Source: Chitinibacter bivalviorum (GTDB lineage: Bacteria; Pseudomonadota; Gammaproteobacteria; Burkholderiales; Chitinibacteraceae). From it: DNA of 64,000 nt. Where the stretch lies: contig NZ_CP058627.1 in the NCBI RefSeq assembly GCF_013403565.1, positions 2,914,001-2,978,000 on the forward strand, in the 5' to 3' direction. The notes beneath the pieces were generated by a model. That model saw only the letters and a program-made list of their open reading frames with translations. It was not told the DNA's origin and did no database searches. The position numbers and the translations under genes were made by a program. Every line of letters starts with the position of its first letter. Position 1 is the stretch's first letter. This document shows positions 1-64,000 of this stretch, piece after piece.

Positions 1-52
1 GATTGGCGGTATAAATTTTGCCCAATCAGCTGAAATAGCATAAGGAACTGTC

Positions 53-334
53 ATGCGTATCGTCCAAATTCTCATCGCTAGTGTCTGCGCCATTGCCTTA
101 AGCCAACCCGCGTTGGCAGGATGTAAAAAAGAAATCAAAGAAACGCGCGAATTGATCGAGCGTGATAAAGACCAATACACCTTGGTTGCCAGAAATAAAG
201 CCTCGGCTGACTTACTCAGCGCCGAAGCTAAATTGATTGACTTGAATCCAATGCTCGATTTGGATTGCCTCAAAATGGTTCGCAAGGCGAAAGCAGAGTT
301 ACGTAAAGGCAAGAAAAAAGAGAATAAGGATTAA
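53..334 (+). CDS. Small exported protein, function unknown
   Basis: This encodes 93 residues. Residues 1–22 form a typical Sec signal peptide (hydrophobic core, then QPALAG), so the mature protein is probably periplasmic. The mature part is short, charged and Lys/Glu-rich, with two Cys (one just after the cleavage site, one in the middle) that could form a disulfide, and it ends in a lysine-rich tail. An AAGGA ribosome site at about 42–46 supports the ATG. I do not recognise a family. The upstream context is cut by the window edge. Confidence 0.7.
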   Translation: MRIVQILIASVCAIALSQPALAGCKKEIKETRELIERDKDQYTLVARNKASADLLSAEAKLIDLNPMLDLDCLKMVRKAKAELRKGKKKENKD

Positions 335-420
335 TTGAGTACTAGCTACCCGTTAGATTGAGCAGCCTTGCGTTACAAGACTACTCAACTCAGGTGTTCG
401 TGCACTGCATTGTCGGTGGT

Positions 421-1101
421 TTAGATTTTTCCCATCGCCCGCGCCAATTGAGCTGCGCTTTTCTTGGTGAGCTTGTCGATTTCTTTTTGCAAATAGGCCA
501 AGGTGATTTCTTGATCTTTTACCTTGGTTTTGCTCGTCTCCTTCAAGCTCACGACCCCCGCCAGTAGCTCGCCGCTAGTGGCGTCCTCGACCTGCGCCAT
601 CGTGCTTACCATCAGCAAATACGGCTCTTTGCCCATGACCCGTTTGGCCAGATTAATTTTGGCCTTGGTTGGCGCGAAATCTGTCAATTTACGATCCGGC
701 CGCGTTTGCCCCATGCCCGTGACGGCTGAGCGCAGTCGCAAGGTATTCGCATCGGGCTGCGTCACCACGGTAATGCCCAGATTTTGTAGCTCCGCGCTCA
801 ATTTAGCTTGGAAATACTGCGCAATTTTATTGGCCTCGCTCGGCTGCAACAGCTCCCACTCATTGATGTGGTTTTGCTGCAAAAACAGCGGCGGCTCAAC
901 GATAACTTGTTGGTACTGATTCAGCGTCGCGCCGGGTTTCAGGTACAGCCGTTGATTCGGGTTATTGGGGTCGGCTTGGTAGGCCGTCAGCGGAATCGTA
1001 AACAAGTTGTCACGCACCATTTCAGCATCCGTCGTCGCCCACGCGGACTGGCCCATCAGCAAGCTTGCGCCGAGCAAGGTCGCGCTAATCAGTTTTTTCA
1101 T
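421..1101 (-). CDS. DUF3313 family exported protein
   Basis: This is 226 residues from the ATG at 1101, which has AAGGA about 7 bases upstream. The frame stays open for another 30 codons upstream, but that extension has no signal-like sequence and no better ribosome site, so I reject it. Residues 1–22 are a signal peptide (MKKLISATLLG... ending near SAWA). The mature body, with a region around YQQVIVEPP and a GMGQTRPDRKLTDFAP segment, resembles the DUF3313 family of secreted or lipoprotein-like proteins of unknown role. No lipobox Cys is visible. It is transcribed alone, divergent from the gene at 1453. Confidence 0.75.
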   Translation of the reverse strand: MKKLISATLLGASLLMGQSAWATTDAEMVRDNLFTIPLTAYQADPNNPNQRLYLKPGATLNQYQQVIVEPPLFLQQNHINEWELLQPSEANKIAQYFQAKLSAELQNLGITVVTQPDANTLRLRSAVTGMGQTRPDRKLTDFAPTKAKINLAKRVMGKEPYLLMVSTMAQVEDATSGELLAGVVSLKETSKTKVKDQEITLAYLQKEIDKLTKKSAAQLARAMGKI

Positions 1102-1452
1102 TACAAATCCTTGAGTGAGTACGCGCATGGGTCTGACATGCGGGGGAAGAATGGTGATCTTCGGGGAATTTGTGGGGAAATTCAATGCCAAGATTACCGA
1201 GCGTCACCATGGACGATTTGTTTTTATTTTGTATTGGGGTATGTCTTCCAAGATAAGTCGTTATATGGCTTTTATGGCAATACATTGCGGTGTATGTGTT
1301 GTGCGGCGAGTGACCGCGCGCGCAGGCTCAATCTCGTTCGTCATGTTTAGCTCCAAAGGTACGTCTGTCGCGGCTTTGTCATCAAAGTGTACTGCGCACC
1401 ACCTATGCTAGTGGCTATATTTAATCGTCCAAACCGAGCTAGGAGCGCCAAG
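1102..1452. other. Divergent intergenic region (351 bp), no gene seen
   Basis: This lies between the divergently transcribed DUF3313 gene and the gene at 1453, so it must hold promoters for both. I could not pick a convincing promoter or operator. Overlapping short frames here have no ribosome sites and are not called. Confidence 0.5.
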
Positions 1453-1863
1453 ATGAATGCCAAGTATCTGTTAGCCCATTGTGTTGTTATTCTGGCTTGT
1501 AGCATGCACGTACAAGCAGAAACCAAATCGGCCACCAAGACCACACCAGATTTGGAGGTGATTATGGCCGCGCAGGAAAAAGCCGAAGAGCAGGTGGACG
1601 AAGGTCTCAAGCGATTTGGCTATCTCTCTGGTTTGAGCCACGGTTGTGTCGATGCGAGCCAGAAAACCATGCTGGAGCGTGAAGTGATGGATATCAATAG
1701 TGAAATCGCCCGCACGCTGGGCATTGATCGCGCCTTTTTGTACAGCGCCGCTTTTGGCTATGGCACCAAAATGGAAATCAAAACCAGCGACTGCAAAGCG
1801 GTTTTGGACAACTATGAAAAACGCGTCGCCAAATTCCGCGCCAGCAAAGGAGGCCAAAAGTGA
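1453..1863 (+). CDS. Exported protein of unknown function
   Basis: This is 136 residues. The ATG at 1453 is preceded by AGGAG at 1441–1445. Starting here puts a signal peptide (NAKYLLAHCVVILACSMHVQA) at the N-terminus, whereas the longer frame from 1387 would bury it. The mature part is mostly helical and charged, with two Cys that may form a disulfide (in SHGCVD and SDCKAV). The 3' end overlaps the next gene by 4 bases (GTGA), so the two are probably translationally coupled. No family recognised. Confidence 0.75.
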   Translation: MNAKYLLAHCVVILACSMHVQAETKSATKTTPDLEVIMAAQEKAEEQVDEGLKRFGYLSGLSHGCVDASQKTMLEREVMDINSEIARTLGIDRAFLYSAAFGYGTKMEIKTSDCKAVLDNYEKRVAKFRASKGGQK

Positions 1864-2246
1864 GTAAATCCACCACTTTGGCGCTAGCCGCCATCAGCTT
1901 GAGCATCCTCACTTGGTCGAACCTAGCACTGGCCAGTCGTTATGAAGTTCGGCGCGAAGTGCGCGAAGGCATCCGCTCGGTTGAGCGCGAAAAACGCGAA
2001 GCCCGCCGCGAATTAAGCCGCTGCACCACGCGTGAATGTGCCCGCCGAGAAATTAATGAAGGCTACCGCGAGGTCAATCGCGAACGGCGCGAAGCCCGGC
2101 GTGAGATTCGCCGCGAAGTACGCGATTATCGCCGTGAGCAATATTGGGAAGATAACCGCGACGATCGCCGCGATAATTTCCTTGGCGCAGTGGTAGTCGG
2201 CGCTGCCGTGGTCGGCGTTGCCGCGGCCATCGCCAATAGCGATTAA
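1860..2246 (+). CDS. Arg/Glu-rich exported protein, GTG start
   Basis: This is 128 residues starting at GTG, with a strong AAAGGAGG ribosome site at 1846–1853 inside the end of the preceding gene. A signal peptide (about residues 1–25, ending LALA/S) is followed by about 75 residues dominated by Arg and Glu in an irregular RREVRE-like pattern, predicted as a long charged helix. A C-terminal hydrophobic Gly/Ala/Val stretch (about residues 105–124) could be a membrane segment. It forms a pair with the upstream gene. Function unknown. It loosely resembles other small RR/RE-rich periplasmic proteins of proteobacteria. Confidence 0.75.
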   Translation: MSKSTTLALAAISLSILTWSNLALASRYEVRREVREGIRSVEREKREARRELSRCTTRECARREINEGYREVNRERREARREIRREVRDYRREQYWEDNRDDRRDNFLGAVVVGAAVVGVAAAIANSD

Positions 2247-2526
2247 TTAGCGCTTGTCGCATACGAGGCTGCGCTGGTGTCAGGCCGAAAGCGCAGCCTG
2301 TTGCATTTGTCATGGCGCAAGCAGTATCAATGATTTATGCCATTGTTCAAGACGAATCATGAGCTACCAGAAACGATTGTGAGGTAAATCTCAATGCCTG
2401 CGGCAAAAAAACAATAACGCCCTATACGCAGATTGACGTCTCAATACTCAAGTCATATCGTGTGCTTGCTGTATTTATTTATTAATAAATATGGCAAAAA
2501 TATTAAAAATACACGAGGAGATATTC
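2247..2526. other. AT-rich intergenic region
   Basis: No gene is seen. It contains a perfect 16-bp palindrome, TATTTATTAATAAATA, shortly upstream of the small gene at 2527; this could be promoter or operator sequence. There is no recognisable RNA gene. Confidence 0.4.
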
Positions 2527-2715
2527 ATGAAAAAAATCTTAGCACTTAGCATTCTTTGGGCGCTCACTTCTGTTTCTGCGCAGGCTGCGGTAACTATTCG
2601 TCCATATCCAATCATTAGTGGCCATACTGCACTTTATACCTGCAATGTGATGTGGTCTGGATCTTATGTTGATCATGTATCGGGTGGTTTTGTGTATTGC
2701 CGGAAAAATAGTTAA
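2527..2715 (+). CDS. Small secreted protein, function unknown
   Basis: This is 62 residues. The ATG at 2527 follows GAGGAG with good spacing. The in-frame ATG at 2491 would put 12 extra residues before the signal peptide and is rejected. Residues 1–20 (KKILALSILWALTSVSAQA) are a signal peptide, leaving a mature part of about 42 residues with two Cys that may be disulfide-bonded. A rho-independent terminator follows directly. Base composition is more AT-rich than the neighbouring genes. No family recognised. Confidence 0.65.
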   Translation: MKKILALSILWALTSVSAQAAVTIRPYPIISGHTALYTCNVMWSGSYVDHVSGGFVYCRKNS

Positions 2716-2739
2716 TTGGGTATAAATTATTGATTTAAT

Positions 2740-2776
2740 AAAAGCCTGATTTTGTGAATGAATCAGGCTTTTTTAT
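2740..2776 (+). terminator. Rho-independent terminator
   Basis: The stem AAAGCCTGATT pairs with AATCAGGCTTT around a short loop and is followed by a T run. It lies about 25 bases after the small secreted-protein gene. Confidence 0.85.
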
Positions 2777-2806
2777 TTAATAGGCGTTTGAGTTTATTTT
2801 GGCTGA

Positions 2807-2853
2807 GCATAGCCGCCAATCCGCGGTAGATGTCAAATTGCCGGCAAAGAAAA
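2807..2853 (+). repeat. Short direct repeat, left copy (island boundary)
   Basis: The segment starting GCATAGCCGCCAATCCG and ending GGCAAAGAAAAAC recurs in the same orientation near 3794–3841 with several mismatches. The two copies bracket about 1 kb of gene-free, repeat-rich sequence. Confidence 0.6.
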
Positions 2854-2950
2854 ACAGCGTAGGGCGTGGTTAGCCGACGGCGTAACCCGCCAATCAGGAT
2901 GTGATTCAATAAACATCAATCAGTGCGGGTCATGACCCGCCCTACATGGT

Positions 2951-3116
2951 TTGCTCCGTCCCTTGCAACCCGCGCGCGCCCGATCGCCGCGAAACCCCGT
3001 CCGTCCAGCGCTTGGCAAGGCGCCGCAAAACTCGCTGCGCGAGCTTGGATTTTATGCGGCTACGCCGCGAGTTTTGGTGCGCGTTCCGCCGCGCAGACAG
3101 GTTGGAGGCTTTGCTT
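2951..3116 (+). repeat. Direct repeat A, copy 1 (about 166 bp)
   Basis: GC-rich, and nearly the same sequence as 3191–3356 (about 166 bp each). By eye there are only a few substitutions and two compensating 2-base indels. Several overlapping frames stay open on both strands because of GC richness, but none has a ribosome site or protein-like composition. Confidence 0.85.
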
Positions 3117-3190
3117 GCATGCCACGCATAGCCTGCTGGCGCAGGCGGTGAACCGGCCGTTTCGCCGGCCAAACGAGCAAGGAGCGGGTC

Positions 3191-3356
3191 TTGCTCCGCC
3201 CCTTGCAACCCGCGCGCGCCCGATCGACGCGAAACCCCGTCCGTCCAGCGCTTGGCAAGGCGCCGCAAAACTCGCTGCGCGAGCTTAGGTTTAGCGGCTA
3301 CGCCGCGATGGTTTTAGTGCGCGTTCCGCCGCGCAGGCAGGTTGGGGGCTTTGCTT
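3191..3356 (+). repeat. Direct repeat A, copy 2 (about 166 bp)
   Basis: This is the second copy of the repeat at 2951–3116, offset by 240 bp. The intervening 74 bp are unique. Confidence 0.85.
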
Positions 3357-3740
3357 CTCCAAAGCCCCCAACACCCCAAAGGAGCCCCCCGCCTGCGGCC
3401 CTCCGGGCTTCCCTCAGTCGGTCGCGAGCCAAACGAAAAGCTGTTTGTCTCACTCCACTCCCTCGGCGATGGGCGACAGGGGATTAAAGCCCCAGACCAA
3501 CGAGTGCGGACTAAATATGCATGGGGTATATCAAGCAAGATCAATTAAATAATTAATTTAAGATCAATACCGTGGTAGGTATGTGCTGCCCTCGTCGGGC
3601 TGCGCCAATTCCCCTACATCAGCGCCGAGCGAGGAACGGGCGGGGCGGGGTTTCGGTGGGGCCTGTTTTGTTAAGCCCCGCCGCCGCTTCGATCCGTCCG
3701 CAGTCGAGGGCATCGGCGTAGCCGACGCAGATGTGGGGTC
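3357..3740. other. Non-coding, GC-rich repeat island
   Basis: No supportable gene. The sequence has low-complexity C/G tracts and looks like multi-copy intergenic DNA. Short frames here lack ribosome sites. Confidence 0.4.
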
Positions 3741-3784
3741 GCCTTTCTTTGCTTACTTTCTTTAGGCGAAGCAAAGAAAGTAAG
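3741..3784. repeat. Hairpin repeat with two alternative stems
   Basis: CTTACTTTCTTT (3752–3763) pairs perfectly with AAAGAAAGTAAG (3773–3784). An alternative stem pairs TTTCTTTGCTT with AAGCAAAGAAA. From memory, very similar hairpin sequences occur as intergenic repeats in many beta- and gammaproteobacterial genomes. Confidence 0.7.
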
Positions 3785-3793
3785 TGCCGCGGC

Positions 3794-3841
3794 GCATAGC
3801 CGCCAATCCGTGGTGGATGAGTTGTAGTAGGCAAAGAAAAA
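3794..3841 (+). repeat. Short direct repeat, right copy (island boundary)
   Basis: This is the second copy of the element at 2807–2853, same orientation, and closes the repeat island. Confidence 0.6.
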
Positions 3842-3862
3842 CCGCCATGGTTGGCGGTTTCT
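3838..3862 (-). terminator. Rho-independent terminator (minus strand)
   Basis: AAACCGCCA pairs with TGGCGGTTT. Read on the minus strand the stem is followed by a T-rich tail. It lies about 70 bases downstream of the membrane-protein gene ending at 3932. Confidence 0.7.
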
Positions 3863-3931
3863 TCATTTCGGGATTGGTGTAATGCGCTTCGCTTATTACA
3901 CCCTACGCGCTACGGTGCTTCATGTAGCTGA

Positions 3932-4705
3932 TTAATTAACAATAGCTCCGTATATTCGCAATACCTGATAATTAGTTGGAATGCTTGTTGCCGTTGTGCA
4001 TTCGTGCTTCGACATATTTTTTGATCCGCTTTCTTTTATGTACAGAATGTCACTGCCGTTTAATTCGGTCACATCGGGTTTTCGTTTATGTTCTTCAATC
4101 AAACTTTTACGGCAGTTTCCAAGAGACATCATCATATCAGCATGAATAATAGTCACTCTCTCTTTGCACGATTCAGGATCAACTTCTCCTTGCTCAAGTT
4201 TTTCTCTACACAAATTGCTTACCAACTCAAGAGCCTTAAATTTCGATTCAAGGCTATCAGGTTTGGGTGCTGTTTCTGCTCTTCTCTTTTCTGTATATTT
4301 AGCTCTAATCGCACTTGCCTCTTCTTTTGTCTTCCAACCTGAGTCACCACCGAAGTTATTACTTTTAACAACATCTTCTGGAGTTTCATATTCCTCGGCG
4401 TAGTTCATTAGCTCATAGTGAGATATAAACTCATATCCTTTGTCTTCTAAAGTTTTAGCAAGACTATCTCGTTTAGCGCAATACTTTGGAGTCTCTACTT
4501 CATCTGATGTACCACGACAAGAATTATCGGCGTCTTGATACGCAGCAATTAATTGACCATCATTTAGTTGAGCTACAGATGCAGTTGCAGGCAGATTGGT
4601 GACTGTTCGCGTTTCAACATTACTTTTCGGAGGTTGCAACATAACCAATATAACCAAAGCACCAATAGAGAGAAACAATCCAAGATATAATGAATCTTTA
4701 TTCAT
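3932..4705 (-). CDS. Membrane-anchored protein of unknown function
   Basis: This is 257 residues, with AAGGAAG ahead of the ATG. One N-terminal membrane segment (about residues 6–25, LGLFLSIGALVILVML) is followed by a hydrophilic domain, probably periplasmic, with six Cys (C63, C73 and four more in the C-terminal half) and a charged region around residues 130–150. It is clearly more AT-rich than its neighbours and is flanked by the repeat island. This is consistent with, but does not prove, horizontal gain. It is monocistronic, with its own terminator. No family recognised. Confidence 0.65.
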   Translation of the reverse strand: MNKDSLYLGLFLSIGALVILVMLQPPKSNVETRTVTNLPATASVAQLNDGQLIAAYQDADNSCRGTSDEVETPKYCAKRDSLAKTLEDKGYEFISHYELMNYAEEYETPEDVVKSNNFGGDSGWKTKEEASAIRAKYTEKRRAETAPKPDSLESKFKALELVSNLCREKLEQGEVDPESCKERVTIIHADMMMSLGNCRKSLIEEHKRKPDVTELNGSDILYIKESGSKNMSKHECTTATSIPTNYQVLRIYGAIVN

Positions 4706-4823
4706 TTACAACTTCCTTTTATTTATCAGCGCAGTACGTAATCACCGCAGGTATTGCGCTGCAAGTAGCGATTGGCATTTCATTCGGCATATCGCCGCCT
4801 CGCGGCGAATACGCCCTACCTAA

Positions 4824-7607
4824 TTAATGCGCCTCTTCCCAATTCTCCCCAACCCCCACTTCCGCTAGCAATGGCACTTTCAGCGTCGCCACATTGCCCA
4901 TAATCTCCGGCAATTTGGCTTTCACCAATTCCAATTCTGCCTCTGGCACTTCCAAAATCAACTCATCATGCACCTGCAACAGCAGTCGGCTATTCAACTT
5001 CTCCGCAATTAGCCACTGATTCACCGCCACCATCGCCAATTTAATCAAATCCGCTGCCGTGCCTTGCATCGGCGCGTTGATTGCTGCGCGCTCGGCACCG
5101 GCGCGTTGGGCTCCGTTCGATGATTTGATGGCTGGCAACCACAGGCGGCGGCCGAAGACGGTTTCGACGTAGCCCGCTTCTTTGGCTGCGGCGCGGGTGT
5201 TTTCCATGTATTCGAATACGCCGGGGAAGCGGTTGAAGTAGCGTTCGATAAAGGTTTTTGCCGCTTCGCGGGTGATTTCGAGCTGGGCGGCCAGACCAAA
5301 GGCGCTCATGCCGTAGATCAGGCCGAAGTTAATGCTTTTGGCGTAGCGCCGCTGCTCGCTGCTGACCTCATTCAGATCAATGCCGAAGACTTCGGCGGCG
5401 GTGGCTTTGTGAATGTCGAGGCCCTGCTCAAAGGCGCGGATCAGCGCGGCGTCGCCGGACAGATGCGCCATGATGCGCAATTCAATCTGTGAATAATCCG
5501 CCGAGACGATTTTGCAGCCCGTTGGCGCGATAAAGGCCTCGCGGATTTTGCGGCCCTCGGCGGTGCGCACCGGGATGTTTTGCAGATTGGGTTCAGTCGA
5601 GCTTAGCCGCCCGGTGACGGCGACGGTCTGGTTGAAATTGGTGTGCACGCGGCCGGTGTTCGGGTTAATCATCAGCGGCAGCTTGTCGGTGTACGTCGAT
5701 TTCAATTTGCTCAGGCTGCGGTGCTCCAGCAGCACTTTGGGCAGCGGGTAATCTTTGGCCAATTCGCTGAGCACTTCTTCGTCGGTCGATGGCGCGCCTT
5801 TGGGCGTTTTTTTGATGACCGGCAGTTTGAGTTTTTCAAAGAAAATTTCGCCCAGCTGCTTGGGCGAGCCGAGGTTAAACGGCTGGCCAGCTAGCTCGTA
5901 GGCTTGCTGTTCCAGCTCAATCAGGCGCAGGCCGATTTCGTGGCTTTGGCGGTTGAGTTTGTTGGCATCGACCAAAAAGCCGTTGCGCTCCATCACGTAC
6001 AGCACGTCGCGCGAAGGCATTTCGATGTCGCGGTAAACGTAGTTCAAACCCGCGTTGGCTTGCAAGCGCGGCAATAGGGTATTGGCTAGGCGGCCAGTAA
6101 TATCCGCGTCTTCGGCTGCATACCGCGTGGCAGTATCTAGGTCAACTTCAGCAAAGCCAATCTGCTTGGCACCTTTGCCGCAGATTTCTTCGTATTTGAT
6201 CGTCGTTTCGCCCAGCTCGCGCTCGGCTTGGTCGTCCATATTGTGCTTTTCGTGGCTGGCGAGTACATAGCTCATCAGCAGCGTATCATCAAAGATCCCC
6301 GCCAAAGCAATGCCGATATTTGCCAAAACGTGCTGATCGTATTTTAGATTTTGGCCGACTTTTTTGTGTTCCGCCGATTCGAGCCACGGCTTGAGTTGCG
6401 CGATCGTGTCGTCGAACGGAAGCTGATCTGGCGTGTCGGCGCCGTGGTGCGCCAGCGGCAGATAGGCGGCTTCGCCCGCTTGCACCGAGAACGACATGCC
6501 GACGATGCGCGCCTGCATCGAGTCGAGGCTGTCGGTTTCGGTGTCGAACGCGGTCATCGGCGCGGCGTTGATTTTAGCGATCCACTTGGCGAGCAATTCG
6601 GGCGTGGTGATGCACTCGTAATGGCGCTCCAGCGGGGCGGCTGGGATAGTTTGAGCTGCTTCTTCTTGGGGTATTGCCTCAGATGTGTTTTCAGCAAAGA
6701 GATCGGTGGTGATACCCTTGGGGGCTTCTGGCGCGGCGGCTTTGCCGACTTTGCCTTCCATCTCGCGCATCCAAGTGCGGAAATTAAAGCGGGTAAATAG
6801 GCTCAGCAGCGTCGCGCTGTCCTCAAGCTGATATTTCAAATCGTCGAAACCGTTCGGCAATTCGGCGGAGAGATCGACATCGCATTTAATCGTCACCAGC
6901 GCTTTCGCCGTCGGTAGCCACCCAAGTGAATCGCGCAGATTTTGCCCGACGACGCCTTTGATGCTGTCGGCGTTGGCGATGACATTGTCGAGGCTGCCGT
7001 ATTCAGCCAGCCATTTGGCGGCGGTTTTCGGGCCGCATTTCGGTACACCCGGCACGTTATCGACGGTGTCGCCGATCAGCGATAGATAATCGACAATCTG
7101 CTCGGGCCAGACGTTGAATTTGGCAAATACGCCGTCGCGGTCGAGCACTTCTTCGGTCATGCTGTTTTCAATGCGCGCGTGCTCGTCCACCAGCTGCGAC
7201 ATGTCTTTGTCGCCGGTCGACATAATCGTCGTGATGCCTTGCGCAGAGGCTTGCCGCGCCAGCGTGCCGATCACGTCGTCGGCTTCGACGCCTTCAATCA
7301 TTAAAATCGGAATCCCAAACGCGGCAACGGCGGTGTGGATCGGCGCTATCTGCACGCGCAGTTCATCGGGCATCGGCGGGCGCTGGGCTTTGTATTGCGG
7401 GTAAATGTCGTCGCGGAAGGTTTTACCTTTGGCATCGAACACGCACGCGATATAATCGGCGTGTGTTTGTTGGCGCAGCTTTTTGAGCATGTTCACAAAA
7501 CCAAAGACGGCATTGCTAGGTGTGCCGTCTGGGGCGCTTAGCTCGCGGATGGCATGAAAGGCGCGGTAAAGATACGAAGATCCATCAATTAAAAGCAGCG
7601 TCGCCAT
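4824..7607 (-). CDS. polA: DNA polymerase I
   Basis: This is 927 residues, the usual length for the enzyme that fills gaps and removes RNA primers. The N-terminal 5'–3' exonuclease domain (about residues 1–290) starts with LLIDGSSYLYRAFHA. The 3'–5' proofreading domain (about 320–510) keeps its acidic residues: DTETD near 351, a NLKYD motif, and YAAEDAD. The polymerase domain has motif A (DYSQIELR, about 703), motif B (RRYAKSINFGLIYG, about 752) and motif C (QVHDELI, about 877). All three activities therefore look intact. It is transcribed away from the DUF2782–thrB genes. The ribosome site before the ATG is weak. Confidence 0.98.
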   Translation of the reverse strand: MATLLLIDGSSYLYRAFHAIRELSAPDGTPSNAVFGFVNMLKKLRQQTHADYIACVFDAKGKTFRDDIYPQYKAQRPPMPDELRVQIAPIHTAVAAFGIPILMIEGVEADDVIGTLARQASAQGITTIMSTGDKDMSQLVDEHARIENSMTEEVLDRDGVFAKFNVWPEQIVDYLSLIGDTVDNVPGVPKCGPKTAAKWLAEYGSLDNVIANADSIKGVVGQNLRDSLGWLPTAKALVTIKCDVDLSAELPNGFDDLKYQLEDSATLLSLFTRFNFRTWMREMEGKVGKAAAPEAPKGITTDLFAENTSEAIPQEEAAQTIPAAPLERHYECITTPELLAKWIAKINAAPMTAFDTETDSLDSMQARIVGMSFSVQAGEAAYLPLAHHGADTPDQLPFDDTIAQLKPWLESAEHKKVGQNLKYDQHVLANIGIALAGIFDDTLLMSYVLASHEKHNMDDQAERELGETTIKYEEICGKGAKQIGFAEVDLDTATRYAAEDADITGRLANTLLPRLQANAGLNYVYRDIEMPSRDVLYVMERNGFLVDANKLNRQSHEIGLRLIELEQQAYELAGQPFNLGSPKQLGEIFFEKLKLPVIKKTPKGAPSTDEEVLSELAKDYPLPKVLLEHRSLSKLKSTYTDKLPLMINPNTGRVHTNFNQTVAVTGRLSSTEPNLQNIPVRTAEGRKIREAFIAPTGCKIVSADYSQIELRIMAHLSGDAALIRAFEQGLDIHKATAAEVFGIDLNEVSSEQRRYAKSINFGLIYGMSAFGLAAQLEITREAAKTFIERYFNRFPGVFEYMENTRAAAKEAGYVETVFGRRLWLPAIKSSNGAQRAGAERAAINAPMQGTAADLIKLAMVAVNQWLIAEKLNSRLLLQVHDELILEVPEAELELVKAKLPEIMGNVATLKVPLLAEVGVGENWEEAH

Positions 7608-7701
7608 GCGGGAAATCTCTATACTTGAGGTAGGTGAACGCCATTATAAACGAGGCGAGTTATAAACAAGGCTAGTTATCCACTAGCGAAGGGAGCGAGT
7701 C

Positions 7702-8022
7702 ATGCGCCATTTACTGATTGCTGCATTACTGGGATTGTTCGCAATACCGGCATTGGCCGAAGTGGTGGCTGACGTTCCGCCGCCGATGCCCACCGAAGAC
7801 ACGCCGCCCAAAGTTGAGTCTGTGCCTGAAGTTCGCATTATCGAGAAAAAAGACGCGACGATTACCGAATATCGTCTGCGCGGAAAGCTGTATCAGGTCA
7901 AAGTAACGCCAAAAGTGGGTAAGCCGTATTACCTGATCGACCCGACCGGCAAGGGCGAATTTGTGCGTAGTGACATTGTTGACAATATTGCAGTCCCGAC
8001 TTGGGTCTTGTTTGAATTCTGA
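7702..8022 (+). CDS. DUF2782 family periplasmic protein
   Basis: This is 106 residues with a signal peptide (about 1–19, ending ALA) and a GGGAGCG ribosome site. The Pro/Glu-rich linker and the C-terminal core (YRLRGKLYQVKVTPKVGKPYYLIDP) match the DUF2782 family. In betaproteobacteria this family usually sits between polA and thrB, as here. The gap to thrB is 8 bases, so they are probably co-transcribed. Molecular role unknown. Confidence 0.88.
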   Translation: MRHLLIAALLGLFAIPALAEVVADVPPPMPTEDTPPKVESVPEVRIIEKKDATITEYRLRGKLYQVKVTPKVGKPYYLIDPTGKGEFVRSDIVDNIAVPTWVLFEF

Positions 8023-8030
8023 GAATATTC

Positions 8031-8981
8031 ATGTCTGTTTTTACAACGGTTAGTAATGACGAGTTAGTCCCATTTCTGAAAAATTATTCGCTGGGGCAAC
8101 TGGTCGATATCAAGGGTATTGCCGCAGGCGTCACCAATACCAACTATTTCGTGACTACTACCCATGGTAAGTATGTACTAACGCTGTTTGAAACGCTGCA
8201 AGCGAGCGAGCTGCCGTACTACGTCGATTTGATGGTGCATCTGGGTCAGCACGGCATCGCGATTGCCGCGCCGATTGCCAATTTGCGCGGCGAATACATC
8301 GACGAGCTCAATGGCAAGCCAACGCTCTTGGTGCCTTGTCTGCCCGGCGCGGTCACCGATAGCCCGAATGTGGCGCAATGCGGTCAAGTCGGCGAAATGC
8401 TGGCGCAAATGCATTTGGCTGCGGCGAGCTATAGCGGCCAAATGAGTAACCCGCGCGGCCCGCAATGGTGGTCGGCGACGGCGCACGATATGTATCCGTT
8501 TATGAGCGAAGCCGATGCCGCTTTGCTACACGCCGAAGTACAACTGCAATCGCAGCATAAGTTCGATCAATTCCAGATGAATTTACCGAAGGGCGTGATC
8601 CACGCCGATTTATTCCGCGACAATGCGTTGATGAATGGCGATCAGGTCGGCGGCTTTATTGATTTTTACTACGCCTGCAATGACATTTTGCTGTACGACT
8701 TAGCGATTACGCTCAATGACTGGTGCGTGCTGGAAAACGGCGATATTGATGCCGAGCGCGCCCGTGCGATGTTGGCGGGCTATCAATCGGTGCGTCCATT
8801 AACGGACGATGAAGTCGCCGACTGGCCCATTATGCTGCGCGCCGCTGCGCTGCGCTTCTGGGTGTCGCGCTTGCTCGATTTCCACAAGCCAGCGGCAGGC
8901 GAAATGACTTTCGCCAAAGACCCAGGCCATTTCCAGCGCGTGATCCAACATCACCAAGCGCGTACTGATTTCTGGCTTTAA
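8031..8981 (+). CDS. thrB: Homoserine kinase (APH-fold type)
   Basis: This is 316 residues. It belongs to the aminoglycoside-phosphotransferase-fold homoserine kinases, which phosphorylate L-homoserine with ATP in threonine synthesis; this family is distinct from the GHMP-type ThrB of E. coli. Seen directly: a glycine-rich N-terminal loop (AAGVTNTNYFV, about residues 31–41), the catalytic loop HADLFRDN (about 191–198) and a metal-binding FIDFYYA segment after it. The length is standard. It is preceded by DUF2782 and followed 13 bases later by a sigma factor gene. Confidence 0.95.
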   Translation: MSVFTTVSNDELVPFLKNYSLGQLVDIKGIAAGVTNTNYFVTTTHGKYVLTLFETLQASELPYYVDLMVHLGQHGIAIAAPIANLRGEYIDELNGKPTLLVPCLPGAVTDSPNVAQCGQVGEMLAQMHLAAASYSGQMSNPRGPQWWSATAHDMYPFMSEADAALLHAEVQLQSQHKFDQFQMNLPKGVIHADLFRDNALMNGDQVGGFIDFYYACNDILLYDLAITLNDWCVLENGDIDAERARAMLAGYQSVRPLTDDEVADWPIMLRAAALRFWVSRLLDFHKPAAGEMTFAKDPGHFQRVIQHHQARTDFWL

Positions 8982-8994
8982 CCGAGCGATCACG

Positions 8995-9558
8995 ATGCTA
9001 AAAATCGAAGAGCTGCAACACCACCACGCGGCGATGCTGCGCTATGCGCTGTTTCAGCTTAACGATGCGGGCGCGGCGGAAGACGCGGTGCAAGAAGCGA
9101 TTTTGGCTGCGCTAGAAAAGCCTGAGTCATTTCAAGGCCAGTCGAGCCTGAAAACTTGGTTGATGGGCATTTTGAAATACAAAGTGCTCGACGTCTTGCG
9201 CCGCCAATACCGAGATCCCCAATTGATTCAAGCTCGCCTTGACGAAGAAAATGATCGCAGCGATATGGATGGTTTCTTTGACCAGACTGGGCATTGGGGC
9301 TCGGATGCACCGCGCCACTGGGCCAAGCCTGAGGCGTGCCTAGAAGATCGCCAGTTCTGGCAAGTTTATGAAGAGTGCGCGCAGAAAATGCCGCGTCGTA
9401 CCGCGATGGTGTTTGCGATGCGCGAGGTGATGGAGCTGGAGATTGCAGAAATTTGTCAGCAATTGGACATCACCGCGACTAATTGCTCAGTGCTGCTGTA
9501 TCGGGCGCGGATGAGTCTGCGTTTGTGCCTCGATAAAAATTGGTTCGGGAGGGCTTGA
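8995..9558 (+). CDS. Sigma-70 family (ECF-type) RNA polymerase sigma factor
   Basis: This is 187 residues. Region 2 (about residues 10–75) contains DAGAAEDAVQEAILAALE and SLKTWLMGILKYKVLDVLRR. Region 4 (about 125–180) has the helix-turn-helix EIAEICQQLDITATNCSVLLYRAR. Regions 1 and 3 are missing, as in ECF sigma factors. A zinc-binding anti-sigma candidate starts 2 bases after the stop, so the pair is probably a signal-responsive switch. The regulon cannot be read from the window; the adjacent FAD-dehydrogenase gene is a candidate target or partner. Confidence 0.88.
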   Translation: MLKIEELQHHHAAMLRYALFQLNDAGAAEDAVQEAILAALEKPESFQGQSSLKTWLMGILKYKVLDVLRRQYRDPQLIQARLDEENDRSDMDGFFDQTGHWGSDAPRHWAKPEACLEDRQFWQVYEECAQKMPRRTAMVFAMREVMELEIAEICQQLDITATNCSVLLYRARMSLRLCLDKNWFGRA

Positions 9559-9560
9559 GC

Positions 9561-9770
9561 ATGGGTTGCCGAGAAGCGAGCTTTTTACTCTCGCAAGCAC
9601 AAGACCGCGAGCTGGCATTGGGTGAAAAAATTAGCCTGCGCATTCATTTATTGATGTGCACAAAATGTACGAATTTTTCCCGCCAATTGCAGATGATGCG
9701 CAAGCTCAACCGTAGCTACACGGCGCAGGGCGCTCAATCGGAAGATCAAGACCCAAAAGATCAAGCATGA
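9561..9770 (+). CDS. Zinc-finger anti-sigma-factor-like protein
   Basis: This is 69 residues from the ATG at 9561, with GGGAGGG just upstream; a TTG start at 9540 would overlap the sigma gene and is less likely. The motif H29-x3-C33-x2-C36, with an additional Cys3, fits the zinc-anti-sigma (ZAS/zf-HC2) signature. There is no membrane segment, so it would act in the cytoplasm on the sigma factor encoded just upstream. It overlaps the next gene by 4 bases (ATGA). Confidence 0.8.
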   Translation: MGCREASFLLSQAQDRELALGEKISLRIHLLMCTKCTNFSRQLQMMRKLNRSYTAQGAQSEDQDPKDQA

Positions 9771-11149
9771 CATTCTTAGAGCAATTAAACGAATGGCGCA
9801 CTAGCCACTCAATTTTATTTGGCGCCGATACGGCGCCTTATTGTTTGGATCAACGCCGTCGCTATCAAGGCAGGGCGCTGGCAGTGGCCCGGCCTAATTC
9901 GACCGAGCAGGTGCAGCAATTAGTCCGCCTGTGTGCCGAGCACCAGATTGCCATCGTGCCACAAGGCGGCAATACCAGCTTATGCGGTGCGGCGACGCCA
10001 CTCAATGATGGGCAATCGATCGTGATTTCGTTTGAGCGCATGACGCAGATTGTGCAGGTCGATGCCGATAACAATACGATTACCGTGCAAGCGGGCGTGA
10101 CGCTGGCACAGGTGCAGCAGGCGGCGTTGGCGGCGAAACGTCTTTTTCCCGCCAATTGGGCCGCAGCGCAAAGCTGCCAGATCGGCGGTGCGCTGGCGAC
10201 CAATGCCGGCGGCGTGAATGTACTGCGCTACGGCAATATGCGCGAGCTGACCTTGGGGCTAGAAGTGGTGCTAGCCGATGGCGAGCTGTGGGAAGGCTTG
10301 CGCGGCTTGCGTAAAGACAACACCGGCTATGATCTCAAGCAGCTTTTTGTCGGCTCGGAAGGCACGCTCGGCCTGATTACGCAGGCGGTGTTGCGGCTGT
10401 ATCCTTTGCCGACCGCGCATGCGACGGCTTTGGTCGCGGTAGAAAGCCCCGCCGCGGCGGTGGATTTATTGCGCGGCTTGCAGGCCGAGGTGGGTGATCG
10501 CGTGACGTCTTTCGAGCTGATCTCTGCGCCGTGTCTTGATTTATTGCATCAGCACTTCCCACGTTTACCGCAGCCATTTCAGCCTATCCCGGCGTGGTGT
10601 GTGCTGATTGAGTTATCCGACGGTGGTGACTCGGCTTTGTTGACCGATAGGCTGGCGGAATATTTGTACGCGCATGGTTGTATGGAAGCCTATGTCGCGC
10701 AAAGCCCGACTGAAGCGGCGGACTTTTGGCGTTTGCGCGAATCGATTCCTGAGGCGCAGCGCATTGATGGTGTCAGCATTAAGCACGATATTAGTTTGCC
10801 CATTGGGGCTGTACCTGACTTTCTACAAAAGTGCGATACTGAGATGCTTTCGTCATTTGCAGGCGCTAGAATCGTCGCCTTTGGCCATTTGGGCGATGGT
10901 AATTTGCACTACAACTTGTTCTTGGCGGATAAAACCGCCGGCGTTTATGCTCTAGAGCCCGCAGTGAATGACTTGGTATACCGCCATGTTGCGGCATATA
11001 ACGGAAGTATTAGTGCCGAGCATGGCATTGGTCAGCTCAAACGCGCCACTTTGCAAGACGCACGCTCCGATCTGGAGCTGCACATGATGCGACAAATCAA
11101 AGCCACATTGGATCCGCTGGGGCTGTTTAATCCCGGCAAGGTTTTATAA
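9767..11149 (+). CDS. FAD-binding oxidoreductase, D-2-hydroxyacid dehydrogenase-like
   Basis: This is 460 residues. The N-terminal PCMH-type FAD domain (about 35–215) carries PQGGNTSLCGAATP and a CQIGGALATNAGG segment. The C-terminal FAD-oxidase domain (about 220–458) carries FGHLGDGNLHYN and AEHGIGQLKR, typical of GlcD, D-lactate and D-2-hydroxyglutarate dehydrogenases. These oxidise D-2-hydroxyacids and pass electrons to a carrier. The exact substrate cannot be assigned. It overlaps the anti-sigma gene by 4 bases, so it sits in the thrB–sigma–anti-sigma transcription unit. Confidence 0.88.
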   Translation: MTFLEQLNEWRTSHSILFGADTAPYCLDQRRRYQGRALAVARPNSTEQVQQLVRLCAEHQIAIVPQGGNTSLCGAATPLNDGQSIVISFERMTQIVQVDADNNTITVQAGVTLAQVQQAALAAKRLFPANWAAAQSCQIGGALATNAGGVNVLRYGNMRELTLGLEVVLADGELWEGLRGLRKDNTGYDLKQLFVGSEGTLGLITQAVLRLYPLPTAHATALVAVESPAAAVDLLRGLQAEVGDRVTSFELISAPCLDLLHQHFPRLPQPFQPIPAWCVLIELSDGGDSALLTDRLAEYLYAHGCMEAYVAQSPTEAADFWRLRESIPEAQRIDGVSIKHDISLPIGAVPDFLQKCDTEMLSSFAGARIVAFGHLGDGNLHYNLFLADKTAGVYALEPAVNDLVYRHVAAYNGSISAEHGIGQLKRATLQDARSDLELHMMRQIKATLDPLGLFNPGKVL

Positions 11150-11204
11150 AACATCTCGGCGAATTTGTCCTTCGTACAGTAACCCCGACACGGCTAAGGT
11201 AGGT

Positions 11205-13391
11205 ATGGAGCAAAATAATACAAACACGCAAACCCATGAATTTGGCTGGCATGTTGGGGAAAATCAGGCGCACTTTGATCCCTTGCTCGACTGTTTGGTT
11301 GAGCTAACCCGCCTGCACGGAGAGCCGTGGACCGCGCAAGCGCTTGCTGCGGGTTTGCCGCTGGTCGAAAATCGGCTTAGCCCCTCATTACTGCCGCGTG
11401 CCGCTGCGCGCGCGGGCCTTTCGGCGCGTGTATTGCGCCAATCATTAAATGCACTACCCGAACGACTCTTTCCCACTATTATTTTGTTGCACGGTCAGCG
11501 CGCCTGCGTGGTACTGGAAAAGCTGCCCGATGGCGCTTTCCGCGTGCGGATGCCTGAAACGGGCGAGTCGGTGGAAGTCTTTAGCGCCGCCGAGTTGGAA
11601 GCGCAATACGCCGGGATCGCGATTATTGTTCGCCCGCGCTTTCGCTTTGATTTGCGTACGCCAGAAATGGGCCAGATTCGCGAGCGTCATTGGTTCTGGG
11701 GCGCGATGTGGGATAACTGGCGCATTTATCGCGACGCGCTGATCGCTGCACTGCTGATCAATATTTTCGCCTTGGCCATGCCGCTGTTTTCGATGAATGT
11801 GTACGACCGAGTGGTGCCCAATCATGCGATTGAAACGCTCTGGGTGCTGGCGCTGGGTGCTGGTTTGATCTTGGGCTTTGATTTTGTGCTGCGCACGGCG
11901 CGCGGCTATATCCTCGATGTGGCGTCCAAGCGGATTGATATTTCGCTGTCCAGTTTGATTATGGAGCGGGTGCTGGGCGTAAAAATGAGCGCCAAGCCCG
12001 CATCGGTTGGCTCATTTACCGCCAATTTGCGTGCTTTCGAGTCGGTGCGTGATTTTATTGCTTCGGCGTCGATCACGACGCTGGTCGATTTGCCATTTGT
12101 GCTGATTTTCTTCTTGGTACTGGTCTGGATTTCACCGTGGCTGGTGCTGCCGCCGCTGATTGGTGCTTTGCTGATCGTGCTGTTTTCATGGCTGGCGCAA
12201 GCCAAAATGAATCAATTGGTTGAGCTGACCCAGCGCGCCGCTGCGCAACGCAACGCAACTTTAGTCGAAAGTATGGTCGGGCTGGAAACGATCAAAATCA
12301 TGGGCGCAGAGGGTGAAATGCAGCGCCGCTACGAGCGTGCGACGCGCTTTTTGGCGCAAATTGGTGGCCGCTTGAAACTGCTGTCCACGACGACGGTGAA
12401 TTTTGCGCAGGCCATTTCGCAATTGGTGTCGATCACGATTGTGATTGTTGGCGTGTATTTGCTCGTCGATGGGCAAATTACGATGGGGGGCATTATCGCC
12501 GCTTCCATGTTGGCAGGCCGTGCGATGGCGCCGCTGGGGCAGGTGGCAGGGCTATTGATGCAATATCAAAATGCCAAAACGTCGCTCGGCGCGGTTGAAA
12601 GCCATATGCAATTGCCGATTGAGCGCCCAGCCAATAGCAATTTCCTGCACCGCGATGCCTTCCGTGGCGAAATCGAATTTCGCAATGTGACATTCAAATA
12701 CCCCGATCGGGATGATATTGCGCTCAATAACGTTAGCTTCAAAATGAAAGCGGGCGAACGCGTCGGCGTGATTGGTCGGGTTGGCTCGGGCAAGACCACA
12801 ATCGAAAAACTGATTTTGGGCCTGTATCAGCCTACAGAGGGCGCCGTGCTTATCGATGGGATCGATACCCGTCAGATTGACCCTGCCGAGCTGCGCCGCG
12901 CAGTGGGCTATGTGCCGCAAGACCCGCTGCTGTTTTTTGGCTCCTTAAAGCAAAATATCGCGCTGGGTACGCCCTTTGCCGATGATGCCCAGATTCTGGC
13001 GGCCGCTGAGCTGGCGGGGATTGCCGAATTTGTGAACGCCAATCCGCGCGGTTTTGATATGTCGATTGGTGAGCGTGGTGAATCTTTATCAGGTGGTCAG
13101 CGTCAGGCGGTATCGATTGCGCGTGCGATTTTGAATGACCCGCCGATGTTGATTCTGGATGAGCCAAGTAGTGCGATGGATCATCAAAGCGAAGAGCGAC
13201 TGAAATCACGCTTGCGGACTTATTTGGCAGGAAAAACCATGCTGCTGGTGACGCACCGCACGTCTTTGCTCGAGTTGGTTGACCGACTGATTGTCATCGA
13301 TCAAGGGCAAATTATGGCCGATGGGCCTAAGGCTCAGGTGGTTGAGGCGCTGCAACAGGGTCGAATTGGTAAAGCGGGAGGGGCTGCATAA
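11205..13391 (+). CDS. Type I secretion permease/ATPase, LapB-like
   Basis: This is 728 residues: the inner-membrane ABC exporter of a type I secretion system. The order is a degenerate C39-peptidase-like domain (about 15–145, no convincing catalytic Cys-His pair), a six-helix membrane domain (about 170–450) and an ATPase domain (about 490–715). The ATPase has Walker A GRVGSGKT (about 523–530), signature LSGGQRQ (about 627), Walker B MLILDEP (about 649) and a switch His (VTHRTS). A non-catalytic C39-like domain is usual where the substrate has no cleaved leader, as for RTX adhesins. It overlaps the fusion-protein gene by one base and lies upstream of the giant adhesin, its likely substrate. 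Confidence 0.93.
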   Translation: MEQNNTNTQTHEFGWHVGENQAHFDPLLDCLVELTRLHGEPWTAQALAAGLPLVENRLSPSLLPRAAARAGLSARVLRQSLNALPERLFPTIILLHGQRACVVLEKLPDGAFRVRMPETGESVEVFSAAELEAQYAGIAIIVRPRFRFDLRTPEMGQIRERHWFWGAMWDNWRIYRDALIAALLINIFALAMPLFSMNVYDRVVPNHAIETLWVLALGAGLILGFDFVLRTARGYILDVASKRIDISLSSLIMERVLGVKMSAKPASVGSFTANLRAFESVRDFIASASITTLVDLPFVLIFFLVLVWISPWLVLPPLIGALLIVLFSWLAQAKMNQLVELTQRAAAQRNATLVESMVGLETIKIMGAEGEMQRRYERATRFLAQIGGRLKLLSTTTVNFAQAISQLVSITIVIVGVYLLVDGQITMGGIIAASMLAGRAMAPLGQVAGLLMQYQNAKTSLGAVESHMQLPIERPANSNFLHRDAFRGEIEFRNVTFKYPDRDDIALNNVSFKMKAGERVGVIGRVGSGKTTIEKLILGLYQPTEGAVLIDGIDTRQIDPAELRRAVGYVPQDPLLFFGSLKQNIALGTPFADDAQILAAAELAGIAEFVNANPRGFDMSIGERGESLSGGQRQAVSIARAILNDPPMLILDEPSSAMDHQSEERLKSRLRTYLAGKTMLLVTHRTSLLELVDRLIVIDQGQIMADGPKAQVVEALQQGRIGKAGGAA

Positions 13392-14827
13392 TGCAAGGTC
13401 AACACCGTTTACCGCCTAGCGCCAAACCCAATGTGTTTAAGCGCACCTGGGAAAAGATTAAAGCCAATAGCGACATGATGTTTGATCGCTATATCTTCTT
13501 TGCTGAAGAGCGCGATTTAATCGATGACCGTGATTATATTTCCGATGCCAATCACACGATTGCCGAGCAAAGCCCGCACGGCGCGCGCGTCTTGATTCGC
13601 GCTTCGGCGCTCGCAGTGCTGGTGCTGCTGATTTGGGCCGCGTTTGCGCCGCTGGATGAAGTGACCAAAGGGGAAGGGCGAGTGATTCCTTCGCGCCAAC
13701 TGCAGGTGATCCAGAGTTTGGATGGCGGTAGCGTGCAGGAGATTTTGGTGCGCGAAGGTCAGCAGGTGAAAAAAGGCGATTTGCTGCTGAAAATCGACTC
13801 AACCCGCTTTGTTTCGACGCTCAAAGAAAGCCGTGCGCAGTATTTGTCATTGAAAGCGAAAGCCGCCCGACTGGATGCTTTAGCCAATGGCAAAACCTTC
13901 ACCATGCCCGACGAGGTGCTCAAAGAAGCGCCTAATATCGCGGCTCAAGAGCAAATGCTGTACGAATCGAAGCGTGCCGAGTTGGAAGCGAGCTTGGGCG
14001 TTGCGCGTCAACAACTGAATCAGCGCACGCAAGAGCTCAATGAAATCCGCGCACGGCGCGAGCAAGCGTCGCAAGGCTATGAGCTGACGAAAAAAGAACT
14101 CGATGCCACGCGCCCCTTGCTGAAAAGCGGCGCGGTTTCTGATGTCGAGGTGTTGCGCTTGGAGCGCGATGTCTCGCGTTACCTCGGTGAGCGTGATGGC
14201 GCGAGCGCCCAGATTCCACGCGTGCAGGCCTCGATGGCCGAAGCTAATCGCAAGATTCAGGAAGTGGAGCTGATGTTCCGCAATCAGGCGCGCACCGAGC
14301 TGGCCGAAGCGACGGGCAAATTGGGTTCATTATCCGAGGGCAGCGTTGGTTTGGCGGATCGCGTGAAGCAATCAGAAATTCGTTCGCCCATGAATGGTAC
14401 GGTTAAGCAGCTTTTTGCCAATACTGTGGGTGGCGTGATTCAGCCGGGGAAAGACATTATCGAAATCGTGCCCTCAGGTGAAAGCTTGGTGCTGGAAGTC
14501 AAAGTACAGCCGCGCGATATTGCTTTCCTGCGCGCGCAGCAAGCTGCGACGGTGAAATTCACTGCGTATGATTTTTCGATTTATGGCGGCCTGGATGCCG
14601 AAGTGGTGCAAATCGGTGCCGACACGGTGAAGGATGAAAAGGGTAATTCGTTTTATTTAATCCGCGTTCGTACCAAGGAAGGCTTTTTACATAAAGATGG
14701 TAAACGCTTGCCGATAATCCCAGGCATGGTGGCCGAAGTGGATATTCTAACTGGCAAGAAAACCGTTCTTTCCTATTTGTTGAAACCGGTGTTACGCGCC
14801 AAATCTTCCGCACTGACCGAACGATGA
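13391..14827 (+). CDS. HlyD-family type I secretion membrane fusion protein, LapC-like
   Basis: This is 478 residues with GGGAGGGG ahead of the ATG. A cytoplasmic N-terminus is followed by one membrane segment (about 67–86), a lipoyl-like half motif ([20 protein letters not shown]), a long coiled coil (about 135–305) and a beta-barrel region containing the HlyD-family segment [19 protein letters not shown]. It should bridge the ABC exporter and the TolC-type channel across the periplasm. The start overlaps the exporter stop by one base, and the end overlaps the regulator gene by 4 bases (ATGA), so the three form one operon. Confidence 0.94.
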
Positions 14828-15420
14828 GCTTAGCAATCTATTTAATTGGCAATGATGAGCTGCTGCTCGATTACTGGCAGCAGGGGCTGGCTACGTATCA
14901 TTGCGAGCGAGCAAGCGATTGGTCGCAATTAGCCCCGGGCTCGATTGTGCTGCTCGATTTGGATAGCGCCGCTCTGCCCGCCTGGCAAGATGCGGTTTGG
15001 GCACAACGAACCCGCGACTATATGGTATTGGCAAGTAGCTCGACTCCTGACGATGAGCAGGGGTATGTGGCTCTGCAGTCAGGTTGCAGCGGGTATTGCC
15101 ATGCATACTCCCCATATCCATTGTTGCAACAAATCATCGAGGTCGTTAAATCGGGCGAGATTTGGGCTGGCCGTACTTTGGTGCAGCGTTTACTGGGGGC
15201 GATTAATCGCTTGCCGAGTAAAAATAATCCGCTACTCGGTCTTTCCGAGCGCGAAGCGCAGGTTGCCCGCCTAACCGCGACGGGACTGAGCAATAAGGAA
15301 ATCGCGCGCGAACTTGAGATTACCGAGCGCACCGTCAAGGCGCATTTAACGACAATTTTCGAAAAATTAGCCGTTAGCGATCGCGTGCAACTGGTGCTGC
15401 GCGTGAATGGCTTGGCCTGA
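14824..15420 (+). CDS. LuxR/NarL-type regulator with degenerate receiver
   Basis: This is 198 residues. The C-terminal helix-turn-helix (about 135–198: [22 protein letters not shown], then RTVKAHL) is a clear GerE/LuxR domain. The N-terminal part has receiver-like strands, with aspartates at D45/D47 (VLLDLDS), but the usual acidic pair after strand 1 is only partly present and the conserved Lys position reads YCHAYSP. Phosphorylation is therefore doubtful. It is translationally coupled to the secretion genes and lies directly upstream of the adhesin, whose promoter region holds a palindrome it could bind. Control of the adhesin is inferred from position only. Confidence 0.85.
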
Positions 15421-15460
15421 TTCCCGTTTTCCCTTCACCCCACGCCCATGACATTGGCGT

Positions 15461-15478
15461 ACTGTACTTCAGTACAGT
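15461..15478. promoter_or_regulatory. Perfect palindrome upstream of the adhesin, candidate operator
   Basis: ACTGTACT-TC-AGTACAGT is a perfect 8+2+8 inverted repeat in the 121-base gap between the regulator and the adhesin. Its size suits a dimeric DNA-binding protein such as the LuxR-type regulator just upstream. The binding partner is inference. Confidence 0.5.
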
Positions 15479-15484
15479 CGTATT

Positions 15485-15500
15485 TGTGATCTAGCTCACC
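15485..15500 (+). promoter_or_regulatory. CRP/Vfr-like binding site
   Basis: TGTGA-TCTAGC-TCACC matches the CRP consensus TGTGA-N6-TCACA at 9 of 10 half-site positions with the correct 6-base spacer. It lies 42 bases upstream of the adhesin ATG and overlaps the left arm of the leader hairpin. Depending on the transcription start it could activate or repress. Confidence 0.65.
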
Positions 15501-15540
15501 TACACTCCATTATTAGCAAAATCTAATCTGGAGTGTAGGT
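15498..15540 (+). promoter_or_regulatory. Leader hairpin sequestering the adhesin ribosome site
   Basis: ACCTACACTCCA (15498–15509) pairs perfectly with TGGAGTGTAGGT (15529–15540) across a 19-base loop. The right arm contains the GGAG ribosome site (15530–15533) and ends one base before the ATG at 15542. If transcribed, it would hide the Shine-Dalgarno sequence. No T run follows, so it is not a terminator. Confidence 0.7.
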
Positions 15541-15541
15541 C

Positions 15542-18500
15542 ATGGCTGAAACAATCATCGGTAGCAGCAACAGCGCCAAAGCAATCACCGTCGTGGAAGG
15601 CGAGGCATTTATCCGCGATGCCAGCGGTAAAGTGAGCCCAGTTGCTGCAGGTGATGTGTTGCAAGAAGGCCAGGTGATTTTCACCTCCAGTACCGGCCAT
15701 GTGACCTTGCTCTTGCCTAATGGCCAAGTGCTGGAATTGGGCGCTGATCGCAACTTGCTACTCGATGGCGATGTTACAGCGAGTGCGCCGACGGATCCGA
15801 CCGAAGCCTTGGTGGCTAATGCAGGCAGCAGTGCCGATCAAATCATCAATGCCATCAATGCTGGCAAAGACCTTTCCGAAGAATTAGATGCAACTGCAGC
15901 CGGTTTGAATGCGGGCGCTGGCGGTGAAGATGGTCACGGTTTTGTCCGCTTATTGCGAATTGCCGAAGCCGTCGATCCTGTCAGCTTTGAATTTAAAACC
16001 GAGCTTAACCCAGTTCATGACAGCATCGAACCCGCAGCCAATCCAGCTGCCGTCGTTTTGCTGCCTGAAAACCAGCAGCCTGTTGGACAAAATCAATCAG
16101 CAACGACGCCAGAAGATACGCCAGTTCGCGGCCAAGCCATCGCCCAAGATAGTGATGGCGATGTGCTCAGTTACAGCAAATCGAGCGACCCAGCGCACGG
16201 TACAGTGACTGTCGATGGCAAAGGCGCTTGGGTTTACACGCCGAACAAAGACTTTAATGGTAATGATAGCTTTACGATCTTGGTCGATGACGGCAAGGGC
16301 GGCAAAGACACCATTACCGTCAATGTCGGCGTGACACCGGTGAATGATCCGCCAGTCTTGGTTGATGCCAATGGCCAGCCATTGGGCAACGATATGGCGG
16401 TGAGTACACCCGAAGACACCCCAGTTAGCGGCAAGCTCGACGCCAAAGATCCCGATGGCGATACACTGACATTCAGCAAAACCAGCGACCCAGCCCACGG
16501 TAGTGTCACGGTCGATCCAAACGGCGGCTGGACTTATACGCCAAACAAAGACTACAACGGTCCAGATTCATTCACGGTTTTGGTCGATGATGGCAAAGGC
16601 GGCAAAGACACAATTACCGTCAATGTGGGCGTAACGCCAGTCAACGATCCACCTGTACCGGTTGATCCAAAAGTCCCAGGCGAGAGTTTCGACCCAGCCA
16701 CCGGCAACTACAGCCACACCACGCCAGAAGACACGGCAGTGAGCGGCAAAGTCATCGCCACCGACAAAGACGGCGACACGCTGACGTACACGCTCAACAG
16801 CCAGCCAACGCACGGCACAGTCGTGTTCAAAGCCGACGGCTCGTACACCTACACCCCAAGCGCTGACTACAACGGCAAAGACAGCTTTACCGTTCTGGTT
16901 GACGACGGCCACGGCGGTAAAGTGACCAGTACGGTGAATATCGACGTGACACCGGTTAACGATCCACCTGTTCCAGTTGATCCAAAAGTACCGGGTGAAA
17001 CGTTCGATCCAGCCACCGGCAACTACAGCCACACCACGCCAGAAGACACGGCAGTGAGCGGCAAAGTCATCGCCACCGACAAAGATGGCGACACGCTGAC
17101 GTACACACTGAACAGCCAGCCAACGCACGGCACTGTCGTGTTCAAAGCCGACGGCAGCTACACCTACACGCCAGGCCAAGACTACAACGGCAAAGACAGC
17201 TTTACCGTTCTGGTTGACGATGGCCACGGCGGTAAAGTGACCAGCACGGTCAATATCGACATCACACCAGTCAACGACGCCCCCGATGCGATCAACGACA
17301 CCACCAGCACTGCCATCAATACCCCGGTGGTGAATGTGAACGTACTCGGCAACGACAAAGACGTTGACGGCGATACCCTCACAGTGACCAAAGCAGAACT
17401 CGCTGACACCACCAAAGGTACGGTCACGCTCAACGCCGACGGCACGATCAACTTCACGCCCGCGACCAACGTCACCGGCCCAGTCGTGGTGAACTACACC
17501 ATCAGCGATGGACATGGTGGTACAGATACCGCCCAACTGACGATTAACGTGGGCGCCAACACGCCACCGACTGGCGCAGACAAAACGCTCACGCTGGCAG
17601 AAGATACCAACGTCACCGTTAAAGCCAGCGACTTTGGCTTTAGCGACGCCGACGCAGGTCAAACGCTGTCTGCCGTCCGCATCGACAGCCTGCCAGCCAA
17701 TGGTCAACTGACGCTCAACGGCGCGGCGGTGACAGCCGGTCAGGAAATCAGCGTGCTTGACCTGAACGCCGGCAAACTGGTGTTCACACCTGCTGCCGAC
17801 GCCAATGGTAACAACTACGCCAACTTCACCTTCAGCGTCAAAGACAGCTCAGGTGCGTTTGACACCGTGCCAAACAAAGTGACGTTCGATGTTACGCCAG
17901 TCAACGACACCCCAACACCGGTAGATCCAAAAGTCCCCGGTGAAACGTTCGACCCAGCCTCCGGCAACTACAGCCACACCACGCCAGAAGACACGGCAGT
18001 GAGCGGCAAAGTGACAGCCACCGACAAAGACGGCGACACGCTGACGTACACACTGAACAGCCAGCCAGCACACGGCACCGTCGTATTCAAGGCTGACGGC
18101 AGCTACACCTACACGCCAAGTCAAGACTACAACGGCAAAGACAGCTTCACGGTTCTGGTTGACGACGGCCACGGCGGTAAAGTGACCAGCACGGTCAATA
18201 TCGACGTGACACCAGTCAACGATCCACCTGTACCGGTTGATCCAAAAGTACCTGGTGAGAGTTTCGACCCAGCCACCGGCAACTACAGCCACACCACGCC
18301 AGAAGACACGGCAGTGAGCGGCAAAGTCATCGCCACCGACAAAGACGGCGACACGCTGACGTACACGCTCAACAGCCAGCCAACGCACGGCACAGTCGTG
18401 TTCAAAGCCGACGGCTCGTACACCTACACCCCAAGCGCTGACTACAACGGCAAAGACAGCTTTACCGTTCTGGTTGACGACGGCCACGGCGGTAAAGTGA

Positions 18501-21500
18501 CCAGTACGGTGAATATCGACGTGACACCGGTTAACGATCCACCTGTTCCAGTTGATCCAAAAGTACCGGGTGAAACGTTCGATCCAGCCACCGGCAACTA
18601 CAGCCACACCACGCCAGAAGACACGGCAGTGAGCGGCAAAGTCATCGCCACCGACAAAGATGGCGACACGCTGACGTACACACTGAACAGCCAGCCAACG
18701 CACGGCACTGTCGTGTTCAAAGCCGACGGCAGCTACACCTACACGCCAGGCCAAGACTACAACGGCAAAGACAGCTTTACCGTTCTGGTTGACGATGGCC
18801 ACGGCGGTAAAGTGACCAGCACGGTCAATATCGACATCACACCAGTCAACGACGCCCCCGATGCGATCAACGACACCACCAGCACTGCCATCAATACCCC
18901 GGTGGTGAATGTGAACGTACTCGGCAACGACAAAGACGTTGACGGCGATACCCTCACAGTGACCAAAGCAGAACTCGCTGACACCACCAAAGGTACGGTC
19001 ACGCTCAACGCCGACGGCACGATCAACTTCACGCCCGCGACCAACGTCACCGGCCCAGTCGTGGTGAACTACACCATCAGCGATGGACATGGTGGTACAG
19101 ATACCGCCCAACTGACGATTAACGTGGGCGCCAACACGCCACCGACTGGCGCAGACAAAACGCTCACGCTGGCAGAAGATACCAACGTCACCGTTAAAGC
19201 CAGCGACTTTGGCTTTAGCGACGCCGACGCAGGTCAAACGCTGTCTGCCGTCCGCATCGACAGCCTGCCAGCCAATGGTCAACTGACGCTCAACGGCGCG
19301 GCGGTGACAGCCGGTCAGGAAATCAGCGTGCTTGACCTGAACGCCGGCAAACTGGTGTTCACACCTGCTGCCGACGCCAATGGTAACAACTACGCCAACT
19401 TCACCTTCAGCGTCAAAGACAGCTCAGGTGCGTTTGACACCGTGCCAAACAAAGTGACGTTCGATGTTACGCCAGTCAACGACACCCCAACACCGGTAGA
19501 TCCAAAAGTCCCCGGTGAAACGTTCGACCCAGCCTCCGGCAACTACAGCCACACCACGCCAGAAGACACGGCAGTGAGCGGCAAAGTGACAGCCACCGAC
19601 AAAGACGGCGACACGCTGACGTACACACTGAACAGCCAGCCAGCACACGGCACCGTCGTATTCAAGGCTGACGGCAGCTACACCTACACGCCAAGTCAAG
19701 ACTACAACGGCAAAGACAGCTTCACGGTTCTGGTTGACGACGGCCACGGCGGTAAAGTGACCAGCACGGTCAATATCGACGTGACACCAGTCAACGATCC
19801 ACCTGTACCGGTTGATCCAAAAGTACCTGGTGAGAGTTTCGACCCAGCCACCGGCAACTACAGCCACACCACGCCAGAAGACACGGCAGTGAGCGGCAAA
19901 GTCATCGCCACCGACAAAGACGGCGACACGCTGACGTACACGCTCAACAGCCAGCCAACGCACGGCACAGTCGTGTTCAAAGCCGACGGCTCGTACACCT
20001 ACACCCCAAGCGCTGACTACAACGGCAAAGACAGCTTTACCGTTCTGGTTGACGACGGCCACGGCGGTAAAGTGACCAGTACGGTGAATATCGACGTGAC
20101 ACCGGTTAACGATCCACCTGTTCCAGTTGATCCAAAAGTACCGGGTGAAACGTTCGATCCAGCCACCGGCAACTACAGCCACACCACGCCAGAAGACACG
20201 GCAGTGAGCGGCAAAGTCATCGCCACCGACAAAGATGGCGACACGCTGACGTACACACTGAACAGCCAGCCAACGCACGGCACTGTCGTGTTCAAAGCCG
20301 ACGGCAGCTACACCTACACGCCAGGCCAAGACTACAACGGCAAAGACAGCTTTACCGTTCTGGTTGACGATGGCCACGGCGGTAAAGTGACCAGCACGGT
20401 CAATATCGACATCACACCAGTCAACGACGCCCCCGATGCGATCAACGACACCACCAGCACTGCCATCAATACCCCGGTGGTGAATGTGAACGTACTCGGC
20501 AACGACAAAGACGTTGACGGCGATACCCTCACAGTGACCAAAGCAGAACTCGCTGACACCACCAAAGGTACGGTCACGCTCAACGCCGACGGCACGATCA
20601 ACTTCACGCCCGCGACCAACGTCACCGGCCCAGTCGTGGTGAACTACACCATCAGCGATGGACATGGTGGTACAGATACCGCCCAACTGACGATTAACGT
20701 GGGCGCCAACACGCCACCGACTGGCGCAGACAAAACGCTCACGCTGGCAGAAGATACCAACGTCACCGTTAAAGCCAGCGACTTTGGCTTTAGCGACGCC
20801 GACGCAGGTCAAACGCTGTCTGCCGTCCGCATCGACAGCCTGCCAGCCAATGGTCAACTGACGCTCAACGGCGCGGCGGTGACAGCCGGTCAGGAAATCA
20901 GCGTGCTTGACCTGAACGCCGGCAAACTGGTGTTCACACCTGCTGCCGACGCCAATGGTAACAACTACGCCAACTTCACCTTCAGCGTCAAAGACAGCTC
21001 AGGTGCGTTTGACACCGTGCCAAACAAAGTGACGTTCGATGTTACGCCAGTCAACGACACCCCAACACCGGTAGATCCAAAAGTCCCCGGTGAAACGTTC
21101 GACCCAGCCTCCGGCAACTACAGCCACACCACGCCAGAAGACACGGCAGTGAGCGGCAAAGTGACAGCCACCGACAAAGACGGCGACACGCTGACGTACA
21201 CACTGAACAGCCAGCCAGCACACGGCACCGTCGTATTCAAGGCTGACGGCAGCTACACCTACACGCCAAGTCAAGACTACAACGGCAAAGACAGCTTCAC
21301 GGTTCTGGTTGACGACGGCCACGGCGGTAAAGTGACCAGCACGGTCAATATCGACGTGACACCAGTCAACGATCCACCTGTACCGGTTGATCCAAAAGTA
21401 CCTGGTGAGAGTTTCGACCCAGCCACCGGCAACTACAGCCACACCACGCCAGAAGACACGGCAGTGAGCGGCAAAGTCATCGCCACCGACAAAGACGGCG

Positions 21501-24500
21501 ACACGCTGACGTACACGCTCAACAGCCAGCCAACGCACGGCACAGTCGTGTTCAAAGCCGACGGCTCGTACACCTACACGCCAAGCCAAGACTACAACGG
21601 CAAAGACAGCTTCACGGTTCTGGTTGACGACGGCCACGGCGGCAAAGTGACCAGCACGGTCAACATCGACATCACACCAGTCAACGACGCTCCGGATGCG
21701 ATCAATGATGTGACGACGACGGCTTACAATACCCCCGTGGTGAATGTGAATGTACTCGGCAACGACAAAGACGTTGACGGCGATACCCTCACGGTAACTA
21801 AAGCTGAACTGGCCGATACGACTAAGGGCACGATCACGCTCAACGCCGACGGCACGATCAATTTTACGCCCGCGACCAACGTCACTGGCCCAGTCGTGGT
21901 GAACTACACCATCAGCGATGGTCATGGTGGCACCGATACCGCGCAATTAACGATCAACGTGGGTAACGACGCAACGCCGCCGAGCATTGCCAACCAATCC
22001 TTCACCTACGCTGAAAACCAAACGACGGGCGCAATCGTTGGCAGCGTGACCGCCAGCGACAACACTGGCGTAACGGGTTACGGCTTCAAGTGGGCGAATG
22101 GCAGCATTAACGCCACCAGCGAAGATGGCTTCTACAGCATCAACGCCGCTGGCAAAATCAGCCTCACCGCCGCCGGTGTGGCCAGCACGATGAACGACTT
22201 TGATGACACCGGCGCTGGCGCTAAAAACAGCAGCAGCTACACCGTTGATGTGGTCGATGCAGCCGGTAACCACAGCTCAGCAACTGTGACGCTGGGCGTA
22301 ACGGATCTGGATGACACTGCACCAGTGATTGCCAACCAATCCTTCACCTACGCTGAAAACCAAACCGCAGGCGCAATCGTTGGCAGCGTGACCGCGACCG
22401 ATAATACCGGCGTAACAGGTTACGGCTTCAAGTGGGCGAATGGCAGCATTAACGCCACGAGCGAAGATGGCTTCTACAGCATCAACGCCGCCGGCAAGAT
22501 CAGCCTCACCGCTGCGGGCGTTGACAGCACGATGAACGACTTTGACGACACTGGTGCGGGCGCTAAAAACAGCAGCAGCTACACCGTTGATGTGGTCGAT
22601 GCCGCAGGTAACCACAGCAGTGCAACTGTGACGCTGGGCGTCACGGATCTGGACGACACTGCACCTGTCATTGCGAACCAGAGCTTCACCTACGCTGAAA
22701 ACCAAACCACCGGCGCAATCGTCGGCAGTGTGACCGCGACCGACAACACCGGCGTAACAGGTTACGGCTTCAAGTGGGCGAATGGCAGCATCAATGCGAC
22801 CAGTGAAGATGGCTTCTACAGCATCAACGCCGCCGGCAAAATTACGCTGACCGCTGCGGGCGTGGCCAGCACGATGAACGACTTTGATGACACTGGCGCT
22901 GGCGCTAAAAACAGCAGCAGCTACACCGTCGATGTGGTCGATGCTGCTGGCAACCACAGCTCAGCAACCGTCACGTTGGGCGTAACGGATCTGGACGACA
23001 CTGCACCTGTCATTGCGAACCAGAGCTTTACCTACGCTGAAAACCAAACCGCAGGCGCGATCGTTGGCAGCGTGACCGCGACCGACAACACTGGCGTAAC
23101 AGGTTACGGCTTCAAGTGGGCGAATGGCAGCATCAACGCGACGAGTGAAGATGGCTTCTACAGCATCAACGCCGCCGGCAAGATCAGCCTCACCGCTGCG
23201 GGCGTGGCCAGCACGATGAACGACTTTGACGACACCGGCGCTTCGGCGAAAAACAGCAGCAGCTACACCGTTGATGTGGTCGATGCTGCGGGTAACCACA
23301 GCTCAGCCACTGTGACGCTGGGCGTAACGGATCTGGACGACACTGCACCTGTCATTGCGAACCAGAGCTTCACCTACGCTGAAAACCAAACCGCAGGCGC
23401 GATCGTTGGCAGCGTGACCGCGACCGATAACACTGGCGTAACAGGTTACGGCTTCAAGTGGGCGAATGGCAGCATCAACGCCACGAGCGAAGATGGCTTC
23501 TACAGCATCAACGCCGCCGGCAAAATTAGCCTCACCGCTGCGGGCGTTGCCAGCACGATGAACGACTTTGACGACACCGGCGCGGGCGCTAAAAACAGCA
23601 GCAGCTACACCGTTGATGTGGTCGATGCCGCAGGTAACCACAGCAGTGCAACCGTCACGCTTGGCGTCACGGATCTGGACGACACTGCCCCAGTTATCGC
23701 CAACCAATCGTTTACGTACGCTGAAAACCAAACGACTGGTGCCGTTGTTGGCTCTGTCGTGGCGAGTGACAATGTCGGCGTGGTGGCTTATGGCTTTAAG
23801 TGGGCCAGCGGTTCGGTGGCGACGACCAGTGAAGATGGTTTCTACAAAATTGATTCGACAGGCAAGATCACGCTGACTGCGGCAGGTATTGCCAGCACGA
23901 TGAATGATTTCGATGACACAGGGGCTTCGGCGAAAAATAGCAGCAATTATGTGATTGATGTAATGGATGCCGCACGCAATCACAGTACCGCTACGGTGAC
24001 GCTGAGTGTGACGGATTTGGATGATACGGCGCCGACGATTGCGAATCAAACGTTTAGCTATGCCGAAAATCAAGCGACAGGCGCGATTGTGGGTAGCGTA
24101 GTGGCCAGCGACAACACCGGCGTAACGGGCTATGGCTTTAAGTGGAGCAATGGCACGATCAATGCCACGAGCCAAGATGGTTTCTACAGCATCAATTCAG
24201 CCGGCAAGATCAGCCTGACTGCGGCGGGCGTTGCCAGCACGATGAACGATTTTGACGACACGGGCGCTTCGGCGAAAAACAGCAGCAATTACACGATCGA
24301 TGTGGTCGATGCTGCCGGTAATCACAGTACGGCGACGGTTGGTCTCAATGTAACCGATCTGGGCGACTTTAACGGTGGTGGTGGTGTAGATACCTTCATG
24401 CTGTCGAAGAATGGCGGAAATAATGCGATTCTGAATATCAGCTTGAATACGTATATGTTGCCGAATGGTCAGTGGGCTGATGTGGGGGCTGGCCCGGGTA

Positions 24501-25327
24501 TGGGCGTGACCAAACAGGTTGCGGTGACTTTACAGACGGATTTGTTTGTGAATTCCAGCGATAGCAATGACTATGTTGACCTTGGGGTTAGCTATGGCAA
24601 TAACACCGTCTACACAGGCTCATCCTTACCCAATGCTACGACAGGACAGCCATCGCAAACGACATTACTGAATACCGACTTCATGCAAAAAGACGTGATC
24701 ACTGATGCCGATGGCATTGGTATCACCAATATCATGAGCCCAGTTCAGCCGATTACTGATACGGTGGTAATGGGTCATGGCAATGACACTGTGTATGGTG
24801 GTGGCGGTAATCTGACGGCTTATGGCGCAGATGGCAATGACACCTTGCGTGGCAATTCCGGTGTCGATGGCTTACGTGGTGGTGCGGGTAATGACACCTT
24901 GATCGGTGGCGCAGGCAATGATGTCTTGCGTGGTGACTCTGGCTCGGATGTCTTTAAGTGGACTTTGGGTGATCAGGGTAGCGTCGGTACGCCAGCGCGC
25001 GACATTGTGATGGATTTCAATAATGCTAAATCAGGTAATGTGGCGGGTGATGTCGATGCACTTGATTTGCGTGATCTATTGCAAGGTGAAACGCACAATG
25101 CCGCCGTGACTGGCGATATTGGTAATTTGCTAAATCACCTGCATTTTGAAAAATCAGGCAGCGATACCATTGTTCATATCAGCAGCAAAGGTGAGTTCAG
25201 TGGTAGTAACTGGGTGGCAAAAGAAGATCAGGTCATCACTTTGCAGGGCGTGGATTTGACCACGGCGGGTAATGATCAGGCCATCATTCAAGATCTGCTC
25301 AAAAATGGTAAGCTCATTACTGATTAA
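15542..25327 (+). CDS. Giant LapA-like RTX adhesin, type I secreted
   Basis: This is 3261 residues. The N-terminal retention-type module (about 1–120: ITVVEGEAFIRDASGK, then VTLLLPNGQVLELG) contains TAAG at 118–121, like the LapG protease site of Pseudomonas LapA. Next come about 19 Ig/cadherin-like domains of about 105 residues (Big_9 / tandem-95 type; cores like DKDGDTLTYTL and DYNGKDSFTVLVDDG), including three identical 525-residue blocks (about 381–1955). Seven 114-residue repeats follow (about 2149–2946). The C-terminus has RTX nonapeptides (GGAGNDTLIGGAGNDVLRGD) and a type I signal domain of the VC_A0849 subclass (DVFKW, then DALDLRDLL). The expected role is a calcium-stiffened surface adhesin for biofilm, parked in the TolC pore and releasable by proteolysis. 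No lapD or lapG gene is in the window. A terminator follows. Confidence 0.95.
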   Translation: MAETIIGSSNSAKAITVVEGEAFIRDASGKVSPVAAGDVLQEGQVIFTSSTGHVTLLLPNGQVLELGADRNLLLDGDVTASAPTDPTEALVANAGSSADQIINAINAGKDLSEELDATAAGLNAGAGGEDGHGFVRLLRIAEAVDPVSFEFKTELNPVHDSIEPAANPAAVVLLPENQQPVGQNQSATTPEDTPVRGQAIAQDSDGDVLSYSKSSDPAHGTVTVDGKGAWVYTPNKDFNGNDSFTILVDDGKGGKDTITVNVGVTPVNDPPVLVDANGQPLGNDMAVSTPEDTPVSGKLDAKDPDGDTLTFSKTSDPAHGSVTVDPNGGWTYTPNKDYNGPDSFTVLVDDGKGGKDTITVNVGVTPVNDPPVPVDPKVPGESFDPATGNYSHTTPEDTAVSGKVIATDKDGDTLTYTLNSQPTHGTVVFKADGSYTYTPSADYNGKDSFTVLVDDGHGGKVTSTVNIDVTPVNDPPVPVDPKVPGETFDPATGNYSHTTPEDTAVSGKVIATDKDGDTLTYTLNSQPTHGTVVFKADGSYTYTPGQDYNGKDSFTVLVDDGHGGKVTSTVNIDITPVNDAPDAINDTTSTAINTPVVNVNVLGNDKDVDGDTLTVTKAELADTTKGTVTLNADGTINFTPATNVTGPVVVNYTISDGHGGTDTAQLTINVGANTPPTGADKTLTLAEDTNVTVKASDFGFSDADAGQTLSAVRIDSLPANGQLTLNGAAVTAGQEISVLDLNAGKLVFTPAADANGNNYANFTFSVKDSSGAFDTVPNKVTFDVTPVNDTPTPVDPKVPGETFDPASGNYSHTTPEDTAVSGKVTATDKDGDTLTYTLNSQPAHGTVVFKADGSYTYTPSQDYNGKDSFTVLVDDGHGGKVTSTVNIDVTPVNDPPVPVDPKVPGESFDPATGNYSHTTPEDTAVSGKVIATDKDGDTLTYTLNSQPTHGTVVFKADGSYTYTPSADYNGKDSFTVLVDDGHGGKVTSTVNIDVTPVNDPPVPVDPKVPGETFDPATGNYSHTTPEDTAVSGKVIATDKDGDTLTYTLNSQPTHGTVVFKADGSYTYTPGQDYNGKDSFTVLVDDGHGGKVTSTVNIDITPVNDAPDAINDTTSTAINTPVVNVNVLGNDKDVDGDTLTVTKAELADTTKGTVTLNADGTINFTPATNVTGPVVVNYTISDGHGGTDTAQLTINVGANTPPTGADKTLTLAEDTNVTVKASDFGFSDADAGQTLSAVRIDSLPANGQLTLNGAAVTAGQEISVLDLNAGKLVFTPAADANGNNYANFTFSVKDSSGAFDTVPNKVTFDVTPVNDTPTPVDPKVPGETFDPASGNYSHTTPEDTAVSGKVTATDKDGDTLTYTLNSQPAHGTVVFKADGSYTYTPSQDYNGKDSFTVLVDDGHGGKVTSTVNIDVTPVNDPPVPVDPKVPGESFDPATGNYSHTTPEDTAVSGKVIATDKDGDTLTYTLNSQPTHGTVVFKADGSYTYTPSADYNGKDSFTVLVDDGHGGKVTSTVNIDVTPVNDPPVPVDPKVPGETFDPATGNYSHTTPEDTAVSGKVIATDKDGDTLTYTLNSQPTHGTVVFKADGSYTYTPGQDYNGKDSFTVLVDDGHGGKVTSTVNIDITPVNDAPDAINDTTSTAINTPVVNVNVLGNDKDVDGDTLTVTKAELADTTKGTVTLNADGTINFTPATNVTGPVVVNYTISDGHGGTDTAQLTINVGANTPPTGADKTLTLAEDTNVTVKASDFGFSDADAGQTLSAVRIDSLPANGQLTLNGAAVTAGQEISVLDLNAGKLVFTPAADANGNNYANFTFSVKDSSGAFDTVPNKVTFDVTPVNDTPTPVDPKVPGETFDPASGNYSHTTPEDTAVSGKVTATDKDGDTLTYTLNSQPAHGTVVFKADGSYTYTPSQDYNGKDSFTVLVDDGHGGKVTSTVNIDVTPVNDPPVPVDPKVPGESFDPATGNYSHTTPEDTAVSGKVIATDKDGDTLTYTLNSQPTHGTVVFKADGSYTYTPSQDYNGKDSFTVLVDDGHGGKVTSTVNIDITPVNDAPDAINDVTTTAYNTPVVNVNVLGNDKDVDGDTLTVTKAELADTTKGTITLNADGTINFTPATNVTGPVVVNYTISDGHGGTDTAQLTINVGNDATPPSIANQSFTYAENQTTGAIVGSVTASDNTGVTGYGFKWANGSINATSEDGFYSINAAGKISLTAAGVASTMNDFDDTGAGAKNSSSYTVDVVDAAGNHSSATVTLGVTDLDDTAPVIANQSFTYAENQTAGAIVGSVTATDNTGVTGYGFKWANGSINATSEDGFYSINAAGKISLTAAGVDSTMNDFDDTGAGAKNSSSYTVDVVDAAGNHSSATVTLGVTDLDDTAPVIANQSFTYAENQTTGAIVGSVTATDNTGVTGYGFKWANGSINATSEDGFYSINAAGKITLTAAGVASTMNDFDDTGAGAKNSSSYTVDVVDAAGNHSSATVTLGVTDLDDTAPVIANQSFTYAENQTAGAIVGSVTATDNTGVTGYGFKWANGSINATSEDGFYSINAAGKISLTAAGVASTMNDFDDTGASAKNSSSYTVDVVDAAGNHSSATVTLGVTDLDDTAPVIANQSFTYAENQTAGAIVGSVTATDNTGVTGYGFKWANGSINATSEDGFYSINAAGKISLTAAGVASTMNDFDDTGAGAKNSSSYTVDVVDAAGNHSSATVTLGVTDLDDTAPVIANQSFTYAENQTTGAVVGSVVASDNVGVVAYGFKWASGSVATTSEDGFYKIDSTGKITLTAAGIASTMNDFDDTGASAKNSSNYVIDVMDAARNHSTATVTLSVTDLDDTAPTIANQTFSYAENQATGAIVGSVVASDNTGVTGYGFKWSNGTINATSQDGFYSINSAGKISLTAAGVASTMNDFDDTGASAKNSSNYTIDVVDAAGNHSTATVGLNVTDLGDFNGGGGVDTFMLSKNGGNNAILNISLNTYMLPNGQWADVGAGPGMGVTKQVAVTLQTDLFVNSSDSNDYVDLGVSYGNNTVYTGSSLPNATTGQPSQTTLLNTDFMQKDVITDADGIGITNIMSPVQPITDTVVMGHGNDTVYGGGGNLTAYGADGNDTLRGNSGVDGLRGGAGNDTLIGGAGNDVLRGDSGSDVFKWTLGDQGSVGTPARDIVMDFNNAKSGNVAGDVDALDLRDLLQGETHNAAVTGDIGNLLNHLHFEKSGSDTIVHISSKGEFSGSNWVAKEDQVITLQGVDLTTAGNDQAIIQDLLKNGKLITD
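15893..15904 (+). other. Candidate LapG-type proteolysis site (TAAG) in the adhesin
   Basis: Codons 118–121 encode Thr-Ala-Ala-Gly directly after the retention module and before the repeat region. In P. fluorescens LapA, LapG cuts between two alanines of a TAAG motif at a comparable position (about residues 107–110). The match in motif and place is direct; actual cleavage is inference. Confidence 0.65.
16682..21406 (+). repeat. Three tandem 1575-bp repeats, apparently identical DNA
   Basis: The units are 16682–18256, 18257–19831 and 19832–21406, with a partial fourth copy to about 21577. Every segment compared by eye was identical at the DNA level, including synonymous positions. Each unit encodes 525 residues, i.e. 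five Ig/cadherin-like domains of about 105 residues. Identity at silent sites points to recent duplication or gene conversion. Confidence 0.93.
21986..24379 (+). repeat. Seven tandem 342-bp repeats
   Basis: Units begin at 21986, 22328, 22670, 23012, 23354, 23696 and 24038, each starting IANQ(S/T)F. Units 1–5 are very similar in DNA. Units 6 and 7 have diverged in both protein and codon choice. Each encodes 114 residues with a DFDDTGA(G/S)AKNSS core. Confidence 0.93.
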
Positions 25328-25344
25328 GCACGGGTAGTCAAAGC

Positions 25345-25373
25345 AAAGGCCAGCTCATTGAGCTGGCCTTTTT
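25345..25373 (+). terminator. Rho-independent terminator of the adhesin gene
   Basis: AAAGGCCAGCTC pairs with GAGCTGGCCTTT around a 3-base loop, followed by T residues, 17 bases after the adhesin stop. Confidence 0.92.
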
Positions 25374-26829
25374 GTTGGGTATGTTTATGTAGATTTTATA
25401 GATAAAGGCTTTGAAGGTTATACCCTTGGCTTGTGTTGTTAATGGCACCCGTTACGCCTGAAAGACCCAGCTTGCGTGCGCACCTGTGCGGCGATGGTCA
25501 GAAAATTGCTGGGCAGCAATCGCCGTGAGCAGACGTTCACGCCAGTGTAAATTGGGTTTGCTGCTTTCCACTTGTGCTAAGGCACTGACGGATGTATTTG
25601 CGCAAAAACTGCATCAACAAACCAGTCCGCCAATGACCTAAAATCATCCCAATTAGTCATTGACCTTCGCCTTCCCATCCTGATTTGTATGCAAAACATG
25701 AGTGGGCGCGTAACTCTACTTTTCCTGCTTGTTGCCTGCCTGTAATAATTAATACTTATCCTGTTTGGACTTCTATTGGAAATTATTGAATAAACCAATC
25801 GAGTACTTTCGAGGGTAATTCCTAATTGCGTAATTGGCTGGTTATTCCTTTCGTATTTTTTTAACGGCCATTAATTCAAAATGCCTAGAATAGAGCTGAA
25901 GCGATTAATTCCTGTCATGCCGAGTAATTGGCATGCGGGGATAAAGCCAAGGGTGCCGCTGTGTCATTGCTTTGGACGTAAAGCTGAGTTTGTAGAAATC
26001 TCGAACGCTGTAAGTGCTGTCATACAGTACAACGAGGAAAGCCCAAACGGTCAGGCTGATAATGATGATTCATGACTTGTCGAAAGAGCGACATGGCAAT
26101 TTCTCTTTAAAATTCAATGCTTCACTTTGCGTGCGAAGTAAAACGTCTTTTCGGCGAGTAAGACGATCTATCGAGCCCGAAGGCAGGCTTCCAGCGCCAG
26201 CATAAATGCCGTTATTGAAGCTAAATACGGGGGCTAAATCGGGGTGGTGACTGGCTGGGCGGTGTCGGGGATCAAATTATCCAAAATTAAAGGCGCGGCA
26301 TTAGGGGACCCCCAACTCATTGAATGAAATGTATTTTTTGATGGCAAAGTCTTTGCAATTCTCTATGGCTTGACCGATGGTTTTTTAGCGGCGATGCCCA
26401 AAAGGCGGCCTGCAGCAGATATGCATCTCATCGGTAAACGGCAGGCGCACGATTAAAGTAATCGCTAATGTGTTTGGGCTTGTCAGCGTCAGGTAGATTT
26501 TTTGCGCTTCTAAAAACTGGCTAAATTTTCGCGAGCATTTTGGCCGCTTTTGCACCATATTTAAGCTGTGCCGGATGGCTTAGTTTTTGGAAGCCCCAAT
26601 TTGAATTAGTGCGCAACACTAAAAAAGCCCAGCATAATGGGGCTGAGCCACATAATTTTGAATTGCCGCGCCTTTAATGGTTGCAACATGGCAATGGTAA
26701 ATTGTTAACCAAGTAGTTTTGCCGATAGAAAGACGATATTGGCATAAATCAGATAAAATAGTCAGCAAGACTCGACTAAAATGTCGAATATAAGATAAGA
26801 AAGCCAGCTTAGTTAAAATTAGGGTACAT
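25374..26829. other. 1.46-kb gene-poor region, possible gene remnants
   Basis: No intact gene is supported. On the minus strand, a frame open from 25798 (or an internal ATG) stops at 25577, and a second frame with protein-like composition (containing ESSKPNLHWRERLLTAIAAQ) continues to about 25455, suggesting one frameshifted remnant. ATTAAAGGCGCGGCA at 26286–26300 has a perfect inverted match at 26664–26678. At about 26618–26640 a small hairpin reads as a terminator on the minus strand. The region separates the adhesin from its probable outer-membrane channel gene. Confidence 0.45.
26286..26678. repeat. 15-bp perfect inverted repeats enclosing 393 bp
   Basis: ATTAAAGGCGCGGCA and its exact reverse complement bound a non-coding block with stop-riddled frames. 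This could be the ends of a decayed mobile element, or chance. No transposase sequence was recognised. Confidence 0.4.
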
Positions 26830-28647
26830 ATGATGAAATTGAAACCATTGGTGATGTTCATGATGTTGGCTACGGCACCCCTGTCGTTCGCTGCCACCAC
26901 GATGAAAGATGCCGTAGAGCAAACAGTATTAAAGAATCCCGAAGTGCGTGCCAAATGGCTCAGCTACAAAGCATCAAGCGATGAGCAAGATGTGGCGCGC
27001 AGTAATTACTACCCACGTGTTGATATACAAGCTTTTGCTGGCTATGAAAGACTCGATTCGGCGCAGCCGAATAACTCGGGCAACTCTGGCTTTTCTCATC
27101 CAGGCGCCAGCATTGAATTGCGCCAGATGCTGTTTGACGGCTTTGCAACTCAAACCGAAGTACGCCGTTTGGGCTACGGCAAGTTGACGCGTTATTACGA
27201 ATTACTGGCGGCAAGCGATCAGGCTGCGCTAGAAACCATCAATGCCTATCTCGATGTGCTGCGCTATCGTGAATTGGTGGGGCTGGCGAAAGACAACTAC
27301 GCTGTGCACAAAGAAACTTACGACCAAATTGCTGAGCGCGTTGCTGCCGGTGTCGGCCGCCGCGTTGACTTGGAAACTGCCACGGGCCGTTTGGCATTGG
27401 CCGAATCCAATTGGCTGACGCAAGCTTCCAATTTGCATGACGTCTCTGCGCGCTACGAGCGATTGACCGGTATGCCGCCCGATGTCGAGATGGGTCAACC
27501 GACTGATTTTGGCCCAATGTTGCCGACAAACACAGCCGAGCTAAAAGAGCGTTTACCCGCTAATCCGGCATTTAAGTCGGCGGTTTACAATATTCGCGCT
27601 GCGCGTGCCGATGCTGAAAATAAGAAAAGCGATTACTACCCGCAATTTGAATTCCGCGCGCGTCAAGATGTCGGCAATAATCGTGATGGCATCGACGGCA
27701 CTTACAACGACAGCGTTGTGCAGTTGGTGATGAATTACAACCTGTTCCGTGGTGGCGCAACGACAGCGCGCGCTAGCCAATACGCTCAGCAACTCAATAT
27801 TGCGTATGAAATGCGCGATAAAACTTGCCGCGATATTCGCCAAACGACGCAAATTGCATGGAACGATGTGTCGCGTTTGAAAGAGCAGCTCGGTTACCTC
27901 GATCAGCACGTCCTTTCGACTGAAAAATCGCGTGACGCATTCCGCCGCCAGTTTGATATTGGCCAGCGCTCTTTGCTTGATGTACTCGATACTGAAAACG
28001 AATTATTTGAAGCACGCAATGCACTGGTGCGTGGCGAGTACGATTTCCAACTTTCGCGCGCGCGCGTCTTAGCGCAAACGCATCAACTGCTGGCCGCTTT
28101 GCAATTGTCGCCGCTAGAAAATACCGGCCCGGACGATAATCTGGGTGACAATGTGACCGAGGACGAAAAAATCGCCTGCTCGGGTGTCATGATTGAAAGC
28201 GTAAAGCTCGACCGCGAAGCGGCGATGGCTGCGCGTCCGCCGCGTGCGCCATTGCCAGTACCGGAAGTAAAAGCCGAAACCCCTGCGGGTACCTGCGATA
28301 AAGCGGTCACTGATTTGGTGGCGAACTGGTCGAATGCGTGGTCAGGCAAAATGATGGACACGTATTTGAGCTTCTATAGCGAGAAATTTGAAGCCAGTGG
28401 TGGCCGTAGCCGCGCCGATTGGGAAGCGAAACGTCGTGCGCGAGTGAGCAAAGAAGGCGGCATCACGCTCAAGCTCGACAATCAAACTTGCAAAATGAAT
28501 GGAAAAGATCGCGGTGAAGTGACATTTACCCAAGTCTATACATCTAAAAATTACAGCGACACGGTACAAAAAACGCTGGAATTGCAGCAAGAAAGCGGCA
28601 AATGGAAAATCATTCGTGAGCGCGTAACGAGCGGTCGCACCGAGTAA
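26830..28647 (+). CDS. TolC-family outer-membrane channel with C-terminal SnoaL/NTF2-like domain
   Basis: This is 605 residues, about 150 longer than typical TolC or LapE proteins. A signal peptide (about 1–22) is followed by two outer-membrane-efflux repeats (about 25–440) with features such as AAGVGRRVDLETATGRLALAE and FDIGQRSLLDVLDTENEL. A linker rich in Pro and Ala (about 470–490) leads to an extra domain (about 490–600) whose features (TDLVANWSNAWSGK, FYSEKF, W-K-I-I-RE) fit the SnoaL-like/DUF4440 fold seen at the C-termini of other envelope proteins. It probably completes the type I system for the adhesin. It has its own leader and a strong terminator. Confidence 0.9.
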   Translation: MMKLKPLVMFMMLATAPLSFAATTMKDAVEQTVLKNPEVRAKWLSYKASSDEQDVARSNYYPRVDIQAFAGYERLDSAQPNNSGNSGFSHPGASIELRQMLFDGFATQTEVRRLGYGKLTRYYELLAASDQAALETINAYLDVLRYRELVGLAKDNYAVHKETYDQIAERVAAGVGRRVDLETATGRLALAESNWLTQASNLHDVSARYERLTGMPPDVEMGQPTDFGPMLPTNTAELKERLPANPAFKSAVYNIRAARADAENKKSDYYPQFEFRARQDVGNNRDGIDGTYNDSVVQLVMNYNLFRGGATTARASQYAQQLNIAYEMRDKTCRDIRQTTQIAWNDVSRLKEQLGYLDQHVLSTEKSRDAFRRQFDIGQRSLLDVLDTENELFEARNALVRGEYDFQLSRARVLAQTHQLLAALQLSPLENTGPDDNLGDNVTEDEKIACSGVMIESVKLDREAAMAARPPRAPLPVPEVKAETPAGTCDKAVTDLVANWSNAWSGKMMDTYLSFYSEKFEASGGRSRADWEAKRRARVSKEGGITLKLDNQTCKMNGKDRGEVTFTQVYTSKNYSDTVQKTLELQQESGKWKIIRERVTSGRTE

Positions 28648-28668
28648 TTTGAACCATTGTGCGCCCAG

Positions 28669-28697
28669 CGGCCCGCCCAATCGGCGGGCCGTTTTTA
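28669..28697 (+). terminator. Rho-independent terminator
   Basis: CGGCCCGCC pairs with GGCGGGCCG and is followed by TTTTT, about 20 bases after the TolC-like gene. Confidence 0.9.
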
Positions 28698-28761
28698 TTG
28701 CGGCTGATTTGCCGCGGTGCAATCTGTTACCATCGCAGCAATTGTTTGAATTGATCTGCTT

Positions 28762-29232
28762 ATGAAACTGAATATCATCGCTGTTGGGCACAAAATGCCC
28801 GACTGGATTGCCGAGGGCTATAACGAATTTGCCAAGCGTATGCCGCGCGATTTTGCGCTGACGCTAACCGAACTCAAGCCCGATAAACGCATCAGCGCGC
28901 GCACGCCGCAGCAAGTCATGGCCGAAGAAGCCGAACGCATTTTGGCCGCAATTCCGAATGACGCTCGCGTGTTGGCGATGGACGAGCGCGGCGCGAATTG
29001 GACGACGATGAAGCTGGCAGAAAACATGAAGCAGTGGCAAATCGACGGCCGCGAAACTGTGTTTATCATCGGCGGCACCGACGGGCTCGACCCGAAAATC
29101 AAGCAACGTGCGGATCAGTTATTGCAACTATCGGCGATGACTTTACCGCACGGCATGGTGCGCGTGATGCTGGCCGAGCAGCTCTATCGTGCTGTTTCTA
29201 TTTTGAATAATCATCCCTACCATCGCGAATAA
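28762..29232 (+). CDS. rlmH: 23S rRNA pseudouridine-1915 N3-methyltransferase
   Basis: This is 156 residues, the standard size for this SPOUT-class enzyme, which uses S-adenosylmethionine to methylate pseudouridine 1915 in helix 69 of 23S rRNA. Seen directly: N-terminal [13 protein letters not shown], the knot motif [11 protein letters not shown] (about 98–108) and the C-terminal signature [20 protein letters not shown]. The stop overlaps the start of maf by one base (TAATG), so the two are coupled. Confidence 0.97.
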
Positions 29233-29822
29233 TGACTCAACTCTATCTGGCTTCCGGCAGCCCACGCCGCAAAGAATTACTCGCCCAAACGGGTGTGATT
29301 TTCGAGCGCATCGCTGCGCCGATAGATGAAACCCCGTTGCCGAATGAAAACCCGCGCGAGTATGTGATTCGCATGGCGGTTGAAAAGGCCGAATCAGGTT
29401 GGCGGCATTTGCTGGATATGGGGCTGGCGCTCAAGCCGGTGTTGGCGTCCGACACCTCGGTGGTGCTGGGGGATGAAATTTTAGGCAAGCCGCTTGATGC
29501 CGCTGACGCGACGGCGATGCTGGGCAAACTCTCAGGTACGACGCACGAAGTGCTGACTAGCTTGGCGCTGCGCACCGAAAATGGCGTTGAGACGATGCTC
29601 AATGTCAGCCGCGTGACGTTTGCGACCTTGAGCCCGGCGCAAATCGCCGCCTATGTGGCCAGCGGCGAGCCAATGGATAAAGCCGGTGCGTATGGTATTC
29701 AAGGCGTCGGCGGTTTGTTTGTCGCCAATTTGGAAGGTAGTTACACCGGGGTGATGGGCTTGCCGCTTTTTGAAACCGCGCAACTGATTGCCAAACAAGG
29801 CCTTGGTTTTATGGCTGATTAA
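29232..29822 (+). CDS. maf: Maf-family nucleoside triphosphate pyrophosphatase
   Basis: This is 196 residues. It has the Maf fingerprint LASGSPRRKELL (about 5–16), a catalytic-type Asp in ASDTSVVL (about 74) and GAYGIQGVGG near residue 155. The SPRR form resembles E. coli YhdE (dTTP/UTP pyrophosphatase) more than YceF, so house-cleaning of dTTP/UTP or modified pyrimidine nucleotides is the best guess. It is coupled to rlmH. Confidence 0.93.
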   Translation: MTQLYLASGSPRRKELLAQTGVIFERIAAPIDETPLPNENPREYVIRMAVEKAESGWRHLLDMGLALKPVLASDTSVVLGDEILGKPLDAADATAMLGKLSGTTHEVLTSLALRTENGVETMLNVSRVTFATLSPAQIAAYVASGEPMDKAGAYGIQGVGGLFVANLEGSYTGVMGLPLFETAQLIAKQGLGFMAD

Positions 29823-29844
29823 GCTATACATGGCAATGTATAGC
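29823..29844. promoter_or_regulatory. Perfect 9-bp hairpin after maf
   Basis: GCTATACAT-GGCA-ATGTATAGC lies immediately after the maf stop. There is no T run, so it is probably a 3'-end structure or an operator for the next gene rather than a full terminator. Confidence 0.4.
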
Positions 29845-29898
29845 CATGAAAGCCTTTTAAAGTATTAATTTCTTCGATATACCCTTGTAGGATACACA

Positions 29899-30120
29899 AT
29901 GTCTGAACATATTTTTGAATTACGCAATGAACACATCGCCTTGTGCGATTTACTGAAAACCGTGTCGATTGCGCCATCGGGCGGCATCGCCAAAATGATG
30001 ATCGCAGCGGGTGATGTGCAGGTTGATGGTCAAGTCGATACCCGCAAAACAGCAAAGATCCGCGTTGGTATGGTCGTTAGCGTGATGGGTGAAACGATTA
30101 AGGTCGTGCAGGCGAGTTAA
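29899..30120 (+). CDS. S4-domain RNA-binding protein (YbcJ-like)
   Basis: This is 73 residues, almost entirely one S4 RNA-binding domain (about 10–68): LCDLLKTVSIAPSGGIAKMMIAAGDVQVDGQ, broken by the usual glycine turn, then RKTAKIRVGMVV. Small stand-alone S4 proteins of this size (YbcJ type) bind structured RNA and are thought to act in RNA or ribosome metabolism. Its place next to rlmH fits that, but the target is unknown. Confidence 0.88.
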   Translation: MSEHIFELRNEHIALCDLLKTVSIAPSGGIAKMMIAAGDVQVDGQVDTRKTAKIRVGMVVSVMGETIKVVQAS

Positions 30121-30144
30121 TTACCTACCTGTAAAATTGGCTGA

Positions 30145-30363
30145 TTAGCGTGTGCGTATAATCCACATTAGGGCTGTAACGTAAAGAATGAACAATGCAA
30201 TTAGCCAAGAAAAAGCATGCCCAAGCGGGCTAGACCAGAATGCGCCTTCGGTGAGTTGTGGGCACACATGACTGAAAAGCTGAATGACAAAATAGGCAAA
30301 AATCAGCGAAAAGATTTTCCAAAATAGAGCAAAGTTGCGACGGGGTTTGTTGCGCCAGTTCAT
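30145..30363 (-). CDS. Small membrane protein, two predicted helices
   Basis: This is 72 residues, with GGAGG at good distance before the ATG. A basic N-terminus (NWRNKPRRNF) precedes two hydrophobic segments (about 13–33 and 48–68). It converges on the S4 gene and no family is recognised. Codon pattern and ribosome site support a real gene. Confidence 0.6.
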   Translation of the reverse strand: MNWRNKPRRNFALFWKIFSLIFAYFVIQLFSHVCPQLTEGAFWSSPLGHAFSWLIALFILYVTALMWIIRTR

Positions 30364-30454
30364 TATTATTTTCCTCCGAGTCCGCCTTTATACGGGGAAA
30401 ATATGTAAGGAATATGAATTCTTACAGGCCAGCTCGCAAATGCAAGACCAAATC

Positions 30455-30485
30455 AAAAATCCCCAGCCGTAGCTGGGGATTTTTA
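30455..30485. terminator. Bidirectional-type rho-independent terminator
   Basis: AAAAATCCCCAGC pairs with GCTGGGGATTTTT around CGTA. It lies directly after the SDR gene (minus strand) and would also stop plus-strand transcription. Confidence 0.88.
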
Positions 30486-30493
30486 TGCCTGCA

Positions 30494-31093
30494 TTACAGC
30501 ACGCGATAAACCTGCCCAGTTTGCGCGCCTTCAACGCTTTTGCTAAATGCCAGGGCGACTTTGGCGGCAGCAACTGATTCAAAACCACGGAAAAACGGCC
30601 CATAGCTGGGCAGCGATTCAGTCACGACCGTCGGGCTGACCGCATTGATTCGCAGGCGGCGGGGCAATTCTATTGCCGCGCCAATCACAAAGCCATCTAG
30701 CCCCGCATTCACCATGCTGGCACTGCTGCCGTAGACAATCGGGTCGTGCGATAGCACGCCGCTAATCAAGGTGAAACTGCCGCCATCGTTCAGCACATGT
30801 TGGCCCGCGAGGACTAAATTGACTTGCCCCATTAATTTGTCGGCAATTCCAACGCCCATTAATTCCGGCGTCATGTCGGCGAGCGCGCCAAAATGCAGAT
30901 TGCCCGCTGCCGACACTACGGCGTCAATCGCGCCGACTTGCGCATACATCGCTTGTACGCTGGCAAAGTCTTTCAAATCAACCCGAATATCACCGCTATT
31001 GCGGCCTGCGGTAATGATGTCGTGGCGTGGGGCCAGCTCGCGCTGGATGGCTTGGCCGAGTGTACCGTTTGCACCGATCAGTAAGATTTTCAT
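30494..31093 (-). CDS. Short-chain dehydrogenase/reductase family protein
   Basis: This is 199 residues. The N-terminal nucleotide-binding loop GANGTLG (about 7–13) and SAAGNLHFG (about 61–69) identify an SDR Rossmann fold. The short length and a catalytic region reading YGSSASMVNAG, which lacks the usual Tyr-x3-Lys spacing, place it in the compact SDR group whose substrates are mostly unknown. It is divergent from a LysR regulator 108 bases away, its likely controller, and ends in a strong terminator. Confidence 0.85.
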   Translation of the reverse strand: MKILLIGANGTLGQAIQRELAPRHDIITAGRNSGDIRVDLKDFASVQAMYAQVGAIDAVVSAAGNLHFGALADMTPELMGVGIADKLMGQVNLVLAGQHVLNDGGSFTLISGVLSHDPIVYGSSASMVNAGLDGFVIGAAIELPRRLRINAVSPTVVTESLPSYGPFFRGFESVAAAKVALAFSKSVEGAQTGQVYRVL

Positions 31094-31201
31094 GCTGTTT
31101 GCTCCAATGAGTCGTGAATGGTTGTGTTGCTGCGATGAATTAATCTTATCGCTGACAATAAAAGCGATAAACTGGCTATTTATGGATTCATTGTTTACTT
31201 T

Positions 31202-32140
31202 ATGGCGACAATTGCACGGTTGGATGAATTACAGCAACATTGGCCATGGGCAATGGCGTTTGCCGCAGTCATGGCGCACGGTGGGTTTACCGCCGCTGCC
31301 AATGCACTGGGCGTATCCAAAACTTTGCTCAGTAAACAGGTGCAGCAGCTCGAACGCGCCTTAGGTACACAGCTCTTGTATCGCACAACGCGCCGACTTA
31401 ATCTCACCGAAGCGGGCCAGCTCTATCTGGCGCATTGCCAAGACTGGCAAACGCGAATGAGCGCCGCCAATCAGGCCTTGTTAGAACAAGGGCAGGCGGT
31501 GGCGGGGCATTTACGTATCACCGTGCCAACGAGTTTTGGCGGGGTGTTTATGGCCAAAGCCTTGATGGCTTTTCGCGCGCAATATCCGCAGGTGAGTGTC
31601 GAGCTGGATTTATCGACTACCCCGCGAGATCTGGAGGCTGATGGTTTCGATTTGGCGATTCGTGCCAATCTGGCCCCGCCCGAACGATTGATAAGCCGCC
31701 CCTTGGCAATGGTGAAGGATTGGCTAGTGGCTGCGCCACAATTATTGAGCCAGTATCCCGCGCTGACGCATCCCGAACAACTCAAGCCAATGCCTTGTAT
31801 TGTTAATCAGCACTTTGCCAATGCTCAGACTTGGGAGCTGAGCCGTGATGGTGAGCTGGCTTCGATCCGCCTGACTACGCCGTATTGTGCCAATGACTAT
31901 GGCTTGATCCGCAATTTCGCTTTGCTTGGCGCGGGTGTGGCGCGTTTGCCTGGCTATTTGGCGGAGGGCGACGTTGCCTCGGGCCGCTTGATCCGAGTTT
32001 TGCCCGAGTATCAATTGGCGGGGCTGGCGATCTACATGATTTACCCACAACGCCTGCCGCAACCGGCCAAAGTACGGGCCTTGGTCGAGTTTTTACTGGC
32101 TTGGTTTGCCGCTCCTGAGCAGGCAAAAATGCTTAGCTAA
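31202..32140 (+). CDS. LysR-family transcriptional regulator
   Basis: This is 312 residues. The N-terminal winged helix-turn-helix (about 15–75: GGFTAAANALGVSKTLLSKQVQQLE) is followed by a LysR substrate-binding domain (about 100–300). It resembles the CrgA/DmlR-type regulators. Divergent from the SDR gene, it probably controls that gene and itself from the shared 108-bp region. Confidence 0.9.
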   Translation: MATIARLDELQQHWPWAMAFAAVMAHGGFTAAANALGVSKTLLSKQVQQLERALGTQLLYRTTRRLNLTEAGQLYLAHCQDWQTRMSAANQALLEQGQAVAGHLRITVPTSFGGVFMAKALMAFRAQYPQVSVELDLSTTPRDLEADGFDLAIRANLAPPERLISRPLAMVKDWLVAAPQLLSQYPALTHPEQLKPMPCIVNQHFANAQTWELSRDGELASIRLTTPYCANDYGLIRNFALLGAGVARLPGYLAEGDVASGRLIRVLPEYQLAGLAIYMIYPQRLPQPAKVRALVEFLLAWFAAPEQAKMLS

Positions 32141-32255
32141 CTATCAGTTGCCGTGCGTTTCAGTATATTGAAGCGGTAGCGGTGAGCCACACCGAAATAG
32201 CCGTATGGGCAGATATAAAGATCGCCGTAGAATTGAATCGGCCATTGCCATAGAG

Positions 32256-32286
32256 AAGGGCTGCCAACTAGCGTTGAGCAGCCCTT
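32256..32286. terminator. Hairpin between convergent genes, weak terminator
   Basis: AAGGGCTGC pairs with GCAGCCCTT (9 bp, 13-base loop) between the converging LysR and chemoreceptor genes. T tracts are poor on both sides. Confidence 0.45.
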
Positions 32287-32329
32287 TGAATGGAAATTTG
32301 CGGTAGTCCGAAACGTACTTTGCAGGTAA

Positions 32330-33946
32330 TTACAATTTAAAGCGCGCCACAGCGGCACGTAAATCACTCGCGAGCATCTCGAGTGAGCGCACATTTTCAT
32401 TTGCGGCGCGGACTGACTCGGCTGATTCCTCGACCATGTGCGTGATACGCTCAACATTCGCCGCTAAGCTGCTACTTGCTTGGCTTTGTTCAGAAGTTGC
32501 ATTGGCCACTTCACGGATTTTGATCAGCGTTTCCGCTGCGCCACCACTAATCTCACGCAGCATATTCGCACCGCGATCGGCCATTTCGACACTGCGGGCT
32601 ACTTGAGGTTTTGCTTCGTCCATGCTCACGACCACCGACATTGTGTCGGTTTGCACTGCATGAACCATACGCGTAATTTGGCCTGTTGCCTCAGAGGTAC
32701 GCTCTGCCAATTTACGTACTTCATCCGCAACTACCGCAAAGCCGCGGCCCTGCTCACCAGCTCGTGCCGCTTCAATTGCAGCATTGAGCGCCAATAAATT
32801 GGTTTGGTCTGCAATCTCTTTAATGACGCCGGCGATGTTATCAATTTCACGTGAGCGTTCAACCAAGCCGCTGATCAAGACCGATGCAGTCGAAATCTGT
32901 GACGCAACAAGTTGGATTTCTTCAGCGGCTTTAGACACTAAAACTTCGCCTTCGCCTGCTAATTTGGATGAATTTGACGAATTAGCTTCAGTATCGCGAG
33001 CACTTTGCGAAATGTGATCAATGCTGACGGCCATCTCTTCAATCGCGGCCGCACTCGATTGGGTGGCGTCCGAAGATTGTCTCGATGCATGAGTGATCGA
33101 GTCCATTTGTTTGGTGAGCCCATTGGATGCATGTTTGAGTTCTTCTGCGCCGCGTTGAATGCCTTGGATCATTTCACGCAGACTAGTCTGCATGCTCGAT
33201 ACCGCGCCCAGTAGGCTATCTTGCCGGTAATTCCCCAGCACTTTATGGCCTAAATCACCTTGAGAAATGGCAACTGCAACTTTGGCGGCATAATCAGGCT
33301 CACCGCCCAATTGCAAAAGCAATTTGCGCACGGTTGAGAGCAAAATCAGTGCTACTGCGGCCGAAATAATCAGACAGATCAAAACCTGCCAGCGGGCATT
33401 GCTCCAGAATCGCGCATCGGCTTCGGCAAAACTAACACCATTTCCCACAATCCAATGCCAGCGAGGCGTTTGGATCGCGACCGATAATAAATCAACGACT
33501 TTGCCTTCACGTTCTGAAGTCCACCAGTATTCGGTTAGTGCACCGCCCGATTTTTGCAACGCACTCACAGCTAGCGCGCCTACACTATTGCCCTTTGCGT
33601 CTTTGAACTCGTTGAAGCTGGTGCCGTGCAATTGAGGGTCAAGCGGGGTCGAGACAAAATTGAGTTTTTCATCGACGACGTACACGTATTCGGATTTGTG
33701 ATATTTATTTTCACGCAATAGCTGAGTGGCGATGGCCTTGGCTTCGTCTTCAGGGATTTTGCCGCTAGCGGCTAATTTTTCTAGCTCGACAATATTGAGA
33801 TAGGTGCTTCGCAAAATCTGGTCAATACGGGCTTTATTGTCCTCATTGGCCGCGGTTTTCATGGTTGAAAGCCCGACCAACATCACTCCAACCAGCGCAA
33901 CCATCACCAATATTGATAAAAGCCATGCTTTTGCTTTGATCGTCAT
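32330..33946 (-). CDS. Methyl-accepting chemotaxis protein with Cache sensor
   Basis: This is 538 residues from the ATG at 33946; five upstream codons in frame lack support. It has TM1 (about 8–28), a periplasmic single-Cache-type domain (about 35–180, with [18 protein letters not shown] and WHWIVGNGV), TM2 (about 188–208), a short HAMP-like region and a long signalling domain. The hairpin tip carries the conserved [20 protein letters not shown] and [18 protein letters not shown]. It signals to CheA/CheW. The ligand is unknown; related sCache_2 receptors often bind small carboxylates. No che genes are nearby. Confidence 0.93.
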
Positions 33947-34256
33947 TTTTCCACACCCCATTATTCAAAACCAATCCTTTAGCATAAACCGCAGACATGG
34001 GAAGAGCCAGCTCGAAGGCCGATTTTTAGGCGAGAAAATGGCTTTTATTTGGGGAAAAACTAAGTGGATGTAAATAGTGCCACTAATAGATTCGCGGCTG
34101 CGTGTGAAAACAGCCAAATTCTTCGGCTTACGCTGTCGGTGTCTTGCCAATAAAGTCGAATTATTGACGTTATTTTTTTGGGGTAAATTCAGCACGCAGA
34201 GCCATTTGGCAAGTACCACAGCTCTGCGTGTTTGAATTACGGCTTAGCGCATTAAA
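33947..34256. other. Intergenic region, nothing recognised
   Basis: About 310 bases between the lipoprotein gene end and the chemoreceptor start (both minus strand). It should contain the chemoreceptor promoter. No gene or strong hairpin seen. Confidence 0.4.
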
Positions 34257-34934
34257 TTAGTGCGCATCCCACCATTGCTGTGCCACTTCGCGATTGAATG
34301 GCGGCAGAATTTGCTTGGTAACGACCGTATTTTTCAAAACAGGGAATTTCTCAGTAAATTGAGCCAAATCAGTGTCATATTGATCGGAAATGACCACATC
34401 AAACGTGCCATCCGCAGCGCCAGCCACTGATTGTGGAATCAATGGGATCACTGGTCCTGCGCGAAACTCTTTATTCACACGCTGACGAATTTTCCCCGAA
34501 ATGTGGCCTAAATACACAACCTTGCCCGGAGTGACTTCAATTTCTTGATGCACAGGCATAAAGAATTGGCCAAGTAAGAATAGCGACTGGTATTTACCAG
34601 CGTTCGCAATCAGTTTGTATTTGCCAGGCTTGAGCGTGAATCGATACAGGTAGCCATTACCGCCATCGCGATTAAATACACCTTCTTCATCGGCAATGAA
34701 ATTGAGCTTGCTTGCGGTCGTTGTTTCTCCATCTTTCTCAATGTAGAGAATCCATGGGCTAGGCTGATAGTCGGGCTTGAGTTCATTTTTCATTTCAACA
34801 GAAAGGAGAAAGACCGATTCAGATGTGGTATCGAGTTTTTCCGTTTTTTGGTTAAAACCCATTTTGGTTGGTGTGGCACATGCACTTAAGAGCAAGCTAA
34901 ATGCGATACAACAGAGTGTTGTTAATTTCTTCAT
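34257..34934 (-). CDS. Lipoprotein of unknown function
   Basis: This is 225 residues. The signal sequence ends in lipobox LLSAC (Cys19), so the mature protein should be lipid-anchored; the residue after Cys is Ala, favouring the outer membrane. The body is beta-rich, with a segment YRFTLKPGKYKLIANAGKY that looks like the PEGA/DUF2846-type sandwiches of small lipoproteins, and a C-terminal WW near the end. I do not assign a family. Neighbours give no functional hint. Confidence 0.75.
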   Translation of the reverse strand: MKKLTTLCCIAFSLLLSACATPTKMGFNQKTEKLDTTSESVFLLSVEMKNELKPDYQPSPWILYIEKDGETTTASKLNFIADEEGVFNRDGGNGYLYRFTLKPGKYKLIANAGKYQSLFLLGQFFMPVHQEIEVTPGKVVYLGHISGKIRQRVNKEFRAGPVIPLIPQSVAGAADGTFDVVISDQYDTDLAQFTEKFPVLKNTVVTKQILPPFNREVAQQWWDAH

Positions 34935-35077
34935 TGAATTCTCCGGAAGGTAAAAACAAAAGAATTACTGCATTGAGTTAATGCATATTGAATAATAATT
35001 GTAACCGAGTATTAACAAAGACTGAGCCCTTGGGCGTGCTTTCGTTGTGTAGTTGCCGATCCATCGGCCAATAAATC

Positions 35078-35105
35078 AAAAGCCAAGCACTGTGTGCTTG
35101 GCTTT
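35078..35105 (-). terminator. Rho-independent terminator of the DUF2189 gene
   Basis: AAAGCCAAGCAC pairs with GTGCTTGGCTTT around TGT. On the minus strand TTTT follows. It lies 26 bases beyond the DUF2189 stop. Confidence 0.78.
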
Positions 35106-35130
35106 GATCAATGAAATAGACTGCGTTGGT

Positions 35131-35898
35131 TTATTCAATCATCTCTTTATAGGCGTACCAAGTTGCATGCCCGAGTAGCGGGAAGATCACAATCAATCCG
35201 ACCAGATAGGTCGCAAAACCGATTGCAGTGAGGCCGACAATCAGGGCAGCCCAAACCAGCATGGTGCTGATATTTTCTGCCACGGCGCGCAGACTGGTCA
35301 TCATGGCGGTCACGCTATCGACTTCACGATCTGCCAGCATCGGGATTGATACGGCGGTCAGTGCGAAGACAAAACACGCCAACACAAAGCCTGCAGCAGC
35401 CCAAATCAGAGTGAAGTTAAGGTATTCACCGGTAAGCGCTGAGATGACTGATTCATTCGCAGGTACCTGGCCACCGTATAGCAAGGCAAATAGGATAGCT
35501 GAAACGCGCTCCCATGCCATGGCGACCATGCCGAGAATGACGCCTAGAAACGCAATCTGGCTCAGGTTTTTGCTTAAATCATGAATCGACTGCATAAATG
35601 AGGTGGGGCGGCCTTCTTCGCGCTCACTGGTTAGCTCGTAAATACCGGCCGCCGCGAGCGGAGACAACAGTAAAAAGCCCGTCACCAAGGTCGCAAAGAA
35701 ATGACCTTTTGGGTCGGCCACAGAGAGCAATATCCAACCCACGACGGTGATGATAAAGCCGTAGGTCAGGCTAGGGCCGGGGTGCTGCATCAGGTCATTC
35801 ATTCCCATTTTCAGCCACGCAAGCGGGCGATCCATGCCGACTGTGCGCGTTTTGGGCATCGTAAAGTGTTGGTCTAATTCGCTCAGATGTAAGTCCAT
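35131..35898 (-). CDS. DUF2189 family integral membrane protein
   Basis: This is 255 residues from the ATG at 35898, preceded by AAGGGGGA; a 32-codon upstream extension lacks a ribosome site. Six hydrophobic segments are visible between about residues 45 and 245, e.g. LTYGFIITVVGWILLSVA and LVWAALIVGLTAIGFATYLVGLIVIFPLLGHATWYAYK, split here by commas of position rather than sequence. The pattern matches DUF2189, membrane proteins of unknown role often found near cytochrome oxidase genes. It is divergent from coxB, 178 bases away. Confidence 0.85.
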   Translation of the reverse strand: MDLHLSELDQHFTMPKTRTVGMDRPLAWLKMGMNDLMQHPGPSLTYGFIITVVGWILLSVADPKGHFFATLVTGFLLLSPLAAAGIYELTSEREEGRPTSFMQSIHDLSKNLSQIAFLGVILGMVAMAWERVSAILFALLYGGQVPANESVISALTGEYLNFTLIWAAAGFVLACFVFALTAVSIPMLADREVDSVTAMMTSLRAVAENISTMLVWAALIVGLTAIGFATYLVGLIVIFPLLGHATWYAYKEMIE

Positions 35899-36076
35899 GA
35901 TGCCGTCCCCCTTGGCAATTGATAACTTCGTCGTAGACCTGTTTTGACAAAAAATTAATCGCTTTCCGACAGGCGGAATTGCTGCAGTGCACAAATAAAA
36001 CCTAATTAAATCAATTGCTTGCGCGAATATGAATCTTTGCTAGCTTAAAGTCAGCAGACCCTAAGGAGTTATGCAG

Positions 36077-37198
36077 ATGAGTCAGCTTTCGATGCGCAAG
36101 ATGATGCCCGCCTTGCTGCTGCTTTGTCAGCCTGCTTGGGCCGAGGGCGAATTTTGGACTTTCCAGCCGCCCGCAACGCACATTGCGCAGCAAATCGAGG
36201 GGCTGCATAGCTATCTGATGGTTGTGATTTTGGCGATCTTTGTTTTGGTGTTTGGCGTGATGTTTTACGCCATTTTGCGGCACCGTAAATCGTTGGGTCA
36301 CGATGCCAAACCTTTTCATGAAAACACCACCGTTGAAATCTTATGGACTTTGATCCCCGCGCTGATTTTGCTCGGTATGGCCTGGCCTGCGGCCAGTGTG
36401 GTGTTGGCGCAGAAAGACACACGGGGTGCCACGATGACGATCAAGGCAACGGGGTTTCAGTGGTTTTGGGCGTATGAATATCTGGATTTTGGCTTTGGTT
36501 TCAAAAGCAAATTGGCGACGCCACAGGCGCAAATCGATAATCATCACAATGGTGGCGAGGCAAAAGGCGAGCATTATTTGCTGGAAGTCGATCAAGAGCT
36601 GGTCGTGCCCGTCGGGCAGAAAATTCGCATCCTGACTACTGCAAATGACGTAATCCATAGCTGGGGCGTGCCGGCGCTGGGCGTCAAACAGGATGCGATT
36701 CCCGGCTTTATTCGCGATACCTGGTTTAAGGCGGAAAAGATTGGCACCTACCGCGGTCAATGTGTCGAGTTATGCGGCAAAGGCCATGCATTTATGCCGA
36801 TTGTGGTGAAGGTCGTCAGCGATGCCGATTTCAAAACATGGATTGCCAGCCAGCAGGCGCGCGCCAAGGCGATGCAGGATGATCCAAATAAAGCATGGTC
36901 AGATAACGATTTGCTGGCGCGCGGGCGGCAGGTCTACGAGGCCAATTGCGCAACGTGCCATCAGGCGGACGGCAAAGGCAGCGGGCCATTCCCCGCTTTG
37001 GCAGGCTCGAAAATTGCCAACGGCAGCAAGGCGGATCACCTGCATATTGTGCTCAATGGTAAAAATGCGATGCCCAACTGGGGCAGTTTATCGGACGTCG
37101 AGATCGCGGCGGTTTTGAGCTACGAGCGCAATAGCTGGGGCAATAAAGCCGAGATGGTTCACCCGAGCGATGTGAAAACCGCACGAGGAGCGAAATGA
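36077..37198 (+). CDS. coxB: Cytochrome c oxidase subunit II with fused cytochrome c domain
   Basis: This is 373 residues. I chose the ATG at 36077 because AAGGAG (36063–36068) is 8 bases away; the ATG at 36071 is too close. It has a signal segment, two membrane helices (about 45–65 and 90–112), then the CuA cupredoxin domain with its late ligands in [15 protein letters not shown] and the His in [13 protein letters not shown]-terminal heme domain carries CATCH (about 295). This is the caa3-type form, in which the fused heme relays electrons from cytochrome c. It overlaps coxA by 4 bases. Confidence 0.96.
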
Positions 37199-38910
37199 TG
37201 AATACCAATGTGATGGGATCGATCAGCTCTGCGGATGCGACGACGCACGATATGCATCAAGCAGCTCATACTCATGGGGGGCATGAGGCTGCATACGAAT
37301 CAGGCTGGGCTCGCTGGCTGTATGCCACCAATCATAAAGACATCGGCACGCTGTATCTGTGGTTTGCTTTTGCGATGTTTTTGACTGGCGGCGTGATGGC
37401 CTTGTGTATTCGCGCTGAGCTATTTCAGCCGGGGCTGCAATTCTGGCAACCTGAGTTTTTCAATCAGCTCACCACTTTGCACGGCATCATTATGGTGTTT
37501 GGTGCCATCATGCCCGCGTTTACTGGCCTTGCGAACTGGATGCTGCCCTTGATGCTGGGCGCGCCGGATATGGCGTTTGCGCGGATGAATAACTGGAGTT
37601 TTTGGCTGTTGCCACCGGCTGCCGCATTGCTACTCATTTCTCTGTTTGTACCCGGTGGTGCACCCGCAGGCGGTTGGACTTTATACCCGCCGCTTTCGGC
37701 GCAGGCGGGAATGGGGATGGATCTGGCGATATTTAGCATCCATTTGCTGGGATTGAGCTCGATCATGGGCTCGATCAATATCATCACAACGATCTTGAAT
37801 ATGCGCGCGCCGGGCATGACGATGCTGAAAATGCCGCTGTTTGCATGGACTTCACTGGTGACGGCCTACTTGCTGATTGCGGTAGCGCCCGTTTTGGCGG
37901 GGGCGGTGACGATGTTGCTGACCGATCGGCATTTTGGTACGCATTTTTTTAGCGCGGCTGGTGGTGGCGACCCTGTGTTGTTCCAGCATATTTTCTGGTT
38001 CTTCGGCCACCCCGAGGTCTATATCATGGCGCTGCCCGCGTTCGGGATTGTGAGCCAGATTATTCCAACCTTTGCCCGCAAGCCGCTGTTTGGCTATGTG
38101 TCGATGGTGTATGCGACCTGCTCGATCGCTATATTGTCGTTCATGGTCTGGGGGCACCATATGTTCGCAGTCGGGATGCCCGCGACGGCACAGCTGTTTT
38201 TTATGTTCCTCACGATGCTGATTGCAGTGCCGACAGGCGTCAAAGTATTTAACTGGATCGCAACGATGTGGCAGGGCAGCATGACGTTTGAAACGCCGAT
38301 GCTGTTTGCGATTGGCTTTGTGTGCCTCTTTACTGTCGGCGGTTTTTCGGGGCTGGTGCTGTCAATTGCGCCGGTCGATACCCAAATGCAGGATACCTAT
38401 TACGTCGTCGCGCATTTTCATTATGTGCTGGTCGCCGGTGCGCTGTTTAGCCTGTTTGCCGCGGTGTATTACTGGCTACCGAAGTGGACGGGGTATATGT
38501 ACCACGAGGGGCGCGGTAAGTTTCATTTCTGGTGGTCGATGGTCTGGTTCAACGTGACCTTCTTTCCGATGCACTTCTTGGGTTTGGCCGGCATGCCACG
38601 GCGGATCCCCGATTACGCGCTGCAATTTACCAGCTTTAACAGCATTGCCAGCGTCGGGGCATTCTGTTTTGGTTTGGGGCAGCTTTTATTTCTTTATAAC
38701 GTGATCCACACCATCCGCGGTGGCGTTGGCCCTGCGCCCGCTCGCCCGTGGGAAGGCGGCAATACGCTGGAGTGGGAAGTGCCTTCGCCCGCGCCGCATC
38801 ACACCTGGGAGAGCCCGCCCGATCTGACCACAGTACGTCGCGGTTTGATCGCGCAGGCGGTAGAGCATGAGGGAGAGAGCGATGAGCCAAAATCTGAAAA
38901 CCGCGCTTAA
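37195..38910 (+). CDS. coxA: Cytochrome c oxidase subunit I
   Basis: This is 571 residues. It is the catalytic, 12-helix subunit holding heme a and the heme a3–CuB centre. Diagnostic segments: [10 protein letters not shown] near the first helix, [13 protein letters not shown] (CuB His and cross-linked Tyr), [10 protein letters not shown] (CuB His pair) and [10 protein letters not shown] (heme ligands). A His-rich N-terminal extension ([16 protein letters not shown]) precedes helix I. Start could be 37195 or the adjacent ATG at 37198. A 31-residue frame begins inside its last 29 bases. Confidence 0.97.
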
Positions 38911-38977
38911 ATTGCTGGCGCTGGCGATCGCGTTTTTTGCGTTTGCCATTGCGCGGCAGCTATGGGTATCTGCTTGA
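38882..38977 (+). CDS. 31-residue membrane peptide in the cytochrome oxidase operon
   Basis: The ATG at 38882 lies inside the 3' end of coxA in another frame, with GAGGGAGAG just upstream, and the TGA is at 38975–38977. The product ([12 protein letters not shown], then a hydrophobic run ending [11 protein letters not shown]) is one predicted membrane helix with a basic N-terminus. In betaproteobacteria a very small membrane protein described as a cytochrome oxidase small assembly protein occupies this slot between coxA and cox11. Position, size and topology fit, but sequence alone cannot prove it. Confidence 0.65.
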
Positions 38978-39023
38978 AGATTAATATCATAAAGGTTTTG
39001 GTGGTAATACCTAAGGTGGGTGT

Positions 39024-39527
39024 ATGCAGCTCGCGTTAAAGCACAAGAACCAAACTTTGGCGATAAAGCTCGCAGCGATTGCGCTGCTGATGTTTGGTTT
39101 TGGCTATGCCTTGGCACCGTTTTATGGTGCGTTCTGCCAGTTTTTAGGCATAGACCGCGCCGAGGCGAGCTTGACGCAGGCAGGAGCCGCTCTGCGAATT
39201 GAATTTGATGTGAATGTGCCGGAAGGCTTGCCAGTCACGATGCAGGCGCTCGATAGCGTGCAGACGGGTAAGGCGGGGGGCGTGGTGAAGGCGCGGTTTA
39301 TGCTGCGCAATGACAGCGATCAGGCGCTGACGGTACGCGCCGTGCCGAGCTTTGCGCCGGTACGCGCGGCGGGTTTGCTACGTAAGTTGGAATGTTTTTG
39401 CTTTGACGCGCTGACTTTGGCGCCTAAAGAATCGCGTGAAGTCACCGTCGTACTGCTGGTGGCCGATCAATTGCCACCCGAAATGGGCGCAGCGACTTTG
39501 TCCTACAGTTTGCAAAAAGTGATGTAG
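39024..39527 (+). CDS. ctaG: Cytochrome c oxidase assembly protein Cox11/CtaG
   Basis: This is 167 residues. It delivers copper to the CuB site of subunit I from the periplasmic face. One N-terminal membrane helix (about 15–35, ending YALAPFYGAFCQ) is followed by an Ig-like copper domain with the CFCF motif (KLECFCFDALTL) and the AVPSFAP segment. Slightly shorter than some homologues, but all core motifs are present. Confidence 0.94.
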   Translation: MQLALKHKNQTLAIKLAAIALLMFGFGYALAPFYGAFCQFLGIDRAEASLTQAGAALRIEFDVNVPEGLPVTMQALDSVQTGKAGGVVKARFMLRNDSDQALTVRAVPSFAPVRAAGLLRKLECFCFDALTLAPKESREVTVVLLVADQLPPEMGAATLSYSLQKVM

Positions 39528-39540
39528 GGGGGGGCGAGCG

Positions 39541-39717
39541 ATGCTGGCGACGATACGCACGGTTTTGGCGGCATTCTTTGGCGTACGCAGTCGGCAGCAG
39601 GCGGCCAAGCCGATTTCGCCGGTGCAATTGGTAATCGCGGGCGTCTTGTGCGCGGTCGCGCTGGGCTTGCTGGTCTGGCTCTTGGTGCGGTATTTGGTCG
39701 CGCAAGCGGGGCAATAG
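39541..39717 (+). CDS. DUF2970 family small membrane protein
   Basis: This is 58 residues, with a GGGGGG ribosome site directly upstream. The N-terminal amphipathic part (LATIRTVLAAFFGVRSRQQ) and a single C-terminal membrane helix (about 30–53) match DUF2970, a family regularly encoded between cox11 and coxC in betaproteobacteria. Role unknown, presumably oxidase assembly or stability. The stop is TAG at 39715–39717. Confidence 0.85.
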   Translation: MLATIRTVLAAFFGVRSRQQAAKPISPVQLVIAGVLCAVALGLLVWLLVRYLVAQAGQ

Positions 39718-39801
39718 TTGGGCAAGCCTTCGCCGCTGTTTTGCGACGGAGATGAAAACGTTGAATGCCATGTATTGATTTGAGCAAGTCGGAGGTGAGC
39801 G

Positions 39802-40668
39802 ATGAATGTCGAGAATGGAGTTCATGACGCACATTACTTTGTGCCATCGCCATCGCGTTGGCCCATCGTCGGCGCCTGCGCCTTGTTTTGTCTGGGGCTA
39901 GGCGCGGCACTCAGCATCAATCAGGTGGGCGGCGGTGGCTGGATTTTGCTCGCGGGGCTTGGGATTTTGCTGTGGATGTTGCGGGGCTGGTTTGGCGATG
40001 TGATCCGCGAGTCGGAAGCGGGGGCTTACGGTCAGCAAGTTGATTATTCATTCCGCTGGGGAATGAGCTGGTTTATTTTTTCCGAGATTATGTTTTTTGC
40101 CGCTTTTTTTGGCGCGCTATTTTATACCCGTACCATTTCAGTGCCCGAACTGGGGCTAATGGGCGATACGCAGCAATGGCTTTGGCCGCAATTTCATGCC
40201 GAATGGCCGCAGGCAACAGGGCCAAAAGCCGCGAGTTATGTCGCGATGCACCCTTTGGGCTTGCCTGTGATCAATACCGCCTTGCTATTGAGCTCGGGTG
40301 CCACGTTGACGTGGGCGCATTGGGGTTTATTGCAGCAAAACCGCAAGGTATTGAGTCTGGGCTTGGCGCTAACGGTGTTATTGGGCGCGCTGTTTTTATC
40401 GCTACAAGCCTATGAATATCATCATGCTTGGACGCAATTAAATCTCACGCTGGCGTCGGGCGCTTATGGTGCGACCTTCTATTTATTGACGGGTTTTCAT
40501 GGCCTGCATGTGCTGGTCGGGACGCTGATTTTGGCGACGATGTGGTTTCGCGTGCAGCGTGGTCATTTCACACCGCAACACCATTTTGGCTTTGAAGCGG
40601 CAGCGTGGTATTGGCACTTTGTCGATGTCGTCTGGCTACTGCTGTTTGTGCTGGTTTACTGCATGTAA
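39802..40668 (+). CDS. coxC: Cytochrome c oxidase subunit III
   Basis: This is 288 residues. It has seven-helix topology with characteristic segments WGMSWFIFSEIMFFAAFF (about 87–104), LTGFHGLHVLVGT (about 231–243) and the C-terminal AAWYWHFVDVVWLLLFVLVY. Subunit III stabilises subunit I and supports its proton pumping. It follows DUF2970 by 84 bases and ends the structural part of the operon. Confidence 0.96.
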   Translation: MNVENGVHDAHYFVPSPSRWPIVGACALFCLGLGAALSINQVGGGGWILLAGLGILLWMLRGWFGDVIRESEAGAYGQQVDYSFRWGMSWFIFSEIMFFAAFFGALFYTRTISVPELGLMGDTQQWLWPQFHAEWPQATGPKAASYVAMHPLGLPVINTALLLSSGATLTWAHWGLLQQNRKVLSLGLALTVLLGALFLSLQAYEYHHAWTQLNLTLASGAYGATFYLLTGFHGLHVLVGTLILATMWFRVQRGHFTPQHHFGFEAAAWYWHFVDVVWLLLFVLVYCM

Positions 40669-40807
40669 AGCCGATTGAGGGCGGCGCAAAGCTCAACTGA
40701 CCCTAGCAAGACTTTGGCAAAAAACAAGCGCAATGCCGCATATCTGGAGCTGCTTTTTCTGGGTGGGAAGTCACTATAAATAATTATGCTTGGTTGATAT
40801 TTCGCAG

Positions 40808-41002
40808 CTAAATCCAGCCTTGAGTTTTAGCCATCACCAGCAGAATAAACAAAGTAATCGACAGACCCACGCGCCAAGCGAGCATTGTCCACAGTTGTTG
40901 AGATGAGCCGCGAATCAAACGCAATAAGGCCTGCCCAAGCGCCATTAAGATGGCAAGAAGCAGGATGATAGTAAGGAGTTGCAAGGTGTCAACGATCTTC
41001 AT
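40808..41002 (-). CDS. DUF2909 family twin-helix membrane protein
   Basis: This is 64 residues, with GGAGG seven bases before the ATG. Two hydrophobic helices (about 8–28 and 41–60) are separated by LRLIRGSSQQ. The pattern matches DUF2909, found beside SURF1 in many beta- and gammaproteobacteria. It runs opposite to the rest of the operon, and its first 17 bases overlap the chosen SURF1 start. Confidence 0.78.
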   Translation of the reverse strand: MKIVDTLQLLTIILLLAILMALGQALLRLIRGSSQQLWTMLAWRVGLSITLFILLVMAKTQGWI

Positions 41003-41693
41003 TCCGAATCCTCCGCACCTTCAGCCTAGCCAAGTGTGGGCCAGTTTGCGCAATAAACATCAGCGCGGCGCATTGATGTTATTGAGTTTAATTTTGCTGA
41101 CCGTGTGTTTGTGCGGGTGGCAATTGTGGCGTGCTTATGAAAAGAACCAACTGCTGCACGAGATCGAACGACTACAAGCCATGCCTGAGCTGAGCTGGCA
41201 GCAAGGTGTTCCGCCAGAGTGGCGTTTGTTGCAATTGCAGGGCCAATGGCTCAATCAATATGAAATCTGGCTGGATCATCGCCTACAGGAAGGCAAAGTG
41301 GGCTATCAAGTTGTGACCCCGTTTCAGCTCAAAGACGGCACGATTTTGCTGGTGAATCGTGGTTGGTGGGCGGGCAATGAGTCAGCTCCGCCAGCGGCAA
41401 AAAACTTGCCACGTGTTGTGGCACAAGCTTGGCCGCGCTATCTCGAGCTGGGTGCTGCACCGATCAATGGCCGCGTCTTTCAAAACCTCGACCCCGGCCG
41501 TTTTGCCGCTTGGGCCTATTTGCCGCTGCCTGCGGCGTATGTCACTGCCCGCGACGGCGAGCCGGGTTTGACGGCCTTGACCAGTGAGCGCCCCTTTGGC
41601 GTCGAGCGTCATCTGGGCTACGCCTTGACTTGGGCATTGCTGGCGATATTTGGCTCGTATCTATTTAGGCGTTTTTATCTGCATAAGGTGTAG
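40986..41693 (+). CDS. SURF1 family oxidase assembly protein
   Basis: This is 235 residues from GTG at 40986, chosen because AAGGAG lies 7 bases upstream (40973–40978); the ATG at 40950 and internal starts at 41034 and 41076 lack a ribosome site. Two membrane helices frame a periplasmic domain: near the N-terminus (LMLLSLILLTVCLCGWQLWRA split over residues 31–51) and at the C-terminus (WALLAIFGSYLF). Family marks: GWQLWRAYEKN, LLVNRGWW and the terminal HLGYALTW. SURF1 helps insert or supply heme a to subunit I. Confidence 0.9.
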   Translation: MSTIFIPNPPHLQPSQVWASLRNKHQRGALMLLSLILLTVCLCGWQLWRAYEKNQLLHEIERLQAMPELSWQQGVPPEWRLLQLQGQWLNQYEIWLDHRLQEGKVGYQVVTPFQLKDGTILLVNRGWWAGNESAPPAAKNLPRVVAQAWPRYLELGAAPINGRVFQNLDPGRFAAWAYLPLPAAYVTARDGEPGLTALTSERPFGVERHLGYALTWALLAIFGSYLFRRFYLHKV

Positions 41694-41696
41694 GGT

Positions 41697-42158
41697 ATGC
41701 ATACGAAAGCCAAACAAAGAATGGTTTTGATAGCAATACTGGGCTTATGTATTTTGCCTTTGTTGCTCGCGCAAGCGGCTTGGCAGTGGGCCAGACCCAG
41801 TGGCGGGAAAAGTTATGGCCAGTTGCTGGCGCAACCTTTGCTGAGCGCATCGCAACTGAATGGTCGTCCACAATGGCAATTGCTGGCGCATGGTGATGCG
41901 GCATGTGGGGAGAGAACCCAGCAATTGACGCAAATTGCCACCCATTTGCAAAGGGCGCAGGGTCGTGAGCAGGCGCGTTTGCAGGTCAGCCAATGTCTGA
42001 GTCTGGCTCATACGTTACCTGAGGGTATCTATCTGATTGACCCGCATGGCAACGCCGTACTGCGTTATACCCCCGAACAGCTAGCCGAACCCAAGGGGCG
42101 GCAAGCGGCGCTGCGCGAAATAGGCGTCGTCCTCAAAAATAACCCGAGCTTGGGGTAG
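41697..42158 (+). CDS. Membrane-anchored accessory protein of the oxidase operon
   Basis: This is 153 residues. One N-terminal helix (about 10–28) is followed by a periplasmic domain with two Cys (C70 and C99) and a segment EGIYLIDPHGNAVLRYTPEQ that resembles the end of a thioredoxin-like fold. Proteins of this type sit between SURF1 and ctaA in betaproteobacterial cox operons and have no firmly assigned role. Gaps of 3 and 4 bases to its neighbours indicate tight co-transcription. Confidence 0.72.
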   Translation: MHTKAKQRMVLIAILGLCILPLLLAQAAWQWARPSGGKSYGQLLAQPLLSASQLNGRPQWQLLAHGDAACGERTQQLTQIATHLQRAQGREQARLQVSQCLSLAHTLPEGIYLIDPHGNAVLRYTPEQLAEPKGRQAALREIGVVLKNNPSLG

Positions 42159-42162
42159 AGCG

Positions 42163-43188
42163 ATGAGTGCGCAAAAGCTGCTGATGGTGGCTATCGTTTG
42201 GACTGCATGCTTGATGATGTTGGGGGCGTATGTCCGTTTGCAGGATGCGGGTCTGGGCTGCCCAGACTGGCCGGGCTGCTACGGTCAGCTCACTGCGCCT
42301 GATGAAGCCCATGAAATCGCACGAGCACAACAGCAATTTGGTGGCGAGGTGCATAGCGGCAAAGGCAGGAAAGAGATGATCCACCGCTATGTCGCCGGTG
42401 GGCTGGGTCTGCTGGTGCTGTGGCTGACGCCAGTGGTGTGGCGGGCGCGACGTCTGCGCGGGCAAGTGCCGGCTTTGGCGCTGTTACCGCTGTTGATCAT
42501 CGTAGTACAGGCGCTGTTTGGGATGTTGACGGTGACGCTCAAGCTAATGCCCATTGTTGTGACTGGGCATTTGGTCGGCGGTATGAGCCTTTTGATGTCG
42601 CTGATTTGGCTGGCTAGTAGCGCAGCGCCGAAATGGGTTTGGACTGATGCGCGAGCGGATGCATGGTTGGGGCTGGCGAGTTGCGTTTTGGTGTTGCAAA
42701 TATTGTTGGGGGCTTGGGTTTCCACGAATTATGCCGCGCTTGCTTGCGATGGCTTTCCGCTTTGTCGTGGTCAGCTTCTGCCACCGACGGGATTGCTTGA
42801 GGCCCTGCACCCCAATCGGGCTTTGGGGCTGACTGCTGACGGTATGCCTTTGCAGCTTGACCATCTCGCCGCGATTCATTGGGCGCATCGCGCCATGGCC
42901 TTGGTACTGAGTTTGGTCTTGCTGCGGTTGATTGCACGGCTGTGGCACTTATCGCCTCAGTATGCGCGCAGCCTGCTCGCCGCTTTGCTGCTGCAATTGA
43001 GTCTGGGCATCGGCAATGTCCTGCTCGGTTTACCGCTGGCTTTGGCTATTGCGCATCAGGCGGGGGCCGCATTGTTATTGGGTTTGCTAGTCTATGGATT
43101 GACACGGCGTGCTGGGCAGGAGCAATCGCCTGCGCCTGTGATGCCTTGGGCTGCGAGCAGCAAGCCGCCGCTTTTAGAGCGTAATTAA
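42163..43188 (+). CDS. ctaA: Heme A synthase (COX15/CtaA)
   Basis: This is 341 residues. It oxidises the C8 methyl of heme O to the formyl of heme A. It is an eight-helix membrane protein with paired His ligands. Seen: GAYVRLQDAGLGCPDWPGCYG (start of family signature, about 21–41), the catalytic-type Glu in EKIR-like loop replaced here by GKGRKEMIHRY, GHLVGG, and AAIHWAHRAMAL. It is followed by ctaB, the preceding step in the pathway. Confidence 0.94.
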   Translation: MSAQKLLMVAIVWTACLMMLGAYVRLQDAGLGCPDWPGCYGQLTAPDEAHEIARAQQQFGGEVHSGKGRKEMIHRYVAGGLGLLVLWLTPVVWRARRLRGQVPALALLPLLIIVVQALFGMLTVTLKLMPIVVTGHLVGGMSLLMSLIWLASSAAPKWVWTDARADAWLGLASCVLVLQILLGAWVSTNYAALACDGFPLCRGQLLPPTGLLEALHPNRALGLTADGMPLQLDHLAAIHWAHRAMALVLSLVLLRLIARLWHLSPQYARSLLAALLLQLSLGIGNVLLGLPLALAIAHQAGAALLLGLLVYGLTRRAGQEQSPAPVMPWAASSKPPLLERN

Positions 43189-43204
43189 CCGGAGTTGACG
43201 CGCG

Positions 43205-44101
43205 ATGACGACATTAAGCCTGCATACTTCTGCTACTTTATGGCGCGAGCTGGTTCGACTCGGTAAGCCACGCGTCGTGGCCTTGATCGTCTTTTGTGCG
43301 TGGATTGGTATGTTGCTCGCGAGCGAGGGCGAGATCGATATTCGTACCATGCTGGCGGCGGTGATCGGCATTGCGTTGGTGGCCAGCGGTGCTGCGGCGG
43401 CAAATTGCTTGTTTGAAGCTGAGCGCGATGCGCACATGCTGCGCACGCATTTGCGCCCTTTGCCGCGCGGCACAGTGAGCCTGCAATGGGCGGCGATGTA
43501 TGCCTTGCTATTGACGCTAACGGGGGCGGTGTTGCTGGCTGTGTGGGTAAATACCCTGACTCTGTATTTAACGCTAGGCACTTTCATTGCTTATGCAGTG
43601 GTCTATACCCGTTGGCTCAAGCCTGCAAGCCCGCAAAATATCGTCATCGGCGGCGCTGCGGGTGCGATGCCGCCAGTGCTGGGTTGGGCGGCGATGACGG
43701 GTGGGGTGTCAGCGGAAGCTGCGACCTTGTTTTTGATTATTTATGCGTGGACGCCGCCGCATTTTTGGGCGCTGGCGCTGTACCGGATGGAAGACTATCG
43801 CAAAGTCGGGTTGCCGATGTTGCCTGTCACGCACGGTAGAGATTTTACTCGGCTCTCGATCTGGCTTTATAGCTGGATTTTGGCCGCGACGACCTTGCTG
43901 CCGCTGGCCTTGGGATTTTCTAGCGTGGTGTATTTGGTCGCAATGTTGGGATTGAATGGCTGGTTTTTGCGTGGTGCGTGGCAGGTGTATCAGCAAGGTA
44001 GTGATGAATTGGCGCGGCGCTTATTTCGCATCTCGATCGCGTATTTGGCGTATTTATTTATGGCGCTGTTGCTTGATCATTATTTACAGCGCTGGATTTA
44101 A
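43205..44101 (+). CDS. ctaB: Protoheme IX farnesyltransferase (heme O synthase)
   Basis: This is 298 residues. This UbiA-fold membrane prenyltransferase adds farnesyl to heme B, giving heme O. Family segments: LGKPRVVALIVFCAW, AANCLFEAERDAHMLRT (prenyl-diphosphate motif), a second polar loop AWTPPHFWALALYRMEDYRKVGLPMLP. The first acidic position of the usual N-x3-D-x3-D motif is Glu here, a conservative change. It ends the cox operon; the gene after it is on the other strand. Confidence 0.94.
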   Translation: MTTLSLHTSATLWRELVRLGKPRVVALIVFCAWIGMLLASEGEIDIRTMLAAVIGIALVASGAAAANCLFEAERDAHMLRTHLRPLPRGTVSLQWAAMYALLLTLTGAVLLAVWVNTLTLYLTLGTFIAYAVVYTRWLKPASPQNIVIGGAAGAMPPVLGWAAMTGGVSAEAATLFLIIYAWTPPHFWALALYRMEDYRKVGLPMLPVTHGRDFTRLSIWLYSWILAATTLLPLALGFSSVVYLVAMLGLNGWFLRGAWQVYQQGSDELARRLFRISIAYLAYLFMALLLDHYLQRWI

Positions 44102-44148
44102 TTGAACTTGTTCGCCAGTGCGGGCTGAAAATCAAAGCGCAATACAGC

Positions 44149-45015
44149 TTAGAACAAGCTAATCATTTCCTGGCAAGCTTCTTCCATTTCGGTGCTCAAA
44201 TCGGTGTATTTGCCGTAGCTGAGTTCTTTTGGCTCTTCCAGATCGGGAATGTCCAGTTTTTGCATTTCGCTAAAGCCGCCAGCAAACAGATTGGCGACAT
44301 AAATCACTTCGCCCAGATTGCGCGGGGTTTCAATAAAGTCGCGGGGCAAATCCACTTCTTTGACGGCTTCGACAATTTCCTCAGGCAAGCCAAGCGAGTC
44401 GAGCAATATATTGCCGACACTTTCATGCCATTGCGCAACCAAGTATTCGACGGTTTTAGGGCGCTCGCTCAATTCTGGGTAGCGACCCGCCCGATCAAGC
44501 ATAAAGAATGCGCCTAGGTCGTGAACCAGCCCGGCCAACATGGCGAGCTCTGGGTTGACGCGGGTGAGGCGGCGGGCAATGACCCGAGCAATCATCGAGG
44601 TTTTAATACTGTGCAGCCATAATTCTTTGGCAATGTCTTCAAATGCGGCCAAGTCGCGCGAGCGGATCAATTGCTGCATGGCGCAGGCCAGCGCCGTGGC
44701 GCGCGCTGTTTCCATTCCCAGCCGGGTCAAGGCCGCGCCCAGATCAGTGATGGTTTTGCCCATCGGGTTGAAAACCACTGAATTGGCCATCTTGAGCAGT
44801 TTGGCGGTGATGAGTGGGTCTTTTTGCACCTCATGCGCGATGCGCTGCAAGGATGCGGTTTTGCTTTTCATGACCGTGCTAATTTGCACCGATGCATCAA
44901 AGCAAATCGGGAAAATGACTTCGCCCTCTAGCTCTTTGGCAATATCAATGAGCATCGCAAGACGTTCTTCATGCAGCTGATCGGGGGTTTTATTGGCAAA
45001 TTGCATAATAGACAT
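44149..45015 (-). CDS. HDOD-domain signalling protein
   Basis: This is 288 residues if started at the ATG at 45015; several in-frame starts exist upstream (to 45129) and one at 45006, and none has a clear ribosome site. The HDOD domain (about 25–225) has the typical SLQRIAHEVQKDPLITAKLLKMANS, split over residues 56–78, and a remnant HD motif in GLVHDLGAFF. HDOD proteins lack phosphodiesterase activity and act as adaptors in motility, c-di-GMP or stress signalling. Partner unknown. A link to the adhesin system is possible but not shown. Confidence 0.85.
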   Translation of the reverse strand: MSIMQFANKTPDQLHEERLAMLIDIAKELEGEVIFPICFDASVQISTVMKSKTASLQRIAHEVQKDPLITAKLLKMANSVVFNPMGKTITDLGAALTRLGMETARATALACAMQQLIRSRDLAAFEDIAKELWLHSIKTSMIARVIARRLTRVNPELAMLAGLVHDLGAFFMLDRAGRYPELSERPKTVEYLVAQWHESVGNILLDSLGLPEEIVEAVKEVDLPRDFIETPRNLGEVIYVANLFAGGFSEMQKLDIPDLEEPKELSYGKYTDLSTEMEEACQEMISLF

Positions 45016-45162
45016 AATGTTCAAGCTGAAAGGCGATGACAGCTTAAGCATAGCCAATGGATGGCTTGAGCACAAAGAAGCTTTGATGATGAAGCGTTTT
45101 GCCGCCCTTCGCACCGAGCGGGCGCTCAAGTGCGAGGGGCGGATAAATTGGCTGTGGACGAA

Positions 45163-46152
45163 TTAGCCGTGGATGGTTTCGATGTGGTGGCAGGCAATCA
45201 TGCGATTCGCTAGCGGGCGCAATGGTGGGGTTTCAGACTTACAACGCTCATTGGCATACGGGCAGCGCGTATTAAATGCACAGCCAGTCGGTGGATTGAG
45301 CGGTGAAGGCAGCTCACCCGTGAGCTTGATTTTGGCACGACGATCTTCTTTGCGGATCGCCGGTGTCGCCGACATCAATGCCCGAGTGTAGGGGTGCAGC
45401 GGTTGCTCAAAGATCGTCGTTTTGTCGCCATACTCTACCGTGCTGCCAAAATACATCACCATCACGTCGTCGGCGATGTGCTCCACGACGGCGAGGTTAT
45501 GGCTGACAAACACATAGGCCGTGCCAAGCTCGTCTTGCAAATCCATAAACAGATTCAAAATCTGCGCCTGAATTGATACATCGAGCGCTGAAGTCGGTTC
45601 ATCAGCGACCAGCACCGCGGGTTTAAGCATCATCGCGCGGGCAATCGCAATGCGTTGGCGCTGCCCACCCGAAAACATATGCGGATAGCGATGGTAATGC
45701 TCAGGGCGCAAGCCAACGATTTTGAGCATTTCGCGCACACGCTGCTCGCGTTGTTCGGCGTTCAGATCGGTATTGAGCAGCAATGGCTCGGCCAGCATGG
45801 TGCCGATTTGCTTGCGCGGGTTCAGGCTGGCGAATGGATTTTGGAACACCATCTGCACTTTCGGGCGCAAGGTTTTCAAGGTCGCCGCGTTGGCGCTGGC
45901 AATATCGACACCGTCAATCACCAAATGGCCCGCACTCGGTTCTTCGATCAACGTGAGCTGGCGAGCGAGCGTTGATTTACCACAGCCCGATTCGCCGACC
46001 ACGGCCAAAGTTTTGCCTGCGGCCAGTGTGAATGAAACGTCGTTTAAGGCTTTGACTGTGGCATGGCCTTTGAGAAACCCACGGCTTACCGCGTAATGAC
46101 GCGACAGCGATTTGGCTTCCAGAATAAAATTAGGCTGATTTTGATTATTCAT
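45163..46152 (-). CDS. dppF: Peptide ABC transporter ATP-binding protein, DppF-like
   Basis: This is 329 residues. ATPase motifs: Walker [10 protein letters not shown] (about 54–62), signature [14 protein letters not shown], Walker [13 protein letters not shown] and H-loop VFVSHNLAV. The C-terminal oligopeptide-type extension carries a Cys-rich [14 protein letters not shown], typical of the Dpp/Opp group. It is the second ATPase of a heterodimer with DppD, whose gene overlaps by 8 bases. Substrate is probably di- or oligopeptides. Confidence 0.92.
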
Positions 46153-47128
46153 TGCGAGGTATCCCGTTGGAGTCCAATGGGGTAAAGCATCTTACGCTTG
46201 TACCTGCCAGGGGTAATAGGGCTGGTTTGGTATTGCGACAAGTCTCGGTCACATAGGGGCAGCGTGGGCTAAGCAAACAGCCGTGCGGGCGATCATATTG
46301 CCCGGGCACCACCCCAGCCAGCGTCGAGAGCCGCTTGGCACCCTTGCTGTGCTCTGGAATCGACGACAGCAAAGCTTGCGTGTATGGATGACAGGGCTGG
46401 GCAAACAACGTGTCGGTATTGCTGCTTTCCACCACTTCACCGGCGTACATCACGACCATGCGCTGCGCGACTTCGGCCACTACGGCCAGATCGTGGGTAA
46501 TCAGGATCAAAGCCATGTCGTTCTGCTTTTGCAGATTGACCAGCAATTCCATAATCTGCGCCTGCACGGTGACATCCAGCGCCGTCGTCGGCTCGTCGGC
46601 GATCAGCAATTTGGGCTCACAGGCAATCGCCATCGCGATCATCACACGCTGGCTCATCCCGCCCGACAATTGATGCGGGTAGGCATTTAAGCGCGAGCGC
46701 GCGTCGGGGATTTCAACTTGCTCAAGTAATTCGAGCGCGCGTTGCTTCAAAGCTGCGCCGCGCAGGGGGGTATGCAGCTTGAGGGTTTCCATCAACTGGA
46801 ATCCAACGGTATACGCTGGGTTTAAGCTGGTAAGCGCATCCTGAAAAATCATCGCAATGTCTTTGCCAATGATCTGACGTTTTTGCGCGGCTTTCATATT
46901 CAGCAGGTCTTGGCCGTCAAATTGCAGCGCATCGGCGGTGACGCGACCTGGCGCGTCGATCAAGCCCATCATCGCCAGCATGGTGACCGATTTGCCCGAG
47001 CCCGACTCGCCAACGATGCCGACAATTTCACCGCGATTCACGGTGAGATCAAGACTGGAAACGGCTTGAAACGGGTTGGCGCTACTGCCAAAGCTCACAT
47101 TGAGATTGCGAATATCTAATAAACTCAT
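46145..47128 (-). CDS. dppD: Peptide ABC transporter ATP-binding protein, DppD-like
   Basis: This is 327 residues. Walker [10 protein letters not shown], signature [14 protein letters not shown], Walker [13 protein letters not shown] and the C-terminal oligopeptide motif [14 protein letters not shown]. It pairs with DppF (8-base overlap). It is separated from dppC by 116 bases that contain a palindromic repeat, so the two halves of the operon may have different transcript levels. Confidence 0.92.
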
Positions 47129-47152
47129 GCTGTTTCTTGTCCTTTAATGGGA

Positions 47153-47235
47153 CAAAAGTTTTCACGCAAGGCACAAAGCCGAAGAGCAGTACAAATCGTA
47201 CGGCGAGGCGAAGTAACGCCGCGTGGGAACTTTTG
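47153..47235. repeat. Palindromic REP-like element inside the dpp operon
   Basis: CAAAAGTTTTCACGC (47153–47167) faces GCGTGGGAACTTTTG (47221–47235), 13 of 15 positions complementary, around a GC-rich centre. It fills most of the dppC–dppD gap and would form a long hairpin in the transcript. It looks like a multi-copy intergenic repeat. Confidence 0.6.
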
Positions 47236-47244
47236 GTTTAACTT

Positions 47245-48168
47245 TCAGGCCAGTTTTTTCAGTTTCGGATCAAGCGCATCGCGCAAGCCGTCGCCCAAGA
47301 GATTGAGCGCCACCACTGTCAGCAAAATTGTCACGCCCGGCATCGTCACCACCCACCATGCACTGTCGATGTAATCGCGCGCCGAAGCGAGCATCGTGCC
47401 CCATTCGGGGAGTGGCGGTTGTGCGCCAAGGCCCAAAAAGCCCAGCGCGGCAGCGTCGAGAATCGCGGAAGAAAAGCCCAGCGTACCCTGCACAATCAGC
47501 GGCGCCATGCAGTTTGGCAACACGGTGTTAAACATCAAACGCATTTTGCCCGCGCCGGCCAAGCGGCTGGCAACGACGTAGTCTTTATTGAGTTCGGTCA
47601 TCGCCGAAGCGCGCGCCAAGCGCACATACGATGGCAGCGACACAATCGCAATTGCCAGCATGGTGTTCATCAGACCCGGGCCTAGTACGGCCACCACGGC
47701 CACGGCCAAGAGCAAGGAAGGCAAGGCCAGCATAATGTCCATTGCACGCATAATGCCGTTACCCAGAATCTTGGGGTAAAAGGCTGCGAGCAGGCCCAGC
47801 ACAATGCCAGGCAGCATGGATAAGGCGACCGAGACGACACCGATCATCAGACTTAGCCGTGCGCCGTGCATCAGGCGCGACAGAATATCGCGACCGAGCT
47901 CATCGGTGCCGAGTAGGTATTGCCATTGTCCGCCATTGGCCCACGCGGGTGGTGTGAGCAGGGCATCACGAAATTGTTCGGTGGGCGAATGCGGCGCCAA
48001 AATGGGCGCCAATATGGCAGCCACTACCAGCGCTAAAAAGAAAATCAAGGCAACCAGCGCGCCGCGATTGGCGCTAAATGACTGCCAGAATTCCTTCAAG
48101 GGTGAGGGGTAGCTCAATGCGCCGCTAGCGTCGTCTGCGGCATTCATAGTCGTGGAATTTGTATTCAT
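47245..48168 (-). CDS. dppC: Peptide ABC transporter permease, DppC-like
   Basis: This is 307 residues. N-terminal helix (about 34–56), a LGTDELGRDILSRLMHGARL segment (from about residue 93) typical of DppC/OppC, and the permease coupling motif region ending GLGAQPPLPEWGTML. The gap to dppB is 2 bases. Confidence 0.92.
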   Translation of the reverse strand: MNTNSTTMNAADDASGALSYPSPLKEFWQSFSANRGALVALIFFLALVVAAILAPILAPHSPTEQFRDALLTPPAWANGGQWQYLLGTDELGRDILSRLMHGARLSLMIGVVSVALSMLPGIVLGLLAAFYPKILGNGIMRAMDIMLALPSLLLAVAVVAVLGPGLMNTMLAIAIVSLPSYVRLARASAMTELNKDYVVASRLAGAGKMRLMFNTVLPNCMAPLIVQGTLGFSSAILDAAALGFLGLGAQPPLPEWGTMLASARDYIDSAWWVVTMPGVTILLTVVALNLLGDGLRDALDPKLKKLA

Positions 48169-48170
48169 AC

Positions 48171-49181
48171 TTACCTCGCGTGGCGGATGCGTGGGTTAAT
48201 CACTCCGTAGAGGATGTCCACCAGCAAGTTGACGGAAATGACCAAGGTGGCAATGAGCAAAATGCCGCCCTGCACAACAGGGTAATCACGGCGTGAGATC
48301 GAATCGATCAGCCATTTACCAATGCCGGGCCAAGAGAAAATCGTTTCGGTGAGTACCGCTCCAGCCAGCAGCGTACCGATTTGCAAACCAATCACGGTGA
48401 CGACGGGCATCAGCGCATTGCGCAGCGCATGCACAATGACGATGCGGGTGCGGCCCAAGCCTTTGGCGCGCGCGGTGCGAATATAGTCTTCGCGCAAAAC
48501 TTCAAGCATGGCCGAGCGCGTCATGCGCGCAATCACTGCCATTGGAATCGTACCGAGCACAATCGCGGGCAGGATCAAGTGATGGAGCGCTGATTTGAAT
48601 GCGCCTTCTTCACCCGAGATGAGCGTGTCGATCAGCATAAAGCCGGTGACGGGGGTGATGTCATATTCCAGCGCAATGCGACCTGATACTGGCGTGAGAC
48701 CTAAATGGACTGAAAACACCATAATCAGGATCAAGCCCCACCAGAAAATCGGCATTGAATAACCCGTTAGCGCGCCGCCCATCGTTACATGATCTACCAC
48801 GGTGCCGCGGCGGGTTGCCGCCAGCATCCCTGCGGGCAGGCCGATCAGACAGGCGAAAATCATGGCGCACAGCGATAGCTCAACCGTGGCGGGAAAGAGT
48901 TTGAGGAATTCACTCAACACGGGCTCGTGCGTGACAATCGATTCGCCAAAATTGCCTTGTACCAAGTTGAGCAAATAGTGGCCGTATTGCACGTAAAGCG
49001 GCTGATCCAGCCCCATACGCTGCATCGCTGCTTTGTAAAACTCGGGGTCGATTTGCCGCTCACCCATCATCACCAAAACCGGATCGCCCGGAATCATATG
49101 GATTAATGCAAAGGCCAAGAGGGTAACGCCCAGAAAGGTCGGAATAACGACCGCGACTCGGCGCAAAATAAAACTGAACAT
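48171..49181 (-). CDS. dppB: Peptide ABC transporter permease, DppB-like
   Basis: This is 336 residues from the ATG at 49181, which has GGGAGAG upstream; a 25-codon extension in frame lacks support. MFSFILRRVAVVIPTFLGV is the classic DppB start. The LIHMIPGDPV segment and the coupling loop EDYIRTARAKGLGRTRIV follow. First gene of the dppBCDF operon. No substrate-binding protein gene accompanies it on this strand. Confidence 0.92.
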   Translation of the reverse strand: MFSFILRRVAVVIPTFLGVTLLAFALIHMIPGDPVLVMMGERQIDPEFYKAAMQRMGLDQPLYVQYGHYLLNLVQGNFGESIVTHEPVLSEFLKLFPATVELSLCAMIFACLIGLPAGMLAATRRGTVVDHVTMGGALTGYSMPIFWWGLILIMVFSVHLGLTPVSGRIALEYDITPVTGFMLIDTLISGEEGAFKSALHHLILPAIVLGTIPMAVIARMTRSAMLEVLREDYIRTARAKGLGRTRIVIVHALRNALMPVVTVIGLQIGTLLAGAVLTETIFSWPGIGKWLIDSISRRDYPVVQGGILLIATLVISVNLLVDILYGVINPRIRHAR

Positions 49182-49808
49182 AGTTGATCTCTCCCAGGCA
49201 TTGCTGCGGTGATTGGCGGATGCCGTTAAGCCGATTCTGAATGCATTGTATGGCACGTCATTCGACTTCGCTGCCAGCCAAGGGGCACGAGGGTGGTGTG
49301 CTACCTACTGGTTTTCGGCATTAGGGGTTTCCGCAGGGGCTAGCACTTTTAGCAGTGCTAATCAAGAAAAACCCCCAGTTTGCAGCAATGGTTTGCTGGC
49401 CCGATTTGGGGTGGGCCGAGCAAACTTGATTTGTTGCTTACAATCCTAGTGCTCGAACCTAGGCTGCGTCATTCGGAATTTCCCGTATCAATGCAGGGTT
49501 TTTGACCATCGGCAATATGCAATGGAACTACCAGACTAAGCCAAACGCATAAAAATCAAGCTGTTGCAAATATGGTACGCCTTAAAGCGTACCGTTCGTC
49601 GGTAAATGTGAGTTGTTCGCCTTGCCGAAATTAAACCTTAATAAACAAGTAGATCGTCCTTGTTTTGGGGGACTTTTCTTACAGGTTTTCGGTCGCTACT
49701 GCGGAAAGTCCTAATGCATGCAAGGGGGAGGTGTTGTGAAAAGATCACCATCAACAAGGTGAATATTGCCTTGAAATTTATTTTTCCACGCCAATTGCGA
49801 GTTCCATT
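49182..49808. other. Divergent intergenic region between dppB and the porin
   Basis: About 630 bases without a supportable gene. It should hold the dppB promoter and the porin promoter and leader. It contains a small TAGCACT/AGTGCTA hairpin (49341–49360) and the palindrome at 49574–49593. Confidence 0.5.
49574..49593. promoter_or_regulatory. Palindrome upstream of the porin, candidate operator
   Basis: GGTACGC-CTTAAA-GCGTACC is a perfect 7+6+7 inverted repeat, 216 bases before the porin ATG. The regulator is unknown. Confidence 0.45.
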
Positions 49809-50846
49809 ATGCAAATCAAATTTCTAGCTGCGGCTATTTCTTCCGCTATTTTGGCGACTGCCGCCCAAGCCGACGTGACCGTTGGTGGTTTTTTGCAAGC
49901 CGAAGTGGCTTATAACCAAAATCAGACCAACCAAAATGGTAAAACCGATTTTTTCAGCGGCCTTTACGATGTGGGTTCGGATATTCGCGTCATTGGCACA
50001 CACCAAGTGACTGAAACGGGCAAAATCCAATGGGAAGTGAGCACCTACTTGACCAAAGAAGAGATTGCACCAGCAGGTCTGGCTTTCTTGGGTGATCGCA
50101 AACTGTACGTGCGTTATGCCGATAGCAAGTTGGGTGCTTTGACTTTGGGTCGTGATGATTCGCCGATTCGTATGGCTTTTGTTCAGTACGATATTTTCAA
50201 CGGCTGGGCTTCATTGGGCACCGTGTTTGATCGCAGCAGCTCTAGCCGCCCTTCATATCAAATCAAATATGTATCGCCAAAAATGTCGGGTCTGACTGTG
50301 CGCGGTAGCGTAGTGGTGGCCAGTGAAGATGGCACGAGCGAACCCGATAAAGCGTTCTACACCTCTGTGGCGTACGACTTGAACCCAATGTTTGGTTTTG
50401 ATTTTGGCTATTCCAATGAAAAAGATCGTGGCCAAGTTGAAGGCAAAGACCGTAAAGCAGTCCTTGCTGGTGTACGCGGTGAGCTGTTGCCTGGCCTGAC
50501 TTATGGCGTAGCTTATGTAAACGCGAGCACTTGGGCGGGCACGGGTGCGTCAGAAAGCAAAAATTGGATCTTGGGTGAAAACCTGCAGTACGTAAAAGGC
50601 GACCATACTTTCCGCGCTGCCCACTCATATGCTGATAAGTCTGCAGCTAATTTGTTCCTGTTGGGTTATGAATACGCTTTGCCAGAAGTAACGATGGGCA
50701 CGAAAAAAATCAGCTCCGCACTGTATGTTGAAGGCTCTTACATCGACAACAGTGCACACAGTGACATTGTTCCAGGCTTTAAGTCTTCTGCGGCCATGGG
50801 TGCGAATACTTCAACCGTCGCTGCGGGTGTTTACGTTAGCTTCTAA
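49809..50846 (+). CDS. Outer-membrane porin (Gram-negative trimeric type)
   Basis: This is 345 residues. The signal peptide (1–21, ending ATAAQA) is followed by the porin start DVTVGGFLQAEVAYN and repeated amphipathic beta strands. Segments such as DIRVIGTHQVTETGKIQWEV and GALTLGRDDSPIR match betaproteobacterial general porins, and the chain ends YVSF with the terminal Phe expected for BAM-dependent barrels. It lies between two peptide transport operons and may let peptides or other small solutes through. A long leader precedes it. Confidence 0.92.
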   Translation: MQIKFLAAAISSAILATAAQADVTVGGFLQAEVAYNQNQTNQNGKTDFFSGLYDVGSDIRVIGTHQVTETGKIQWEVSTYLTKEEIAPAGLAFLGDRKLYVRYADSKLGALTLGRDDSPIRMAFVQYDIFNGWASLGTVFDRSSSSRPSYQIKYVSPKMSGLTVRGSVVVASEDGTSEPDKAFYTSVAYDLNPMFGFDFGYSNEKDRGQVEGKDRKAVLAGVRGELLPGLTYGVAYVNASTWAGTGASESKNWILGENLQYVKGDHTFRAAHSYADKSAANLFLLGYEYALPEVTMGTKKISSALYVEGSYIDNSAHSDIVPGFKSSAAMGANTSTVAAGVYVSF

Positions 50847-50853
50847 ATCTGCT

Positions 50854-50919
50854 GCTGGCCGATTTGATCTAGCACAAACATTCCATTGTGCTAGGGGCAA
50901 TCCGCAATTCTCGGCCAGC
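50854..50919 (+). promoter_or_regulatory. Nested stem-loop after the porin gene
   Basis: GCTGGCCGA (50854–50862) pairs with TCGGCCAGC (50911–50919), and inside it TAGCACAA (50870–50877) pairs with TTGTGCTA (50886–50893). No T run follows. It could be a 3' stabilising structure or part of an RNA element in front of oppA. Confidence 0.5.
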
Positions 50920-50937
50920 CTGTGAATTTACATAATG

Positions 50938-50968
50938 GGCTTGAACACGGCATTAACGCGTTCAAGCC
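50938..50968 (+). promoter_or_regulatory. Second stem-loop in the porin–oppA gap
   Basis: GGCTTGAAC (50938–50946) pairs perfectly with GTTCAAGCC (50960–50968). There is no T tract. It lies 62 bases upstream of the oppA ATG. Confidence 0.5.
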
Positions 50969-51030
50969 TAAATCAGTTGCAATGGGTTTGCCCTGTATGT
51001 GGCGACTTAATCCTTTTTTGAGGTATCCCG

Positions 51031-52632
51031 ATGAATAAAAAATTACTCGCCACCATGTTGGCTTTGGGTTTTGTTACGTCCGTACAAGCAGCCAATGTGC
51101 CTAAGGGCGTGCAATTGCATCCCGTACAAGAATTAACGCGTACCAACGGCTCTGAGCCAGAAACGCTTGATCCGGCCAATGTGGAAACCGTACCTGGCGC
51201 GAATATCGCCATTGATCTGTTTGAAGGCCTGACTGCCATTGATGCTTCGGGCAAAGTCGTGCCGGGCGTGGCGGAAAGCTGGAAACGTGTCGATGACACG
51301 ACGTGGACTTTCAAAATCCGCAAAGATGCCAAGTTCAGTAATGGCTCGCCGATTACGGCTGATGATTTTGTGTATGCATTCCGTCGCTTTATCGATCCAA
51401 AACAAGCGTCTAATTACAGCACTGCGTTCGGCGTGTTTTTTGCCAATGGCAAAGAAGCCGCTGAAGGCAAAGCGCCCGCCGATAAGCTGGGCGTGCGTGC
51501 AATCGACAAAAACACTTTTGAAGTTAAAACCAATGGCCCAGTGGCTTTCCTGCCCGAGTTGTTGGCTAATCCAAACTTTGCCCCAGTACACCGCGCCACC
51601 ATCGAGAAATTTGGCAAAGACTGGGTTAAGCCCGGCAATATGGTGAGCAATGGCGCGTATGTGCTCAAAGAATGGAAGGTCAACAGCAAGCTCGTGGTTG
51701 AAAAAAACCCGAACTACTGGAATGCGAAAAATGTCCAAATCACCAAAGTTAGCTACTTGCCGATCGAGTCACAAGACGCGGCACAAAAGCTGTATCAATC
51801 AGGTGAAGCGGATTGGACTTTGGAAATCACCCCGAATAGCTTTGCCAAGCTGAAAGCCGAATTGCCGAAAGAATTGCGCAATTCGCTGGGCTTGGGCTTG
51901 CGTTACTACAGCCTGAATAATGCTGATCCGCTCCTCAAAGACGTGCGCGTGCGCAAAGCTTTGAATCTGGTGTTAGATCGCGATCTCTTGGCCAGCAAAG
52001 TGACTGCCGATGGTCAGCCAGCCGCGTACAGCGTGATGGTGACTGGCGTAGCGGGTGCGAAAGCGGTGCCGTATGAATGGGCAAAATGGCCAATGGCAAA
52101 ACGCGTAGAAGAAGCTAAAAAACTGATGGCTGACGCGGGCGTGAAACCAGGCACCAAGCTCAATTTCGTGTACAACACCAATGAATACCACAAGAAAATG
52201 GCGATCTGGGCCGCTTCGGAATGGAAATCGAAATTGGGTCTGGATACCCAGTTGGAAAACCTCGAATTCAAAGTGCTGGTGAAAAAACGTCATGACGGCG
52301 ATTACCAAATCGCGCGCAATGGCTGGTCGGCTGATTACAACGATGCAACGTCATTCACGACTTTGATCGAGTGTGGCTCAGATCAGAACGACAGCAAAAA
52401 CTGCAATCCAAAAGCGCAGGAATTGTTCAAACAGGCCGCCGCAACGACTGATTTGAATAAGCGCAGCGAATTGCTCACTGAAGGCACCCGTATGGTGATG
52501 GACGATTACCCCATCATTCCATTGCTGCAATACACCTACCCACGTTTAGTGAAAGCCTATGTGGGTGGCTACGATGAGAAGAATGTAACTGAGCGTCGCC
52601 GCACGCAAGATCATTACATCATCAAGCACTAA
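51031..52632 (+). CDS. oppA: Oligopeptide ABC transporter substrate-binding protein
   Basis: This is 533 residues, typical of OppA. The signal peptide (about 1–21, ending VQAA) is followed by the SBP_bac_5 fold: GSEPETLDPANVETVPGA, then FKIRKDAKFSNGSPITADDFVYAFRR split over residues 91–116, and a late DYNDATSFTTL. A disulfide between the two Cys of ECGSDQNDSKNC is likely, as in OppA. It binds peptides in the periplasm and delivers them to OppBC. It is separated from oppBCDF by a terminator, so it is probably expressed at a higher level. Confidence 0.95.
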   Translation: MNKKLLATMLALGFVTSVQAANVPKGVQLHPVQELTRTNGSEPETLDPANVETVPGANIAIDLFEGLTAIDASGKVVPGVAESWKRVDDTTWTFKIRKDAKFSNGSPITADDFVYAFRRFIDPKQASNYSTAFGVFFANGKEAAEGKAPADKLGVRAIDKNTFEVKTNGPVAFLPELLANPNFAPVHRATIEKFGKDWVKPGNMVSNGAYVLKEWKVNSKLVVEKNPNYWNAKNVQITKVSYLPIESQDAAQKLYQSGEADWTLEITPNSFAKLKAELPKELRNSLGLGLRYYSLNNADPLLKDVRVRKALNLVLDRDLLASKVTADGQPAAYSVMVTGVAGAKAVPYEWAKWPMAKRVEEAKKLMADAGVKPGTKLNFVYNTNEYHKKMAIWAASEWKSKLGLDTQLENLEFKVLVKKRHDGDYQIARNGWSADYNDATSFTTLIECGSDQNDSKNCNPKAQELFKQAAATTDLNKRSELLTEGTRMVMDDYPIIPLLQYTYPRLVKAYVGGYDEKNVTERRRTQDHYIIKH

Positions 52633-52650
52633 AACCACCGTAGTAGGGGC

Positions 52651-52685
52651 AAACCCCGTCTGCAGCGGTGCAGGCGGGGTTTTGT
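52651..52685 (+). terminator. Rho-independent terminator after oppA
   Basis: AAACCCCGTCTGCA pairs with TGCAGGCGGGGTTT (one G·T pair) and is followed by TT. It probably limits read-through from oppA into oppB. Confidence 0.85.
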
Positions 52686-52827
52686 CTTTTGAATGGATAT
52701 GATGTTGGGGATACTACTTAGGGGTATTCCATAATCGTGAACGCCGCAATTTGCTTGGCGGGCAATACCCTGTAGCTTTGCTGTCGTTGATGAGCTTAAA
52801 AAGTGCTCATTTGGCATAAATATTTAA

Positions 52828-52849
52828 CCCAAAGCAAAGTTGCTTTGGG
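52828..52849. promoter_or_regulatory. 22-bp palindrome upstream of oppB
   Basis: CCCAAAGCAA-AG-TTGCTTTGGG is a perfect 10+2+10 inverted repeat in the 290-base gap between the oppA terminator and oppB. The tiny centre favours a DNA-bound dimer over an RNA hairpin. A separate promoter for oppBCDF is likely here. Confidence 0.5.
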
Positions 52850-52975
52850 CGGCGCAGAGTACAAAGTCAGTGTGGTTTCTGATTTTGCACTCACCGATGT
52901 TGATGCGTGCATGGCACTCGTTCATGCCCCAGCGACCCGGCGAACCGGGAAACAGCTTTTATTTCGGAGTCTCTT

Positions 52976-53896
52976 ATGTGGTCTTATGCGCTACGTCGCT
53001 TGCTGGCGACGATCCCGACCATGTTGGCGGTGATTACCGTCTGTTATCTGCTTTTGCATTCCACCCCCGGCGGCCCGTTCGATACCGAACGCAAGGTGTC
53101 CGAAGCGGTGTTGGCGAATCTGAATGCCAAATATCATCTTGATCTGCCGCTGTGGCAGCAATATCTGTACTACCTGAAAAGTTTGGTACAAGGTGATCTG
53201 GGCGCGTCTTTCCGTTATGCCGACTGGTCGGTGAATGATCTGGTGGCCGAAGCCTTGCCCGTGTCGCTGACGATTGGTGGTATTGCAATGGTCTTGGCGT
53301 TGATCATCGGCGTTGTGCTCGGTGTGATTGCCGCGCTGCGCCAAAATAGTATCGTCGATTACTTCGTGATGTTTTTGGGCAATCTGGGCAGTGCGGTGCC
53401 GTCGTTTGTCATTGGGCCAGTCCTCGTGCTGATTTTTGGCGTGTGGCTCAAATGGTTACCTGCGGGTGGCTGGCAGCATTTTGATGTGACTTACATGATC
53501 TTGCCGATCGCGCTGCTGACGGTCATAAATATGGCAACCATTGGCCGCGTAATGCGCGGTAGCCTGATCGAGATTTTGAACAGCAATTTTATCCGCACCG
53601 CGCGCGCCAAAGGCTTGCCGATGCGCACCATCATTCGCCGCCATGCGCTTAAACCCGCGCTGTTGCCGGTGGTGTCGGTGATGGGCCCGCTGACGATTTC
53701 GTCGATTGCCTCGGCGGTCGTTACCGAAACGGTGTTTTCACTGCCCGGCTTGGGCAAATTGATTGTAAATGGTGCTGCCAACCGCGATTACACGCTGGTA
53801 CTGGGTTTGGTGGTGCTGGTGACGGTGTTTGCGGTGCTGCTCAATCTGATCGTCGATCTGATTTACGCCATGCTCGACCCGAAAATTCGTTACTAA
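52976..53896 (+). CDS. oppB: Oligopeptide ABC transporter permease OppB
   Basis: This is 306 residues, the same length as E. coli OppB, from the ATG at 52976 with GGAG at 52966–52969; an upstream ATG at 52907 is unsupported. It has N-terminal MWSYALRRLLATIPTMLAV, HSTPGGPFDTERKV, and the coupling loop NFIRTARAKGLPMRTII. The gap to oppC is 10 bases. Confidence 0.95.
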   Translation: MWSYALRRLLATIPTMLAVITVCYLLLHSTPGGPFDTERKVSEAVLANLNAKYHLDLPLWQQYLYYLKSLVQGDLGASFRYADWSVNDLVAEALPVSLTIGGIAMVLALIIGVVLGVIAALRQNSIVDYFVMFLGNLGSAVPSFVIGPVLVLIFGVWLKWLPAGGWQHFDVTYMILPIALLTVINMATIGRVMRGSLIEILNSNFIRTARAKGLPMRTIIRRHALKPALLPVVSVMGPLTISSIASAVVTETVFSLPGLGKLIVNGAANRDYTLVLGLVVLVTVFAVLLNLIVDLIYAMLDPKIRY

Positions 53897-53906
53897 GGGG
53901 CGTGCC

Positions 53907-54818
53907 ATGATGAATAAAAATAAAGCAATTCTTGATGCGGCTGCTGAAGCATTGTCTGCGCCACAGATCGCAAATCGTAGCCCTTGGGCTGATGCGCGCC
54001 GCCGCTTTTTACGCAATAAAGCCGCTGTTGTGAGTATGGTGTTGCTGGTGTTGATTGCCACCGCCTGTATTTTTGGCCCGATGGTTTTGCCGCACCAGTT
54101 TGATACCACCGATTGGGATGCGATGAGCTTGGGCCCAACGCTGCACAACTGGCATTTATTTGGCACCGATGAAATGGGCCGCGATTTGCTGGTGCGGACC
54201 TTGATCGGTGGCCGTATTTCCTTGTTCGTTGGCCTGATGGCGACGCTGGCGTCTGTGACGCTCGGTATTTTATGGGGTGCCACGGCGGGCTTTTTGGGCG
54301 GCAAGGTCGATAGCTTGATGATGCGTATTGTCGACATGATGTACGCCGTGCCATATCTGCTGATCGCCATCTTGATGGTGACCTTGCTGGGCCGCGAGTT
54401 TTACCTCGTGGTACTGACGATCACCGTGTTCAGCTGGATGGACATGGCGCGTGTGGTACGTGGTCAGACGCTGTCACTGAAATCAAAAGAATTCATCGAA
54501 GCCGCGCGCTGCATTGGTGTGCCGACGCACAAGCTGATTTTGCGTCATATCGTGCCAAATCTGCTGGGCATCGTTGTGATCTACACCACGATCACCGTAC
54601 CGGGTGTGATCCTGACCGAGTCAGTTTTATCTTTCCTCGGTCTTGGTGTGCAAGAGCCGATGACCAGCTGGGGTGTCTTGATTCATGACGGCGCTGCGGT
54701 GATGGAAAATACGCCATGGATGTTGCTGTTCCCCGGCGTGATGCTCAGTCTGACGCTGTATTGCGCCAATTACATTGGCGATGGCATGCGAGATGCACTC
54801 GATCCCAAGGATAGATAA
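53907..54818 (+). CDS. oppC: Oligopeptide ABC transporter permease OppC
   Basis: This is 303 residues. A first helix follows RNKAAVVSMVLLVLIA. The FGTDEMGRDLLVRTLIGGR segment and the coupling loop EFIEAARCIGVPTHKLILRH are typical. It pairs with OppB as the membrane channel. The gap to oppD is 3 bases. Confidence 0.95.
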   Translation: MMNKNKAILDAAAEALSAPQIANRSPWADARRRFLRNKAAVVSMVLLVLIATACIFGPMVLPHQFDTTDWDAMSLGPTLHNWHLFGTDEMGRDLLVRTLIGGRISLFVGLMATLASVTLGILWGATAGFLGGKVDSLMMRIVDMMYAVPYLLIAILMVTLLGREFYLVVLTITVFSWMDMARVVRGQTLSLKSKEFIEAARCIGVPTHKLILRHIVPNLLGIVVIYTTITVPGVILTESVLSFLGLGVQEPMTSWGVLIHDGAAVMENTPWMLLFPGVMLSLTLYCANYIGDGMRDALDPKDR

Positions 54819-54821
54819 ACC

Positions 54822-55817
54822 ATGACTTTATTATCAGTAAACAATCTGGGCGTCGATTTCACGACGCACGATGGCGTGGTCAGCGCAGTCAATGGGGTGT
54901 CATTTGAGCTTGATCGCGGCCAGACGCTCGGTATTGTCGGTGAATCCGGCTCGGGCAAAAGCCAGACCGTGCTGGCAATGATGGGCTTGCTGGCCAAAAA
55001 TGGTAAAACCAGCGGGCAGGTGCTGTTTGAAGGCCAAGATCTGCTGACAATGCGCACGCGGGAGTTAAATCGTATTCGCGGCAATCGCGTCGCGATGATT
55101 TTCCAGGACCCGATGACCTCCTTGAATCCGTATCTGACCGTTGAGCGTCAGATGACTGAGGTATTGGAGCTGCACAAGAATATGACGCGTCGTGCGGCCA
55201 AAACGCGCGCGATTGAATTGCTCGAAGCGGTCAAAATCCCCGAAGCTGCACGCCGGGTTGATATGTATCCGCATGAGTTTTCGGGCGGGATGCGCCAGCG
55301 CGTGATGATCGCGATGGCGCTGCTGTGCGAGCCGGAAGTCTTGATCGCCGACGAGCCAACGACGGCGCTTGATGTGACCGTACAGGCGCAGATTATTACC
55401 TTAATGCGCGATTTGCAGCGCGACTTTGGCACGGCGATTGTGATGATTACGCACGATCTGGGCGTGGTCGCTGGTCTGTGTGATCGCGTGATGGTGATGT
55501 ATGGCGGCCGCGTGATGGAGCAGGGTACGGCTGATCAAGTGTTCTACCAGCCTAGCCACCCCTATACCGTGGGCTTGCTCGGCGCCTTGCCGCGTCTCGA
55601 TCACGATGGCGATACGCTGGTGTCGATTCCGGGGAATCCGCCCAATATGGCGCACATGCCCAAAGGCTGTGCGTTTAGCGAGCGTTGTACGCTGGTTGGC
55701 GAGCTGTGTCATGCCGAGCGCCCTGCACTGCAAACATTAGACACGGGCGTCCTGCGCGCTTGTCATAAATCGCTGGCCGAAGTTCAGCAACTCAAGGAGA
55801 TGAGCCATGTCCGCTGA
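54822..55817 (+). CDS. oppD: Oligopeptide ABC transporter ATP-binding protein OppD
   Basis: This is 331 residues. Walker [11 protein letters not shown] (about 41–50), signature [14 protein letters not shown], Walker [14 protein letters not shown]-loop MITHDLGVV. The C-terminal Cys-rich extension (CAFSERCTLVGELC) is in place, as in the Opp/Dpp ATPases. It overlaps oppF by 11 bases. Confidence 0.95.
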   Translation: MTLLSVNNLGVDFTTHDGVVSAVNGVSFELDRGQTLGIVGESGSGKSQTVLAMMGLLAKNGKTSGQVLFEGQDLLTMRTRELNRIRGNRVAMIFQDPMTSLNPYLTVERQMTEVLELHKNMTRRAAKTRAIELLEAVKIPEAARRVDMYPHEFSGGMRQRVMIAMALLCEPEVLIADEPTTALDVTVQAQIITLMRDLQRDFGTAIVMITHDLGVVAGLCDRVMVMYGGRVMEQGTADQVFYQPSHPYTVGLLGALPRLDHDGDTLVSIPGNPPNMAHMPKGCAFSERCTLVGELCHAERPALQTLDTGVLRACHKSLAEVQQLKEMSHVR

Positions 55818-56817
55818 ACAAAGCGCAGTAAACAGTGATGCGCCCATCTTGACGGTGCGCGATTTGAAAGTGCATTTCAAGGTTAAAAGCGATAAAGGCT
55901 TATTTCAGCCAACGCGTACCTTGAAAGCGGTTGATGGGGTTTCGTTTGAGCTGCGTGCTGGCGAAACGCTGGGTATCGTCGGCGAATCGGGTTGTGGTAA
56001 GTCGACCTTATCGCGCGGTATTTTGAATCTGATTCCGGCTTCGGGCGGTGAAATTGTCTGGCTGGGCCGCGAGCTGCACAAGGCCAGCGCCCGCGAATGG
56101 CAAGCCGTGCGCCGCGAAGTGCAAATGATTTTCCAAGACCCGCTCGCGTCTTTAGACCCGCGGATGACGGTGGCGCAAATCATCGCCGAGCCGCTGCACA
56201 CGCATTACCCCGAGCTGGGTAAAGAAGAAGTCATGAATCGCGTGCGTGCCATGATGAAGCGCGTCGGTCTGACCGAGCAGCAGATCAATCGCTATCCACA
56301 CGAATTTTCGGGTGGCCAGTGCCAGCGCATTGGTATCGCCTGTGCGCTGATTTTGCAGCCCAAATTGATTATTTGCGACGAGCCCGTGTCCGCGCTCGAC
56401 GTGTCAATTCAGGCGCAAATTATCAATCTACTCAAAGAATTGCAGCAGGAAATGGGGCTGGCGCTGATTTTCATCGCGCACGATCTGGCGGTGGTGAAGC
56501 ATATTTCCGATCGTATTTTGGTGATGTATCTGGGCCGCGAAATGGAATTGGCCGAGAAACACGCGCTGTATGATCATCCGCAGCACCCCTACACCAAGGC
56601 GCTGTTGTCGGCGATCCCGATTCCCGATCCAGAGCTGGAACGCAAAAAAGTGATTCAGATCTTGCAAGGCGATCTGCCATCACCGATCAACCCGCCATCG
56701 GGTTGCGTATTCCGCACGCGTTGCCCGCAAGCGCAAGCCATTTGCAGCGAGCAAACACCGCAATTGCGCCGCGTCAGCGAGCAAAGTCAGGTGAGCTGTC
56801 TGATCTCGGCAAATTAA
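55807..56817 (+). CDS. oppF: Oligopeptide ABC transporter ATP-binding protein OppF
   Basis: This is 336 residues, with AAGGAG just before the ATG inside oppD. Walker [10 protein letters not shown], signature FSGGQCQRIGIACA (Cys where Arg is more usual), Walker B LIICDEPVSALD, H-loop FIAHDLAVV and terminal CVFRTRCPQAQAIC. Last gene of the oppBCDF unit; its probable terminator lies 340 bases on, beyond a MITE-like insertion. Confidence 0.95.
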   Translation: MSAEQSAVNSDAPILTVRDLKVHFKVKSDKGLFQPTRTLKAVDGVSFELRAGETLGIVGESGCGKSTLSRGILNLIPASGGEIVWLGRELHKASAREWQAVRREVQMIFQDPLASLDPRMTVAQIIAEPLHTHYPELGKEEVMNRVRAMMKRVGLTEQQINRYPHEFSGGQCQRIGIACALILQPKLIICDEPVSALDVSIQAQIINLLKELQQEMGLALIFIAHDLAVVKHISDRILVMYLGREMELAEKHALYDHPQHPYTKALLSAIPIPDPELERKKVIQILQGDLPSPINPPSGCVFRTRCPQAQAICSEQTPQLRRVSEQSQVSCLISAN

Positions 56818-56900
56818 ACAATAGATGCCCTGGTGGGGTATGTTGATGCATGTATTGAATGTTATAGAGTTTATGCTTATACCTAATTAATGATGGGGCC

Positions 56901-57085
56901 TGTTCAGATAACGTGTTGATAACAAGAATCGTAGGGTGGGTTAGCCCCTTAGGGCGTAACCCACCGTGACGCGACATAAAGAAAAGCAGCGTAACGGTGG
57001 GTTACGGCTTAGCCTAACCCACCCTACGAATATCGTTTTTCCTAGTCAAACCAAGTTCTGTTCATATCAACACATAATCTGAACA
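56901..57085 (+). mobile_element. MITE-like element, copy 1 (185 bp)
   Basis: Terminal inverted repeats: TGTTCAGATAACGTGTTGAT at the left faces ATCAACACATAATCTGAACA at the right. An inner palindrome is built from CGTAGGGTGGGTTA and TAACCCACC blocks. There is no coding capacity. By eye it matches the reverse complement of 62447–62631 at 184 of 185 positions. It sits between oppF and a strong hairpin terminator, so it may have inserted inside the 3' end of that transcription unit. Confidence 0.8.
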
Positions 57086-57156
57086 TGCCCTTAATTATGG
57101 TGAAAATGCTGACTAAATAACTCAGTAGCAGCAATGTAGCATCTAATCAGCCCATT

Positions 57157-57186
57157 AAAACGGCCAGCCTGCGAGCTGGCCGTTTT
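57157..57186. terminator. Bidirectional-type terminator after oppF
   Basis: AAAACGGCCAGC pairs with GCTGGCCGTTTT around a 6-base loop. It is most simply the oppF terminator, now displaced by the 185-bp element. Confidence 0.8.
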
Positions 57187-57415
57187 GATTTTCAGCTCTG
57201 GCGCGCTGCGCGCACCGATAGGATGGATGAAACAAGCGATCAGATCATTCTCGCTATTGAATCTAGAGGGGCTCTCTACGACTGATTGAAGCAAAATTGG
57301 CTGCACTCTGATTGAGTTAGCATAAATTCAGCCGATTTTTTATGACATATGTTTTCAATTAAATATTGGCGGGTGTAAGATTTGTGGGGTGTTATTTTTG
57401 ATAAATGAATAAATT
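57187..57415. other. Upstream region of the erythromycin-esterase-family gene
   Basis: 229 bases, AT-rich toward the 3' end; probably promoter and leader. No gene or clear operator found. Confidence 0.4.
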
Positions 57416-58684
57416 ATGAAAGGTATTCTGGGGTTAATTCTTATAATTTCGCTGGCTGCCTGTGGTGGTGGCGGTACAGGAGGCGGTGGTGCCTCTGTGG
57501 GGGCTGATACCAGCAATCTCAAAAATTCGATTCAAGCGCTATCGTCTAGCTCGATTGATTCCTTAAGCGACGCCGAGTTAGCCAATTTTGGCAAGGCGGT
57601 CGGTGACGCAAAAATCGTGGTCCTCACCGAACCTTCGCATGGCATCGCACAAGTTATGGATTTCAATGCCCGTCTGATCCGCTATCTGCACGAAAACAAG
57701 GGCTTTGATGTGCTTTTGATCGAAAGCGGGATGTTCGATATTGCGAATATGAATGAATTGAAGCAAACCAAAGCAATGCCCTACAGCGTTTCAGCTCCGG
57801 GGCGGGTTTATTTTGGTTTTTCGCGTTCAAGCAACGGGCAAAAGATGTTTGCCTACCTGGATCAAACGCAAACTAGCAGCAAACCAATGGCACTGGCCGG
57901 TGTTGATGTGATGATGGAAGGTGTTGCTTCGACTGGGCTGTTTGTTTCTCGACTTGAAGCGCGTCTGCAGGCGCGTAATGCTGCTGTACTGCTGGATCCG
58001 CAATGGAATACGTTTAAAACGATCGCACAACGAGTTAGTGCCAATCCAGAATACACCGATCCACCTGCTGAGCTATCGGTTTTCAATCGCATTCTGGGGC
58101 TGGTGAAAACCGAATTTTGTACCGCCCCTGCCAGTAATCAGTACAGTTTTGATTCGGATGGATTTTGGTGTCGTGCTGTAAATAGTATTGGTGGAACTGC
58201 AGCATACGTCTGGAATACACCGAAAGTGCTGGACTATAGCGCCCGCGATCATGAAGCGGGCAATAACGCGGTTTGGTTGATGGATGGCCCGTTTGCCGGC
58301 AAAAAGGCGATCTTAGTCACCCATGCATTGCATGGCTTTAACACGGGGTCTTCTGCCCAAGAAAGCACCGGTAGCGTCCTGGCGAACCGCTATGGTGCAC
58401 AAATTCACACCACGAATATTACTGCAGGCAAAGTGCTCAGCCCCGATGAAGTCATCGTGCGAGGTATGTTGGAATACGAGCTAGACCAAGTGGGCGTTCT
58501 GGCGTATATGCCATATCCCGCCGATGACAGCGCCCGCTCTGAGGTGGGCAAGCTGAGTATTCGTGAGAACAATCTAGTGTCTTCGATCCCCAACCGTTTT
58601 GGTCGTGCGTATCAAAGCCTGTTTTATGTCCGCCAGATTAGCTACATCACGCCCAATTGGACCGCTTACCCCACAGTCTATTGA
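57416..58684 (+). CDS. Erythromycin esterase family lipoprotein
   Basis: This is 422 residues. The signal sequence ends in lipobox SLAAC (about Cys16), followed by a Gly-rich tether, so the enzyme is lipid-anchored outside the cytoplasm. The core shows the family's N-terminal motif as LTEPSHGIAQ (about 73–82; EATHG-like in Ere proteins), an ESGMFD segment and RDHEAGNNAVWL (about 280), matching the R-E-x2-M-A-x-N region. Known relatives hydrolyse macrolide rings, but many members have other, unknown substrates. Resistance should not be assumed. It has its own terminator and lies between the two MITE-like elements. Confidence 0.82.
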   Translation: MKGILGLILIISLAACGGGGTGGGGASVGADTSNLKNSIQALSSSSIDSLSDAELANFGKAVGDAKIVVLTEPSHGIAQVMDFNARLIRYLHENKGFDVLLIESGMFDIANMNELKQTKAMPYSVSAPGRVYFGFSRSSNGQKMFAYLDQTQTSSKPMALAGVDVMMEGVASTGLFVSRLEARLQARNAAVLLDPQWNTFKTIAQRVSANPEYTDPPAELSVFNRILGLVKTEFCTAPASNQYSFDSDGFWCRAVNSIGGTAAYVWNTPKVLDYSARDHEAGNNAVWLMDGPFAGKKAILVTHALHGFNTGSSAQESTGSVLANRYGAQIHTTNITAGKVLSPDEVIVRGMLEYELDQVGVLAYMPYPADDSARSEVGKLSIRENNLVSSIPNRFGRAYQSLFYVRQISYITPNWTAYPTVY

Positions 58685-58696
58685 GTGAAGGTATGA

Positions 58697-58730
58697 ACTC
58701 AAAATGCCCGCAGATCCGGGCATTTTGAGT
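58697..58730 (+). terminator. Strong hairpin terminator
   Basis: ACTCAAAATGCCCG pairs perfectly with CGGGCATTTTGAGT (14 bp, 6-base loop), 12 bases after the esterase-family gene. Confidence 0.82.
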
Positions 58731-58879
58731 GCAGGCGAAAAGCAGGGCTTTGCGCTTTTTTGCCTTATTGCCTCCACTTAAGGCTTCAATTGAGCGTTTC
58801 AGGCTAAAAGTCGAGCGTTTGAGCATAAACTGCGTATCCACTCGTATATATGATGAAGGCTCTTTCACAGGAGCCCATC

Positions 58880-59413
58880 ATGAAACTCATCGCCACACTC
58901 ATTGCCACCACGTTTTGCGCTGCGAGCGTATTTGCCGCTGATTTCCAGCTCAGCAGCACCGACCTGAAAGCCAATCAAGCCATGAGCAAACAGCAAGAGT
59001 TTGCTGGCTTTGGCTGTGATGGCGCGAATCAATCGCCACAGTTGCAATGGAAAAATGCACCAGCGGGTACCAAAAGCTTTGCCATTACGGTGTATGACCC
59101 CGATGCACCGACAGGCAGCGGCTGGTGGCACTGGGGCGTGGTGAATATCCCCGCTAGCGTTAATTCGGTGGCGACCGGTAGTGTCCCAGCGGGCGCAGTG
59201 CAAACACGCACCGACTTTGGTACTGCGGCCTATGGCGGCGCTTGCCCACCTGCCGGAGATAAAGCGCACCGTTATATTCATACCGTGTGGGCGCTGGACG
59301 TCGAGCAATTGCCACTCGATGCCAATGCCAGCGGCGCATTGGTCGGCTACATGCTCAATGCGCATCAATTGGGCAAAGCGCAATTGACCACGACGTATCA
59401 GCGGGCTAAATAA
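58880..59413 (+). CDS. YbhB/YbcL-type PEBP family protein, exported
   Basis: This is 177 residues from the ATG at 58880 (AGGAG upstream); the ATG at 58850 would bury the signal peptide (KLIATLIATTFCAASVFA). Family core: GANQSPQLQWKNAPAGTKSFAI, split over residues 42–63, then YDPDAPTGSGWWHWGVVNIP and YGGACPPAGDKAHRYI, which supply the ligand pocket. Bacterial PEBP homologues have no settled function. An AraC regulator follows 75 bases later. Confidence 0.93.
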   Translation: MKLIATLIATTFCAASVFAADFQLSSTDLKANQAMSKQQEFAGFGCDGANQSPQLQWKNAPAGTKSFAITVYDPDAPTGSGWWHWGVVNIPASVNSVATGSVPAGAVQTRTDFGTAAYGGACPPAGDKAHRYIHTVWALDVEQLPLDANASGALVGYMLNAHQLGKAQLTTTYQRAK

Positions 59414-59488
59414 ACAGTGTGCGGTGGAGCGTATCCACCGCACATTATTTCACATACCCTATTGTATTGATCCCGACCCCCATCGCGA

Positions 59489-60298
59489 ATGAACTCCATG
59501 AGCCAAGTCCAAACTCGCCAGATTCAGCAAAGCGTGATCCTTGCCAAAGCCACTCAGCAATTGCGTGAAGTGACTTGCCTGCAAGCAACCTTGATGCGCA
59601 TCGTGCATGGCGAAAAGCACATCTGGATGAATGAGCAAACGCATATTGCGCGGCGAGGTGATTTGCTGATTGCGCCCGCAGGCATGCAGCTGACGTTGAG
59701 CAATCATCCCGATGCGCATGGCTACGCGTGTGAAGTGCTGGCCTTAGATGCGACTTTAATCCAGCATTTTCGCAGCAGTTACCCCGAGGCGATTCAAGCG
59801 GTGATGCAAAATCCACCCAGGTTGTGCGAGAAAATCACGCCGATGATTGAACATCTGTGGGATGAGGTGTTTGCCGCCACAGCCAGCCATGAACCCGCGC
59901 AATTATTGCAACACCGCGCCGAAGGGCTATTGCTGGCGATGACGATGGCAGGCTACGGCGTGTCTTTTTTGCTCAATCGCAGCGATTCGCTCGCCGAACG
60001 CGTCCAGCATTTGATCATGTTGCATCCGGCGCAAGACTGGACGGTAGATGCGATGGCCAAGCAGCTCAATCTAGGCGCCTCGACTTTGCGGCGGCAGCTC
60101 GATAAAGAAGGCCAATCGTTTCGCGATTTGCTTGAGCAAGTGCGGCTGAATATGGCGCTAGGGTTGATACAAACGTCCAAGCAGGCGATCGGTCAGATCG
60201 CCTTGCAATGCGGCTATGCGTCGGCCTCGCGTTTTAGCGCGCGCTTTCAGCAGCAATTTGGCGTCAAACCGATGCAGCTTCGCGCCACGGTGATGTAG
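59489..60298 (+). CDS. AraC-family transcriptional regulator
   Basis: This is 269 residues; the ATG at 59498 is an alternative start. The N-terminal cupin-like sensor (about 15–120) contains MNEQTHIARRGDLLIAPAG. The C-terminal double helix-turn-helix (about 168–265) contains WTVDAMAKQLNLGASTLRRQ and the family signature IGQIALQCGYASASRFSARF. It converges with the LysR gene. Likely target is the upstream PEBP gene or its own promoter. Confidence 0.9.
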   Translation: MNSMSQVQTRQIQQSVILAKATQQLREVTCLQATLMRIVHGEKHIWMNEQTHIARRGDLLIAPAGMQLTLSNHPDAHGYACEVLALDATLIQHFRSSYPEAIQAVMQNPPRLCEKITPMIEHLWDEVFAATASHEPAQLLQHRAEGLLLAMTMAGYGVSFLLNRSDSLAERVQHLIMLHPAQDWTVDAMAKQLNLGASTLRRQLDKEGQSFRDLLEQVRLNMALGLIQTSKQAIGQIALQCGYASASRFSARFQQQFGVKPMQLRATVM

Positions 60299-60307
60299 TC
60301 GGGCGCA

Positions 60308-61207
60308 TCAATTGAGCGCGCTGTTTTCCTTCAACGCCTGCGCCATAAAATCGACAAAAGCGCGGATTTTGGCCGAGCCGTGGCGGCCTTCGCGGTGAAC
60401 GATGTGAATCGGTAACGGTTTGGGCTCGAATTCGCCGAGTACTGTTTTTAATTCGCCACTCTGTAAATACGCCGCCACCTGATACGACATCAGCCGCGTA
60501 ATCCCCGCGCCATGACGCACCGCTGAAATCGCGCCGTCATTGCTGGTGACGGTCATTCTGGGCTTGATGCGCACGATCTTGCTCTGGTCATCGTCGCCAA
60601 ATTTCCACTCAATCGTCGGGCTAATGCTGCTGGCGGCGACGATCTGGTGATTGAGCAGATCGGCCGGCGTGTTTGGAATGCCGTATTGCGCCAGATAATC
60701 TGGTGAAGCGCACAGCACGCGTCGCACTTGCCCCACCCGTATTGCCCGCATTGTGCTGTCTGGCAAGGCGCCGATGCGGATACCCACATCGACACCTTCC
60801 TCCAACATATTGACCACGCGATCGAGAAACATCGCGGCGACATCCACATCAGGATAGCGCTGCAAAAATTTCACCACCTGCGGCATCACATACAGTTGGC
60901 CAAATAGCACGGGCGCGGTAATCGTTAAATGGCCACGCGGCTCGGCATTCACACCAGCCGCGACCTCGTCGGCCTCTTGCACCTCGGCCAGAATGCGTCG
61001 CGCATCATCCAGATAGCGCTGCCCTGCGTCGGTGACGCGCACATAGCGCGTAGTGCGGTTGAGCAACTTCACGCCGAGGTCTTCTTCCAGCGCCGCGACA
61101 GCGCGGGTCACCGCAGGAGGTGACATCGCCAGCTTGCGCGCCGCAGCGGCAAAGCTCTCCGTTTCGGCCACCGCGACGTAGACGCTCATCTGATGAAAAC
61201 GATCCAT
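60308..61207 (-). CDS. LysR-family transcriptional regulator
   Basis: This is 299 residues. The N-terminal HTH (ESFAAAARKLAMSPPAVTRA) is followed by a substrate-binding domain (about 90–295). It is the DmlR/CrgA-like group common near small redox operons. It is divergent from the carboxymuconolactone-decarboxylase-family gene, with 125 bases between the two starts, and is its likely controller. Confidence 0.92.
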   Translation of the reverse strand: MDRFHQMSVYVAVAETESFAAAARKLAMSPPAVTRAVAALEEDLGVKLLNRTTRYVRVTDAGQRYLDDARRILAEVQEADEVAAGVNAEPRGHLTITAPVLFGQLYVMPQVVKFLQRYPDVDVAAMFLDRVVNMLEEGVDVGIRIGALPDSTMRAIRVGQVRRVLCASPDYLAQYGIPNTPADLLNHQIVAASSISPTIEWKFGDDDQSKIVRIKPRMTVTSNDGAISAVRHGAGITRLMSYQVAAYLQSGELKTVLGEFEPKPLPIHIVHREGRHGSAKIRAFVDFMAQALKENSALN

Positions 61208-61332
61208 AATTTATTCCATTTAACGCAACAATCTATTGTCTACGATGTGGATTCTTCTTTCAAGTGAAGATCGGCACAATGCACTCATTCGCTCAGAACG
61301 CAGCGAACTTCTTAAATCTAAAGGAAAAAATC

Positions 61333-61869
61333 ATGAGCCGCATTAATGTCGTTACGACTGAAACCGCCACAGCCGAACAACAAGCTTTGTTTGACGCGAT
61401 CCACGCCCAACTGGGCATCGTACCGAACTTTTTGAAGGTATTTGCCAACTCACCAGCGGCACTGCGCGCCTTCCTTGGCCTGCACGGCATTGCCAAAGAA
61501 GGCAGTCTGGATTTGCCAACGCGTGAACGCATCGCCTTGGCCTTGGCGCAGCAAAACTCGTGCGAATACTGCCTGTCTGCACACACCGCGATTGGTAAAG
61601 GCGCAGGTTTGAATGGTGATGAAATCGCCGCCAACCGTGCTGGTACCAGCCAAGACGCTAAAGCTGCCATCGCCGTCAAATTGGCACGCTCGCTGGCGGA
61701 ACACAAAGGTGAAATCACCACCGCCGAGCTGATCGAAGCACGTAACGCCGGTTTCACCGATGCCGACATCGTCGAAATCATTACGCATGTGGGCATGAAT
61801 TTGCTGACCAATATTTTGGGCAAAGCCAGCCGTTTGGAAATCGATTTCCCGAAAGTGACCTTGGCTTAA
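61333..61869 (+). CDS. Carboxymuconolactone decarboxylase / AhpD-like protein
   Basis: This is 178 residues from the ATG at 61333 (AAGGA upstream); the earlier ATG at 61264 is unsupported. The core has the AhpD-like redox motif CEYCLSAH (Cys-x2-Cys-x3-His, about 78–85) after RERIALALAQQNS, so a peroxidase or thiol-reducing role is more likely than decarboxylation. It is followed 60 bases later by a YHS protein, probably co-transcribed, and lies opposite a LysR regulator that may sense redox or aromatic signals. Confidence 0.9.
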   Translation: MSRINVVTTETATAEQQALFDAIHAQLGIVPNFLKVFANSPAALRAFLGLHGIAKEGSLDLPTRERIALALAQQNSCEYCLSAHTAIGKGAGLNGDEIAANRAGTSQDAKAAIAVKLARSLAEHKGEITTAELIEARNAGFTDADIVEIITHVGMNLLTNILGKASRLEIDFPKVTLA

Positions 61870-61929
61870 TTTTTGGCATTACCCCGCAGTCGAATTAACA
61901 CACAAACAGTTATGAAAAGGACTTTTACC

Positions 61930-62427
61930 ATGTTGAACATCTCTAAATCGATTATCGCCGCCGCTTTAGTTTCTGGCTTTGCCACGCTCGCGGTATTGCC
62001 TGGCACGGCCATGGCTTACGACGAAAATTCCACCGCCGCGATCAATATTGATCAACAAGGCGTGGGCTTAAAAGGCTACGACCCCGTGGCGTATTTCACC
62101 GCCAAAGCGCCGACGCTGGGCAACGCCGCGTACAGCGCGCAGCACGATGGCGTGACTTATCACTTTGCGTCAAAAGCCAATCGCGACAAATTCACCGCGA
62201 ACCCAGCGCACTATGCGCCGCAATTTGGGGGCTTCTGCGCGATGGGTGTGGCGCTGGATAAAAAGCTCGATGGTGATCCGCAAGCGTGGAAAATCGTGGA
62301 TGGCAAGCTGTATCTGAATGTGAATAAAGAAGTTCAGAAAAAATGGCTGGAAGACGTACCGGGCAACCTGAAGAAAGCCAATACCGAGTGGCCACAAATC
62401 AAAGATAAAGCACCGAAAGATTTGTGA
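61930..62427 (+). CDS. Exported YHS-domain protein
   Basis: This is 165 residues from the ATG at 61930, with AAAAGGA nine bases upstream; in-frame ATGs at 61912 and 61873 are alternatives. The signal peptide (about 1–29, ending TAMA) precedes a YHS domain: LKGYDPVAYFTAKAP and GVTYHFASKANRDKFTANP, then FGGFCAMGVALDKK. YHS domains are often linked to metal handling. Here the only Cys is in FGGFCAMG. The MITE-like element begins 20 bases after its stop. Confidence 0.9.
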   Translation: MLNISKSIIAAALVSGFATLAVLPGTAMAYDENSTAAINIDQQGVGLKGYDPVAYFTAKAPTLGNAAYSAQHDGVTYHFASKANRDKFTANPAHYAPQFGGFCAMGVALDKKLDGDPQAWKIVDGKLYLNVNKEVQKKWLEDVPGNLKKANTEWPQIKDKAPKDL

Positions 62428-62446
62428 TCGCATATTTATCAGGCCA

Positions 62447-62631
62447 TGTTCAGATTATGTGTTGATATGAACAAAACTTGGTTTGACTAGGAAAAACGAT
62501 ATTCGTAGGGTGGGTTAGGCTAAGCCGTAACCCACCGTTACGCTGCTTTTCTTTATGTCGCGTCACGGTGGGTTACGCCCTAAGGGGCTAACCCACCCTA
62601 CGATTCTTGTTATCAACACGTTATCTGAACA
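62447..62631 (-). mobile_element. MITE-like element, copy 2 (185 bp, inverted relative to copy 1)
   Basis: By eye this differs from the reverse complement of 56901–57085 at a single base. It has the same terminal inverted repeats (TGTTCAGAT and ATCTGAACA). It encodes nothing. With copy 1 it brackets about 5.4 kb carrying six genes. Confidence 0.8.
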
Positions 62632-62725
62632 TGCCCATTTATCAGTGGGTATATGGATAAAGGCCTTATTTAATATTGATTAAATCAATATACCCAAGTA
62701 ATCCGTTCTCAATCAAGGAGGCGCC

Positions 62726-62992
62726 ATGTCCACCATCACCATGTATAGCACCCGTTCCTGCCCATTTTGTGTGCAGGCCGAAAACCTGCTGGCGCGTAAA
62801 GGGCTGGCGGTCAACAAGATTCTGGTCGACCAAAATCAGGATGAATTTGTCACCATGGTCGAGCGCACCGCGCGTCGCTCGGTACCGCAAATCTTTATTG
62901 GCGAGCGGCATGTTGGTGGTTTTACCGATCTGGTGGCGATTGATCAATCGGGTCAGCTCGCGCAATGGTTAGCCAGCGCCGAGCCCGTCTAA
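62726..62992 (+). CDS. grxC: Glutaredoxin 3
   Basis: This is 88 residues, the usual size. [15 protein letters not shown] carries the dithiol active site CPFC (12–15). [17 protein letters not shown] carries the cis-Pro and the glutathione-binding GGF. It reduces disulfides with glutathione in the cytoplasm. The GGAGG ribosome site is strong. A small BufA-like gene follows 11 bases later. Confidence 0.95.
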
Positions 62993-63003
62993 AAGGAATC
63001 GTG

Positions 63004-63231
63004 ATGGATCACAAACAATTGATACTGAGCAGTGCCTTCGCAACCCTCTCTGCCGTGCTGGCGCTGGCCGCCCAGCCCACGCTGGCGGCTGATGCCAGCA
63101 AAGAAAAATGCTTTGGCATCGCTAAAGCAGGCGGCAACGATTGCGCGGCCAATGGCCACTCTTGCGCAGGCATGGCCAAAAAAGCCAACGACGGCAAAGA
63201 GTGGAAGCTCGTTGCCAATGCCTCGAATTAA
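63004..63231 (+). CDS. DUF2282 / BufA1-type small periplasmic protein
   Basis: This is 75 residues from the ATG at 63004 (AAGGA upstream). The signal peptide (about 1–28, ending TLAA) precedes a Cys-rich core, [20 protein letters not shown], and then [14 protein letters not shown], which matches DUF2282, the precursor family of bufferin-type copper metallophores. In known bufferin operons a DUF692 enzyme (BufB) and its partner (BufC) follow; none is found in the remaining 770 bases. It is co-oriented with grxC and ends in a terminator. Confidence 0.85.
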
Positions 63232-63289
63232 AAGGCTCGCTCAGCCCGCTGTAACTGATTTTTTGTCTGTTCTCCTCTCTGATGTTTTG

Positions 63290-63336
63290 CCCCTTCAATC
63301 CGGCACGCTCCGGCCAAAATTGAAGGGGATTTTTTT
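63290..63336 (+). terminator. Rho-independent terminator
   Basis: CCCCTTCAAT pairs with ATTGAAGGGG over a 19-base loop that can pair further internally (CCGG...CCGG), followed by TTTTTTT. Confidence 0.88.
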
Positions 63337-63403
63337 AGCGCAAGGTGTAAGAAGCGCGCACTTTGCCCGACTTAAACCCTAAATACTGCTTAAGGAAACC
63401 GCC

Positions 63404-63859
63404 ATGTCACTCTTGCATTGGCATCAGCGCCTCGCCGAGGCCAAGCCACTTAACCTACTCGCGCCGCTGGCCGACTTGCTGCTGCGTCTGTATATCGCCA
63501 AAGTTTTTTTCCTGTCGGGGCTGACCAAAATCGCCGATTGGGAAACGACCATCGCGCTGTTTACCGACGAATACCATGTACCCCTGTTGCCGCCGCAACT
63601 GGCCGCGCTCGGCGGCACAGTCGGTGAGCTGGTGCTGCCCGTATTGCTGGTACTCGGCCTGTTGACGCGATTATCGGCTGTGGGGCTGTTTGTACTGAAT
63701 TTGGTCGCCGTGGCCTCGTATTACCACGTCTTGAAAGACATCCCTGCCGCGCTGCAAGACCATCTGGAATGGGGGTTGATGATCTTTGCCTTGGCCGCCA
63801 TCCCGCTGCGCCGCTGGGGTTTGGATACATTGTTGCTACGCCGTAGCGCATCCAATTAA
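63404..63859 (+). CDS. DoxX family membrane protein
   Basis: This is 151 residues with four hydrophobic segments between about 22 and 140. The motif RLYIAKVFFLSGLTKIADWE is typical of DoxX proteins. DoxX proteins are linked to redox and sulfur stress and often accompany DUF2282 or DUF692 genes. Here the DUF2282 gene is 172 bases upstream. It is followed 10 bases later by a thioredoxin-fold gene. Confidence 0.9.
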   Translation: MSLLHWHQRLAEAKPLNLLAPLADLLLRLYIAKVFFLSGLTKIADWETTIALFTDEYHVPLLPPQLAALGGTVGELVLPVLLVLGLLTRLSAVGLFVLNLVAVASYYHVLKDIPAALQDHLEWGLMIFALAAIPLRRWGLDTLLLRRSASN

Positions 63860-63869
63860 AGGAAAAATA

Positions 63870-64000
63870 ATGCGCAAATTCTGGCTGAGTCTTTTTTTGG
63901 TTTTTTCAATGGCCCATAGCAACGCCGTGCCGACGCTGGTGGGGCAAGACGTCGTCAGCGGCAAAAATATCAGCCTTGCTCAGTACAAAAACCAGACCGT
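63870..64000 (+). CDS. Exported thioredoxin-fold protein (partial, cut by window end)
   Basis: Only the first 43 codons are visible. AAAGGA precedes the ATG. A signal peptide (KFWLSLFLVFSMAHSNA) leads into PTLVGQDVVSGKNISLAQYK, the start expected of TlpA- or redoxin-like thiol proteins. The active-site motif is beyond the window. It is probably co-transcribed with DoxX. Confidence 0.65.
   Translation, partial: MRKFWLSLFLVFSMAHSNAVPTLVGQDVVSGKNISLAQYKNQT

Follow-up and report, generated by a model that had tools for sequence, protein, structure and literature searches.

A gene for a LapA-type adhesin of 3261 residues in Chitinibacter bivalviorum is preceded by a perfect 12-bp inverted repeat whose right arm contains the ribosome binding site and whose left arm holds a -10-like hexamer that, judging by relatives, would belong to a conserved promoter with a linked regulator. 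We suggest that the repeat serves as a gate at the transcription start site, with a regulator-activated promoter inside the left arm and a stem that silences only read-through messages; this is the reading towards which we lean, if only slightly. The features of the sequence that speak for it are the repeat, an upstream palindrome, a fixed spacing of 24 nt between palindrome and hexamer, the co-occurrence of the regulator, and the reappearance of this arrangement in a small number of lineages. A promoter inside the left arm, with the repeat as a gate against read-through, is better supported than a lock that acts on the native adhesin message. The promoter signature, which together with its regulator extends through the order, is a firmer and perhaps more useful finding than the read-through lock.

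The adhesin locus and its inverted repeat

The adhesin gene follows genes for a type I secretion ATPase, an adaptor and a regulator in the window, by which we mean the whole stretch of 64,000 nucleotides that was analysed (Table 1). At its N-terminus the protein matches the LapA retention module NF033682 with 101.4 bits (cut-off 50), and at its C-terminus the T1SS signal TIGR03661 with 54.6 bits (cut-off 17.6). This signal and the nearby matches to TIGR03375, TIGR01843 and TIGR01844 supply the type I secretion context of a LapA-type adhesin. The best NCBIfam model for the regulator is CsgD, at 56.9 bits against a cut-off of 250, so that it is CsgD-like only. Elsewhere in the genome, a 2121-codon open frame contains a second, weaker match to the retention module with 32% identity (L011, G000:C1:3403001-3403372).

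Table 1. Features of the adhesin locus, with positions in the window and the basis for each.
Feature	Position	Strand	Basis or remark
Type I secretion ATPase gene, first of the same-strand upstream genes	11205..13391	+	TIGR03375, 986.8 bits (cut-off 693.1)
HlyD-type adaptor gene, overlaps next gene	13391..14827	+	TIGR01843, 414.8 bits (cut-off 208.65)
CsgD/NarL-like regulator gene (LuxR-type HTH), proposed activator	14824..15420	+	PF00196, 71.5 bits
Palindrome ACTGTACTTCAGTACAGT, putative operator for the activator, centre near -43	15461..15478	.	conserved in family and order
Left arm of 12-bp inverted repeat, ACCTACACTCCA	15498-15509	+	sequence
Proposed -10 box TACACT, inside left arm	15501..15506	+	TAnnnT 24 nt past palindrome in relatives
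Predicted transcription start, give or take a few bases	15512	+	inferred: purine, 6 nt past -10 box
Weak inner stem ATTAG/CTAAT, formable at 5' end of native mRNA	15512..15527	+	folding, p 0.10 at this locus
Right arm, TGGAGTGTAGGT	15529-15540	+	sequence; GGAG at 15530-15533
LapA-type adhesin gene, 3261 aa	15542..25327	+	ORF list, profile search
TolC gene	26830-28647		TIGR01844

The hairpin itself is as originally predicted: ACCTACACTCCA and TGGAGTGTAGGT are perfectly complementary over 12 bp with 19 nt between them, the right arm contains GGAG, and the ATG of the adhesin gene lies one base past its end. As RNA, the stretch 15440-15600 folds with -55.2 kcal/mol (z -5.09), which none of 200 shuffles equals. 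Opening positions -14 to -5 of the adhesin gene costs 18.3 kcal/mol, making this the most occluded ribosome site (rank 1) among 40 window genes chosen by the analyst from the ORF list; the runner-up takes 12.1 kcal/mol and the median is 4.0. A perfect repeat of this length is no rarity here: 11 perfect inverted repeats in the window reach 12 bp or more with a loop of 3-30 nt, against 0-1 in each of 12 Markov simulations, and what is unusual about the adhesin repeat is its position. Several of the others look terminator-like. Two stretches, 56955-57006 and 62526-62577, carry the same inverted repeat CGTAACCCACCGT with a 26-nt loop, in opposite orientation and with similar flanks, and represent a dispersed repeat.

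A conserved promoter signature with a linked regulator

The original prediction mentions neither the -10-like hexamer within the left arm nor the palindrome upstream of it. Among the compared genomes of the family, which we take to be the Chitinibacteraceae, 34 of 43 carry the adhesin N-terminus. The palindrome, in the general form TGTACTTNNGTACA, stands upstream of their LapA-type adhesin genes and is kept while its surroundings vary. It is followed at exactly 24 nt by TAnnnT in 42 of the 44 family loci, and any other offset from 0 to 49 accounts for at most 9. Across these loci, the palindrome, the few bases that follow it and TA...T have high information content; it is low in the intervening sequence and upstream. 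To obtain the sample, 45 of 59 places, those with E up to 1.6e-25, were kept and 14 weaker ones left out; one of the 45, L063 in genome G007, was not anchored, leaving 44. At L063, TGTACTTCCGTACAAT lies upstream, and TAAGCT follows 24 nt further on when counted by eye.

The signature extends outside the family, where 44 loci were compared (40 of 42 places, plus four named loci; of the two places left out, one is at a contig edge and one among the weakest). With a promoter matrix built from 39 distinct family segments, the best match in each of these 44 adhesin leaders has a p value of 0.01-0.04 against 100 mononucleotide shuffles, and seven matches are weak (score below 8). When the -10 was left out of the matrix, TAnnnT still lay at 24 nt in 32 of the 44 loci and at 25 nt in four more. 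Taking both sets together, the palindrome is 60-72 nt from the start codon in 78 of 88 loci. Within the genus, CTGTACTTNNGTACAG occurs once each in five of six genomes, always just upstream of the adhesin. The sequence TGTACNNNNGTACA is found at three places in the window's genome, and TAnnnT at 24 nt is missing from the other two. These two sites (G000:C1:1650056, L067, and 3231208, L095) have the flanks ccggaa and tgaggattttgag in common.

Class II activators sit near -43. If the hexamer is taken as a -10 box, the palindrome is centred near -43 and transcription would start about 6 nt past the hexamer, near A15512. We regard the case for a promoter as strong, with the palindrome as putative activator operator and TAnnnT as its -10 box. 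A start downstream of 15509, which the original prediction had set against its own reading, is thereby predicted from comparison of the relatives.

The regulator accompanies the adhesin closely. It occurs in all 34 adhesin-bearing genomes of the family and in none of the nine others; in the order, it occurs in 48 of 48 adhesin-bearing genomes and in 5 of the 351 others (399 genomes, regulator E up to 1e-25, adhesin E up to 1e-12, lists compared by eye). Its gene lies upstream on the same strand in 27 of the 44 family loci, for which 0.9-1.4 kb was read, and likewise in all four named loci outside the family. It is also within 1.5 kb upstream in 17 of 20 outside-family loci; these 20 of 40 were selected to span strong and weak stems. 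We infer that this CsgD/NarL-like regulator binds the palindrome.

Other assignments were considered for the same stretch. The palindrome fits what we take to be the LexA motif, CTGT-N8-ACAG, and TGTGATCTAGCTCACC at 15485-15500, which overlaps the left arm, resembles a CRP site as we understand that motif. Neither was adopted: relatives often have a TTGT...ACAA-like palindrome, and the CRP-like site is not conserved at that position. At L006, in another species, a CRP-like TGTGATCTAGGACAC, similar to TGTGATCTAGCTCACC, stands just upstream of the palindrome. The right half of the palindrome was itself considered as a -10 box and dropped once TAnnnT at 24 nt emerged. A near-palindrome, TGTCCTTCGTACAGT, at 11166-11180, about 25 nt upstream of the gene for the secretion ATPase, was set aside as well, being absent from the other five genomes of the genus at up to one mismatch. 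In L061 and L062 the palindrome is apparently split or duplicated, with the anchoring right half about 22-25 nt further on than usual, and in L126, L131, L133 and L136, as in the upstream stretches L140-L143, two tandem palindrome-like sites precede the adhesin.

Native and read-through RNA

Since the -10 box lies inside the left arm and places the start near 15512, the native mRNA probably lacks this arm. The difference for the ribosome site is large: opening it takes 18.4 kcal/mol in read-through RNA and 2.1 kcal/mol in a native RNA starting near 15512. The burial of the ribosome site claimed in the original prediction thus holds for RNA with both arms and would fail for the native RNA. In the size of this difference the locus is second among 88 loci, 17 of which show no gain in read-through RNA. 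The upstream genes are on the same strand as the adhesin gene with no convincing terminator between them; from 15421 to 15497, the only terminator-like pattern is the palindrome (7 bp, two overlapping hits, 1.2 expected).

We propose that transcription of the adhesin gene starts between the two arms of the inverted repeat. An activator, which is probably the CsgD/NarL-like product of the gene just upstream, would bind the palindrome at about -43, the place otherwise taken by a -35 box, and switch on the promoter whose -10 box TACACT sits in the left arm. The native mRNA would then begin near A15512, without the left arm and with an open ribosome site; it may form the weak inner stem ATTAG/CTAAT, which would leave GGAG open. 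Read-through transcripts from the secretion and regulator genes would contain the left arm as well as the right and form the 12-bp stem, which would keep the 9.8-kb adhesin gene from being translated from such RNA. Translation of the adhesin would in this way depend on the activity of its dedicated promoter, an arrangement found in phage T4 gene e.

According to excerpts of PMC3014915, longer transcripts of T4 gene e fold and lysozyme synthesis is reduced about 100-fold, while transcripts from late promoters do not include the 5' strand and are translated well; soc, 49 and I-TevI are named alongside it for ribosome-site hairpins with a late promoter in the 5' strand. The adhesin locus is alike in that the ribosome site lies inside the stem in an upstream-derived transcript, at the 18.4 kcal/mol given above, and in that the conserved -10 sequence lies in the 5' strand, so that short transcripts would likewise lack this strand. 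T4 gene e differs as a phage gene with late promoters, for which the effect and the 5' ends were measured (PMC3014915, same excerpts). The adhesin locus, in contrast, is on a bacterial chromosome, has an activator-type promoter and is a prediction from sequence. The transposase genes of IS10 and IS50 are protected by fold-back from outside transcripts. Here too, read-through RNA would be untranslatable and the gene's own transcript translated, but IS10 and IS50 are mobile elements, with the inverted repeat at the element's end.

As to the regulator, excerpts of PMC3510237 describe how the P. aeruginosa response regulator PprB activates bapA, a large T1SS adhesin gene, and mention CsgD and bapA in Salmonella. 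The pairing of a response regulator with a large T1SS adhesin gene is the same as here, where CsgD is the nearest NCBIfam model; the regulator here differs in scoring well under the CsgD cut-off and in frequently being encoded next to the adhesin gene. The excerpts of PMC3510237 yielded no binding consensus. For P. putida lapA, part of PMC5612765 reports eight mapped 5' ends, one of them 27 bp before the start codon, and a promoter region with many promoters under Fis control. This gene also encodes a LapA adhesin, and the 27 bp are close to the leader length predicted here; the many Fis-controlled promoters are a difference, and the word hairpin is absent from the text of PMC5612765. Among the papers listed by the literature searches, titles and abstract openings contained nothing on this operator or on a promoter inside the ribosome-site hairpin of an adhesin gene.

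Control of LapA after its synthesis is well studied and its transcription less so (PMC5612765, in part). With a compact signature of its promoter and a linked regulator gene accompanying it through the order, the adhesin is open to direct tests of its transcriptional control. Should the read-through lock prove real, a start-site gate of the T4 type also works at a chromosomal biofilm gene, and the secretion machinery and its 3261-residue substrate stay uncoupled until the right signal. The locus also counsels caution: the promoter should be placed before a ribosome-site hairpin is called a translational lock.

Recurrence of the stem and other explanations

It is unlikely, though by no means negligible, that the promoter has been read correctly and the 12-bp stem is a functionless by-product. 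A -10 box of the type TAnACTCC inherently pairs in part with GGAGT, and the rest of the match could have been supplied in this species by chance or through template-switch (quasipalindrome) correction. We compared the block from palindrome to predicted start with the 24 nt before the start codon, against dinucleotide shuffles, in 63 representatives to which the 88 loci were reduced by leader similarity. Ten of the 63 pair better than the shuffles at p<=0.05, and four do so at p<=0.01; two upstream control blocks each give 3 and 1. Stems of at least 8 bp occur in five representatives against 0.4 expected (1 and 0 in the control blocks), and stems of at least 10 bp in three against 0.043 expected (none in the control blocks), namely L002, the present locus, with 12 bp, L126 with 11 and L134 with 18. 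The stems of L126 and L134 are unrelated in sequence to that of the adhesin locus, so the layout arose more than once. This, and the first rank of the adhesin ribosome site among the window genes, speaks against a by-product.

On the other side, most loci are without a strong stem and the full 12 bp are found in this species only; the stem is absent from L006, L007, L016 and L054. In L054 the regulator gene lies 25-31 nt upstream of the palindrome's end and yet there is no stem, so that stem strength is not cleanly predicted by upstream context. In the three closest genera, one pairing register has 124 of 180 cells paired, compared with 45-87 in slid registers (L007 and L054, 2 of 17, were left out, both lacking the stem), and both-sided changes are present at 6 of 12 columns, while the paired core is mostly constant sequence. 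The compensatory changes to which the original prediction had looked give a weak signal that depends on this locus: exchange of partners between species in one register has p 0.04, and 0.22 without this locus, with relatedness ignored. Scored by duplex energy in two genera, again ignoring relatedness, the exchange gives p 0.005, and 0.04 without this locus; for genus g9, p is 0.33. The left arm of L015 even pairs better with the right arms of other species than with its own (-14.0 vs -8.8). Covariation of the arms is weak. As partner exchange is cheap, the conserved part is in large measure the natural match between TAnACTCC and GGAGT, and the outer half may have a neutral origin.

The group of L126, L131, L133 and L136 has its left arm just upstream of the hexamer, which is TACAAC rather than TAnnnT and lies in the loop; its 11-bp stem leads into TTTT just ahead of the ATG. 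TTTT likewise follows the G+C-rich stem of L134 just ahead of the ATG. Termination would in these groups be an alternative route to the same end. It is conceivable, if somewhat short of probable, that several lineages independently wrapped the shared regulator-operator promoter in an inverted repeat, so that the transcript of the secretion system is mute, by burial of the ribosome site or by termination, and the activated promoter alone gives translatable RNA.

We consider it improbable that transcription of the native mRNA begins upstream of 15498, so that the message includes the hairpin and a protein, a small RNA or temperature has to open it; this is the lock that the original prediction had envisaged. 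The stem is stable and covers GGAG, and the 5' ends of P. putida lapA, 27 to 597 bp upstream in the available part of PMC5612765, would allow for an additional upstream start. However, the conserved -10 box sits inside the left arm, the predicted start near 15512 excludes this arm from the native message, and a consensus scan of 15421-15541 found no sigma-70-type promoter. An Rfam search of the whole window at gathering score gave no family match, which speaks against a known RNA thermometer or riboswitch and leaves room for an undescribed one. The right arm has one 11-mer match outside the hairpin and no further copy of the kind that a small RNA might carry. Still less probable is a role of the repeat as DNA, for instance as operator for a dimeric protein, or as terminator of upstream transcription: the G+C-rich stems with TTTT of the L126 group and L134 resemble intrinsic terminators, but the stem in the window is followed by CATGG without a T run, and its arms vary among relatives, unlike an operator and unlike the constant upstream palindrome.

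Returning to the start-site gate, general folding of the leaders is not specific to it. With loci reduced to 56 by leader similarity and leaders shorter than 75 nt, the read-through leader folds at p<=0.05 in 15 of 56, and the upstream control block, also in excess, in 9 of 56. The stretch between the -10 box and the ribosome site has a weak folding excess only (8 of 56, KS 0.07). In L047-L049, from Rhodoferax and Curvibacter, the leader past the -10 box can form a 5' stem, AGCTGAT/ATTAGCT in L047 (fold p 0.055) and AGCGGAT/ATTCGCT in L048, a double change by eye.
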